A stretch of DNA of 64,000 bases from Butyriboletus loyo (Eukaryota; Basidiomycota; Agaricomycetes; Boletales; Boletaceae): positions 1-64,000 of the forward strand of contig JBBPSI010000082.1 in NCBI GenBank assembly GCA_038093515.1, written 5' to 3'. Positions 1 to 64,000 of this stretch are shown piece by piece. A program made the translations under genes and the position numbers. The notes below the pieces were generated by a model. The model was not told the origin of the DNA. It worked only from the letters and a program-made list of their open reading frames with translations, and searched no databases. Numbering within the stretch: position 1 is the stretch's first letter; each line of letters starts with the position of its first letter.

Positions 1-1015
1 TCTGGAGCTGTACTCGGCTTGGCAGTGAACTTTGCGGAGCTTTTCTTGCCAAATATTAATCGTGAGTGCACTCTCGTTTAACTTTATTTCTCCCAAGATA
101 CCCATTCCCCCAGATGACTTTACCATCTTCTCGCTTCTCGTACCGTCGACGACGATCTTCGTATTCATTCTTCTGTAAGTTGATTCATGGCGTCGTATCT
201 CCATTGTTCGAGCCATCCGCAGGTTACAATTCGCGCAACCCATCGTCGAAGTCACCGTTCACTTCGTTCTAGGGTTCCTGTGGTTAGGTGTGTCTTTTCT
301 TCTGCTACATGCACCTTGCATGGTGTTGACTTCGGTTCAAATAGCTATGGGTGCCTGGTCTGCGTAAGCCTATCACTGTGCGGTCGGGCGGGCAGTTGAA
401 GAACATATTACAGGGATATCATCGGCTATGTTCAATGCTATGCGCTAGCCGGTCAGACACGACAGACGAAGAGTGGAACGAGTGAGCTTCTAGTTGATTT
501 GCCCACATGTTCACAGAAACTGATCGCAACGGAAACTCAGTGTCTGCAGAAACTTACTGTTATGAAATGAAAGTGATAGAAGCACTTTCGTGGGCCATAT
601 TCGTGATGTGTACGTATCTCGATGTTGGTTTAGGCATGCTCTCATATTTGGTACTTCACCGCAGTTGCATTTTTCTTCTTGATAGTGGTAACCCTTACGA
701 CACGCGCAGTCGCTCATGGCCGGTGCTTAACCTTGATCTCGTTGCCAAATTTATGGTCGCTGATATTTGTGTTGTAGCGTTTATGCCTGGCGAGAACATG
801 TTTCACAGCTCGGTTGGTTTGGTGAATGGCCAGCTTACCCAACCGAAGCAATGCATCATCGTGGCCCTGGCTACACTTATGGTCCATACCCCCCGGGATA
901 TGTCATCCCTGCAAGTGGAAACTATGTGCAACAGGCGCCCGGCCATTCGGTCGTAATCCAGCCAGGTGTTAACGGTGCACTTCCTGTGATCACCCAAGTT
1001 CCTGGGGTTATATAA
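1..1015 (+). CDS. Multi-spanning membrane protein, MARVEL-like (3' part only)
   Basis: The window opens inside this gene. Exons placed by eye: 1-61, 114-174, 223-287, 345-363, 414-481, 550-609, 686-722 and 778-1015, all joining in one frame with GT..AG introns of 48-76 nt. The product reads as alternating hydrophobic helices (for example TIFSLLVPSTTIFVFILL, then FVLGFLWLGAMGAW), a short loop, a last helix near KVIEALSWAIFVMLVTL, and then a cytoplasm-like tail rich in Pro, Gly and Tyr (GPGYTYGPYPPGYVIP) ending in VPGVI. This fits the fungal MARVEL-like four-helix membrane proteins in pattern, but I have no family signature that settles it. The intron at 482-549 could use an earlier acceptor at 516, which shifts the frame to a stop, so the later one was chosen. 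It converges on the photoreceptor gene 292 bp downstream. Confidence 0.68.
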
Positions 1016-1307
1016 CCAGCCTGAGGGCATTCCCACTGTATACCATCAGCTTACGATAAATCGCCACGACACTTACCCGAGCTCCCCAGTGGGGCTGACG
1101 ACTCAGTTATTATGAACGACGGAAGAGGTTTTTGATTTGGCTGTATACAATAGTTACGTTTTGGCACGTACAAAAAATGTTGTAATAAATCTGCATGCCT
1201 CGTGTCCGATGTCAGAAAAAGAGCGGGAATTCTCGTGTAGTTCCCACCCACCCCTTATCCGCTTCCTTGTGTACTCCAACCTCGAACGATATGCCATTGT
1301 TCACCGA

Positions 1308-4300
1308 TCATCCGTTCAGACATGTCATCAAAGGTATGTTGGTCGAGACGTCAATGCAGAAGGTATAATGCAACTGTGTTTGGGGCAACTGCGGGATTGG
1401 GTTTGCGTTTATGGACGAAGAAGACGGGCAAGGTTGACCAGTCGCGATGTGTCCCGTCCCTATCGTGCTAGAAGAAGACCCAGCCACAGCCCCACTACTC
1501 GCACGCGCGCCCTCGAGGGCGTGCAACTCCTCGAGCAGCCGTTGATTCGCAAACTTGAGTTGTTGAAGTTCGTATTGCCAACTTGACCCTCGAGAGGTTT
1601 CCAGTTCTTCGAAGAGCGATGCGTCAGAGGGGTGCATCAAGGAACCTGGCTCGTCCGTATCCATATCCGTCTGAATCAGCGCCTGGCTCATTCCGTGACC
1701 AGGATTGGGACCAAAGCCGGTGTCGATATTGTTGCTCGACTGGCGCTCTGTGTTTGACAGCACAGTGGCCTGACATACGATAGGACACAACGGATTATTG
1801 AGCGGATGGATTAGCGGGGTCGCGGCAACACCGATGGACGATGTCGAGGGCGGCGCGTGCTTAGGGGACCGTGGTGGACGGTAAAACACGAGCCGCACGG
1901 GTACTACATGCAGTTCCTTATGCACCAGTGATGTCGTCACAACCGTGGGTGGGGAGTCGGCCATGCTCCTCACCTACAAGCACCCAGCAGGAAAACGAGA
2001 GCAGATTCTCTAAATGATCATGATAGAAACTCAGGAGAAGAGACGTACCTCGGAGGTATCCAGCTTTGCCAACTCAGCTTCCACGTACTCTCTCATACGA
2101 CTTCGACTATCCCTCGCCATCGCCCAGAGACTCCTCCCAATCACCTCACTGGTTCCCCATCCAAGTACGTCCCTCACGCTCGCAGACGCCACTAAGAAAG
2201 TACCCTGGGACGACAACAGCGCCCAAAATTCCAAGGGATCGATTGATCTTGCTTCGCTCGGAGACCTCTCACTTGGCCTTGAACCTGAAGATCGGATAAT
2301 GGTTAGATACTCGGGTCCAAAAGGAGGGAAAAGAGTCAAACCTGCCGTCATACGCGAGCCACTGTGAGCATCTCCTCCTTGGCACTGGACATTACCAACG
2401 CCACCTGCGTTATCAATGCTACCCCACCGCACGACGGGCATCCATCGCGCGCGCCCAGAGAGTATAATAGCTTTCCGCCCTTTTCCTGGTTCAACGTGGA
2501 GCCTGCCACGACATTCGAGCCAAACATACGGCGGTGTTGTTCCATCCGACGGATCACTTGAACAGAGTGGTCCCGACGACAGTGGTGATTGGGACGTTGA
2601 GGCGGATGGCGATTGGCAAGGAGGAAAGCCAACCTGTTCAGTAGAGGTGGCCTGCGCCTCCCTAGACGAAGAAAAAGTAGACGCCTTGGGTAGAGCGCGG
2701 AACAGCAGATCCACTGATTTTGGGAGAAAATTGGACGCCGAACCTGTCGACGAGCCAACATCGCCAGTCCCTGAAATACTGAACCCACTCACACTACCCT
2801 CCTTCAACTCTCTCATAAGCGGCACTAGATCGGCAGGATGACAGACATCAGATATGCTCTTGCCGACAAGCTCCTGTGGTTCATAGCCAAGGACAAGCCG
2901 AACCGAAGGCGCGACATAGAGGAAAGCACCTTTGAGAGACAACACGAGCAAGAAATCTGGGAGAAATTCAAGAAGCAGCAGTGAAAGGGATGGAGATAAC
3001 GAGACGGGAATCGATCCGGCCACCGTATTGCCGCTAGCAGGCGTGCGATTCATAGAAGTGGAGCTTGAGGGTGGCGCCACGAGCATCGTGAGGGGCATCG
3101 TTGAATTGCTGCCTTGCTCCGCTAATCCACCTGAGGTACCAGTTGGACCAGCCATGTTTGTCCCTGTCGAGATTGGTACGGAGTCCGTGAAAGTTGTGTC
3201 GGCGATGAGGTTTCTCAACTCCTTCGACACTGCTATACTCATCATTTGCCCATGTCTTCCCCCCTTGGGACCGACATTCGTCATGTTCTGAGCTTGGGCG
3301 AGCTGGCCAAGACCATGCCTCATATCAGGAAGCCCAGTGTTGCTGGCTACGCTGCCCGTTCCCCACGAGCTATCGTTGACGCAATAACGTAGTTTATCGA
3401 GTATCCGGTTTGGCTGCTCCGTCAAGTCCACCTGAAATCCGATATGGTAGGCGACTTCATCAGCTTCTTCGGGCATATTATGTACGCCACCGCGAACAGG
3501 GATGACGGAGACAAGATTGATAAAGGCTTGTCCGCCCTTTCTATAATTGATCAGGGTTATTTGACATTCCTTGGACGACGAAAGCAACTTTCGCATGTAG
3601 GAAACGGCCTCTGGGGCCACGAAGCGACGCGGTTCACCTTTTGTGACGTTACCAGTTGGGGACTGCAAGAAGCGGCAATTACGTCCAAGAACCTCTTGCT
3701 CCCTATACCCCGTTAGATGGCAGAACGTGGGAGAAGCGTATACAATAGGGCAGTCGTGTCGTCTCACGTCCACGATAACGAATGCGCACGCAAAGTCGAC
3801 GGGACCAAGCTGGATAGTGGGATTGGGACGGTTCACTACTCGTGAGAGAATCGAGAGGACATCGTAGCCTGAGGCCGAATATACTGGGAGGCCAAGTGCG
3901 GATGGGGCAGTTATGGGGGGAGAGTGAACGGGATCTGGAACAAGGGCACTGGAGAGTGCGTACGAAGTGATGTTGGATGATCGTGTGGATGGGGCCGAGG
4001 AAGCGAGATCAGGAATATAAGTCGTAGGGACATCGAGCGAGGGTGGTTGTTCAGGAAGTGGCTGCTGTCGCGGATCCACGCTCGCAGTGAAACGAGGGGA
4101 AAAATCAAGTGAGGGGTGTTGCGCCTCATTATGGGAACAGGTTTGGTAGGCAGCAGTGCTAGCACCATCAGAAGGTGTTGATCCTGAACCGGTCTGCCTC
4201 AAAATCAGAGTAGAGCGGAAACTTGGAGAAGGATAAGCACGCGAGAGGAGTGGGAAAGGTACGGGACGCACGGTGTAAACCCATTGTTAGCGAACCAGGA

Positions 4301-4594
4301 GGATACCAACGAATCTGGACCACCGTCGAGGAGATTTGCTGGGAGAACCTCTGCACCCCCACCCGGTGCGAGTATGGGTGGGCCATTGAACATGAACTGG
4401 GGGATCTGCAACTGGACCGCATGCGGATGATGGTGATCATGGTGAGTGGTTTCCGGCAAGTACAAGTGCTGGTCATGAATATAATGGCAGTTGGCGTCGT
4501 CGTAGACATGGCTGTAGTCCTGGTGGTAGTAGGTATGGTCGGCGTTGTTGTTGATGGCGTGGTCATCAGCGCGGAGATAACGCTCGAAAGGCAT
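1308..4594 (-). CDS. wc-1: White collar 1-like blue-light receptor (LOV-PAS-PAS, no zinc finger)
   Basis: Blue-light photoreceptor and transcriptional regulator; in basidiomycetes WC-1 acts with the GATA-finger partner WC-2. Exons by eye: 4594-4272, 4221-2049, 1973-1308; introns of 50 and 75 nt with GTGCGT and GTACGT donors; product about 1053 residues. The LOV domain carries the flavin-cysteine motif GRNCRFLQSPTG, with the adduct-forming Cys near residue 290. A second PAS domain follows at about 520-580 (DFLLVLSLKGAFLYVAPSV), then a third near 790-880 that crosses the second intron. The C-terminus has a short coiled coil (YELQQLKFANQRLLEELHAL) instead of a GATA finger, as is usual for basidiomycete WC-1. 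The N-terminus is His/Asn-rich. The start at 4594 has a good context (acaacATGcc). The exact 3' end is less certain, since a further small intron before 1308 cannot be excluded. Confidence 0.9.
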
Positions 4595-7500
4595 GTTGTG
4601 TTCGTCGTGGTCGTCGCCGGTGTCGGGTCAGACGGCGGGGCGGGCTCGAGGTAAACACAAGAAGCAACCGACGAGCAGACACGGTGATGGGGAAAGGAAA
4701 CGGGAGGCTTGTCGCAAGGACACCCGGTGTGGCCGTTCAAAACTCCACCACGGATCTACTCGTGCATCCTGAGAACCTCAGCCAGATATATGAGTCTATA
4801 TTATTTTTATTTTTGTCTGATCGAACCAAGTACATGTCGTACGGGTCGAATATTCCATCGTACTGAAGGATTATTCACAGATCCCAAGAGGAGCGAATGG
4901 CACGGCCTTTAAATTGTTGGGGCTTTTAGGCGACCGCCCTAACGAACAACGTGTCGCCGATCGTCACAGCAGGCTACGTACAGACACATTGACATTGTGT
5001 GGGCTCATGTATGTAATAAATCCCCCGGTCTCCGTTTCGCTCACCTCTGGATCCTGAGTCCTGACCCAACAGGAATCATCGTCGACCTACCAGAGTTCAA
5101 CGTTCATTCCCGTCGAGCTGTGAACGGGTGTCCTGTCTTTTCCGCGTGTGCACATCCCCCTGTGCCCTGCTTCATTGCCCCTTTCCACTGATCTGAAAGT
5201 CGCAATTCCCTCTCCTTCTCGAGGACGATTCGATGTGAGTGGTTCGTCACTGAGATTTGTACTATCGAACAGCTTCCACAACCGCTGGAAAGGACTTTGG
5301 TTCCAAAATGTGTGTAAACTAGTCCGTGCGTATGGCCCAGGCGGGAAACACCGTGACTACCAAACGTCGCCTTCTCGGGGTTAATATGATCAATCGAGAA
5401 CCACCTAGATAGACCGAGGCCTTCCGCACCTTACCATTTCTTTTATTGGCTGTGTTGCATCATGACATGCGTACGACAACGGCGTGGCCTAGAACACGTC
5501 CTGCCATCGCGCGCAGTATTTATTCCGATGGCAAGTCTCATGTCTGGTCAACGAGATCTATAAGACACCGCGGAGAGGTGAACTTGAAGGCGACGAGCGC
5601 GTTCAAAGCATCATAGCTGGTTCGCACGGCAGAATGATCGAATTCAATATTCGTTCAATGTCCGAGCAAGGTAGGCATAGTGACATGAGTGGACCAAGTT
5701 TCAGCCAAGCAGGTCTCCTTTGCACTGCTCTCTCATTTCGATGGAGCGCCCGCAGTACATGGTGCACATTTATCTGTTGTTCTCGCAAATGGCACTGATA
5801 TGCCCGGGCCGGCAGATCTCCTTCTGTGACAACGCGGGAAGCGGTGACCACACCAACGGACCATGGTGCAAATTCATCTCTCGGCGCTAGAGAAGGACAT
5901 GGATGCTCTTAACCTCTAATTCACCCGTCTAACCCGGCGGGACCTGGCAGCGAAGTAGACGGCGTCCCCTTGTACCAGCCAGACTCTTACCTGAAGCAAT
6001 TTTTCCTTCGCCCGTGCATGTGACAAGCTGCCGTACGAGAACTGTGGCCCGGCATCGCCGCTTCCTGGGATGACGGAGGGACCGTGTCGGGGATCGAACG
6101 CGGTTCATATGTCCGGTGGGGACTTTTAGCATCCGTTGCCTTCGCGAATTCTTCATGCCCAGGCCCCCCGGTCCAATCAGACCCACTCCAATATCGGACC
6201 TTGTCGCGGTTATAGCGTTGCCGAAGAGACGCGTCTAGTGCAAGGAGTGGTCCGCTTCGGACTCGGAGATAGCTTCATGAATCATGACAGACTCCCATCG
6301 CGCCAAACTCTTGAACTCGCGGATAGGAAATGTAGCGGAGCGAGCGTAGGACGATCCGCCACTGACGAAGCAAGATCGTCAACATGACGCTCATGCATAA
6401 AAATGGTAATTTCGTGTTTTTGCCTGGAATCATAAAACGACCAACTACTAGCACCGGGCTTCTGGCTTCACGTACAACCCATTCTATCAACACAGCACTC
6501 GGATTTAACATTTTTGTGTTCGCTATCTAGATGGGCCTTCCGGACTCTAGCGACCCAATGTAGAAACCAAGAGGATCTCGCGCTAGGACCCCCTGAGGCT
6601 CGGCTGATTGGTCCAAAAACGGAATCTCTCTGTGTCGGTGCTCAGTGTGCTCTGATTGGCCATGCAAAAGACAAGGAACATGATCCTCGCCACTCAGATC
6701 CCAATAAGTTATCCGAGTTCTCGCCACATCTCTTGTCAAATGATGTTGAAGTCCCTATATATAGTACCCCTGCAGCCTCCGGCTACGCGGCGTCCCCGCG
6801 TTGAGATCGTTTGATGCGACGTGCTCGGCGTTTCTGCGCCCACCCATCAGAAGGACTGTCGTGGCAGATATTCCCCGACTCCATTGATCTTTCAGTTCTC
6901 ACTGATACTGCCGATCGATTGGATTGTGAGTGTACCTACTATGTCTTGGATGAGACGCTGGCTATAGGCTACACCGATCTAAAGGTTTGGTGAAGTGAGG
7001 TGGAACACACGTTGAGAGTGACGACCAGTGTACACCTGACTCTGCCAATCCCTCCTCTTCACCGGGCTCCAGATCCGACATAATTATGCAGATAGTGTGT
7101 ATACGATACTCGAGCATAATCACGGTCAAAGCTCTGCGACGACTTTGGCAGCTCGGAAGCCTGCGCACTTCTCGGGAGGGAATAGGATACTTACTAACAT
7201 CACAACGGTGACACATCACCGAGTGCCTCGTGGCGCTCTCTCGGCCTCTGAGAAGGCCAGAGCTGAGCTCGAGAAATCCCATTCCCCTCCTTGGTGGTCT
7301 CGTGGCCTCTGCTGATTGGTTCGTGTTCATGAGCGCAGTCATTGGCCACCACTTGGCACCCCCCTTCACCACCCCTTGCGGGCGAGGGGTCCTGGATCTA
7401 GACTATGCCGTGAGGCCCTGAGGGGGGAAATTTCAAAACCCTGTTTTTTTTTTGCCGCACGGTTGCGATGCCAATTGGAGCAAGTTCCGAGTCACGAAAC

Positions 7501-8331
7501 GCCAAGTGCGCATGTAGTGTATTGCATTTCGATCCTGTTCCTTACGCGAGCCAACTCAGCCCCGGCGCATGCAAACTCAGATCTGTCGTGATGACTGTGT
7601 ATTACTCCCATCATGACCCGGCGTATGTATGTGGGGCCGCCTAGTACATGCGCTCGATTCAGTGAATGCTGAATGCCAGACCCACACAGACGCGTGGAGA
7701 TGACTCCGGCGTGGACCGCCACAGAACCATTGAAAGGGAATGAGCGGCGTAGGGACGTGCTAGCGCAATGACCCAAAGACCTGCACCACTGTCGAGGGTC
7801 TGCGACCGAGTGACGGACTGTAAAAATGTCCCCTGGGGTCGTTCAGAGGCACGCCGTATACTACACTTCAGCCGAATCAAGTAAAGTGAGGGAGGGTGTA
7901 CTCAAGTCAACGCGGTTATGGCTGAACTCAATACTCAACTTTGATCGTGCACCATATATCGCCGACCCACCCTTTCGTTTCCACATCGGATCTCCGCGCT
8001 TACTTTGAGAACACGTCAACAACGCGTCGACATCCCGTTCAAGGTCCATGGCAAGCATCGCATCCTTTCATCTCGCGTACATGCAATATAAAGGTCTGAG
8101 AATGAAGCACGTTGCATTCATCGGCACCTGGCATCCGGGTTCTTGCTGTATTGGAAAGATTAAGACGGCGAGCATATAGCCTGTCCATCTCTGTCAATGA
8201 AGACAATATGCCCCAAATTTCCCAAGTCCAGAGTGTCATATATCATCTCCGGGCTTTAAAAAGACACCGTCCATGTCCAGATAGTCATCATATAGCTCGC
8301 ACCTCGTCACCACCCTCTGCTCCCTTGGATT
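4595..8331. other. Gene-poor stretch upstream of the photoreceptor gene
   Basis: I see no supportable gene here. Open frames are short, overlap on both strands and have no recognisable domain. The first 1-2 kb presumably holds the wc-1 promoter and 5' leader. Around 6750-6770 there is a good TATA-like string (ctatatatag) preceded by CCAAT-type sequence, but the downstream sequence does not show a convincing coding region. A short T homopolymer lies at about 7443-7452. Confidence 0.5.
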
Positions 8332-9090
8332 CTAAAACCCATTCGCCCCAAACGCGCACCGTTCAAATAGCTCTATCTGGAACGCGTTCGTAATCACCGT
8401 ATACACCACCACCACATTGGGATGCAAGAAATCCCCCGAATTATACGCCGGATTCAGTTGCGCCGCATGTGAACGACGGGCGCAAAGTCGATCACCAGGT
8501 CAAGCGCAGCACTTCCTACAATCTAATCAATGATCCGCTACGCGCCTGCTCGCGCAACGGGTTCGAATACGGCTAAATGGTACCGTTGAGGCCAGGTCGT
8601 GGTCGTCGTCACGAAAATGAGGACGCCAAAGGTTTGGATGAGATGGTTGCCGACCATTTGTTGAGTAGTACCGATGTCGTTGACGCCTTCGAAGATCATG
8701 ATATATCTCATCCCGGATCAAGTGAAGAGGTTACAGTCGATGCGGTCGAGGGTCATTTTCACCTTGGTCGCTTCCACGACCGACGATCACCCAACTACTC
8801 GCCTCCATAGCTCGATCCCGCCAGGGAGAACCTGCGATCTGCTCTATATCAGGTATCCGTCCCCTCGAGTGAAGATGTAGACTCACCTGTACGCTCATGA
8901 GTCAGACATGTTCGGCGCACCGGCGGAATTACTAAAACTACACGGGCTCGTCGTGCGACTGCAGGGATGACTCGTGATAGAGAACCCCTGCTGGCCATGC
9001 TCGGTATACAGATCCACCGTCACCACACTCTGTGTTGGTCGTATCGAGCACTTAAGGCGCCAATCGAACCGATGACGTTTGTTGGGTTTA
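8332..9090 (-). pseudogene. Decayed SGNH/GDSL-type hydrolase gene
   Basis: Three separated minus-strand segments read as pieces of one fungal secreted SGNH-hydrolase family. Segment one (about 9040-8898) gives GQQGFSITSHPCSRTTS followed by NSAGAPNMSDS. Segment two (about 8750-8580) gives RIDCNLFT, a TGA stop, then SGMRYIMIFEGVNDIGTTQQ, which is the block with the conserved GVND of this fold. Segment three (about 8450-8332) gives AQLNPAYNSGDFLHPN, the block with the catalytic Asp and His, and ends in a stop at 8332. The segments are in different frames, with stops and a gap where a functional enzyme has further sequence, and the GDS nucleophile block is not recognisable. This is therefore a relic, not a working gene. 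The family assignment rests on the order and content of the three blocks. Confidence 0.7.
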
Positions 9091-10866
9091 AAAACCAAAC
9101 TTCCGAGGTTTCGCGAGGAAATACGATAAACGGTGTAAGATCATTTGACCTGGTAAATAGGACATGCGTACATCGGACGAACGTATGTTGCGGGGGAACA
9201 GTGGACGAAGCGAAGATGATAGGCATGTTGGGATGGCAGTGGATAAAGTTTTGGGAGTTTGGTAGCAAGCCAGGACGCTAATCGGAATTATGCTTCAAAT
9301 GTACCTGCTAATGACGGCTCCTCGGTATTCGAGTTAACATGGCTTGTTCTATCGAAACTCGTGCGATTCGCAAATTCTGAGAGTTGTCAGGTTTCTGCGT
9401 GCATAGGGAAAGGAAGGACTCCTGCAGATCGCGCTGAGCTTGCATGTAAGGCGCGAGTTGAATTTGAGTATGACGGCGTAAGTACAACAGAAAGGCGTTG
9501 CTAGCCCATCTCCCTTTGACCTTGACTACCTCAGACGGAATATTTCTGAAGATATATTCAAGAGTGGAACCGATACGAATTCCCTTTGGAGGGTTTTTTA
9601 TATATACCAGGATCCTTCAGGGCGATATTGAGAACCGCCTGAAACTTCGACTTTGTGAGCGGTCTGCGGCCTTTTCAGTACCGACAAGCAAGTAGCGGTC
9701 CGTCAGAGGGGGGGCATTAACGAGAAGGTGATTATCAAAAGCTGAAGCAGGATCCCAGGGGCCGTCCTGTGTCGCCCAATTGACATCCTCCCCTCTGGAT
9801 GCGGATTTGGTGCGGGGAAAGTGAAAGTTCGTCACTACATTGCCCGCCCTGTCGTGATCAGGAGGACGTCTCATGGTTTGACATGTGTGTTCGGGTCAAA
9901 AAAGGTGCGTGTTCTGATGGTGAACTCCCCAGTCCGAGCTATGGCGTAAAACAAGGCGAAAACCGTTGCGTGCAGGGGGACGGAGATGTCGAGTTGGTCG
10001 CGGTGTCGACTATGGTGTCTGCTGTATATAGATCTCGGGGGAGTCTCTTGGAAGTCGCGGGGGAGCGAGGGAGGAGGCTGCTTTGAGGAGTGCTTCGGTT
10101 TCGGTCTTGCCCAGGGAACAGACGTACGAGACCGTGCAGATTGTTGTCATTCTGTCCTTGTGAGGCACGTGACTTGGCCAGAATTTAGTCCGTGCAATGG
10201 TAAGCGTAGCGGGCAGCTCTCTTCTTGCTGCACCACTTCATTTCCCCTGCACCTGTCGTTCTCGACAGCGTCTTTCTCTTCATTCTTTTGCTCCCCCTCT
10301 CTCAGGCGTGCTCCGTCCAAGCCCTCACTTCCAAGTAAGTTCTCTTTGTTCGTCGCGCAACGAGCGTTGGTTGTACGTTGCACACCTGCTCGGGCCCTTC
10401 CCGCCCTCGCAGTTGCTCTCGACCCAGCTCAGCTGCGCTTCGGACCGGAAAGTCCTTCGGCTTTCGCCCACACTTCGCTGTAGTCATCGCTTCTCGCATG
10501 TATGTATCTACCTCTCGCTGATATCATTCTCGTCTGTTCTCTGTCCGAACGAAGCGTTCGTATACACAGACACGCTTCTGCCATGTTTTGATGTCACTGC
10601 AGCCTGGTGGCGTGGATAGTGACTAGTGCCAAGGAGAAGATACCTACGGACGGCAGGTCTGATTGCTTTTCCCTCAGCTTACTGTTAGCCTACTCGTCGT
10701 TTCTTTCGTGATCTCGTGCACATTGGCTTTCAGTTTCTGCTTTTTTTAAATTTTTACATTGGATCTAGACATATAACGCAGTGTGCATCACGACTTATAA
10801 TGCAGGGGACAGTTAGCCTAGGCTGTGACCGTGCTGAGAATAAACATCATTTTCGCCTATACCACC
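9091..10866. other. Intergenic stretch and leader of giant gene copy A
   Basis: No coding region supported. The part from about 10200 to 10600 is pyrimidine-rich with CTCTC and TCTTC runs, as expected of a basidiomycete promoter or 5' leader. The segment at about 10690-10800 (starting ctcgtcgtttctttcgtgat) is found again, inverted, at about 22205-22315. Confidence 0.45.
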
Positions 10867-13800
10867 ATGTTGGTGATGCCTGCTACACATACTAATTCCG
10901 ATCTTGAAACGACGAGCTCATCGGCATTCGACCGTACTCCTACAACATTTGATTATGCTGTTATTCATGTGTTTTTTCCTATCGAGCTTCCCGAACACAA
11001 CGACTATACTTTAGAAAACGATCTTTCACTAGCTCATGCAGCATGCGCTGCTGCCCACGCTTATAGCGCCCACGTTGAAGGAACCTCGCAGGCTCAATGG
11101 CATCGTATCACAAAGATGCTAGACAACTTGCAAGCCTCTGTCCAGTCTGAAAACCTCGACAGAGGCTACGTCGTCTCCCAGCTGCGTGGAATGCAAACAG
11201 GAGGTACGCTCACATGTTCTCTATGGATCTGTCCTGATAATCTATAGACATTCTTGTGTTTTTCATCCGACCTCAAAATGCTGCGGTTGTCCTCACGAAG
11301 CGGGAATATTATACACTGTTTGAATCTTTCGAGGTGTCCCCAGGCAATGATGCTGTAGAGAAGACGGCAGGGTCTCTGGTATGCTCGTATCCATGGTCGG
11401 CTGTCGAGATGGCGAGCGAGGTATTCGACGACGGGGAATTTCAATTCGAGCTCGCCAGTTTTCTGTCTCGCCCCAGCGCTGTCGACTCCAACCTTCCCTC
11501 TCCTCCCGCTGCTCGTTCGCAACATATCACTGCACTTCTGGCGGGCATCTTGCGAGGTGTTGGTCGCACTACTGACGTTCTTCGCATCACCAAGCGTGTT
11601 CGTGACGATGTTGTCCAGCGGTATCGGTTCGACGGCTCAGCCGAGGTTGTTTGGCGTCGCTCGTCGCTTTGGCTTCTCATCAGGGTCGCAACACAGACGG
11701 CTGTTGATCGTTCTCCTCCTGGACGCACCTCCTACAAGGAATTCATGTTATTCTTCATATGCACCCTTGCAATGGACCCAAACTACGCAAAGCTTTCCAG
11801 TGATCACCTTCATCTGATGTCATCTAAAATTTTCCGACGTTTAAGCAAGCTTGGTGCCTCTACCCCCGACTGGCTCTCTGAACTGGCGCTGAAGACGTGC
11901 ACTTGCCTTCGAGACATTCTTGACGCCAGATGGAAGCAGCTGAGCACCCGCACATCCCTATTTCGGAATCCTTCCCAGGAGGAACTAAGGAGAGACACAC
12001 AGCTGTCGCTCCTGGACAGTGGCGAATACATTCGCAACGCTCTCGTGAATCATCCCCGCGCACCCCTCGGTACTGGTTTCCACCCCAGCCATCATCGTCG
12101 CGGCACTATTGATGATTTCTTATCATCGGATGGGTCCTTTTTTGACGAGGCATATGATGCGGACCCTGACGTCACTCTCTATGACGTGGAGCAATCGGTT
12201 GAACAGGGCATCGATAATTGGTTTGCCTGTGTCACGAATGTGGAGGAGGGATGCGCACAGCTCGAGATTTTGATGGATAAATACATGATCAAGGCTAGCA
12301 CTGGAAATCGGTTGGCCGACAATCCAGAAGATCACTCCATTATGTTCCTGACTGCGATTGAGCTTTTTGTCGCACTCGACAAGCTAGCTGTGAAGGAGAT
12401 TCCCATGCTTTCCGACTACTCTCCTGAAATCCTGGCAGATTTTATGGAAATGCTGCTCCTGCGCAAGACAACAAGCCTCCATCGCCTTGCTCGTGCATAC
12501 CAATATCTTGCCGCTCGCGAGTCAAAATCGCGTCTGGGATGGTCGGTGCTTTCCGATGAATTCACACAAGACAGTTTTGCCGTCCGTTATTATGATGAAT
12601 CCCCGCGACTTCAGCAGCTAAAGGCTTGTGTTGAACGTGACGAGATGGAAAAGGTCGCTAGACGTGTTGGCATGCAGCGAAAAGATGCCAGTCTTGCAGA
12701 TACGCGACAGGTGGCCGAGGGGACACAGGCTACCCAATCACCACTTCCCGCCTCGCCATTACACGCCAAAGTGGTCATATTTGAACTCCAATGCCCGCCT
12801 TATCTTCGTATCTGGCGTTCTGCCGCTTCTCGCATTCTGCATTATCTCTACCATCCTATTCATGTACATCGGTCATTCAATGCAGAGACAAAAGACGACC
12901 TACTTGCGCACATTCCCGAATTGCAGCCCTACTTTGTCAAGCGCAAGGGGCCACCGCTCTCCTTCCAGATGCACTTTACATATTCTCATCCAGGGGACCT
13001 GCAATCTGGAAATAGCCAGACATTACGTTATGCGATTCAGCATGTCGCACTTGGCAACAGAGAATACACCAATGTGCTAAGGGACCACCTCTCAACATGG
13101 CCAGAAAAGAAGAATAAATCTCTGTGCGACTTTGCATACCGTGTTCTAAACAACAATATCAACTATGTGTTTTCCACCCTTCGGACCTCCAACGAGGTCT
13201 TGGCTGCTCAAGCAGATTGTCCTTCGGATGTCTCCCTCGACGAATTCATTTCATTTGGACACTTGCGGAGTGGCGGTTGCCTCCAGTGGATCAATATCCT
13301 GAGGAGCCTGCGCAGTAGAACTCTCAACTTCCGTCATCGTGATGTTCATTACCTCCTTGCCCAGGCGGCCTCTCAGGTCGGACCACTTGATTTGAATGCG
13401 GTGCAGTGGATTTGGCATCAAGACCTTCAGGACTCCTCCTTTTGCAATGCCCTTCTGGACGAGCTCGACAGTTTGTTCGTGGAGGTTGGAGCTAGCTCGA
13501 TCGATAGCGTGGTGATGAGCACGATTTCCTTGTTGCTCACACGGGTGCTTGCATCGAGCCCCAGCGAACGCGTCTCGCAGCGAACCATCACACTTCTTCG
13601 AAGTGTACGCAGGAAGTCGTTCAGCTGGGTGCAGGAGCTATCATACAACCTGGTGATGGCACCTACAAATGAAGAACGCGGCAATCTCCTGCGGGACATG
13701 GCTCTCACGTGTCGAAGCACATTCGATGTTGACCCTGCTACTCTCCGCGAGCTCTTCCACTCTGCAGAGGATGTCGATGCGCTGCTTTCTTGCACCTTCT

Positions 13801-16800
13801 TAATATCTGCACTGCACCCCGAATGTATGTTGCATTCATGGAACTCGAGCGCCCGCTCAACTCTGCTAATTTCAACCCTTCAGTGGCCTTTGACCGCCAT
13901 TCACGACTGCTCCTTCAACGAGACCGTCGTCTCGCGCATGCTCTCGATGGAATCTTGGGGGACGTCATCCTCGCGGATCCTTCAGATTATGGTGTTGACC
14001 TCGCAGTTGGCAAGATTTTCACTAGCCACAGGGCAGGTGCACACAAATGGGAGCAGTTGCAGTATCCGAATGCTCGATGGCTGACATGCAGAACTAAAGC
14101 AACCGGGGATCAACCGTCGCAAACAGTGCACCTTGACCTGCTCAATGGTGTGCTTCGAGTGGATGGTCAACCATTGGGTGGATTGCCACGTGCGATTAAG
14201 GACTCTCCAGAATGCCAGCGGATCTTTCGTGATGTCCGTGCATGCTGCACCTTCCAATGTAACATACGTTACTGATCAGCATTTGCAGCAAGGCTTCTTT
14301 CTCATACCATCCGATCTCCCAGGAATGGATTTCACGACCCTAGCTACGACGTCAAAGCACAAGGTATGTAACATGCGCCAGCTTGAACCCCTCGTGACAC
14401 AATCGTGATTCAAATACATGCAGGTGCACTTTTCGCTGCGAGGTGACAATCTAGTGGTTCGAGCACAATGCAATGAATCACGTGATGTCCTCGAGCTGAT
14501 TCCTCCGACGAAACTGCGGGGAGACCTTCCGCCAACGCTCGTCGATGGCCATATTCACTGGTTGAACCTGTCCACAAAGACCCTCGAGATACGCCCTCTC
14601 GGACTGCTATGGGAACAGTCTTCAGAAAATTGGAGGATTGACTGCGCATCTGGGGAGTTTCGTACGCACAAAGGTCGCGAGACCCTAGTCGATATCCGAA
14701 GTTCAACGTGGCAAATGGTTTCGCAGTGTTTCAAGTGTCTCAACAATCTCGACCATCGCGAGGATTTATATAAACATGTCCATCTCAACAATCTCGGCCA
14801 TTTCGACGATATCAGCTCATTTCTCAAGCACCGGGCCAACAATCTCCTCGTTTCTGTTTCACCCATGGACTCTCTTCCATACGTTCCAATGCAGCGACTC
14901 TCTGTTACATTGGATCGCTGTGGGTTGTCCTTTTTTGTCAATGAGCGGGAAGAACTTGAGTCCCGTGACTTCAAGGATATGGTTTACGACGAGGATCAAT
15001 GCGTTGGGACACTCTTCGGTTTGGAGAACCTCCTCGTTCTCCGGCAGAAAATTCCCCTTCCAGAAGAACTCATTCCCAGACGCATCATCATACCGCGTGG
15101 ACCTCTTGAAAAGCATGGCGATCATCGTGTTCGGGTCGAGAACGAATCTACTGCCTATCATATCTACAACGTGGATGCTGAACTGGGCCGCTTGGCATGG
15201 AATGGCAGCTTAGAAAGCACGCAATATCTTGCCAATCTGCATGCGATGACTAGCTGTCATAGGCCTGATCCACTGACGGGCAAAACGGGTGCTCAAGCAG
15301 CACTTTGTCTATTACAGTCAGCTGGGTGTCGCTCAATCATGAAACTCAAAACCCTCGATGGGAACTGGACTGCAACCCAATATCCCCAAATCAATTCTGC
15401 ATACCAGGAAATCCTTCATAGATATTACTGGAATCGCAGTGCATATGACAAAGAACCCGTCAGTGTTGCAGACAAGCGTGCAGCGCGACGAGCTGCGTAT
15501 CTATTCCCCCCGCATGCTACTGGACCATCCCTGGAAGACTGTGACAACAGTGACTACTTGACCCTAGATTCGGACTTGGAGCTTCAGGATATCGCCTCTA
15601 CTGCAGCATCTGCCGTTTGCCGCTGGCCCTCCAGTGTGCTCATTATAAATATTATATCGAACTGGGCGGAACTGTGGAATGGCGGCATCGGTGCGGATAC
15701 TGATACTCAACCCCTTCTGGACGACGGCCCGGGAATATGGTCGAATCCCGAGCTTGTGCAGACACTACTGAACAAGGTACACGACACCCTGGAGAACAGG
15801 GAGGGAACTCGTCGGCGCTTTCAGTTGTTATTCTTACTTCCAGAAATGGCGTACTGTTCACCATACCATCAAGCCGCCTTCCTCTCAATGCTCATAACAT
15901 TCGCCAAACAGTCGCAATCCGATTCAAGCGATCCACAGATCCATGTTGGGTGCAAGATTTTGGATGGATATCGTCTCACTGAGGAAGTCTTGCGGTATCA
16001 TATTTATAGGTTCCTTAAGGAGCCTGAATGGGGTTGGGACCGGCACGAGGAGGAGGCTGTTATCGATCATGCTGTGAAACGCTTGCTCAAGGACTGGTCA
16101 TCTGATACCCCTCCGAAGGTCTCGTTGAATTCTCATTACTGGGACGTGGCAGGTTTAACAGACAGCCTCCGAGAACTATTCTTCAGCTGCTGCCGCAACT
16201 TCTATCTCAAGGAACATCTTATACGTGTCCTTGCAGACGGACTACCCACTCTTCAGCGCCCGGTCTCGTCTCTGGTATATATTCTCGATGAGCATACACC
16301 GTTGCAGATTACAGTCGATCAGCTGCTTTCAAGCCGACCGGCGCCAGAATTACCTCCCCGTAGCTTTTTCTTGCGCGACAGCTATAAGAACAACAAGACG
16401 TCATCGAATGATACTCCCACATTGGACCAACTATTCTCTTCTCTTCGAACCAACCCTTCAATCAAACGGGCATACATCACCCGCCTTAATGCCAGTGCAC
16501 AACACGTTCGCGAGGATTCCCAAATACCACACAGAGTAGCAGCGGATACTCTCATCCAGCCACTGAAGAAACATTACGCACAGTGTAGAGTAACCTACAT
16601 GGATGCTTTGGCCATCCTCAAGCAGAGTCTTGGTCCAACAACTGATATCCATGAACAAGTACTACTCGAGCGATTTGGCCAATGGCCACAGATTACAGCA
16701 GATGTCCTCTTGCGATATCTGGCATCCACGTCGTCGATCGACCTCCCTAGACAGTGGGAGAAATGTTTGGTGTCATTAGCCCTGTTCCTTTTGGACCTTC

Positions 16801-19800
16801 AGCGTGCCCGGAGATTGCTCCGATTTGCTCTGGATGGTCTTGAAGAAGAGCTTTCGATGGAATTGCAGAACGAAGGATGTGACGGTTGGAATGCTGAAGA
16901 CCACCCAGATTGGTTGTTGATCCAGGTGCGTTTCTGGTGTTCGAGGGATAGTCCCTACTAACGATGCTGTTTTATTTTGTCAGATTCAGGGAAATTTTCT
17001 GATTCGTCGCACGCAGGTAGTGGCCGCAATGGAAATGATGTCCCCACAATCCGGGGAAAATACTGTAATCCAGGTCAACATGGGCGAGGGGAAATCATCT
17101 GTGATCATTCCCATCGCAGCTGCCACTCTCGCCGATGGAAAACAGCTTGTCCGTGTCATTGTTCCAAAAGCACAGACGGTCCAAATGTTCGAATCACTCG
17201 TTTCTCGCCTCGGCGGACTCGCCAACAGGCCAATATACCACCTGCCCTTCTCTCGTACCCCAGAGTACAACCAGAGTGGCGAATTGATCAGCCTTCAAAT
17301 TGATGATTTACACAAGCTCATGTCTCAATGCATGGCTGAGCGTGGAATTTTACTCGTCCAGCCCGAGCACGTCGCATCACTCAAGTTGATGAGTGTGGAG
17401 GAGCAGATACGCACAGGCAAACCTTTCGCCAATCCGTTACCGAAGCTTCAGAAATTGATTTACCAGCACATTACGACAGCCCAATCGGTGAGCACGAATA
17501 TTATATCTATGATCGTTCGATACAGCTGACTATTTAACATAGCTGCCGGGTGACAGCCTTGTAGGCAGCATGTTTCGACTGCTATGCCAGTTACCAGATT
17601 ACATGAGTAAAAAGGACGCTGTTCCTGTTGGCCATCATGGCGAGCGCGGTGGGCATGCTCACTGTGCTTCGGACAGTGCATCCAAGTGGCTGAGTCTTCA
17701 AACGTGGATTCATTCTCATGCTCGAGATATCCTGGACGAGAGCGACGAGATCCTTCATCCGCGATTCCAACTGATTTACACAATCGGCCACCGGCAACAC
17801 ATGGACGGATACCCTGATCGATGGACCATTACTCAACAGGTCCTCATGCTTGCGAAGAAGCATGCAGATTCCCTTTCCAGATATGTCCCTGACTCCATGG
17901 AGTATGAACGCGGTCCACCTGGATCGTTTCCATACATCCGCATTGAGCGAGCCTCTGACGTTGGTCGAGACCTAATATCATCCATTGCGGAAGACGTGAT
18001 GGCTGGACGACTTCCCGTTTTCAAGTTTCAAAACATCTCCCCAGCCCTGCATGACGCGATTCGCAGTTTCATATCCGAAGAAGATGTGCTCCGGGCTCCC
18101 GATACGCTCAGCATGGTGGAGGAGTATGCTAAGGATCTGCACGAAAGTCATTTGTGGAATGGACTACTACTACTCCGTGGTCTCCTGGCCTCCAACATCC
18201 TGCTGTTTGCTCTCACGGAGCGAAGATGGCGTGTTGACTATGGTCTTGACCTGCGCTCGCAAGACTCCGACCGTTCCAAGCCCTTCACAATGTTTGCCGT
18301 CCCGTATCGAGCGAAAGATGTGCCTGCACCCAACACCCAGTTCGGCCATCCAGATATTACTATCATTCTCACATGCCTATCTTACTACTATACTGGCCTC
18401 AGTGAGAAGCAGCTGAGAGTTTCATTCGAAGTCTTGCTAGACCAGGATGACCCAACGATGGAATACGCACTTTGGGTGAAAGAGTACGATTCCGAGACAG
18501 TTCCGGACTCGCTCCAGGAACTCGGTGAGATCAACCTCAAGTCATCGGAGCAATGGGACAAGGTCGTATTCCCGCTTTTCGCTCGAAATCAGGCAGTGAT
18601 AAATTTCTACCTCTCGCGGGTGGTGTTCCCACAGGAAGCCAAAGAATTTCCTTCGAAACTTTCCGCGTCTAGCTGGGATTTAGCAGAGAAACGGGAAAAG
18701 GCTATCACCGGTGAGTGAATCCACAGTTTATCCCGTGCCGTCCAACCCGGTCGCTGAACCAAGCGCCAGGATTCTCGGGCACGAACGACGGTCGATGGCT
18801 GTTACCCATGTCTATTGCTCAGCGCGACCTCGACCACCAGCAAGGGACCAATGCCAGGGTTCTCGCATACCTTCTTCAACCCGAAAATGACTTTTATATG
18901 CTAACTCACGAGAATGGCAAACGACGGACTACGGTTGAATTCCTGTACATGGTGGTCAAGCAACAGCCCGAAATTCGTGTCTTGCTGGATGTTGGTGCAC
19001 AAATCCTTGATCTTACCAATCGTCAGGTGACCGAAGCATGGCTCGACATCGCCCGGGATGCTGCTGGTGCCATCTATTTCGATGCGAATGATGAATTAAG
19101 CGTGCTCATGAAAAATGGCACCACTCAATCATTGCTATCGTCGCCGCTTTCTCAGCAGTTAGATCGTTGCGTTGTCTATCTGGATCATGCACACACAAGG
19201 GGCACGGACCTCAAACTCCCTATCGGGTCCCGAGCAGCTGTCACACTAGGACCGAAGGTCACAAAAGATCAGCTGGTGCAAGGTTTGTCTCAGCACTATC
19301 ATTCGATGTCTCAGTCTCACAGTGTGCGATTCCCAGGGTGCATGCGGATGCGCAAGTTGGGTCATGGTCACTCGGTCATGTTCTTTGCTCCACTCGGGGT
19401 TGATCAGACCATCCGTGCTGTGGTCGGCAAAAAAGATTCGAACACCCAAGTGTCTACCATCGACATTTTATGCTGGGCAATACACGAGACCTGCACCGAT
19501 ATACACGAGCGAGCTCCTTACTGGGCACAACAAGGCATGGGCCACAAATCGAGACACGACGCCTGGTCCCGTTTTTGCAATAATGAAGTCGGGGCAGATC
19601 AACTGGCGGATGTATGGCTTCAGCCAGAACTGAAATCGCTGGTCGATCTATATGCACCCTGTGGGACCAAAAATGTCCCTCGTACGTTGTCAGCGCTGGA
19701 TCCAGGGATCCGCCAACGCTGTAAAGACCTGGGGGTTCTATCACTTCCCACTGCACAGATGGAAGAAGAGCAAGAACGGGAGGTTAACCGTGAGCGGGAG

Positions 19801-20649
19801 CGTGAACGAGAGGTGGAACTGCCTCCCAGGGCAATACCGGCGAGACATAACCTTCATTCAGACATCGTCAACTTCGTGAACACCGGTGATCTTCCTCCAT
19901 TGCACTCCACCAGCGCCTTTCATCCCGTCTTCACAACGCTCGAAAACAGTTCTGCAGCTACCCGTGACGCAGACGTCTGGAGCTCATTTATCTTGGCGAC
20001 AACGGACTTCTGTAATACGATCAGACCCGAGTCCACTCTCGGGACCATAGATCAATATCTTCGACCTATCCAGTGGATTCTCTCCCGCAAACCCATGAAG
20101 GACCGCGACCAAGTACTCGTTCTGCTGAGCCCAGTTGAGGCTGATTTCTTGATGCCATCCATCAGGGCAAGCGAATTCGTCCACCTTCATGTGTATGCAC
20201 CCCGCACATCCCAGAGAATGAAACCATCCGACGATCTCCAACTTTATTCCATCCCTCCCCTGCCCTCCGACTGGACTCCGCCTTGGGCTCTGATCGACCA
20301 GCTCAACGTGTTCGCTGGGCAGCTCTATCTCAGAGACTATCAAGCGTACGTCCGACTATGTCGTTTCCTCAATGTACCTACGACGGATTCGCCAAACGAT
20401 GGAGTACTCCGGTGGAATCTGTTCGACATCCCTGGTAGTTTCGAAGAGAACGAAATCAGGTTCTCAGGTTCGCCGCTGCCTTGCATGTGGGCGCTATTTG
20501 CCATGCGGAACAGAGGGCGACCCTTCACGCACACGCACATGGGCAAATTGTTTCAAGGGCAGCCACTAACGGAGAAAGACTTTCAGGCAACAACGTGGGC
20601 TGCGTCTGGTCACAATCCTCCTGCATCTACAACAACATCTATGTGCTGA
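10867..20649 (+). CDS. Giant DUF6606-DUF3638-DUF3645 protein, copy A
   Basis: Member of a very large fungal protein family of unknown function. Eight exons by eye: 10867-11203, 11248-13824, 13884-14233, 14289-14363, 14424-16925, 16984-17487, 17543-18710 and 18770-20649; all phases close, giving about 3130 residues. The N-terminal region is DUF6606-like. DUF3638 begins near residue 1960 and contains a Walker A-like NMGEGKSSVIIP (about 1981-1990) and, near 2180, a Walker B-like ILDESDEIL, suggesting a helicase- or SecA-like P-loop ATPase core. DUF3645 follows near 2360 (FAVPYRAKDVP, then FGHPDITIILTCLSYYY). A charged Glu/Arg segment (VNREREREREVE) lies near 2470. Compared with copy B the C-terminus is shorter: about 130 bp corresponding to 46330-46460 is missing and the last codons are out of register, so the basic tail of copy B is absent. 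Start chosen by alignment to copy B. Biochemical role unknown. Confidence 0.9.
18575..19205 (+). repeat. 631-bp tract with no difference from copy B (44299-44929)
   Basis: Comparing by eye at a constant offset of 25724, I find no difference between position 18574 (g here, a in copy B) and position 19206 (g here, c in copy B). The tract covers the end of exon 7, the whole 59-nt intron 18711-18769 and the first part of exon 8. Both paralogues differ at many positions elsewhere, especially in the N-terminal half. Confidence 0.85.
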
Positions 20650-21824
20650 TGGACGATAAATCTTTCATCATTGCTGAGCAATGGTAAGTTTTCGGACAGG
20701 TAAACGTTGACGGAGGACTCATCATCTCTTTTGCAGCCTTGTCCGAGTGTTCGTTCTTCCACTATGTAGTCTTCTTGTACTCCCATTGTAAATTCCCGTG
20801 CGATACATCACTACGTAGACAAGACAACTGCATGTAATGTCCGACGAAGGGCTTCGAGTACCCCATGGAACAATAAACAAGGATATAAAAAAACAGGCCT
20901 GGTTCCTCTGATAGCTGGCCGAGGTCACCAAGGATTCTGTTCTCGAACTCACATGAAAGCCGAGCGTATCGCAGACGACCCACATTATCGCGCTGGGAAG
21001 ACCATAAACCTGATCATGATCTGACTCAATGACTCGCTGTACGACCGTGAAAATACTCCTATTCTGCCCCGGCTTCGAGACAGAACGTTTGAGGGCTCAA
21101 TAATTCCGTATGTGTTCATTTGTCGTTCCTTGTACTCACCTCGAGCCCGCCGTTTGACCGGGCACCAGCGACGTCGGCAACAACGACCACAACACGCTTT
21201 TCGAGCGATCCTTCCGCGCCGAAGACCGAGGTGTGCACAGTGACACTGAGCTGCACAGCTTGCAATCTTTGACCGGCGCTGTGTACTACGAGATCGAGAG
21301 AAGAGGCGGTGGGGAGACAGGCGGCAGCGCGCAGCGCCGTCGGGCACCGTAGGCCATCCTGGGGCTGTAGGTGAGCTGCGGACACATGCGATTAGTCGTT
21401 CTACGACGCGTGCAGTGAAAGCGACATGCCCGAGGCCGGAGGACTAGGAGGACGAAAAAAGCACTAGTCACATGTATTATTTAACGGACGGGAGGAATAG
21501 TGAGACGAAGGGAGGACTCCTACAGATCGGGTTGGGATTGAAAGGAACCAAAAAAAATCCAGCAAACATACGTTCTGGCGAATGTGACGAATGACAAAGT
21601 AGTTTGGTCAGTCCCCAGGGAGATCATCGAGCAATTGGAACCAAGTAGGCACTCCGCAATATTTCGGATTAAAATGCGGCCAAGCGTACCACAACAGTTG
21701 TCTAAGAACTGCATCTACTACTCAACGGGACATACTTACTCACATTCATCCAACTAGCAGACGGGCTTTCATGAAGAGTACAGTTCTTATTTTGTCTCGA
21801 TACCTATGCGTACACGTCAACAAG
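20650..21824. other. Intergenic stretch after copy A
   Basis: The first 130 bp are related to the 3' flank of copy B, sharing the string tttgcagccttg. A minus-strand open frame at 21116-21385 (with SLDLVVHSAGQRLQAVQLSV and SLEKRVVVVVADVAGA) looks protein-like and ends at a possible GTGAGT donor, but I recognise no family and cannot link it to other exons, so it is not called as a gene. Confidence 0.4.
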
Positions 21825-22200
21825 GCCACAAGTACCGTCCACGCTCTCCCTGATACTCTCAAATATACGAACGGCAGTCGTGTAGTCGCTCACGCGCAGT
21901 GCCGCGCGAACAGCAGCCACGATGACGCTGGGAGAGGGAATGAGATCGTGGGTGAAACAGTTGTTCAAGCCACGTTGTACCTCAAAGAGGCCGCATCTGC
22001 ACCTTGGAAGAAGGTTTCAGAGGTCTCCTGGCCATGTGGCATCCGACGACGAGAAGTGAACGCTAGTGAGGGAAGCACGACGAAGGGCTGCGCTGGCAGT
22101 GCGGTACGCATCCGTCGCTCGGGATACGTCTGATACGAGTTACTATACGTGTTGAAACGATCATCGAGGTCTCGGGACCGAGCAGGGACAAAGCTGCACC
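21825..22200 (-). pseudogene. COX6: Cytochrome c oxidase subunit 6 (Va-type) relic
   Basis: In functional organisms this nuclear gene encodes a matrix-side subunit of mitochondrial complex IV. On the minus strand I read, in order, a Ser-rich presequence-like piece (RRASLTSVHFSSSDA), then HGQETSETFFQG in another frame, then LFEVQRGLNNCFTHDLIPSP, and then AALRVSDYTTAVRIFESI in a third stretch. These match the order of the Cox6/COX5A family: HGEET, FELQRGLNN, DLVPSP, RVNDYATAVRIFE. At least two single-base frameshifts separate the pieces (one near 22040, one near 21990), and the C-terminal block (EAYLEELKP in the family) is missing after 21825. The copy is therefore non-functional. A working copy presumably exists elsewhere in the genome. 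Confidence 0.72.
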
Positions 22201-22204
22201 ACAA

Positions 22205-22315
22205 AATGTGATGTGCGCTATGGTACTCACATGTCGAGATCTGAAAAATATGAAATAAAATAAAATAAAAATCTGAAACTGAAAGCCAAGATCACGAAAG
22301 AAACGAGCGAGTCAT
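22205..22315 (-). repeat. Inverted copy of the copy A leader segment
   Basis: The minus strand here reads ctcgtttctttcgtgatc, then ttggctttcagtttc, then an AT-rich run, then gatctcgacat and gcacatcac. The same order occurs on the plus strand at about 10692-10795, just upstream of copy A. The AT-rich run contains a five-base microsatellite (aaata, about 22247-22270). Confidence 0.65.
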
Positions 22316-22439
22316 TTTTTAATTACCGTCGACGGCGATATAAATCTAATTAGTAAGCCTGGCCCGATACACTCCGCTGTGCACGCGAGGTGGCTGTGAC
22401 CTGTGGCTGTGACCTTTCCAGTCCTCCCGAATACTACAT

Positions 22440-22945
22440 CGACCACTGATCTACTCAATCCTGAAACGACGAGCTCACCGATAGTCCTATATCGTATGAT
22501 TATGCTGTTACCCGCATTTGTTTCCCTGTCCAGCTCCCCGAAAAGAATGACTATACCCTTGAGAACGATCTTTCACTAGCTCGTGCAGTGCGCGCAGCTG
22601 CCCATCCTTATAGCACACATGTCGAAGGAACCTCTGAACTTCAATGACATTGCATCACAAAGATACTAGACAAAGGCCGCGTATCTCTCATCTGCGCGTA
22701 ATGCAAAGAGGCCTCTAGTAGGAGATAGGTCCTCCATATAACTATTGACATTAATGGGCAGCTTACTCCAATTTGCCATGAACAGCACAGAATGTTCGAA
22801 TCTCCTAGATAACAGGTAAAAAAGCGTTCATGCAACACAGGACTGCCGTCGTACTCACCAAAATTAAAATGAATGATCAGTGTGGTACATGTATATAAAC
22901 TCCAAAATCATTGAGGGTCTCCAAGGCAATTAAAGATGCAACCCA
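22440..22945 (+). pseudogene. Relic of a third DUF6606-type giant gene (N-terminal exons only)
   Basis: The plus strand carries decayed sequence matching exon 1 of copies A and B: cctgaaacgacgagctcacc at 22459, gattatgctgttac near 22497, gagaacgatctttcactagc at 22561, then gcccatccttatagcacaca, and atcacaaagatactagacaa near 22653. It contains a TGA in the region corresponding to the conserved W-H-R-I block, small deletions, and loss of the splice donor. Fragments of the start of exon 2 (gccgtcgtactcaccaaaat near 22847, then ggtctccaaggcaat at 22916) follow in order. Nothing of the remaining 8.5 kb of the gene is seen before the minisatellite at 23056. It is therefore a truncated third paralogue, in the same orientation as the two long copies. 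Confidence 0.85.
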
Positions 22946-23055
22946 ACAAGATGTAACTTACGGATGGCAGAGACACAGCGGGCAAAAGACTGGTTGCACG
23001 GGGGGCTGAGCCAGCCTATCAGTAAAACAGTTTCTGGTTCCCGGTGGTAGCCGAG

Positions 23056-23135
23056 CGGTTCTGACGGGTTCTGACGGGTTCTGACGGGTTCTGACGGATT
23101 CTGACGGGTTCTGGCTGATCCTGACTGGTTCTGAC
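23056..23135. repeat. 10-bp minisatellite (ggttctgacg)
   Basis: About eight head-to-tail units of ggttctgacg; the first four or five are nearly perfect and the last ones diverge (ggttctggct, gatcctgact). On the minus strand the array is open and would read as Arg-Thr-Arg-Gln-Asn-Pro-Ser-Glu-Pro repeats, but there is no other sign that it is translated. Confidence 0.9.
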
Positions 23136-23548
23136 CACTAACCGTTTCACTGATGCCAATGTCCATCGCTACGGTGGAAAACTATGTTGCACACCACCCT
23201 GCCGCCGGCATCCGTAAGTTCTCAGATCAGACAATTATTGGCGGTGCTCCGGTTACTCCACCGCGTAGCTGATTGGAATGATGCCCCTGGGTGTGTGCCA
23301 AGTAAGTTGGGTAATTATGATATGTTGCTGCCAAGGGCCTCATCTCCATCTCGTCAGCATACCGCGATAGCGGGTATAAGGTGTACTTGGTCTGCCTCAA
23401 TGTCCCCATAAGGGTGTCTCTCGCTGGCATCCATATGGATCGGTGCCGGCATTTTCTCGTTGCCCTAAACCATAGAAGCAGCACAGGATGGACCTTATAA
23501 TTACTTATTCTTTGAGTAGGCGTTCTGGACGCCCTCCTCATTCCTTTC

Positions 23549-25840
23549 GTGATGATTTCCCAGTCATCCTCAAAAGAGCGTAAGTCTCAATCTAATTACA
23601 TCCAATTCCTACCTTTCGTTGACATATCCTCAGCCATTAGTGGCGATCCTACGCATGCGGCACAGGCGCCATCCTCCATATGGCGGCGACTCCTCCCAAT
23701 GACGCGTCAAGACACTAAAGCCCCCACAATCACTTGCTACGACTCCCTCGGAAAACCCAAAACTCACGGGCTGGAACAGCGATACGTCAGCCCCACCACA
23801 GGCATATGCCGCAAGCTCGCCGTCCAATCCGTCCACCCAACAGCGCCAAACGAATGTCGCATCACTGACCACACTCAACATGTGAACAGGCTCGCCATCT
23901 GGCTCCTCTCGACCAGCCCTTTCCGTCGTCACTATTTTTTTAAATGGACTGCGACTTGGTTTTGGTTCACGTTCAAGCTGCTTTGGTCCTTTATCTGGCT
24001 GTGCGTACAGCTATTCGCACAACTGTTCAATATACAACTGGCGGATGACTCTGCCCAAGACTCGGAAGCGTATAACACGGGCGACTACAAGCCTTACGAG
24101 CGCGAGTTCAGGGGTCAACTCTGGGAAGCACGTTCCAGAAAGGAGTATTCTACCCGCGTCAAGGGCGAAGAAGAAAAAGAAAGAAGCATCAGAACGCGCT
24201 CACTTCACCCCCGCCTTATCGTGATTTGGGATCCTACACGGAATGAATGGTCACCGTGCACAGAACCTAGCACCATCATGAGCAAAAAGTACCTTGCCAT
24301 CTCATACCGTGCCGCGGATGTATACAACCCTGGTCCTGACGAGAAGAGGGAAATAGAGCTGTTCATAGAGGAAGTTCGCCTTGCAGCTGTTGAACAGAAT
24401 TTCGACGCATACTGGCTTGACTTGGAGTGCATCGGGGAGACGCCAGACGAGAAAAATCTCGATGTCTATTGCATGGCAGACGTTTACCGTGGTGCAGACT
24501 CCACCTTGATCATTCTTGGGAACGCCGGGGAAGGAGAGCAAGCTGCATGGGAGCGTTGGGGGGGAAGGGTTTGGACACTACCGGAAGCCCTCCTGAGCCA
24601 GCGCCTCTTGTACAGGTTTCGCGACCGGAGCGAGATCAATTCTGTCTCGCTTCACCAGCTAGCAAACTTGGCTTATCCCGAATATAGCGAGGAGCAAACC
24701 ATCATCAACGCCTACAGCGGGAAAGACCCGCTGGAAAGACTTGAGCGTCTTTCGCTCCTCAAGTCTACGATATGGAAGCGCGGTATCAGTGTTGCAAGTA
24801 CACCGACTCCAATCGCCATCGAATATACCCCCTTCCCACCCTCCATCGGTGATCCGACTACCGAAAAGACCACTCCTAGGAGTGGGCCGCACGCAGCAGA
24901 ACGTGTGTACGCCCTCATGGGCTTCTTTGAGCACCGCATCCAGCCCAATTACGCCGAAGACGAACTACGGGCATTAGCGCGCTTATCCATGGCCAACGAC
25001 AACGACCGTATCGCCGAGCGTATGGTGTCATTGTTACCCTCCACCATCCACCCGAAAGCATGCTGGTACGCTGATGACGACACCTACGATGCAAAACTTT
25101 GGGACATTCTCCCCGAGATCCAGGTTGCGGGGATCACCGAGAACGGTGCGCTCGTACTCGACGGATGTCGCTCTGCTTCCATCCGATGGAAGGATTTCCC
25201 AGAAATTGCATTCGATACGTCTGATTCCGTGAGGAGGACAGTGATCGGATTCTTGCCCTACCTCGCGTGGCCAATTTTTGTCGTCGGCATTGCGGTGGCG
25301 GTTGTATTCACCTTGACGGCCGGGATCCCGCTGGTCGTGGTGGGGGCTGTCTTACTTTTGGCCTCGCCGAAGCTGTTTATGATCAGTGAGGCGGGTCGGG
25401 TGGTCAATGTACAACCATGGTTTATCGGAGTTAAAGGCGTTCTGGACACCGACACCGCAGCGAGGCATCTGTACGGTGGTGGAAACATAGGAAACTATCG
25501 GCGCCTTGATTACACGCCGAGCGGCTCCGAGTTCGCAATGCCAGACCAAGGTTCAGACCGTGGGGGCTCCGAGGAGCAATACGTGAAGGCTAAGATGGAA
25601 GAGGCAAAGGGTGCTCAGATATACACGCTGATCGACACATCCGCGTCGTCGGTATACTACTTCCGCGCAGAGAGACCCCCGACGGTGTGTCTGTTTACCG
25701 GAAGGGAAGGCGGGCTTGGGAGGTTCGTGTTGTGCTCGGAGAGGTGCAATCTCGACGAGTTGCACAAGGAGACGGTGCTTAGGATGCCGACGGCGGTGAG
25801 TCAGAGGATGCAAATGTGTGGATGGGTTGCGCTTGGGTAA
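23549..25840 (+). CDS. HET-domain protein with two hydrophobic regions
   Basis: HET domains occur in fungal heterokaryon-incompatibility and self/non-self proteins. The frame 23549-25840 is open for 763 codons; a likely 54-nt intron at 23580-23633 (GTAAGT..TCCTCAG) would remove 18 codons without changing the frame. A divergent HET core is visible: KYLAISYRAADV, DAYWLDLECIGE, then MADVYRGADSTLIILG and RVWTLPEALLSQRLLYRF, corresponding to the usual SY.WG, WID.lCI, M..iY..A and W..QE blocks. A strongly hydrophobic, Trp-rich stretch lies N-terminal to it (about residues 130-165, TWFWFTFKLLWSFIWLCVQL), and a second near 570-610 (two helices, IFVVGIAVAVVFTL and PLVVVGAVLLLASP), so membrane association is likely. 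The start codon is uncertain because the first exon is short. Confidence 0.75.
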   Translation: MMISQSSSKERKSQSNYIQFLPFVDISSAISGDPTHAAQAPSSIWRRLLPMTRQDTKAPTITCYDSLGKPKTHGLEQRYVSPTTGICRKLAVQSVHPTAPNECRITDHTQHVNRLAIWLLSTSPFRRHYFFKWTATWFWFTFKLLWSFIWLCVQLFAQLFNIQLADDSAQDSEAYNTGDYKPYEREFRGQLWEARSRKEYSTRVKGEEEKERSIRTRSLHPRLIVIWDPTRNEWSPCTEPSTIMSKKYLAISYRAADVYNPGPDEKREIELFIEEVRLAAVEQNFDAYWLDLECIGETPDEKNLDVYCMADVYRGADSTLIILGNAGEGEQAAWERWGGRVWTLPEALLSQRLLYRFRDRSEINSVSLHQLANLAYPEYSEEQTIINAYSGKDPLERLERLSLLKSTIWKRGISVASTPTPIAIEYTPFPPSIGDPTTEKTTPRSGPHAAERVYALMGFFEHRIQPNYAEDELRALARLSMANDNDRIAERMVSLLPSTIHPKACWYADDDTYDAKLWDILPEIQVAGITENGALVLDGCRSASIRWKDFPEIAFDTSDSVRRTVIGFLPYLAWPIFVVGIAVAVVFTLTAGIPLVVVGAVLLLASPKLFMISEAGRVVNVQPWFIGVKGVLDTDTAARHLYGGGNIGNYRRLDYTPSGSEFAMPDQGSDRGGSEEQYVKAKMEEAKGAQIYTLIDTSASSVYYFRAERPPTVCLFTGREGGLGRFVLCSERCNLDELHKETVLRMPTAVSQRMQMCGWVALG

Positions 25841-26200
25841 ATGACAGCGAGGTCGTCCTTGACCCACTTTGTGAACTAGTCGCTGTTGAGCGTTTAATCC
25901 CGTATAAATTACCTTGTGCTGTATGTAGTCCCTAATCAAAAGGTCTTTGGTATATGCCATATTTCATCATGCAACGCTGAACTTGACGAGTGGAATGAGT
26001 ATGTTATTACTGATGATGGTAGACAGGTTGATCTAGCTTAGAGTGCACGGGTTAACGTCTTGTCGTAATATGAGACCTTGCAACAGGCCCCGGAGCAGCG
26101 GTATTCGATTCTTGGCGCCTTGGGGGTAGATTCTGAAGGACAACTGAATCGCACATGCAGTGGTATGACGAGCTGCGGTATACTGCGCTGCCCTATATGA
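25841..26200. other. Intergenic, convergent 3' regions
   Basis: Between the 3' ends of the HET gene (+) and the mL41 gene (-). Nothing else seen; presumably both 3' untranslated regions. Confidence 0.5.
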
Positions 26201-26775
26201 CTATGCCTGGTTCTGCGCTCCCGACTGCTGCTCTACTTTTGAGTTGTTTTCGATGAGCGCTGCCTCGGCGTTTCGTCTCCATTGTTTGATTTTGATCCCT
26301 GACAGAATAGGGACGAGAAGCTGCGCATCACGGCGGTCTTGACCGGACAGCTTGGTTGACACATGTACATATGGTTTCAACTGTTCGTGTTCGCGTTTTT
26401 CGTGTGATAGCGCAGAGAAGGAAGGAAAAGGAACAAGTGATTCAGCGGTCCGTCGCGTGATGAACACAGATGGATGCTCGAAAGCGTACCTCGCTCTGCG
26501 TGATCTCCTCAATGCTCGGTCCGACGAAAACGCGCACTTTCTCGTCGAGGAGGCGATATTTGGACGTGCCGCGAATGACGAACCGACCTGGTGCACCGGT
26601 GCGGTGACCACCTGGGAGTGTGGCCTGGCGGGTACCTGCGGAAGAACGGAACGTGTCAACTGGGGCGAGTGAGCCGGGGTTGAGAAGACGTACCCTTGTA
26701 AAAATCCTTGTTGCCTCGTTTGGGCGTCAGAGCGCGCCGAGATGCTTTTGACAGACAAGCCAAAGTCGGGTGCAT
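26201..26775 (-). CDS. MRPL27: Mitochondrial large-subunit ribosomal protein mL41 (YmL27)
   Basis: Component of the mitochondrial 54S ribosomal subunit. Three exons by eye: 26775-26694, 26635-26490 and 26380-26201, with introns of 58 and 109 nt (GTACGT and GTACGC donors); phases close to give 135 residues. The spliced protein reads LTPKRGNKDFYKG near residue 20, then GHRTGAPGRFVIRG, then KYRLLDEKVRVFVGPSIEE and LKPYVHVSTKL. This is the conserved mL41 order (KRGNK-YKG, G..GRF, VR.FV.P, LKPYV). The unspliced 185-codon frame on this strand crosses both introns in wrong phases and hides the gene. The N-terminus (MHPTLACLSKASRRA) is basic and suited to a mitochondrial presequence. It is divergently arranged with RPL10. 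Confidence 0.9.
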
Positions 26776-27148
26776 CTTCCAGTCGGGTAGTGAATGGAGT
26801 CCGGTGCTAGCTTACTCTTGCTGCCACCTTACTCAGCATTTCGCATTTGTCATCTTTGCGTCCAAACATTCCCACCGTATAAGTATCCTCCCTCGCAGCC
26901 TTTCGTCGTTCCCCCACCCCTCGACGTCCCCGTGTATTTTGTGAGTGTGATGTCTGCCTTTTCTCTCAGTGTCGTCGTGTTACCGTGATCCCTTACGAGA
27001 AACGGGGGGTAGAATTGGGTGGTGGATGCAATGCAAGCTGAGCGGATGGACCTGGATTTCGTAGACGGATGATACCGCATGACGACCTGAGAGGCCACCC
27101 ACTGCTCAATTTCGTTGCTGATCGTTCATGTACAGATAATCCGCTAAA
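26776..27148. promoter_or_regulatory. Shared promoter region between mL41 and RPL10
   Basis: The 373 bp between the start codons of the mitochondrial mL41 gene (-) and the cytosolic uL16/RPL10 gene (+) must hold both promoters. It contains C/T-rich tracts (cctttcgtcgttcccccacc near 26899, ctttttctctcag-like at 26957-26969), typical of ribosomal-protein promoters in fungi. No TATA box is obvious. Confidence 0.6.
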
Positions 27149-27965
27149 ATGGGTCGTCGCCCCGCTCGCTGCTACCGCTACTGCAAGAACAAGCCCTACC
27201 CCAAGTCCCGCTATAACCGTGGTGTTCCCGATTCCAAGGTACGTTTCTTTCGCACTATCCTATTCTTGACGAATCTGAGCTTTGTTCCGCCGTTTTAGAT
27301 CCGTATCTTCGATCTGGGACGCAAGCGTGCGTCTGTTGACGAATTCCCATTCTGCTGCCATCTCGTTTCAGACGAGTATGAGCAAATTTCGTCAGAAGCA
27401 CTGGAAGCTGCTCGTATCTGTGCCAACAAGTATGTCACCAAGACGTCCGGAAAGGATTCTTTCCACTTGCGTGTCCGTGTCCACCCCTTCCACGTTCTGA
27501 GGATCAACAAGATGTTGTCCTGTGCCGGAGCTGATAGGTACGTATCTTGTGGTCATTGATAGAACCGTACTCTGATGCTTTTGCTTTTAGGCTCCAGACT
27601 GGTATGCGTGGTGCCTGGGGCAAGCCATATGGCACGGTCGCCCGAGTCAACATCGGCCAGATCATCCTCTCGATCCGTTGCAAGGACAGCAACTCCCAAG
27701 TCATCCAGGAGGCTCTTCGCCGTGCTCGTTACAAGTTCCCCGGTCGTCAGAAGATCATCGTCTCCAAGAAGTGGGGATTCACAAATGTCAACCGGGAGGA
27801 ATACCTGAAGCTCAAGGAGGACAAGCGTGTGTTGCAGTACGTGTTCCATAAGATTTGGTGACTGCCGATGTCTGATGATCCTTTGGCAGGGATGGTGCCT
27901 ATGTACAATACATTCGTCCTAGGGGCCCCCTAGAGGCCAACCTACGTGCACAGCTCAGGGCTTGA
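27149..27965 (+). CDS. RPL10: 60S ribosomal protein uL16 (RPL10)
   Basis: Essential protein of the cytosolic large subunit, located near the peptidyl-transferase centre and needed for late 60S maturation. Exons by eye: 27149-27238, 27299-27537, 27591-27836 and 27890-27965; the phases close and give 216 residues. The sequence starts [20 protein letters not shown] and contains [56 protein letters not shown] and [17 protein letters not shown], all diagnostic of the family. The third frame reads past the intron at 27837 to a stop in the intron; the true fourth exon encodes [18 protein letters not shown]. It is the most conserved gene in the window and anchors the frame calls. Confidence 0.98.
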
Positions 27966-29058
27966 AACAATCCCTCGAGTCAACACGTCGATATTGACTA
28001 GTACCATGTCACAGCCTTGATGATATATTTTTCTCCGAGCCATGTAAGTCATACTGCGGAGGGAGTTATCTTGCTCCCTCACGTCATGCGAGTCATAGAT
28101 TAGCATATGCCCTCTATTCACTACGCCATCCCATCGCTTCTGTGGATGGTGGTTAGGGGAACGAGGGCAAAGAGTAACTAACCCCCGACTTCGATATTTG
28201 ATCCAGTGTGAAACATGTCGCTCGTGTTTCTCATGCTCTTCTAGATAGGGAACAATTTCCTTTTGAATTGTAATCAACGCCACTATGCAGTGTTAAGCAA
28301 TGTACGGGCAGTGTTAAGTCGAACGGTTGGGAAATTCGCCGAACCGAAATACGTCCTGGTAAGCGAGTCTGCTGATACTGATACCACTGATGCTTCGTGT
28401 CGTGTATGAGGCCATGCAGCAGCTTCCTGTCGAGTCGGAGCATCCGACCGGTGAGTGATGTAATCATTCTCCACGTCTGATTGGCTGAATCCCTTCGAGT
28501 CTTTGACAGGAGGGGACTTTCCTTTGTCCCACTTTGACAGTTTCACGTTCGTTTGGATTGCGCCATGCAGTGTTGTCTTCGCTTTGCGATGCTGCCATAG
28601 TTCATCAGAACATCGTCAATATGGAACTCAGGACGCAATTCGGTCGCCGTGAAAGGAAATCACGACTGTGATCTATTACTGTGAACGCCATACTACGCCA
28701 TACGAGGAGAATGTAATCAAACTCCATCAGACGGAGCCGATTTTCTCTAGCGGAGTGATGTCAGGCGATGTCACGAGATAAGTCGTCAGCAAACGCAGAA
28801 AGCCGGATCAGGGATAGAATGGAAGAACTTCTTTTTCTGTCCATCGTGCCACCTGTCAACGCCGTATCAATCGCGCTAGGCAGTGTCTCGAAACGAGGGT
28901 AAGACAAGAATAGCCAACAGATTGCGGTCGGGGTGGATGGTCACCGGTCACCTGCTGTTTTGAGTTGCTAGGGTGATGACCCAGTGATATTTAAACTGGT
29001 CTTGTCGACCCTTGTTTGCATCCCCATCCCTCTTTCTTATCACTTCATCGACAACATC
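27966..29058. other. Intergenic region RPL10 to CipC-like gene
   Basis: No gene supported. A TATA-like string (gatatttaaact) at about 28986 lies 70 bp before the start codon of the CipC-like gene and is the likely core promoter. The rest shows only short overlapping frames. Confidence 0.55.
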
Positions 29059-29717
29059 ATGGGTCTCTTCGACTTTTTCCAGGACGATCACAACGATGTT
29101 GTACGTCTGTTTGCCATCAGCCATGCCTGGCTTGGGGCCGGTGATGTGATGCCCTGCGATACTGACCCGCCGCTGTGTTACAGCACCACAAGGGTAGCTT
29201 GACTCACGACGCGCTCGCTGGCGCTGTTGCCTACGAGGTTCGTGCTCGTTCTATAGCTGCATTGTGCCTTGTCACACCAACTTCCACCGCACATTGTTGC
29301 GTCCCATCTAGGCTGCCAAGGCCTATGAGGACCACCTTGCTGCTAACGGCAAGCCTGACAACCACGCCAAGGCCAAGGAACTCCTGTAAGCACCCCCCTT
29401 AGCTGTCGAGTGCCCGATCGAGTCTTGATCTAACATCGATCTTTCTTAGTGCTGGTTTCGCCGCCGCCGCCGCCACTCGGTTGGTCGAGACGAAGGGGGT
29501 ACGTGTTCATGATCTCATTTCTTTCCTCGTGTCGATTGAACATTGTCCGATATTCAAAGCTCGACGCCTGGGATGCGCGCCAGCAGAGGCAGCTCCGGGA
29601 AAAGGGTGAGTTTTATGAGTCGATTTTATTTTTAATTCTTAGACGTGCTGACGTGCGATCGCGATGAAACCAGCTACTGAGCGTCTCCAGGAGAGGATCA
29701 CTGTCGAGGAATACTGA
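29059..29717 (+). CDS. cipC: CipC-like small stress protein (DUF3759)
   Basis: Small cytosolic protein of the CipC/DUF3759 family, first noted in Aspergillus as an antibiotic-responsive protein; its biochemical function is unknown. Six short exons by eye: 29059-29100, 29184-29237, 29312-29385, 29450-29498, 29560-29605 and 29674-29717, giving 102 residues. The spliced protein reads MGLFDFFQDDHNDV, HHKGSLTHDALAGAVAYE, AAKAYEDHLAANGKPDNHAK, AKELLAGFAAAAATRLVET, KGLDAWDARQQRQ and ATERLQERITVEEY. The KASFSHELIAGAAAFEA-type and AKELLAGFA blocks are those of the family. None of the exons exceeds 75 nt, so simple open-frame searches miss the gene. Consensus GT..AG borders throughout. Confidence 0.92.
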
Positions 29718-31613
29718 ATTATCTGAACATCGTCGTGGATGGCAAGCGAATTGTTGTATACGATGAATAAGAACATGTACACATGACAGATCCAAGGATC
29801 GAGTGTGAGTGTGAACGGTGTTTGCATGTTTGGTAAGGGAGAAGAGAGTTGGACGAGCTTCGGTTGAGCTGCGGGAGCTCAGTTAGAGTTGGTGGCCGAC
29901 GCTCGAGATCTACTTGTAGCTTCACCCGCCAGGACCGGTGACAAGTTGTCACCACATCCGATCCGGTGCCTAACTTTGCCGGCGTGTATATGCATCCTTC
30001 TGCTATATAGCTTCGATCTTCACCAGAATGTTGGCTGGTTAGTTAGGCCAGCCTTGGGCGGAGCAGCATCGCATGTTCAGTGGATGCGTGATAAGTGCGT
30101 CCGAGCGGCGGCGGTGGGGTTTGATCTAGAAAAAGATAAGACAACAAGTCGCTTTAGATCGTTGCCGACGGACATGGAGTCGCACTCGACCGATGTTATT
30201 GCTGCTGATATACTTTACATGGTACATACGTTTCCGTATTTCTGTATAAGTATGGTACGTTGATCGATCGTAGCCTTGGGGTTCGAATATCAACATCAAT
30301 ATCAAGGCCTTCCAACTGAGTCTGATGATCGATCGATTCAATGCGGCGCCTGCCGGGCATTCATCTTATCAGGCGATTTTTGGTGGGCGTCGAGACGAGA
30401 ACGGGGTTGTGTTCACTGAAACAAGACGCCGACCGAGGGGGAGTCCCCCACCGTCTGTTTCCCTTCCTCCCCGAGGCGCGTCGTCGTTGCAATGTGGTTC
30501 AATTGACATTGATATCGCCTCAAGCTTCAAAATCCCGTTGGTGCTACGCTTGTTCATACTGGGATTCGCTCGTCTAGGTCTGGATCCTGGGGATGCTCTT
30601 CCTTCTGGCGGCGCGGTTCCCGTGCCGATATCTCGTTTCCGACCCAGAAGCGCAATGATCAGCCGTGCATCGCCGTTCCTGTTGATAAAGCTGTCTCTGC
30701 CTCTATCTCAACGCTCGCGCGTTGGTCGAGTGTGGGTAGGGTTCAGCTGACAAATGCAACCTAGGCTGAATGCGCAGAATGGGAAGAGAGGAGCGAGGAC
30801 AGCACAGTCGAAATGCGTACGCAATGACATAAAAAACGATTCGCGGCAAGCATGTGGTATGGCGTAGTGGTCTCGGTGTAGATCAGATCTACTGCTTGCA
30901 CGCATCTTGCTAGGTCTATCCATGGTTCGTATTTGAGACCTGCAGTGGTTACAACAAGGATTTGCACTGGGACTCACGTCTACCCTGTTCTGTTTGGTTC
31001 ACGGAGGCTATCTACCCTACGACTTGCACTAATCACGAAGCCATACCTACCCGAGCTTCCTAGTTGAGGCCGTACGGTGGTCTTCCGCGGCGGCAATGCA
31101 CAGCCGCAGGGGGAACTAGAAGCGAAAATGTCTTACCTCTGCACAAGACTCATTTGATTGAGCAATGTTTAGGAAAGGTGCGCATTGTCACGTTTTGATA
31201 TAAAATTAAGCTCACGTTGTGCCCATGTCGCTCCGTTCCTTGCGCGTTACTCGATTCAGTCTAGACTAATGGTTGACCGTCAAACGTTTACCGTGAGTCC
31301 TGGAATGTACACTGGTATTTCGATGAAACGATAAAATCAAGACATAATTATCTAGGTATAGAGCACCAATGTATTCCCAGACTACAAGGATTTCTTGCGA
31401 TTGCCACGGACACCGCTATCTTGGCGCTAGGTCTTCCTCGGCCTTGCCAAATCAGGTTACCGCGACCTATAAAAGACATGCGGCTAGTGGCATCATGCCG
31501 GAAGCATAGATGGAGATCGTGAGAGGCAAACATTCACCCACAACCCACGCTCTGTTCTTCTGCCGACCCGTTGTATCTCTCAGGCGAGCAGCGCCCACCC
31601 TCGGTCGGCAAAG
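29718..31613. other. Intergenic region
   Basis: No gene supported. A plus-strand frame at 30325-30750 is open for 141 codons but is Arg/Pro/Ser-rich with no recognisable domain. Around 30850-30925 there are strings resembling tRNA A-box and B-box elements (tggcgtagtggtc, ggttcgtatttgagacc), but I could not draw a cloverleaf. Confidence 0.4.
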
Positions 31614-34600
31614 ATGAATTTCCTAGGAATACAAGGGTGGGGTACAACGAAGGGTACGTAGAAACCGTCATGGATACGGTGCTGGCTTCGTCCTGACTCT
31701 CAACCAAGACACATCCAAAGTTGAGATAAACATCGGTTCTGAAATACGGGCATTAGCCTTCCTGCCTGACAAAAGGCGTCGCATTGTCAGCTGCGAGGAG
31801 AACGCGGTTCAGCTACGCGATCTAGGAGATAACTTAATGGGAGAGCTAATCGAATCAAGAACTGGCGTTCTCGCCGTCGCTGCGTCCCGAGATGGAGATC
31901 GGATCATCACCGGCGCGACTGATGGAATTACGATCTGGAACACGGGTGGGGAGGTCCCGGTCGAGGTGGTACACCATGCCATCGATGGAGTGAGGACCGT
32001 TGATATCTCATCTGACTCGAAGTGGGTTGTAACGGGATCAGATGCTCGCACTGTCGACGTGTGGGACGTATCCACGGGTGAAAGGCGCCCGGGTCTTGAA
32101 CCGCTCAGACACGAGTATAATCTGGTCGCAGTCAAGTTCTGTCCCTGTGGTCGGCGCATCGCTACAGCCACCCTCTTTGGCTCAATCCGAGTTTACGCCA
32201 CTATTTCAGGGGAAAAGTTGCTCACCATCCCTGCTACGGTCATGTCGACCCTCTCCGCCCCCAACATTACGCTCGCTTGGTTCGCCGACCCGAATCGCCC
32301 GAAATTATTCGCAGTATCCGAGGGTCAAATCAAATGTCTTGACTCTAAAAACGGGTCCGTGATCTTCCAGTGGCCGCTTCGTGGTGTAAAGCATCCCTCG
32401 TCCATCGCTCTATCGCCCAATAGCAAAATCATCGCGTATTCTTTGAATCATACCATCGTTCTTCGAGACACAACCACCGGTCAGCAAATCGGGGATACCC
32501 TCAAACATGACGGAAATGTATCATGTGTTGCGTTCTCTTCCGGAAGCGATCGCCTCGCTGCCGCAGCGAACACAAAGTTCACCGTTTGGGATCTTCGAAA
32601 GAAACTTACCGATACCTCCTGCTTTCTTGATGTGGGTACTTCTGCTTCCTTGTTGCCGCCCGATCTAATGATCGAGCGCTAGGCCACCACTGACTACGCT
32701 GAATCCTGTGCACATTACAAACAGGATACGGTTCAGGAACCACCTCCCGTAAGCGATCGCTGATGATTCTACTGTCAATTTAATCATTTAATTTCTATCC
32801 ACAGTCCACTTTTTCGTTACCTCTCATGAGCATTAGCAACGGAGCAGTCAAACCATGGCTCCATGGATACTTAGACAGTGCAGAGGAAGTGTTCTCAAAA
32901 GAAATTGCTGACTCTTCATTTGTCCCTAACCATAATACATTTGCTAACCGGGCTCTTTTGCGAGGACGTTCAGGAAATGGGAGTGAAGCGCTGAAGGACG
33001 CGAACCAGGTAACATGTTCCATTGACTTTCTCAGACACACGTTCACTTGAGAGTACAATCAGTCTCTCTCCATTCAGACGTCAGCAATAGGCCAGATCGC
33101 AAAGACCGTAGCCATCATTAACGGGGGGGAGCACGAGCTGGCCAGGCAGGAGATTCCAAAAGTACTTGAGACTGGCGACTCAGATCAACACATATTCCTT
33201 TTGAAAGTCATTCAGGTTTGTATTTGAATCCTAAAGCTTCAACTACTTCATTAATGTTCATTGGCAGAGCATTCTCTCTTGTTTGTCTGGGAAGTATGAT
33301 GAAGAAACATACCGTATCAGCGAGTTGAGTGGGGATCACAAGATATTGTTTCTCGTTCAGGTATGTACTCGATGTGGTGACACTATGTCTCGTCAACTTT
33401 GATATTTATTTAGGCAAACATGCACTTGTCAAAGGAGAACTTTGAGGCTGCAATGCAATCTTTCAGGAAAGCACGAGTGCCAACCGTGTTTCCTTACGAC
33501 GAGGCTCCGGAGATGCGAACCATTTCATTTGTAACCTTTCTTTCCTCCTGCAAGATTGAGTTGATGAATGCTAACTTAACCTTCAAGATATTTGGATGGA
33601 AGTTCAGTGGTCTCGGAATCCAGGTTCAACAGAGAAAATGCGAATTTCTACTGAACCAAGGAAACTCGGAAGCTGCAGACCTCTTCGTCAAACTGAAGGA
33701 CACCTATCAGAGGGAGATTGCAACCCATGCACAACTCTCGACCTGGGCCTTAGGTGTGTGGTAAAAACATGATATGTGTCTCAAATGTTTTAAATGTTTC
33801 CTTTAAGCCTTCGGAAGAGATTGTCTCAAAAAGCTCGAGGACCTTGGCGACAAAGCTCTTCATTCTGGAAACTACAATGAAGCTATCAGACAGTACAAAG
33901 CTGTGGAACCCCTAATAGGAGTTCCAGATCTGAAACATGCCCTATTGCTCAAGCGAAGCAAAGCATATGTAAAATGTAGTCCAGCAAATTGGAGAGAGGC
34001 CCTGCGAGATGCAGATGAGGTACAATCACGCTTATATCTTTATGTATCTCAAATGATTCTATGTATATCCCTCTTAGGCAGTCAGATTGAATCCCTACTC
34101 CCCTTGGGGCTATGACAGGAGGCACGAAGCACGATATATAAACCAAGACTATCATGAAGCAGCTGAAGCACTGGATCAGGTAATCTCATTCCTTGCAGAT
34201 TCCAAGGACGAAGAATCAATCAGTAAGTCTCCGCTACGTCGCATTACATCATCTGAAGACGCCATGTTGGCAGACCTACGAAAGAAAGGTGTAGAGCCTG
34301 GAAAGACAAGAAAGATCATAAGTGAAGTTGTCGACGGCACCCTTGAACAACCACGGCCGCATATATTGATCAACACCAAAAGCGGACGTCTCTGCGACAA
34401 GGAAAAGCAAAAAGTGGCATTTAGAGCAGACCCGCACTACAGGGACCTCATTTTGACCCCAACGCCGGCGGTCATTGCCGATACCGACTGGAAGGAAGCC
34501 GTCCGGAAATACTTCCGCTATTCTATGTTGTCGCACACATGGGAAGATAAAGGCGAACCTGAATTCCGTGATGTCGAAAAGATATCGGTGGACAGACTGA

Positions 34601-35862
34601 CAGAGTCTTTTCCCCACATGAAGTTACGCATGTTTTGCACGAAGTCTCACGAACACGGTTATCGGTGGGCTTGGAGTGACACATGCTGTATCAACAAGGC
34701 GGAAAAAGAAATATTGGATGTGTCGCTGCGGTCCATGTATCGATGGTATTCCGGATCGTCGCTCACGATAGTTCACCTCAAGGGTGTACATGCTCAGCTG
34801 AACATGCTTTTGGATATTTTGGATGAACTGCTGAAGGACTTCGTGGAGTGTAGGTGGAACAAGCGTGCATGGACCCTGCAGGAGTATTTCGCATCCAAGG
34901 TCATCCATTTCTACACGGAAGACTGGAAGCCGTATCTTCCCATCACGGACGCCAAACTCACCAATCACAAGAAACATCACGCCATCCAACGAGGGATGAA
35001 ACTTGTCACCGGGCTGGATGCAGTCCAGCTTGCCGCTCTTCAGCCAGGATCTGAAGACGCCCGCGAGAAGCTCCGCCTGGCTTCGACACGCCAAGCTACG
35101 AGGAGGGAGGACATCGCCTACTCCTTATTGGGTATCTTCAAGGTCACTATCGAAGCCATCTACGGAGACGATGAAGTGCCCCGTGCGATTGGTCGCCTTC
35201 TGGGTGCGTTACTCACCCAATCCGCCGAAGTTACCATCCTGGCTTGGTCGGGGAAGTCATCTGAATACAACACCTGTCTCCCTGCTGAGATCACCGTATA
35301 CCAGGAGAAGGAAGCTCTCCACGTTCCTCGCCCAATTGACTCGGAAGATGCGAAGCTGACAGCCTCAGTCTCGAACATAGTTTCGAGTCTGTCCCTCACG
35401 GATCTCAACTCGGCCATAACGCTTCATGATCACCTACTCGACTTACCACCGCCAGAACTCCACTACGGTCGTCTCAAGCTGCCGTGCATTCGCTTCCCGG
35501 TGTCGTCCATCACCCCGAATCTGAATTCCGTCGGTTACACTGCCACAGTGCCATTGCTCGGGGAAGTCCAGCTCACGACAGCGGAAGAGTTGTCCAGCTC
35601 ACGCACTATGTTCCTCGTACACCCATGGTTCAAACGCCTGCTGGACCCGGGCATCTCCCAGTTGGATTCTGCTCGGCGCGAGAGTGCATCGAGACTTCTC
35701 GCTGCTCTGAGACAGCCATTTGGAGCGCTCTTACTGGTTTTAAATCAGTCCTCTCAAGATTATCGGCGTGTTGCCGCTGACCAACTCATCGAGGTGAAAA
35801 TAGGCGAGGACGTTTCCCCGACGCAACTTTTGGAAAACATACGTGTGCTGTACATACGCTAG
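31614..35862 (+). CDS. WD40-TPR-HET fusion protein
   Basis: A modular protein joining a WD40 region, TPR-like repeats and a C-terminal HET domain, an architecture typical of large basidiomycete self/non-self-type families. Exons by eye: 31614-31653, 31709-32631, 32725-32748, 32805-33008, 33078-33215, 33268-33360, 33414-33530, 33588-33753, 33808-34019 and 34078-35862; all phases close, giving about 1233 residues. The WD40 part (about 25-320) has SDSKWVVTGSDARTVDVWDV, then SPNSKIIAYS and GSDRLAAAANTKFTVWDL. The TPR part (about 330-700) has AFGRDCLKKLEDLGDKALHS followed by ALLLKRSKAYVK. The HET core (from about 785) shows YSMLSHTWED, WAWSDTCCINKAEKE and RAWTLQEYFASKVIHFYT. Exon 3 is only 24 nt. 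A separate-gene reading would require the WD40 part to end at 32682 inside the intron. Confidence 0.85.
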
Positions 35863-36584
35863 TCCTTTGGTTCATTATCGTGACTGGACTTCTTTTGTCG
35901 TGCTTGCTTTTTGTCGCCGTTATCTTGAGTGTTGTTGGAATCTTTTTCATGACTGATTGTGATTATCCTTTGCACTATATGCTTTTTCTCCCAGTTGCGC
36001 TGTCCTCCCTTTGTGATTACTAGTATCGTTCGTCTTTGGTTCAGCAGTAAGGAGGACAAGATGCGAACTCATGTGTACGATGAGATGAGGAGATTTTGAC
36101 ACGAACAGTGAGAGAATGAAGACTCAGGAGACGAACCTGGACCTGCCTTTAACCTTACGAGTTTGACGGACAATCCTAGAGTATTGTCAATGGGTCGTTC
36201 TTTTCGTGTGACACCGTCATTCGAGTGCTAGATCTAACGGAACTTTGCAAGTTCAAACAGTCAGTCTCCCTTCCCTATGACGAGTAACATACCATTTATT
36301 CCATCTTCTTTGCGATTGCAGGCGTCCGGTTCTTGGTCGACACGCAGTTCGACAAATTGTCCACCGCCATATCGTCCATCGACGTGAACGCAAAGAAGTT
36401 AATACCCCCGTCAATCCTGTTGTCTTGTTCTGTCGAGCTGGTGGACATCCGTGACGACGAATATGGACGTGATAGTAAGTACTGGAGAGTCTGCGTCGAG
36501 CTAGGGGCGGCTACTTAAATAGGAAAGGAACCAGTGGGCCAACAACCCGCCTCATTCCTGACGCTCGCTCGCCCTAATACCACC
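35863..36584. other. Intergenic region before copy B
   Basis: Holds the 3' region of the WD40-TPR-HET gene and the promoter of copy B. A TATA-like string (cttaaatagg) lies at about 36514, 70 bp before the start codon of copy B. No gene seen. Confidence 0.55.
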
Positions 36585-39500
36585 ATGTCTACCACCGCTA
36601 TCAACGCTGATCCCGAAACGACGAGCTCACTGGAATTCGTCCATACACCTACATCATTCCATTATGCTGTTATCCATATCTTTCTTCCTGTCCGGCTTCC
36701 CAAAAACACAGACTATACCGTGGAGAACGATCTTTCACTGGCTCGTGCAGTGTGCGCTGCTGCCCATGCTTATAGTGCACACGTCAACGAATCCCCTGAG
36801 CTTCGGTGGCATCGCATCACAAAGATGCTAGACAACTTGCAGGCCTCCGTCCAGTCTGAACACCTCGACAGAGGCTATATCATCTCTCAGCTGCACGAAA
36901 TGCAAACAAGAGGTACGTTCACAGATTCTCTATGAATCCGTGCTGACAAACTGTAGATATTCTTACGATTTTCATCCGACGGCAAAATGCTGCGATCGTC
37001 CTCACGAAGCAGGAGAACAGTACGCTGTTCGAATCGTTCGAAGTGTCTCCGAGGAGTGATGCTGTAGAGAAGACGTTGGGGTCTCTGAAATGTTCGTATC
37101 CCTGGTCGGCCGTCGAGATGCCGAACGAGGTGTTTGATGATGGGCACTTTCAGTTCGAGCTCGCCAATTTTCTCTCTTGCCCCAGCGATGTCGACTCGGA
37201 TTTTCCTCCCCCTCCTCTCACTCGTCCCCAATATGTCACTGCACTCCTGACTGGCATTTTGCGAGGTGTTGGTCGCACTGCTGACGTTCCTCGCATCAAG
37301 AAACGTGTTCGTGACAATGTTGGCCAGTGGCCGCTCGTCCCGTTCGTCCCGCTCTACCCTGACGGAGTCCAGGGTGATTGGCGTCGCTCGTCCCTTTGGC
37401 TTCTCATCAGGGTCGCAATTCAGACGTCTGTCAACCGTTCTCCCCTTGGACGCACCTCCTACAAGGAATTCATATTATTCTTCATATGCACCCTTGCAAG
37501 GGATCCAAATTACGCAAAGCTTTCCATTGATCACCTTCATCTGATGTCGTCTAAAATTTTATGACGTTTAAGCAAGCTTGGTTCCTCTACCCCCGACTGG
37601 CTCTCTGAACTGGCCCTGAAGACATGCACCTGTCTTCGAGACATTCTTGACGCCAGATGGAAGCAGCTCAGCACCCGCGCATCCCTATTTCGGAATCCTT
37701 CCCAGGAGGAACTCACCAGAGACACGCAGCTCTCGCTCCTGGACAGTCGTGAATACATTCGCAGCGCTCTCGCGAACCATCCCCACGAACCCTTTAGTAC
37801 TGCTTTCCACCCCAGCCATCAACACCGCGGCACTATTGATGATTTCTTGTCAGCGAATGGGTCCTTTTTTGACGGGGCACATGATGCTGACCCTGATATC
37901 ACTCTCTACGACGTCGAGAAATCGGTCGAGCAGGGCATCGATAATTGGTTTGCTTCGGTCGAAAATGTGGACGAGGCATGCGCACAGCTCGAGATTTTGA
38001 TGGATAAATATATGATAAAGGCTAGCACTGGCCATCGGTTTCACGGAAATTCAGAAGATCACTCCATCATGTTCCTGACTGCAATTGAACTTTTTGTTGC
38101 ACTCGACAAGCTAGTTTTGAAGGAGATCCCTATGCTTGCCGACTACTCCCCTGAAATTCCGATAGCCCTGCTGGAAAGACTGCTCCTGCGCAAGACAGCA
38201 AGCTTGCATCGCCTTTCTCGTGCATACCAGTATCTCTCTGTACGCCATTCTCAATCACATCCGGGATGGTTGGTACTTTCGAGTGAAGTCACTGAAGACA
38301 GTTTTGCCGTCCGCTATTACGACCAATCCCCGGATCTTCAGCACCTCAAAGCTCGCATCCAACAGGACTCGAAGGTACAGACTGCTGGCGGTGTTGGCAT
38401 GCAGCGAGAAGCTGCCAGTCTTGCACGCACCCAGGGTGGGTACCAAGAAAGTCAATGGCATCTATATGGGCGACGACTGACTAAGGGCACAGAGGCTTCC
38501 CAGTCACCATTGCCCGCCTCCCCATTACATGCCAAAGTGGTCACATTTGAACTCCAGTGCCCGGCGTGCCTCCGTATCTGGCGTTCTGCTGCTTCTCGCA
38601 TTCTGCATTATCACCTGTATCCCATTGATATTCCATCGTTGTTGTTTGACGCAGAGAATGAAGATAATCTACTTGCGCATGCTTCTGAATTGCGACCTTA
38701 CTTTGTCGACCGCAGAGGGCCACCCCTCTCCTTCCAGATCCACTTCCATTCGGGGGATTTACGATCTCGAAATAACCCGATATTTCGTTATGCAATCCAA
38801 CATCTCATCTGCACCAAGCGCAGTGAAAACGATGTTATCCTAACGGACCATCTCTCAATATGGAAGCCAAAGAACTACAACTTTGATGGGTGGTGGCTCT
38901 TGACACAATTCGCATACGGGGTTAAAAACATGTCTCTAAGAAACTATGTGATTTCTACCGCTCACACTTCTAACGACGTCTTGGCTGCTCAAGCACACTG
39001 TCCCGCGGATTTCTCCCTCGACGAATTCATCGCTTTTGGAAACTTGCAGAGTGGTAGCTCACTCAAGTGGTTCAACATCCTGAGGGGGCTGCACAGTAGA
39101 ACTCTTAACCTTCGTCGTCTCGATGTGCATTATCTCCTTACCCAAGTGGCCTTTCAAGTCGGACCGCTCGATTTGAATACAGGAGGGTGGCTTTGGCATA
39201 CAGAGCTTCAAGAGTCGTCTTTTTGCAATGCCCTTTTGGACGAGCTCGCAAATCTGCTCGTGGGGATCAGAGTCAGCTCGATTGATGGTGTGATGATCAG
39301 CACCATCTGTTTGTTGCTCACACGGGTGCTTGCATCGAGCCCAAGCGAACGCGTCTCGGAACGAGCCATCGCACTTCTTCGAGCTGTACGCAGGAAGGCA
39401 TTCGGCTGGGTGCAGGAGCTATCATACAACTTCGCAATGGCACCTACAAATGAAGAACGGGCCAATCTCTTGCAGGACATGGCTGCCACTTGTCGAAGCA

Positions 39501-42500
39501 CCTTTGACGTTGACCCTACTACTTTCCGCAAGCTCTTCCATTCTGCAGGGGACGTCAGTGTCATGCTTTCTTGTGCCTTCTTAATACGCACACTACAGTC
39601 TAGATGTATGTCCAATTCTTGAATCTCAAGCACCTTCTAAACTCACTGAGTAACTTCAATTCTTCAGCCACTGATGACAAATATTCACGACTTCTCCTTC
39701 AACGGGACCGTCGTCTCGCTCATGCTCTCGAGGGAATCCTGGGGGATGTAATCCGCGCGGAGGTGTCAGACTATGGCGTTGACTCTGCAGTCGGCAAGAT
39801 TTTCGCTAGCCACAAGCCAAGTGCTCATAGATGGGAGCAGTTGCAGGGTCCCAACGCTCGTTGGTTTACGTGCGAAACTCGAGCGACCGGAGACCAACAG
39901 CCGCAAACCGTGCATCTTAACCTGCTCGATGGTGTGCTTCGAGTGGACGGTCAACCATTTGGTGGATTGCCATGTGCGATTTGGTCCTCTCCTGAATGCC
40001 GGCGAGTCTTTCGTGATGTGCGTACATGTTGTAACTTCCGATATTACCACACGTCCTAACTAGAGTTTGCAGCAAGGCATTTTTGTCATACCATCCAATC
40101 TCCCAGGAATGGATTTCACGACCATAACCATGATGTCTACACACAAGGTACGTGAACCAACCTCTCATGACAAGATCACGATGATCCAAACACACGCAGG
40201 TCCACTTTTCGCTACGAGGTGACAATCTAGTAGTTCGAGCACAATGCAATCAAACAAATGCGATCCTTGAATTGGTTCCCTCAGGAAAACTGCGCCAAGA
40301 CCTTCCACCAGTGCTCGTTGATGGTCATGTTCATTGGTTGAACCTGTCCACAAGGATCATCGAAATACGTCCTCTCGGACAGCCTTGGGAACAATCTTCA
40401 GAGAACTGGAGGATTGATTGTGCATCTGGGCAATATCATGTGTACAAAGGTCGGGAGACCCTCGTGGATATCCGAAGCCCAACCTGGGAAATGGTTTCAA
40501 AGTGTTTTGAGTGTCTCAACAAAATCGGCGTAAACTCGAAGAGCCAGTCCAGAAATCTCCTAATCACCACATCTCCCGTCAGCTCTCTCCAATCTGTACC
40601 CATGCTAGGATTGTCTCAGATTGCATTGCCTCATTATGGGTTGTCCTTCTTCGTCAATGAGCGGGGAGAACTTGAGTCCCGTGACTTCAAGGACATGGTT
40701 TACGACGAGAGTCAACATGTTGGGGCGTTGTTGGGGTTAGAGAACTTCCTCGTTCTCCGGCAGAAGACTCACCTTCCAGAAGAACTCATTCCCAGACGCA
40801 TCATCATACCGAGTGGACTTCTTCAAAAGCATGGCGATCATCGTGTTCGGGTTGGGAACGAACCCACCGCCTATCATACCTACAATGTGGATACCGAACT
40901 GGGTTGCTTGATAGGGGATGGCAGCTTGATGAGCACACGATATCTTGCCTGTCTGCATGCCGCGACTAGCCACCATAGACCCGATCCTCTGACAGGAAAA
41001 ACGGGTGCTCAGGCAGCACTTCATCTCTTGCAGTCAGGTGGATGTCGGTCAATCATGAAATGCAAAGCTTTCTATGATGACCTGAATGCAAGTCGGACAT
41101 CAACTCAATATCCCCAAATCAATGCTGCACACCAGGAAATCCTTCATAGATATTACTGGAATCGCCATGCATATAAAAGCCGGCAAGCCGTCGGTGTACG
41201 ACACAAGCGCGCAGCACAACGAGCTGGGCATCTATTTCCCTCGAATGCCACTGGACTGTCCCCAGAAGACTGCGACGACATGGACTACTTGACCCTAGAG
41301 TCGGATTCGGAACTTGAGGACGTCACCTTCACTGCAGTATCTGCAGTCTACCGTTGGTCCCTCAGTGTGCCCAATATCAATACCATACTAGAATGGGCAG
41401 AACTGTGGAGCGATATCATGCGTGCAGATACTGCTGCTGACTCACTCTCCTTGCACGGTGACGGTGCGGGAATACGGCCGAGTCCCGATCTTGTGCGGAC
41501 ACTAACGGTCAAGGTACATGACATCCTGGAGAAGACAAAGGGAACTCGTCAACGATTTCAACTGCTATTCCTACTTCCCACAATGGTGTACTGTTCACCA
41601 TGCCATCAGGCCGCCTTCCTCTCGATGTTCATGATATTCGCTAAGCAATCACGGTCTCATTCGGGCGATCCACCAATCTACGTTAACTGCAAGATATTGG
41701 ATGGATATCGTCCCACTAAGGAAGTCCTGCGGTACAAGATTCATGGGTCTCGCCTCAAGGAGCAGCATTTAAATGTAGACGTGGAGAAGAATACAGTCGA
41801 TGTTGTGGTAAAACACTTGCTCAACTTGAAGGTTTGGCCATCTGATACCCCTCCGATGGTCTCGTTGGATTCTCGTTACTGGGACGTGGCAGGTTTAACA
41901 GACAGCCTCCGAGAACTGTTCTTCAGCTGCTGTCGCAACTTCTATCTCAAGGAACATCTTATGCGCGTCCTCGCAGACGGACTACCCACTCTTCAACGCC
42001 CGGTCTCGTCTCTGGAATATCTTCTCAATGAGCACACACCATTGCAAATCACAGTCGATCAGCTGCTTTCAAGCCGACCGGCGCCAGAACTACCACCCCG
42101 TAGTTATTTCTTGTGCGACAGCTACAAGAACAACAAGACGTCATCGAATGATACTCCTACATTGGACCAACTATTCTCCTCTCTTCGAACCAACCCCTCA
42201 ATCAAACGGGCATACATCACTCGCCTTAATGCCAGCGCACAACATGTTCGCGAGGATTCCCAAATACCACACAGGGTAGCAGCGGAGACTCTCATCCAGC
42301 CACTGAAGAAGCACTACGCACAGTGTAGAGTAACCTACATGGATGCTTTGGCCATCCTGAAGAAGAGTCTTGGTCCAACAACTGAGATGCATGAACAAGT
42401 ACTCGAGCGATTTGGCCAATGGCCACCGATTACAGCAGACGTCCTCTTACGATATCTGGCATCCACGTCGTCGATCAACCTCCCTAGACAGTGGGAGAAA

Positions 42501-45500
42501 TGCTTGGTGTCATTAGCCCTACTCCTTTTGGACCTTCAGCGTGCCCGGAGATTGCTTCGATTTGCTCTGGACGATCTTGAAGAAGAGCTTTCGATGGAAT
42601 TGCAGAACGAAGGATGTGACGGTTGGAATGCTGAAAACTACCCAGATTGGCTGTTGATCCAGGTGCGTTTCATCCGAGGAATGGTCCCTACTAACGATGC
42701 TGTTCTACTTTGTCAGATTCAGGGAAACTTTCTGATTCGTCGCACGCAGGTAGTGGCCGCAATGGAGATGATGTCCCCACAATCCGGGGAAAATACTGTA
42801 ATGCAGGTCAACATGGGCGAGGGGAAATCATCTGTGATCATTCCCATCGCGGCTGCCACTCTCGCCGATGGCAAACAGCTTGTCCGTGTCATTGTTCCAA
42901 AAGCACTGACGGTCCAAATGTTCGAATCACTCGTTTCTCGCCTCGGCGGACTCGCCAATAGGCCAATATATCACCTACCCTTCTCTCGTACCCCAGAGTA
43001 CCACCGTGGCAAATTGATTAGCCTTCAAATTGATGACTTACACAAGCTCATGTCTCAATGCATGGCTGAGCGTGGAATTTTACTCGTCCAGCCCGAGCAC
43101 GTTGCGTCACTCAAGTTGATGAGTGTGGAGGAGCAGATACGTACAGGCAAACCTTTCGCCAACACGTTACCGAAGCTTCAGAAATTGATTTACCAGCACA
43201 TTACGACAGCCCAATCGGTGAGCACGAATATTATGTCTATGATCGTTTGATACAGCTGACCATTTAACCCAGCTGCCGGGTGACACCCTTGTGGGAAACA
43301 TGTTTCGACTGCAGTTGCCAAACCACATGAGTAAACAGGACACTGCTCATGTTAGCCAGCATGGCGAGCGCAGCGGGGATGCTCACAGTACTTCGGACAG
43401 CGCATCTAAGTGGCTGAGCTTTCAGAAGTGGATTCATTCTCATGCTCGAGATATCCTGGACGAGAGCGACGAGATCCTTCATCCGCGATTCCAACTGATT
43501 TACACAATCGGCCACCGGCAACACATGGACGGATACCCTGATCGATGGACCATTACTCAACGGGTCCTCATTCTTGCGAAGAAGCATGCAGATTCCCTTT
43601 CCAGATATGTCCCTGACTCCATGGAGTATGAACGCGGTCCACCTGGATCATTTCCATACACCCGCATTGAGCGAGCCTCCGACGTTGGTCGAGACCTAAT
43701 ATCGTCCATTGCGGAAGACGTGATGGCTGGACAACTTCCCGTTTTCAAGTTTGAAAACATCTCCCCCACCCTGCATGACGCGATTCGCAGTTTCATATCC
43801 GAAGAAGATGTGCTCCGTATTCCCGGTACGCTCAGCATGGTGGAGGAGTACGCTAATGGTTTGCACGAAAGTCATCTGTGGAGTGGACTACTACTACTCC
43901 GTGGTCTCCTGGCCTCCAACATCCTGTTATTTGCTCTCACAGAGCGGAGATGGCGTGTTGACTATGGCCTTGACCTGCGCTCGCGAGACTCCGACCGTTC
44001 CAAGCCCTCCACAATGTTTGCCGTCCCGTATCGCGCAAAAGACGTGCCTTCCCTCAACACCCAGTTCGGCCATCCAGATATTACCATCATTCTCACGTGC
44101 CTATCTTACTACTATACTGGCCTCAGCGAGAAGCAGCTGAGAGTTTCATTCGAAGTCTTGCTAGACCAGGACGACCCAACGATGGAATACGCACTTTGGA
44201 TGAAAGAGTACTATTCGGAGACAGTGCCGGAATCGCTCCAGGAACTCGGCGAGATCAACCTCAAGTCATCGGAGCAATGGGACAAGGTCGTATTCCCACT
44301 TTTCGCTCGAAATCAGGCAGTGATAAATTTCTACCTCTCGCGGGTGGTGTTCCCACAGGAAGCCAAAGAATTTCCTTCGAAACTTTCCGCGTCTAGCTGG
44401 GATTTAGCAGAGAAACGGGAAAAGGCTATCACCGGTGAGTGAATCCACAGTTTATCCCGTGCCGTCCAACCCGGTCGCTGAACCAAGCGCCAGGATTCTC
44501 GGGCACGAACGACGGTCGATGGCTGTTACCCATGTCTATTGCTCAGCGCGACCTCGACCACCAGCAAGGGACCAATGCCAGGGTTCTCGCATACCTTCTT
44601 CAACCCGAAAATGACTTTTATATGCTAACTCACGAGAATGGCAAACGACGGACTACGGTTGAATTCCTGTACATGGTGGTCAAGCAACAGCCCGAAATTC
44701 GTGTCTTGCTGGATGTTGGTGCACAAATCCTTGATCTTACCAATCGTCAGGTGACCGAAGCATGGCTCGACATCGCCCGGGATGCTGCTGGTGCCATCTA
44801 TTTCGATGCGAATGATGAATTAAGCGTGCTCATGAAAAATGGCACCACTCAATCATTGCTATCGTCGCCGCTTTCTCAGCAGTTAGATCGTTGCGTTGTC
44901 TATCTGGATCATGCACACACAAGGGGCACCGACCTCAAACTCCCTATCGGGTCACGAGCAGCTGTCACACTAGGACCCAAGGTCACAAAAGATCAGCTGG
45001 TGCAAGGTTTGTCTCAGCACTATCATTCGATGTCTCAGTCTCACGGTCTGCGATTCCCAGGCTGCATGCGGATGCGCAAGTTGGGACATGGTCACTCGGT
45101 CATGTTCTTTGCTCCACTCGGGGTTGATCAGACCATCCGTGCTGTGGTCGGCAAAAAAGATGCGAACACCCAAGTGTCTACCATCGACATTTTATGTTGG
45201 GCAATACACGAGACCTGTACCGATATACACGAACGAGCTCCTTATTGGGCACAACAAGGCATGAGCCACAAATCGAGACACGACGCTTGGTCCCGTTTTT
45301 GCAATAATGAGGTCGGGCCAGATCAACTGTCGGATGTATGGCTTCAGCCAGCACTCAAATCGCTGGTGAATCTATATGCACCCTGTGACACTAAAAATGC
45401 CTTTCGTACGTTGTCAGCGCTGGATCCAGGGATCCGCCAACGCTGTAAAGACCTCGGGGTTCTATCGCTTCCCACTGCACAGATGGAAGAGGAACAAGAA

Positions 45501-46499
45501 CGGGAGGTTAACCGTGAGCGGGAGCGCGAACGAGAGGTGGAGCTGCCTCCCAAGGCAGAACCGGCGGAGCATTATCTTCATTCAGACGTCGTCAAATTCG
45601 TCAAGACTGGTGTCATCCCCCCATTGTACCCTGGCAGCGCCTTTCACCCCGTCTTCACAACGCTCGAAAATAGTTCTGCAGCTACCCGTGAGGCAGACGT
45701 CTGGAGCCCATTTATCTTAGCGACGGCGGACTTCTGTAATACGATCAGACCCGAGTCCACTCTCGGGACCATAGATCAATATCTTCGACCTGTTCAGTGG
45801 ATTCTCTCCCGTAAACCCCTGAAGGACCGCGACCAAGTACTCGTTCTGCTGAGCCCATTCGAGGCTGATCTATTGATGCCAGATATCAGGGCAAGCGAAT
45901 ACGTCCACCTTCATGTGTATGCACCCCGTACATCCCAGGGAATGACATCATCCAACGATCTCAAACTTTATTCTATTCCTCCCCTGCCCTCCGACTGGAC
46001 TCCACCTTGGGCTCTGATCGACCAGCTCAACGTGTTTGCTGGGCAGCTCTATCTTAGAGACTATCAATCGTACCTCCGGCTATGTCGTTTCCTTGACGTA
46101 CCTACGAAAGATTCGCCGAACGATACAGCAGTCCGGTGGAATCTGTTCGACATCCCTGGTAGCTTCGAAGATAACGAAATCAGGTTCTCAGGTTCACCGT
46201 TGCCTTGCGTGTGGGCACTGCTTGCCATTCGGAACAGAGGGCGACCCTTCACACAGACACACATGGGCAAAATTCTTCAAGGGCAGTTACTAACAGAGAA
46301 AGACTTTGAGCGGCCAACGTCACACGGTGCCACCTCCAAAGCTATACTCCCATCGCCTTGGGACATGCAGTGCGATACACAACTGCAAGACAACCCTGCG
46401 TCATCGGCCCTCCCTCGATCATCCAAACGGGGATTGGAAACGGCTGGACTATCCGTCGCAGATTCAGAACCACCGCAAAAGCGTCTACGTACGGATTGA
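36585..46499 (+). pseudogene. Giant DUF6606-DUF3638-DUF3645 paralogue, copy B, broken by one in-frame TGA
   Basis: Paralogue of copy A with the same eight-exon layout: 36585-36912, 36957-39605, 39668-40017, 40073-40147, 40200-42662, 42717-43217, 43273-44434 and 44494-46499, about 3177 codons. All intron phases are retained. One codon is a stop: TGA at 37562-37564 (codon 312), where copy A has CGA (Arg). A neighbouring TTC is TTA. No other break is seen across the following 8.9 kb, and I found no convincing splice pair that removes the TGA. The Walker-like motif (NMGEGKSSVIIP), DESDEIL and DUF3645 block are intact. The C-terminus has a basic tail absent from copy A (SSKRGLETAG, EPPQKRLRTD) that resembles a nuclear-localisation signal. 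Could be a young pseudogene, a sequencing error, or a gene read through or restarted downstream. Confidence 0.85.
44299..44929 (+). repeat. Copy B partner of the 631-bp identical tract
   Basis: Partner of 18575-19205 in copy A. The tract is flanked by single differences at 44298 and 44930 and includes the complete intron 44435-44493. Confidence 0.85.
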
Positions 46500-47005
46500 T
46501 GATTTATTGCGCATGAGTGGCGAGTTCCTCGATAATTCAAGAACTCTCTCTCTCCTTTGCAGCCTTGCCCGCTGCCTGTATTCCGTTTCCCACCCATGCC
46601 GTCATCATGTACTTGATTTATTTAACAAGGCTTTTTTATCTGACATATTTGCTCTTCCGTGTCCCCCGCAGTCTCGAGTTTGGGATAAACATCATGCTCA
46701 TTGTCATTGGATACCTCCAAGTCTGAACGCGACTAATGAGAAATCACAGTCAGGCCAGTGGGAGAGATAATGGTTCTTTTTTTTTCTCATACGTCGTATC
46801 ATTCGGATTGCGATTCCCAAGGCCGCCGGCCCGGATCAGAGAAATGAAGTTAGCCGAGAACAGCTCAGAACAGGTTCTTAGCTGGTAGCCCATACATTGA
46901 TTGCAGTAAAAGACAGTGATACTAGTATCAGTAATTTTAAGCTGAAAGCGTCGTAATTCCAATACAAAATGAAATGTCCACAAATGTCCAGAGAGAGAAA
47001 CAGGT
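46500..47005. other. Convergent intergenic region
   Basis: Between the 3' end of copy B (+) and the zinc-finger-like gene (-). The first 100 bp resemble the 3' flank of copy A. No gene seen. Confidence 0.5.
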
Positions 47006-48723
47006 TCAGGAATGGTTCATCAACGCAACGATCTGAGGGTATAGAGGGATGAGATCTTGCGTTGGTTTTATCTCCTTTCCACATCGTTGCGCCTGCATTT
47101 GCACGGTGAGACACAACACTATCAACAGCTCGAGGTCCTCGTGTTGGTCTTTTCGCTTCGGCTTCAATATATCGAATAAATCGTGACCGAAGAGGATGAT
47201 GAAAATCTCGTGCACCACCGCAATGTGACGCTTCAGTGCGTCCTTTCGAGACAGACTGAACGGAACGATATCAGAAAAAAAACAGCCCAATGGAGGTATA
47301 AATACAACGAGACTCACGGTTTGCAGGGCCTTCCAAGTATCAGACATATTCTACAGATAAAATCGCCATCATCGGAAGGTCTCTTCTTCTTGCGTGGCTG
47401 CTCAGTGCAATCAGCGGCGATGTGGTTGTTGCATGGCTCAATACCCTCGTTCAGGTCGTCCTGCATCGGTTGAAACGTCAGTTGATGAAATATATGCCAT
47501 ACTGTCAGACCTACCGCATCCGTGGATTTCTCCTGTCGCTCGTTTTCGGCACGATCATCCAGGTTGTCTTCCGAACGCCGACGTTTCATGGCCGAGCGAC
47601 TGGTAGACGCAGTCGACGATGATTCGGCCACAGAATGGCTTGGAGGGTGAACGAAAGATGCAGAGGGTGATGAGCACGCTGACGTCGAGGCCGAAGCTGT
47701 TGTGCTTAAGCTCGCCGATCCCATTCCCTGATCCATCTGTGTGTGCTGCGGAGGTAGTGGGTCGGCGGTGTCGACTTGCGAATCCAGACCCGCAGACTGC
47801 CCTTCATTCGGTTTCAGCGGAGCCATAGAAGTGAAGACTAATTCTGCAATCTGCTCCGGCGACAATACGTCCGGGCGTTCCTTGATGAATAAAGACAGAA
47901 TGTCGAGGCAAATCGCTCCGCAGCCAGAGCACGTAGTCAACGAATTGTCCGAACAAATGTGAAATACGATGTTGTCCCCTGAACCATCGGCTTGGTTGTC
48001 TTGACCGCTGCAGGGATCCACACCCGAGCAGACGAGAGGCACATGAGACTCTTCATTGCTCTGATACTCTTCTCTATGGACGTCCGCAGTTTGCTGGACG
48101 GATTCCTCCACTGCGAGGTCTTCCCGAGCGCGCTGCGTGTCGTGCTGAAGGTGCTGAACTTGTCGCTGATCCAGAGCCGCTTCGGGCTGCGTAGGAAGTG
48201 GGAACTGGAACGTGAACGGGTAAGGTTGCTCAGTCAAGGGAGCGGTGGTGCCAATAGCGTTTCCAGGAGACGCGTCGGGGAAAGGGTAGCGCGTCGCAGA
48301 CAGATTGGTGTTGTTCATCGATGGAACTGGACCCTGCATAGATGGAATGAAGCCTGTCTGGAAGTGGTGTGTGTGGTGGTCTTGTTGGTTCGGCATGTTG
48401 TAGATGCCACGCGCACCGTACGCAACCGGGACCGAGGAAGAGAATGCAGGATAGGTGGCATCAGGGGGCGAGGCCAAAGGGGGACGTGACGCTCCCGGCA
48501 ATGGGTACAAGCTGGGATAAACTCTCCTCTGTGCCATGTTAAATGGAGCACTGGGAAGAGCTGTGGCGCCTTGATACGTATTTGGATGTGTCGCTCTCGA
48601 AGCTTCGGGCAGGTGTGCGAAAGACATCGGTTGAGAGTGGAATGATACGAGAAAGGTGGGTGGATAAGATCTCCCAGACGAAGGATCACGAGCAGACGTA
48701 GTTCTGAGGGAGATAGACATCAA
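47006..48723 (-). CDS. Low-complexity nuclear-type protein with a C-terminal zinc-finger-like motif
   Basis: Two exons by eye: 48723-47318 and 47255-47006, joined by a 62-nt intron with a GTGAGT donor, giving about 551 residues. The first 200 residues are Pro/Ser/Tyr-rich and disordered; then a short Cys-containing segment (ICSDNSLTTCSGCGAICLDI) precedes a Ser-rich linker. Basic clusters (AMKRRRSED, QPRKKKRPSDD) look like nuclear-localisation signals. Splicing joins FICRICLILGRPCKP to LSRKDALKRHIAVVHE, which places two Cys and two His in C2H2-like order, with the typical KDALKRH helix; the Cys-His spacing is longer than the classical 12 residues, so zinc binding is a guess. Role as a transcriptional regulator is inferred only from this. 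The 3' end could contain another intron. A decayed copy lies at 61687-62210. Confidence 0.65.
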
Positions 48724-51700
48724 CGAGCTGATTTTATAGCCAGAAGTTGGAATCCGGAGCTAACATGGTTAAACAATCATTGTTGTCCGCACGCTTAACG
48801 AGTGGCACCTATATGTCAAAGCACCCTCGAGTTTCTAGAAGAGTTAGCATCCGTGACAGCAAGTCTTTGGAAAAGAACCACGAGGTTGTGTGACTGGCAC
48901 CACAACACGATCGGACAGAGGGTGGGCAAAAATAGAAAATCAGTTCAAAAAATATATTCAAATTTGTGGACCTACAATGGGCGGTGCTCTGAACAATGCA
49001 ACGCTGTCGCTTTGACCGACATTGATAAGACGTTTCAGTCGACAGACTCGTATGCCCATCTCAGTTCAAACTGAATAGGATATATCGAGACACAGAGTTG
49101 AGAGATCTGTTCGTTTACATCGATGGACTGCTTGAAAGTAGCATATCCCTTTCGAAAATGTGCCGTCACATTAGAAACCATCGGCGAAAGCAGTTCACCC
49201 ACCTTGCACTGACCGAACGAGCGAACGGCCCGTTGTCGTGGTCTGCTGAATGGTCCTGGTGGAGATGCGTCCACTTCGGGCGGAAAAAGGACTCGGCGGA
49301 TGAACAGAGGAAAGCGGTGCACGTTAGATTTGACGCCAAGCAACCACAAGTTTCCAGGACCTTCCGTGAGGGTCAGACGGCCTCGCAACTGGGCGATGCT
49401 ACAATTGACAAAGGGCGCGACGGATGTACCCTTCGACGACGCAATCGACAGCTCCAACGCGTAGACGCCAAAGCTCGGACGAATAGGTAGGCCATAATTC
49501 GGATCTATGTGGTCGAATGCCGAACGCCACTTTGACAGGCTTGTTGACTTGGTTTTGCTGGACGTTACGCTTTCGCCCAGCATCTACAGCACGCAGGCCA
49601 ATGTCTACTAGTCGCTCTGGTTTCCGCGCAGGCCTGCCCACGAAAACACGTTTTCTTCCAGCGCTCGTAAACAAGTTTATTTCCTCGACGCCAGATTAGC
49701 CTGTCGCATGCGCCACTTTTGGTTGTCATCAAGGCTTGCATCAACCCAGATGCACGTGCCTCTCGCCACCAGCTTGAACCACTAGGTCAGTGGATTGCAT
49801 TACATTTTAGGACAACTCACTCCAGAATATCCCATATGTAGCACCTCAAAGAGGGGTCGCCACCAGATGCAACTACCAACGAACGTAGTCACCCCGAACA
49901 CTTGGGACAGAGTCGCAGACTGTTTTACCGACCAGTCGTCGGGGAAAACCCCAGCTACCTTGAAAAGATGATGACCTCCTAACCGATTATAAGCACAATA
50001 TCAACAAAGGGACTACAACCCAAGAGAAAATAAACAGGCAAACCATACTCTGGCAAACGAACGGATGACGACTTACCTAGGAGTGTTTCGTCTTGTAAAA
50101 AATGTGTTGATGATCGCGGACACGACCGTGAGTCACGGAAGCAACCAGGCGCAGAAAAAGTATACCGAACGGTATGGTAGAGGAAGGGGGAAGAGAGAAG
50201 AGAAGACAGCGACATGCACACCCAGGGAGGTATCACTTATAACCTTGTTCTGGTGTCTGACCCACAAGCCAGTGCGTGGAGATCCGGCGTGATGCCAGGG
50301 CCTTCCAATCTGCCAAAAATTCGGCCCACCTAGACTGACAACGATGACAATACACAATTATGATCGTGGAAAGTTCAAGCTGCGATGCCGATTAGAACTT
50401 CACCGCGCCGCGAGTGATCTTGATTCCTGGGCATAATATACTTGTGTTCTGAGGACACGATGTCGGGAGCAACTTGAAGACTCGTCGGTCCATTGTTTAG
50501 CGACATTGTTTTGGCAAGATCGGCGGTAGAGTCTATTTTCGGCAAGTTTGTTTGTTTACAATCACGTGCCAGTACTTGCTCCGATTCTGACTTTAAAACT
50601 ATTACACTACATCATTACACTTGCTGACCGAGTCCCCCGAAAATTGCCATGTGCGCACGCTTGGATTTTAGTACATGTTGCACTGGCAACTACAGTGCGA
50701 GTTCATCTTCATCAGCAAAGGTCGTCGCTCATTCACGCTGGGGGACCCACCCTCCTGTCACAGAACCGTAAAAGTAGTAGTCATAGATCCAGGGAGAGTG
50801 TGCTTAAACAGTCCAACTCGCTCTGGGGGGTTGTGGATCGCACTTGACACTAATTTCTCTAGTGAAGGTCGCTGGGGTCATGATTGGCGGAGGTATGGAA
50901 ACAGATCGCCGATGAAGCGAAGGAGCTGTTGGTGCTTCTTCCTCACGGGTAACCTACCTTGGCAAGGTCACATCTATACCCCGGGTGCAGAGGCCTATTG
51001 TGTTGGGTTACAGAACCGAGGATTAGGTACGCGGTGCGATGGTGGGGCACGGCCAGCTCGTTCCCGCAAAGTCCACGCTTGATCCCATGTTGTTAGGACC
51101 GTGGAATCCGGTACACTGTGTAGTATCGCAGTATTCTGAATTCGCAATCCAGGATGCCTTCCATGGATACGGGCGAGTTGGCTAACGAGGTGGGCGTAGT
51201 TGTGATGTGAGGACGATATTGACGCTGATATCATTCTGACTTCTTATACGCCTGGACGCTAATTGGTACTGGTGCAGGTGATCACCATTAACAGAGATAT
51301 GACTTTCGAAGGCCGTAGCTACTCCGATAGTCAACGAGTGCGATATGATGAGATGAATAGCATTCATACATGGGTTATCGCATTGAATATGGCATGGACT
51401 CGGTGCACTAATCAAGAGTGTTTAGTAGATCGTGTGGCCATCCCTTGCTCCGTCAAAGCCTCTCAGACTATTGGTCGGATTTCACGAATGATATACCATC
51501 CGTCAGTCATCCTCTACGTATATGGGCCCATAGCAAGCCAGTCAGCAGAAGAGACATGCGGCGCAAACTTCACGACACTACCTGACTACAATATTCCATT
51601 GCGCATCGACTACGCCTAGCTCCACGTCGGGGGTAATCCAATTCTAACCTTCGATCGGACTCGGTTAAAGTCAAGGGTATTGGCATTACACGCTGCGCAA

Positions 51701-53707
51701 AGACAGACTTTGGACTTGAAACAACCGCTCAGGAAATACTGGAAAGCTTTTCGGACGCCGGGAGATGAAGGCAGCACTGGACAAGGCAGACAATCACCAC
51801 GGTTAACATCATAATATCCCGGTTATCTACAAACACCCCAGCTAACATAAGCGCATCGCAATAGATGCAATCTACATGAAATTCGATGATTAATATTCAT
51901 CCTCAAGCTGAGTGCAATGATATCAGCATCAGTTCATGTCAGAGTGAAATATGATGTGGACGACCCCACCAACTTGTCAAGTCGACAGTGGCATAGTAGC
52001 CCATGCTCGCAGGAATATGGACCTCTACGATGATGTATCTTTAGCAACTTCTCTATTCGGCTCAGCGTGTCAAGGGCTCAGCCGATCTTGCATCGAATAT
52101 GCTTATTGGACTTATCAAACTGACTCTCAGGAAAATAAATGCTACACTTTAATTAGGGCGATCCGGATCAGATGATCCATGACACTCTCAGGCAACCGAA
52201 GTCCCTGCTTCGGGCTGCAAACGAGAGCTTGGACAGCGCAGGGTCCGTCGTTGCAACAGACATGCCCGTTGATAGCAACGACGACGTTGCATTCCGAGGG
52301 AGAACGCTCGATTGGGCGACGATGGGGAAGGGAGAGACAGTAAGCGCTTAAGCGCTGGCCCTTTCAAATTCCGTTTACCTCGGGGGAGCCTCACAACAGA
52401 AACTGCTCAGCCAATGCTGTCCGTTCATTTATGGACGCCTTGCACTGCTTAAATCCATCCAGTGCTCGTCGGCAACTGCTTCAGGTTGATCGACCTCGTG
52501 GGCAACACTCTCATCAAGAAGACTTGATCTTGGCATGGTAACATAGACTTTTGCCAGATTGGCGCTGAGATCTACTGGCAGTCCACTGGCAACACGGCTG
52601 TTGTGATATCCTATGCGCTCGGAAACCTAGATATCCAAGTCAACGATGTCACTTAAACTAGTGGTCAACTCCAGATCATGTTGAACAGCGTCAGCGCTCG
52701 TACTGCTGACGAAACTGGACCTTGTGATTCGGATGCTCGGCCGAGGCTGGGCTGGGGGAAGAGCGGGCAGCCGGAACATCCAGACTCCGAGTCTATCGAC
52801 ACGGCTCAGATGCTGACTCGACTCGGACGGATATGGCTGTGTATGTCTAATGTTTGACACTTGGAGAATAGAGGTTGCCACGTCCTTCCACATGTGGGGA
52901 ATCCTGATGCGTATTTGAGGATGAGCATGGATGATCTGCAGCCTGTGGTCGCACATGGCTAGAGTTGCTTTCCGGACTCGATGTCTCTGAGTCACCGTGC
53001 AGTGCGCAACTGAAATCCGTGGTAGCACGGATATGGTCAAGACTGAGGCTTTAGGGTTTGCCTCGTGGCAGCGCATTGTGCACGCCAGTTACCAGAGCTA
53101 TGTACCCAATTTCAAGACAGGTGGAGCAGGTGACCGGATCTAGGGAACTGTATCCTGTGACATCGCCACGGTCCCTCATGCTCGCAAGGACTTGGTGCCC
53201 ATTGGAGTGTGATCGAATATACCTCCGAGCAAGCTTGGGAATGAGGTCGTGCTTCTTGGTCGTGGGCCGCGGCAGACGTTGGATGAACCCAAGACCTATG
53301 GACGCTCTATGTCCGCATTTCGTCTAGCATATCAGACGCGCCGGCAATGACTCAGTACCAAAAAGGCGGGGTCTCACGTGATTGGCACTGTACCTGGAGT
53401 GGGACCGGGCTAAGAGCCGACAACTCCACCCTTGGCTTTAAAACCGTCCACGTCCCTTCTCTCAACGACCCCTCCCAACCCCAGCTCCTCTTCGCAAGGG
53501 CTGATCTCTCATTAACATTCGTCTCTGTATCGTCCTCTGATCACTCTCTATTTCTGTCATTGAACTCTGCAACCCTGGCACCCCTACGCCCGCGCAGACG
53601 CATGTCACCCAGTCCACAAGCCTCTTTTCGATAACTAGCCCTAAACCACACATCTATATCAATCTCGAATCATCCTCGTACACTTCTCCTATTCTTTTGC
53701 TCTAATC
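48724..53707. other. Gene-poor stretch, about 5 kb
   Basis: No gene supported. The longest open frame is 182 codons (49035-49583, -), with no recognised domain, and overlapping frames on both strands. The part from about 51600 to 52200 is rich in stop codons. Between 52400 and 53330 several broken stretches look protein-like (for example IGAEIYWQSTGNTAVVISYA near 52560-52620 and LGNEVVLLGRGPRQTLDEPK near 53235-53295), suggesting old gene or transposon debris, but I cannot assign a family. A TATA-like string (ggctttaaaacc) at 53433 probably belongs to the kinase gene downstream. Confidence 0.45.
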
Positions 53708-55929
53708 ATGAGTGCTGCATTCCGTATCTCATCCGCGCTCTGGGAAAAGATCCACCATTTCGCGTCCTTTCCCCAGACTGGAGGTCAGTTGTTCGCTCTG
53801 CTCTCCTCGTTGATCTCGCTTTCTCTATCCTGTCTCTCCTTCCGTCTGTGGCGGGACCTCAGTACCGTTTCTGAGTTCAGGGTCCTCCGCGGACATTCGG
53901 ATTGCGAGACAAAGTAACTCGAGATCGTAGATGGTCTTACGAGCCCAAGGATAGTGACACGTAAAGTACTGTCTCTATCTATTTCCATGCCTTTTATGAT
54001 CGTTCTCGTGTCTCATGTGATACTGATCGTGACCTCATGCAACAGTGTCCCTTCAACAAATGGTTCTCTTCGGGCAGCATCCCAGCCAAGGTACTCTTCT
54101 GAAAGCCAGCCAGTTTTTAGTTGGTAAGTTGCCTCTCGAGTTCGATCCACTCACTCGTCGAGTTGTTCTAACTAATGCACATTCTCGTCATTCCTCTGAT
54201 CTTGATGCAGAGGAACTTCCGGTTCGCCTTGCCCACCGTGTCAAAGAGCTTGATGAACTCCCATATAACTTAAGCGAAATGCTCTCCATACGTAAAGTTA
54301 AGAACTGGTACGCGCAGAGTTTTGAGGTGGGTTATTAATCTCAAATTATTTGAATTTCTTCGAACCCTGAGTTATTCACATTACGTTTCATCACTGTCGC
54401 AGGAATTGATCAATTTTCCGTCACTTTCCTTATCACCTGCTGCCCGACAGTCGTTGTTTGCCCGTTTGGACAAGGAGGACACGAATATATTTCTCCCGGA
54501 GAGTGTCCCTAATCCATCCCTCATCACCTCCTACCTTGACGGAGACGGCGCTGCCAGCGGCTTGGCGTATGGTGAGAAGGAGGGTGCCGTGTATGGGAGC
54601 AAGGTGGGCAATGGAACATACAATGGAAACGGAAATGGTGGTGGGAATGGCAACGGGGTGTGTGGGCTTCGAAATGGGAACATCAAGCTGCGTGTTCCAA
54701 TCGAACGAAGGTCGGTGTGGTCCCTGTACGATCTTCTTTTCTGATTCCCATGATCCATACAGATACTATGCCCAAACCCCTTCCCGTACCTACCCACCGG
54801 AAATCCACGACTATAATGCCCGATTCACGAAGACGTTGGAAACCATCAAGCGTAGACATGATCCCACGGTGACCACTGTCGCTCAGGGTGTGTTAGAGTG
54901 GCAGAGGGCAAAGGGAATTAAATCAGGTATGGGAGTGGGGTTGCCCGCGTACGGGCAAAGCGGAGGTGAAGTGCAGGCGTGGTTGGATAGGTTCTACATG
55001 TCGCGCATCGGGATACGGTTCCTAATTGGACAGCGTGAGTATTTCATTCCATGGATTTCGTTCGTCTTGTTGACTCTGATTAAGATGTGGCGTTGAATAA
55101 CCAACAACCGCACAAGGATTATGTGGGCATTATCTGTACCGAAGCTGTGAGTTCCTATCGCTTGTCGTTGTGTTGTCTCACGATAGCTTCCTCATATGCA
55201 TGGTCTTCGTTTAACAGAATGTGCATGATATCCTGCAGGAAGCCATCGAGAATGCCCGGTTCGTCTGTGAAGAACATTATGCGATGTTCCGAGGACCGCC
55301 CGTGCAACTCATTTGCCCTCCTGACCTGACGTTCGCTTATGTACCGGGACATCTATCCCACATCGTTTTCGAACTGCTCAAGAATTCACTGCGAGCTGTC
55401 GTGGAGAGGTTTGGGCCAGAGTACGAAGACTGGATGATCGAAGACTCTTCCTCGGGCGGAAGCAATGGTGGATACCCTCCGATCAAGGTGATCGTGGTTG
55501 AGGGGAGCGAGGACATCACCATCAAGATCTCCGATGAGGGGGGTGGTATTCCGAGGAGTGCCATCCCGCTTATTTGGACTTATATGTACACGACCATGGG
55601 TGGTCAAAGTATCGATCAAGACTTCCAGGTAAGGACATACCTTGGCTTCGTGGACGGGCCATGCGTTGATCTCATTGTTACAGGCGGACGACTTTCAAGC
55701 GCCGATGGCAGGCTTCGGATACGGCCTACCGCTCTCTCGACTGGTGCGTCATCCACGAGGATCTTTCACGTGTTGTAATCTCACTGGGGATCTGGTTGTT
55801 TTGTTTTTGTTTGGATAGTATGCGAGATATTTTGGTGGCGATTTGCGCCTCATCTCCATGGATGGCTTTGGCACAGATGTGTATATCCATCTGAACAAAC
55901 TCTCGAGTAGTCGAGAGCCCTTGCCTTGA
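53708..55929 (+). CDS. PDK: Mitochondrial pyruvate dehydrogenase kinase
   Basis: Phosphorylates and inactivates the E1 component of the mitochondrial pyruvate dehydrogenase complex; a GHKL-fold protein kinase. Nine exons by eye: 53708-53783, 54046-54123, 54211-54326, 54403-54710, 54763-55034, 55085-55146, 55218-55628, 55684-55743 and 55819-55929, giving 497 residues. Family blocks: [11 protein letters not shown] and [20 protein letters not shown] in the helical N-terminal domain; the N box [13 protein letters not shown] (about 354-366); the G1 box DEGGGIP (about 410); and the G2 box [20 protein letters not shown] (about 451-470). An insertion rich in Gly and Asn ([16 protein letters not shown], about residues 160-175) lies within the N-terminal domain and is not part of the family core. 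The related branched-chain kinase is less likely because the C-terminal blocks fit PDK. The first intron is 262 nt, long for this genome. Confidence 0.93.
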
Positions 55930-56270
55930 TTGGCTCGGGGGTCAGGCAGACGTACTATATTATACGTTTTGTCGTACCCGGCATCCTACTGATGGAGCAG
56001 AGATAGCAGTGGTGGATGCATGACGATCTTAAACACGAGTGGAGCGCGAGGCTGTTGTACCCAGGTAACACAAGGATCGTGTGCATGTACATGTACTGTA
56101 GGCCGAGTTCTGTTCCTGTGCTCTTTGCGTATTTTTTATTATCTATTACATAATAGTGCGATGACCCCTCCTATTTGTCGCTGTTTGGCATGGCTTTCGA
56201 CTGCAGCGTGGCGCGGTTTCGTATGCGTAGAATTGAGTGTAGCCATATTCAAGGTGATTGGCTGCGCGGC
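55930..56270. other. Short intergenic region
   Basis: Separates the kinase gene from RSC8 in tandem. Contains short T/A-rich runs (ttttttattatctattac near 56132) that may act in 3'-end formation or the RSC8 promoter. The RSC8 frame is open upstream to 56175, so a longer N-terminus is possible but less likely. Confidence 0.45.
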
Positions 56271-58460
56271 ATGGACTCGCCAAAACGTGCTGGATCGCCT
56301 TCCCCTTCCTCTGAAACGAAACGTATAAAGCTTACAGTTCCATTAGGCCAACAATCACAAGGTGCTACCCCCGTTGACCCCGAAAATGCACCAGGAAAGC
56401 GCTCAGAACTCGACCCCATTCAAGGTGGTGAGATTGGCAACATACACAACGACATAGATGGCGGTGGTGGTGGAACAAGTGGAGAAGGCGCCGCTGGAGA
56501 GGTGCGGGTGTTGAAAGAGGGCGAGGGCGAGGAGGATGCGGGCGACGTGTCGATGGCTGAGGTCGTCGATGAAGACGTCGAGTCGGGGGACGAAGGCGAC
56601 GACGAAGACCCCGCCCAACTCGAGGCGACACGGTTAAAACTCGAGGAACAAGCCCGAAAATACCTCGCAGCGCAGACGCACGACGTCATCATCCCTTCTT
56701 ATTCGGCTTGGTTCGACATGTCGACCGTTCATCCTGTCGAACGTCGTGCGCTCCCAGAGTTTTTCAATTCGAGGAATCGATCCAAGACGCCTTCGATTTA
56801 TAAAGAGTACCGCGACTTTATGATTAACACGTATCGTCTTCGGCCGACGGAGTATTTGACGGTGACGGCGTGTAGACGAAACTTGGCTGGCGATGTCTGT
56901 GCTATCATGCGTGTCCACGCGTTCCTCGAACAGTGGGGACTTATCAACTACCAGGTGCGGTTTGTTTCTGTAGTCTTGATGTCTTTTTCGTGCGTGCCAA
57001 CCGAATGGCTTTGAAAGATCGACCCAGAACAAAGACCGGCAGCACTTGTCCCTCCATTCACGGGACATTTCCGCGTCATCCTCGACACACCTCGTGGCCT
57101 TCAGTCTCTCCATCCCGGAACACGCCCTTCTAACACCCACCTCGCTGCCAATGGCGTGCCAAAAAATCACATGGCGTCCCAACAGCTCGGCGCTGCATCC
57201 TCTACCCTCAGTTCCACCGCCATTTCCGCTTCCCTCGAACTCCGCAATTCCATTTACCAAACCACCTCGAAAGCCTCCCGAGAACTAAAACCCGCCGAAG
57301 CCAAAACGCTCGCAAACGGTATTTCCTCGAATGCCAGAGGAAACATGTCGTACCAATGTGATACCTGCGGGACCGACTGTACCGCACTACGGTATCACAG
57401 TCTAAAGGTCAAAGACTTTGAGCTCTGTGCATCGTGTTATCTCGATGGGCGGTTCCCCTCGACCATGTTCAGCGGCGACTTTGTGAAGTTGAGTGCTGCA
57501 CCGCCTGGCGTTGGCCATGGTGCAGATGACGAATGGACGGATCAAGAGGTGTTGTTACTACTGGAGGGAATTGAGATGTATGACGATGATTGGACCGCTA
57601 TCGAGGATCACGTCGGGACGCGCACGGCACAACAATGTATACGCAAATTCCTCTCGTTACCGATCGAAGACCCGTACATTGCAGCGGAAGGGGATCAGGG
57701 GCCGCTCAGATATGGGAAGATTCCGTTCGAGCAGGCGGATAATCCTGTGATGAGCGTAGTGGCGTTCCTCGCGGGTGCGGTGAACCCTGCCGTTGCCGCC
57801 GAAGCAGCCAAGACGGCCATGCACGTTCTCGCCGAGGGCGGTGCGTCAAAAGAAACCGAGACCAAAAAACAAGGGAACATGAAGGAGGATGTGGACGACG
57901 AGAAGCTCGAGAGGGGGGATGCGATGCAACAAGACGTCCCAGAGGCACCATCTGTACCACCCAATGGTGAACCGTCGATCAAGAATGGTACGGAGGGTCC
58001 GCAGGGAACCGACATGGTCGTTGACCAACCTACGGAGTCGACCAAGCCTATGCCGAAAATCTCTCATTCCCACGTAGCGCGCGCTGCGGGACTCGCTCTC
58101 AAATCCTCTGCGCGTGCTGCATCGGCACTTGCGGATGCGGAGGACGCGACGATTCGAAGCACGCTTGCGTCGTTGATCAAGTTGACGCTGACCAAACTGG
58201 AGCTGAAGATGACCGCGTTTGAGGAACTGGAAGAGCTTTTGGAGGAAGAACGAAAAGGTCTGGAGAGCACACGGATGGCGCTCGTCAACGAGCGGGTGAA
58301 TTTGAAACGGATGTTGGACGGGGTGAGAGCCGAGCTGGGCAAGAATGCCAATCTTGGGACGACGAGTCAGGGGACGCCGGTGAGCGAGGTGCCGTCGGGG
58401 ACGCCGATAGAAGGGGACGTGGGTCCGGTGAGCGATGGTAGTTTTGCGCAGCTGGGTTGA
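56271..58460 (+). CDS. RSC8: SWI3/RSC8-type chromatin-remodelling subunit (SWIRM-ZZ-SANT)
   Basis: Core scaffold subunit of SWI/SNF or RSC chromatin remodellers, acting in the nucleus. Two exons by eye: 56271-56954 and 57018-58460, giving 708 residues. The SWIRM domain (about 138-235) runs from [11 protein letters not shown] through [20 protein letters not shown] and continues after the intron with [10 protein letters not shown]-type zinc finger (about 340-376) shows [10 protein letters not shown] and [14 protein letters not shown]. The SANT domain (about 400-450) has [20 protein letters not shown] and [18 protein letters not shown] long C-terminal coiled coil (about 615-680, [20 protein letters not shown]) is the usual dimerisation region. 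The N-terminus is acidic ([11 protein letters not shown]). The start at 56271 (MDSPKRAG) was preferred over the upstream in-frame ATG at 56175, which adds a Cys/Arg-rich extension. Confidence 0.95.
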
Positions 58461-58846
58461 ATACGAGGGGGGGGTGGAGGGACGGTTTTCGAGAACGTGC
58501 TATGATTATTCTCTGCTATTGCGATGCGTGTTGTCTGCTTACTTGTGGTGCTCTCTCTCTCTTCCCCCCCTTATACTTACACGGCTGTGTACGTTCATGT
58601 CGCTTCGAATCCGTCTACACAACTTACACGTATACGGCGGCCCTTGTCGCTTTTTTCTCGAATGGCGCTCGTGTCATGATCACGATCGATTCGTGATTCA
58701 GTTGTAGCCCTGCTGGAGGCAGCAGGCTGTGCGCTGGATTCTACTACCTGCGAGCACCTCCTGAGTCAACTACATCCCGTTTCTGTTCAAACGTGGCTTA
58801 CAGGCACCTCCATTCTCGACTACCCACTAACCACCAGTATATAGCT
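58461..58846. other. Convergent intergenic region
   Basis: 3' regions of RSC8 (+) and the HET gene (-). Contains a CT-rich run (ctctctctcttccccccctt at 58551). No gene seen. Confidence 0.5.
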
Positions 58847-61075
58847 CTAGACTAGTACCGTACGTTCCATGCCAGCGGCACGTTCGTCAAAGATCTGCTG
58901 TGCAAGACAACTCGCCTCCACCTCACCCAGATCGTCGATCCCTTCCTTTAGCATCTTCTCCACACCCTCTCGCTTCAGCGTCTTCCTGTGACCAGGCAAA
59001 AGGAGCTCCATCGCCCGGCTCCCCACGAGCACGAACCATCGATGGAGGTCCTCGGGACAATACACCTCTCGCGTCGTCGTCGCCTCAAGGCGCTCGACGA
59101 ACCCGACGAGAAGTCCCTGAATCGTCTCCGTCGAATTTTGGTATCTTCGCTCGTGCGCGTCATCTTCACCTCGAAGTACCGTGATGCACGCGTGATCGAG
59201 GAAACACATCGCCCGAAGCGCTCCGACCGTTTTGTGCTTATCCCACCAATCCTCCATCCGTCCCCTCATCTTGCCGAGCCCGGTGACAATGAGCATCGTC
59301 GGCACCTGCCTACGACAAATGTAGTCGTAAAAGAGGCGGTAGTTGGTTTCCACTGCACGCGTGACCCTGCTCCCGACCATGCACAGCCATATGAGGTGGA
59401 TACCACCGGCGTCCTTGACTTGTCGGACGAGGTGGTACAGGTGTCGAATCGCAGTCTGGTAGTTTTCGAGATCGAGATATGGGTCTCTGGGGCCGATGGT
59501 GTAGAATATGCGAATGTTTTTCGATCGGAGCGTGGTATCGATGACCGTGACCGCCATCATTTCGCGGTCATAGTCTGTGAGTGGCTTGATGATAGTATCA
59601 CCAGTGATAATGTTGATCACCCTGCCCGCGGCGACACCTGGCTCACCACAGACGACGACGTTGGTTGTCTTGACGCCAGGAGGGTGTCGAGGGAGCTGAG
59701 CGATACGTTCGGCTTCGGTGGGTTCGGGGAGGGAATCCGGATCACCGGTCGGTGGTCTCTGTCGGTCATCGGAGGGGCACTCTCCATATCGGCTGACCAC
59801 GTCGATGTCCCGCAATGAGTACCCCTCCAGCTTCGATTCTTCGTCGCTCAACTGCTCCAGACTGCCTGGAGCGCTGTTCATATCATCCGTCTGGTCGTCT
59901 CCCTCTCCCTCCCCCTCCCCCTCCTCCTCCGCCTCGCCGCGCACAAGGTGCACTCGGATGTATTTCAACGGGCCGATTTCTTTCAGGTAGATGACGAGAG
60001 GACGTTGGGGCTTATCACCATCGGGAGGTTCGAAACTGCATCGTAGGACCGCCTTCCAGAGTTGTCCCTTTATATGTTTGATAGGGAGGGAGATGCGAAC
60101 CAGGTTGTTAGTGATGGAGAACTGCGACCGATAGCTATGCTCTCTGATCCTGTCCACGTAGTTCTTGCGGAAGTCGTTTTCAGAGATTTCGTAGGATGCT
60201 CGGTATTGGGATGGAGAGGATGCGAGGAATCCAGTGGGTGTGTTTGGAAGGATACCCGTATCGCCCTCGACCGACTCCGGAATTGGATCGGGAGCTGGGT
60301 CAGGAGCTGGGTTTGCGTCCGCCATCTCGACGTCTTCAGGTTGAGGGGTATCATAGTACCAAGCGAAGAGGGTTTGGTCGGCGTATTTTGTGATGAGTTT
60401 GTGTTGCAGGTCTTCAAAAGCGTCATCGTCTATCCCATAGTTGGGAACCATGCTCACGCCGAGTATACCCAATAGCGAGTACGCCTTGTCTTCCACTTTG
60501 ACCGTTTCTCTCTTGGCCGCCCAGAACATCTTTTGAGATATGGTTATGTCTTGGGGAATTTTACCAGATCCAAGGATCTCGTCGCTGATCCCCGTGTGGT
60601 CTGCAATGAGGTCTACCAATTCCTCCCGAGTACCGATACATTCCCAGTCTTTCGTAAAGAACTTGAGTACTTTTGGTGCGATCAGCTCTTGTAGCGTCCA
60701 ACCCCTCGAGAACCAATCGCTCTTGGTGAACTCGGAGAGATCGCTGACATCGTGCAGATAGGCATAGCATACTTCCGATTTCTGATACCACTTGTACATC
60801 GAGTTGATCGCCTCGCCGAGTTCTGTGCTGTTGCTCTTATCGATGCAACAGGTGTCCAACCAGACGTAGTTGAGCCCGTCTTGCATCGCCTGGGCGCAGG
60901 AACCCAAGAGCTTGTGGTAGCCCTTGCCCTTGCCCTCAGCGCGCGCTTGTTCACCAATGTCGGTGAAGAGAACCTCTTCTGATTCATCACCCCATCGATG
61001 GGATACGATCGCGTAGGGAGCAAGACGGTGGTGTAATAGCTCTAGTTGTTTCGACCTGGAATTGAGAAGACGCAT
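58847..61075 (-). CDS. HET protein fused to a degenerate AIG1/septin-like GTPase domain
   Basis: Single-exon gene, 742 residues. It starts MRLLNSRSKQLELL, the usual start of basidiomycete HET proteins. HET blocks: YAIVSHRWGDE (21-31), YVWLDTCCIDKSNSTEL (70-86) and SRGWTLQELIAPKVLKFFT (123-141), with VEDKAYSLLGILGVSMVPNY (194-213) after it. An acidic Glu/Gly run (about 381-393) and a linker lead to a second domain from about 470: TTNVVVCGEPGVAAGRVINI, then IRIFYTIGPRDPYLDLE, then GGIHLIWLCMVGSRV and RLFYDYICRRQVPTMLIVTG. This follows the layout of fungal G-domain proteins, but the P-loop Gly-Lys-Ser is replaced by Ala-Ala-Gly (482-484), and the G3 Asp is a Tyr (525). Nucleotide binding is therefore doubtful. 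HET domains are tied to incompatibility and cell-death responses; this one's trigger is unknown. Confidence 0.85.
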   Translation of the reverse strand: MRLLNSRSKQLELLHHRLAPYAIVSHRWGDESEEVLFTDIGEQARAEGKGKGYHKLLGSCAQAMQDGLNYVWLDTCCIDKSNSTELGEAINSMYKWYQKSEVCYAYLHDVSDLSEFTKSDWFSRGWTLQELIAPKVLKFFTKDWECIGTREELVDLIADHTGISDEILGSGKIPQDITISQKMFWAAKRETVKVEDKAYSLLGILGVSMVPNYGIDDDAFEDLQHKLITKYADQTLFAWYYDTPQPEDVEMADANPAPDPAPDPIPESVEGDTGILPNTPTGFLASSPSQYRASYEISENDFRKNYVDRIREHSYRSQFSITNNLVRISLPIKHIKGQLWKAVLRCSFEPPDGDKPQRPLVIYLKEIGPLKYIRVHLVRGEAEEEGEGEGEGDDQTDDMNSAPGSLEQLSDEESKLEGYSLRDIDVVSRYGECPSDDRQRPPTGDPDSLPEPTEAERIAQLPRHPPGVKTTNVVVCGEPGVAAGRVINIITGDTIIKPLTDYDREMMAVTVIDTTLRSKNIRIFYTIGPRDPYLDLENYQTAIRHLYHLVRQVKDAGGIHLIWLCMVGSRVTRAVETNYRLFYDYICRRQVPTMLIVTGLGKMRGRMEDWWDKHKTVGALRAMCFLDHACITVLRGEDDAHERRYQNSTETIQGLLVGFVERLEATTTREVYCPEDLHRWFVLVGSRAMELLLPGHRKTLKREGVEKMLKEGIDDLGEVEASCLAQQIFDERAAGMERTVLV

Positions 61076-61686
61076 GTTCCTGTGTGGATTGTGAGGACGA
61101 TAATACTGAATCCCGCAACGACGTGCGACATACTTTTGGAGACGGTTGAGGAGTCCTTATCTGTCACCTCTGTTTCGGTCGAATGCTAGTCTGTTCGCAA
61201 GGTATTAACGCTCTCAGGTAGGCGAGTCAGAGTAGTAACACATACGTCGATCGGAATGAGAGGAATGTAGGCTGGAGACAACCAAGGGAACCCAGGTTGC
61301 GGACGATTATATGAACAGGGAACGTGAGGCAGGCGAGCGCTTGTTCGCACTGCCATCAGGACTGTTGTTCCATTTTAAACATTGTCGGCCGCAGTGAAGC
61401 TATATCTGCACCTACAGCAAGTCTCGAGATGAGAAACAAAACGTACCTTTCACAGCATGAAAGTTCAGTTCAAAACTCGGGTTTGTGAGGTTGCTGAAGG
61501 CAGTGTAATGGGATTTCTAAATTTCTGAAAGGCATCCTCAAAGTCCAGAGCATTGCGAGGCAGTGGCTCCTGGAAAACCGTAAGGGTTTACATAATCGGG
61601 CGAATAACACTGTCTCCAGTTTACTGAACAATGCGCCAGTTCAAACGTTCACCCACCTCGGCCCCAAGTTCAGCACGGTCTTCCGC
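61076..61686. other. Upstream region of the HET-GTPase gene
   Basis: Presumed promoter and leader of the divergent HET gene. No coding region recognised. Confidence 0.5.
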
Positions 61687-62210
61687 CCTTGAAGCCACTC
61701 TGTGGCTGCATCATCATCGACAGGGTCTAACGGTCGCTCTGTCGTGAAACACGTTACACCAACGTTCCGAGGACCATTTGGAAGATCGTGCCGAAAAACA
61801 ACGACACGAGAGGATGCAGTAGGTCTGACAGTATGGGATACACTTCATCATCTGATGCTTCAACCACAGCACGGTGACCTGGACGATCATGGTGAACCCT
61901 GCAGGCCCCTGATTGCAGCGAGAAGCTGCGCAAGAAGAAGAGATCTTCCAATGATAGGGAATGCATTTGCAAGGGTTGATTGATACTTGGGAGACCATGC
62001 AAACCGTGCGTCTTGTTGGGTTTTATATCCTCAATTGGGCTGTTTGTGCTGACGTTGTTTGTTCAGTTTTTGGCGCAAGGACGCATAGAAGCGTCACATT
62101 TTGTCGCTGCACAAAATTTTGTTCATACTTTGCGTCGGGGTTTCAAGATGTCGAACGATTCGATATCCTCAAGCCTTGACGCAAATATGAACATGAGGTC
62201 CTTATAGCTG
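61687..62210 (+). pseudogene. Decayed copy of the zinc-finger-like gene
   Basis: Plus-strand sequence matches the minus-strand gene at 47006-48723. Shared strings in order: agccactctgtggctgcatc (61688), gaagatcgtgccgaaaa (61781), gatgcagtaggtctgacagt (61812), gcgcaagaagaagagatctt (61928), ttgatacttgggagaccatg (61978) and the intron plus caaggacgcatagaagcgtc (62075). The reading frame is broken by stops and small indels: the NLS region is followed by a frameshift, and the KDALKRH helix reads as a stop-containing RTHRSV. The 3' exon fades out near 62190. The gene is a non-functional paralogue in opposite orientation to its parent. Confidence 0.82.
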
Positions 62211-62793
62211 CCACAAGAAGCTGCGTTGTTGTGGATGCCCACCAGTTTAAATATTGGTGAAATCAATGAGTCTATGTGAATTTGTATGTGTTCAGAGGGC
62301 AGAATTTTCCTGGTGTTGTCGCAGCATCTGTTTTGCATCACAATGCCAATGCACTACTCAAAGGATATAATTTATTATTATCATTATAGGCAATGTAAAT
62401 GGTCGGAGACTCATGAAAGTACTGCGTTTGCTGGACAGGAAATATGCATGCAGCAAGAGGTCCGATTCTGCGTGTTCTTCTATACGACGGTATGTTGGAA
62501 TATCATGATCCAATAATGCGCTAATTTTTCTTTGTTTTTTGTCTATGGCAGTTTCCGGGGTCCTAATTTTCGTCAATGTTCGGATATGTCCGTCTTCTCT
62601 CAGTTTAGCAGAGAAAAAGCCCGAGTGTTAACAGGGCACGTATAACTCTAACTCCACGTGAAAAACAAAACTTATTTTGTCCGGCCAGCCTGAGGTTCGT
62701 TATAACGTCAAAAAGCCCACCGCCTCTTAATGCTTTCGGTGGTCACTGTTGCTACAGAAAAATCATGGGCGATAGTCAACGCACACTGGACGC
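62211..62793. other. Intergenic, A/T-rich, with one decayed array unit at the end
   Basis: No gene supported; short AT-rich runs. The last 50 bp (about 62740-62793) are a degenerate half-unit of the micro-exon array that follows, with a recognisable acceptor (tttttctgtag on the minus strand at about 62763-62753) but no working donor. Confidence 0.55.
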
Positions 62794-63563
62794 TCAGTCT
62801 CTCCCGTAGTTCCTACAGAAAGCCCATGGGCGATAGACAACACGCTGAATACACAATAGTCACTCACTGGGTATTGCTTCTACAGAAAATCTGTGAGCAA
62901 TAGCCAATGCATGCTGAATGCACGGTGGACACTCACGACGACCCATTGTTCCTACAGAAAACTCGTGAGCAACAGACAACACGCTGAATACACAATGGTC
63001 ACTCACTCGGTATTGCTTCTACGGAAAATCCGTGAGCAATAGCCAATGCATGCTGAATGCACGGTGGACACTCACGACGACCCATAGTTCCTACAGAAAA
63101 CTCGTGAGCAACAGACAACACGCTGAATACCCAATGGTCACTCACTCGGTATTGCTTCTACAGAAAATCTGTGAGCAATAGCCAATGCATGCTGAATGCA
63201 CGGTGGACACTCACGACGACCCGTTGTTCCTACAGAAAACTCGTGAGCAACAGACAACACGCTGAATACACAATGGTCACTCACTCGGTAGTGCTTCTAC
63301 GGAAAATCCGTGAGCAATAGCCAATGCATGCTGAATGCACGGTGGACACTCACGACGACCCATAGTTCCTACAGAAAACTCGTGAGCAACAGACAACACG
63401 CTGAATACCCAATGGTCACTCACTCGGTATTGCTTCTACAGAAAATCTGTGAGTAATAGCCAATGCATGCTGAATGCACGGTGGACACTCACGACGACCC
63501 ATTGTTCCTACAGGAAACTCATGAGCGATGGCAAACACACTGAATATACGATGGACACTCACT
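62740..63563 (-). repeat. 139-bp tandem repeat = intron/micro-exon array
   Basis: The string actcactcgg or actcactggg recurs at 62862, 63001, 63140, 63279 and 63418, a constant 139-bp spacing. Each unit is two related half-units of about 67 and 72 bp. Adjacent 139-bp units differ in a fixed alternating way (tat or aat/aac codon; acagaaaatctgt or acggaaaatccgt), so the larger copied block is probably 278 bp. On the minus strand each half-unit is one intron plus one short exon. Confidence 0.95.
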
Positions 63564-63750
63564 GGCGGCGGTTGAAGTTGAGCCCTTCGGGCCCTCTGAC
63601 TTCGATGTCGATATCCACGCCCACGCCAGGCTCATGCTTCACCGCCTTCGTGTCAGGGGCACCATAGACGGAAGGTGAGATGGGCAGCGCAGCTACCACT
63701 GCAGCGGTGCTGAGCCAGAGCATGAGCCTGTTGCGCAACATGATGTTCAC
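62794..63750 (-). CDS. Small secreted repeat protein encoded by serial micro-exons
   Basis: Twelve exons by eye: 63750-63563, 63507-63493, 63435-63424, 63368-63354, 63296-63285, 63229-63215, 63157-63146, 63090-63076, 63018-63007, 62951-62937, 62879-62868 and 62812-62794; about 113 residues. Ten internal exons are 15 or 12 nt, and the eleven introns are 55 or 57 nt. All donors read GTGAGT and all acceptors end TGTAG or CGTAG; every junction is phase 2. Exon 1 gives a signal-peptide-like start (LMLWLSTAAVVAALPI after a basic MNIMLRNR, possible cleavage near VYG-AP), then VDIDIEVRGPEGLNF and a dibasic NRR. The spliced repeat is QNNGSSSNT, ENYGSSSTT, ENNGSSSNT, ENYGSSSNT, ENNGSSSNT and a last QNYGRD. 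An internal start (63741) is possible. I know no family for it. Expression and splicing are inferred from sequence only. Confidence 0.72.
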
Positions 63751-64000
63751 GGGCGGAGATGAGTTATGAGTCGATTTTAAATACGTGCGTCAAGGAAAGG
63801 GGCGGGACTGTTTTCCTAACTCACTTCGCCAGCATGCTCAAACACTTCAGTGTTTGAAGAGGGCAGACAGCTGCCACCACATGTCACAGTCAATGACGAG
63901 TCTATGGAAGATGCGGTGACGTCCGCTGTTTACACGGGCGGAGATAAAAGTTATGTTAGTTTTGCAAGAAGTTCGCTCAGGTAGGTGATGATGGATTTTC
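63751..64000. promoter_or_regulatory. Upstream region of the micro-exon gene
   Basis: The string cacgggcggagat just before the start codon (63748-63760) recurs at about 63934-63946, each time followed by an agttatg string, so part of the leader is duplicated 186 bp upstream. This could be a second promoter or leader, or the start of another copy beyond the window. Confidence 0.45.

Follow-up and report, generated by a model that had tools for sequence, protein, structure and literature searches.

In the 64,000-nucleotide stretch of DNA analysed here (the window), we identified a gene of a family that encodes small, putatively secreted peptides, which has most likely grown by tandem copying of an intron together with a microexon, and whose members would normally be spliced and processed by a Kex2-type protease. 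We assign this reading a probability of roughly 0.8. The structure, the phases, the family and the unit copying can be read from the sequence, from which we infer splicing, secretion, the Kex2 cut, disorder and a role outside the cell. The product is probably a disordered secreted peptide, rich in Ser, Asn and Thr.

The window gene is readable on the minus strand at 62794-63741, with 12 exons and a predicted product of 110 residues. Exon 1 (63563..63741; 179 nt), whose paralogues were found by translated search, encodes MLRNRLMLWLSTAAVVAALPISPSVYGAPDTKAVKHEPGVGVDIDIEVRGPEGLNFNRRQ, with the final codon finished by exon 2. Judged by eye, it comprises a signal-peptide-like start and a short propeptide, and it ends in ...FNRRQ at intron 1, where a dibasic RR, also assigned by eye (the exon ends in Asn-Arg-Arg), stands immediately before the microexon array. 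Intron 1 (63508..63562; 55 nt, GTGAGT...TGTAG, phase 2) leads to microexon 2 (63493..63507; 15 nt), and the array continues on the same strand with intron 2 (63436..63492; 57 nt, type B), microexon 3 (63424..63435; 12 nt), intron 3 (63369..63423; 55 nt, type A), microexon 4 (63354..63368; 15 nt), intron 4 (63297..63353; 57 nt, type B), microexon 5 (63285..63296; 12 nt), intron 5 (63230..63284; 55 nt), microexon 6 (63215..63229; 15 nt), intron 6 (63158..63214; 57 nt), microexon 7 (63146..63157; 12 nt), intron 7 (63091..63145; 55 nt), microexon 8 (63076..63090; 15 nt), intron 8 (63019..63075; 57 nt), microexon 9 (63007..63018; 12 nt), intron 9 (62952..63006; 55 nt), microexon 10 (62937..62951; 15 nt), intron 10 (62880..62936; 57 nt), microexon 11 (62868..62879; 12 nt) and intron 11 (62813..62867; 55 nt). 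The predicted peptide after NRR reads Q-NNGSSSNTE-NYGSSSTTE-NNGSSSNTE-NYGSSSNTE-NNGSSSNTQ-NYGRD.

Terminal exon 12 (62794..62812, minus strand; 19 nt) encodes NYGRD and a stop, which falls at the site of a decayed 12th donor. The relict 12th intron (62752..62797) retains its acceptor TGTAG at 62752, and the TGA of its decayed donor now serves as the stop codon of the gene (62796-62794). Beyond it lies a relict terminal exon (62727..62751) with the end ...KH and a stop, as in the paralogues C369 and C404, which could be reached in frame only with exon 12 skipped. On the other side of the gene, the promoter and 5' leader region (63760..63909, minus strand) is common to the paralogues, includes TTTAAAATCGACTC and falls in a DNA match at C82:63298-63909, C82 being the handle of the window contig and its gene. 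Part of a second, upstream promoter copy occupies 63959..64000 on the same strand and runs to ~64163 on the contig (match C82:63959-64163). The window gene is preceded by two tandem copies of the family promoter (C82 ~63760-64163), the outer of which has no exon 1 after it.

The first-pass annotation had described a 139-bp tandem repeat on the minus strand, made of introns and very small exons, and TRF recovers it at 62809-63563 with a period of 139, 5.4 copies and 93% matches. The details it gave were also found: all eleven introns start with GTGAGT (nine end in TGTAG and two in CGTAG) and alternate between 55 and 57 nt, the ten internal exons are multiples of three that alternate between 15 and 12 nt, and all 11 junctions are in phase 2. 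The array reads in frame as a nine-residue repeat behind the signal-peptide-like exon (the signal peptide being an assignment by eye), with a coding share of about a fifth (154 nt coding and 615 nt intron, or 20%), and the start given for the feature was exact, at the last base of the stop codon. The ten internal exons, which are symmetrical and 12-15 nt long, hold 135 of the 333 coding nucleotides, and a composition mostly of microexons holds for the predicted mature part only. The relict 12th donor and acceptor with the old terminal exon, a 278-bp higher-order repeat and the gene family go beyond that earlier reading.

All six occurrences of the pattern TGTAG-N(9-36)-GTGAGT-N(35-62)-TGTAG in the window fall inside the array, and 100 shuffles gave 0.01 on average. 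Because the 11 introns were copied recently, their 11/11 agreement does not amount to 11 independent observations. Genome-wide, the same strong-site pattern gives 24 matches against 38 for the backward control and is therefore no rarer than the control; 15 of the 24 lie in the family and the other nine at single places elsewhere. The strong-site motif alone is thus no proof, and it is the serial repetition at constant phase that proves the structure, for which the paralogues are the independent evidence. The openness of the repeat unit is not evidence either, since more than one of its frames is open (by eye), and the frame is fixed by exon 1. An unspliced reading of the array was ruled out by 9-11 stops in each of the six frames, and an RNA gene was rejected, since at gathering scores no part of the window matched Rfam.

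A search of the 30.3-Mb genome revealed thirteen loci with a shared promoter (~110-250 bp) and/or exon 1, namely C82 (the window), C206, C369, C404 (two), C30 (two), C201 (two), C109 (two), C36 and C6, a number that is a lower bound because the search scores best candidates only. Further traces are a remnant on C19 that lacks exon 1 and, on C101, 55 bp matching the promoter. Since the same genome has paralogues that share its promoter and exon 1, the locus looks like a gene and not a satellite. Six genes can be read through: C82, C206, C369, C404, C201b and C109a, the last two with a single phase-2 intron. The gene models were found via splice motifs, and one acceptor, the GGCAG of the last C206 intron, was added manually. 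The C206 model has exons of 119, 15, 12, 15, 12, 15 and 16 nt and the peptide Q-TTGTTGSDD-TTGTTSSDD-TTGIHPNSV, so that the 15/12 design is retained with a different peptide (TTGTTSSDD as against NYGSSSNTE). The C369 model (182, 15, 24, 24 and 31 nt, with GC at the first donor) gives Q-NSGGNGNQ-SSGNNGNQ-SSGNNGSQ-HYGPKH, and the C404 model (179, 15, 24 and 34 nt) gives, after HRR, NTGSNGNQ-NTGSNGTQ-NTSRSKH. In all four array genes (C82, C206, C369, C404) Arg-Arg stands at the end of exon 1, right at the intron. Six further paralogues (C30a, C30b, C201a, C109b, C36 and C6) stop before the intron. The window gene is without two dibasic sites that C369 and C404 have, and this, with the decayed 12th donor, could mean that it is drifting.

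Inverted copies are found at two of these loci. The C404 gene forms a near-perfect inverted pair (C404:11467-14527; 99.3% over 1395 bp), which is either a recent duplication or an assembly effect, and the C369 gene is flanked by inverted repeats of ~87% identity (C369:8321-9013 and 10923-11783), whose arms hold helicase-like coding remnants, as judged by eye.

The exon lengths of the family indicate how the array arose. In the six read-through genes exon 1 measures 179, 182, 179, 119, 176 and 173 nt, always 2 modulo 3, and the microexons measure 12, 15 or 24 nt, always 0 modulo 3. The introns of the family have lengths of 53, 55, 57, 62 and 64 nt (range 53-64), which cover all three residues modulo 3. 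First and internal exons thus differ by multiples of three only and introns do not, which indicates that the repeat grew by copying of intron and mini-exon together; the earlier proposal to this effect is borne out by the comparison of paralogues. The first-pass annotation had also asked for splice sites and phases to be kept at orthologous loci; among the same-genome paralogues, phase 2 was found at 26 of 26 junctions in the six genes.

The splice signals are similarly uniform. The donor is GTGAGT in 25 of the 26 introns of the read-through genes and GCGAGT in one; intron 1 of C369 is the sole GC donor among the 26, and its retention gives no immediate stop. AG stands at the homologous acceptor site in 25 of 26, and in the remaining one, the last intron of C369 (intron 4), the acceptor lies 7 nt downstream. 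A branch-like motif, CTCAC or CTCAT, is found ~15 nt from the intron end in 23 of the 25 introns aligned from the five modelled genes, and in the last intron of C369 the motif is farther from the end. Among the paralogues that stop before the intron, three of six have a non-AG acceptor (TGTAA, TGTGG, TGTCG), or four of seven counting C19. Compared by gene, the excess of acceptor loss is not significant (one-sided p of 0.18 for 4/7 vs 1/6 and 0.27 for 3/6 vs 1/6), in a contrast that scores the shifted C369 acceptor as lost and is made by gene because the introns of one gene are not independent. Acceptor decay is consistent with selection for splicing, with too few cases to prove it. We discarded it as strong evidence for splicing, since in two of the four losses, those of C201a and C36, an AG lies 3 nt downstream of the lost acceptor, and the C369 acceptor has itself moved.

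The introns of the array look ordinary for this genome, since other introns in the window are similar in length and donor. Two of these, each at two duplicated sites, were deduced from tblastn matches to proteins of Boletus and Tylopilus, in a search restricted to 45-90 nt; they appear to be ~53-59 nt long, with donors GTGAGT or GTGAGC. A further intron near 56950, seen by eye, has GTGCGG as its donor, so that GTGAGT is not universal here. A protein database search with the spliced family proteins returned only P0001 and P0002, with no named protein among the listed matches. Both are public, contig-derived proteins and unspliced open reading frames, corresponding to the first exons of C369 and C404, and they match the genomic reading letter for letter. 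Such genes can be missed, as in the protein collection searched, where the family was represented solely by the first exons, unspliced, of two members.

The history of the array can be followed in its introns. All 25 introns in the five gene models can be aligned as a single family, in which types A (55 nt) and B (57 nt) of C82 diverge by ~20%. The intron tree joins C206 introns 2, 4 and 6 to the type B introns of C82 (support 0.88). Type A is not cleanly grouped, with C206 introns 3 and 5 at other positions, and supports are low for sequences of 55 nt. Together with the shared 15/12 order, the tree suggests that the alternating intron pair predates the split of C82 and C206. Introns 3-6 of C82 are identical to introns 7-10 (0/224 differences), which indicates a recent duplication of 278 bp. 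By eye, the exon of 24 nt in C369 and C404 looks like a 9-nt piece joined to the 15-nt exon. With paralogues that have from one to eleven introns, the origin and growth of the array can be read stepwise.

In our reading, a promoter, an exon 1 encoding a signal peptide and a short propeptide, and one intron are common to the family, and in C82, C206, C369 and C404 this intron was copied repeatedly in tandem along with the neighbouring 12-24 coding nucleotides, the 278-bp block being the latest step in the window gene. Each new copy adds 4-8 residues with the frame unbroken, because the unit is one intron plus a microexon of length divisible by three. The transcript would normally be spliced at all junctions, intron by intron as is the norm for fungal introns of such length, and the precursor would be secreted and cut after NRR by a Kex2-type protease. 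The mature peptide, Q-(NNGSSSNTE / NYGSSS[N/T]TE)n-NYGRD, would be encoded nearly entirely by microexons, and is predicted to be soluble, disordered, rich in Ser, Asn, Thr and Gly, and free of Cys. If length variants are made, their sources would be differences between strains in the copy number of the array, together with intron retention or skipping. Fungal Kex2-processed repeat proteins (KEPs) have repeats separated by dibasic cleavage sites; we rejected membership in this group for the window gene, which has RR before the array, but there is no dibasic site between the repeats of C82, C206, C369 or C404.

A neighbouring 644-aa protein has its best named matches, among the best 120 of 1221, in Boletus coccyginus (72%), Boletus edulis (70%) and Tylopilus felleus (65%), the first of which belongs to the Boletaceae, Boletales. 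The host probably belongs to the Boletaceae. This family is usually ectomycorrhizal, from which we guess that the peptide, if it acts outside the cell, may do so towards tree roots.

Exon and intron divergence were also compared. In five chosen comparisons, the exon and intron differences are 3/54 vs 0/224, 9/27 vs 20/112, 8/39 vs 13/117, 2/27 vs 4/112 and 1/24 vs 1/62, higher for exons in each and significant alone only in the first. The Mantel-Haenszel odds ratio of exon to intron change over the five is 2.6 (one-sided p 0.0009), falling to 2.2 (p 0.005) after trimming of donor and acceptor and to 1.9 (p 0.034) with the branch region trimmed too. Excluded from this ratio are intron 1 of C82 vs C206 (p-distance 0.20), further C82/C206 unit pairs, and the last exon (8/31) and last intron (7/57) of C369 vs C404. 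We take the faster change of microexons as suggestive only. It could mean that the mature peptide is under diversifying selection, as host-interface genes are, with microexons outpacing introns, and the repeats of C82 and C206 (8-10 nonsynonymous and 0-1 synonymous differences) point the same way. On the other hand, the sample is tiny and its comparisons are not independent, C369 and C404 have a pS of 0.40 above a pN of 0.21, and the introns may be held by splicing signals, so that we consider such selection possible, at somewhat less than even odds.

It has also been considered that the array is kept since variable splicing, by skipping or retention, yields peptides of different length; the first-pass annotation had raised a ladder of peptides by skipping as a possibility. 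Skipping would change the product in steps of 4 or 5 residues, and all 66 donor-acceptor pairings are in frame, which is automatic when a phase-symmetric unit is copied. Retention of any of the 11 introns leads to an immediate TGA, after ...RRQ, ...NGSS/NYGSS or ...NTE/TTE/NTQ, a consequence of phase 2 together with a donor that begins with GTGA; this makes truncation at least as likely as skipping, although such early stops may just cause decay. Neither the in-frame pairings nor the retention stops show regulated splicing. The 12th acceptor would allow an in-frame alternative end, ...HNSDHRKH, like the KH ends of C369 and C404. Against this, the splice sites are uniform in look and not tuned for choice, and the only products matched in the protein database were the unspliced frames of C369 and C404. 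Fungi mostly recognise short introns as units, which favours retention over skipping, and intron retention is the commoner of the two in fungi. We regard a splicing ladder as the reason for keeping the array as rather doubtful.

No better placed is the view that the array is a selfish tandem repeat, expanded by unequal crossing-over, in which selection keeps only splicing and frame and the function of the peptide is slight. The recent 278-bp duplication with its identical introns, the weak conservation of the peptide between genes and the six paralogues that stop before the intron all fit it, but frame and phase are kept across genes with different arrays, and the four array genes all retain RR where the array begins, and we hold this view to be unlikely. 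A comparably tentative proposal is that the family evolves by cassettes: each copy would add an in-frame microexon with a built-in retention stop, copy number would cap the length of the peptide, splicing efficiency would grade the shorter peptides, and microexons would outpace introns. That the locus is a non-coding satellite or pseudogene which mimics introns and exons is very improbable, since paralogues with other arrays keep the phase and share the promoter and the signal-peptide-like exon, even though the units are recent copies, the strong-site pattern by itself is not rare in the genome and no transcript was seen (unspliced frames only in the protein database). Introner-like elements are near-identical introns spread across unrelated genes, and this candidate was rejected for the array, as a genome search that scored best candidates only found no intron copies beyond the family loci and the C19 remnant.

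The preferred reading, growth of a secreted-peptide gene by intron and microexon copying, has its closest counterpart in animals. In the SmPoMuc genes of Schistosoma mansoni, according to the sections of the source available, a 27-bp exon within a ~1 kb tandem unit codes for a repeat of 9 residues (PMC2576457). Like them, the window gene has a signal peptide (here assigned by eye) followed by a tandem 9-residue repeat, and exon plus intron form the tandem DNA unit; a truncated member that is without repeats and a highly conserved intronic part (over 93-94%) are further likenesses that these sections report (PMC2576457). They differ in that SmPoMuc has units of ~1 kb with microsatellites and one exon per repeat, as against 139 bp and exons of 12 + 15 nt here, and in that its transcripts are described as exceeding the genomic repeat number, in an animal parasite (PMC2576457). 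The likeness is one of way of working and not of descent, and the window gene is not a member of that family. The schistosome micro-exon genes (MEGs), as far as the available parts of the sources go, encode secreted proteins with very small symmetrical exons and alternative splicing, with a high dN/dS in the mature parts of some (PMC10526429, PMC4350168). They share with the window gene the tiny symmetrical exons and the (here predicted) secretion, and are unlike it in their introns of 100 to almost 5000 bp, in exons that these parts do not describe as copies of a short unit, and in kingdom.

Among fungi, the accessible text on the SP7-like effectors of arbuscular mycorrhizal fungi describes a signal peptide, imperfect hydrophilic repeats and a conserved intron before the first repeat, as here (PMC11333574). 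By the same description they are set apart, with one conserved intron, no microexon per repeat and an occurrence in Glomeromycotina only (PMC11333574). The AGL cell-surface proteins of Glomeromycotina likewise have an intron beside the signal-sequence cleavage site, and that this intron is more conserved than the mature coding sequence may be counted as a likeness; unlike the window gene, they have one or two introns and a GPI signal, with no microexon array described in the portion of the source consulted (PMC8786786). For Xlr2 of Trichoderma virens, the abstracted source of 2024 reports a functional microexon, with none described earlier in filamentous fungi, in a transcription-factor gene, and mentions no array or copying, unlike the present case (PMC11121469). 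The first-pass annotation had known of no fungal gene of such a build. This stands in so far as we found no fungal gene with tandem intron-microexon units in the full-text literature, mostly outside subscription journals, but the principle is known from SmPoMuc. The family would be the first fungal case found of a repeat peptide growing by copying of intron plus microexon, convergent with the blood-fluke genes, with units about seven times smaller than those of SmPoMuc.

Elsewhere in the window, two long, similar copies of a DUF6606 gene region lie ~26 kb apart (11256-20649 and 37043-46499), and some relatives are named ubiquitinyl hydrolase. A 10-bp tandem repeat, GGTTCTGACG, is present in ~8 copies at 23057-23135.
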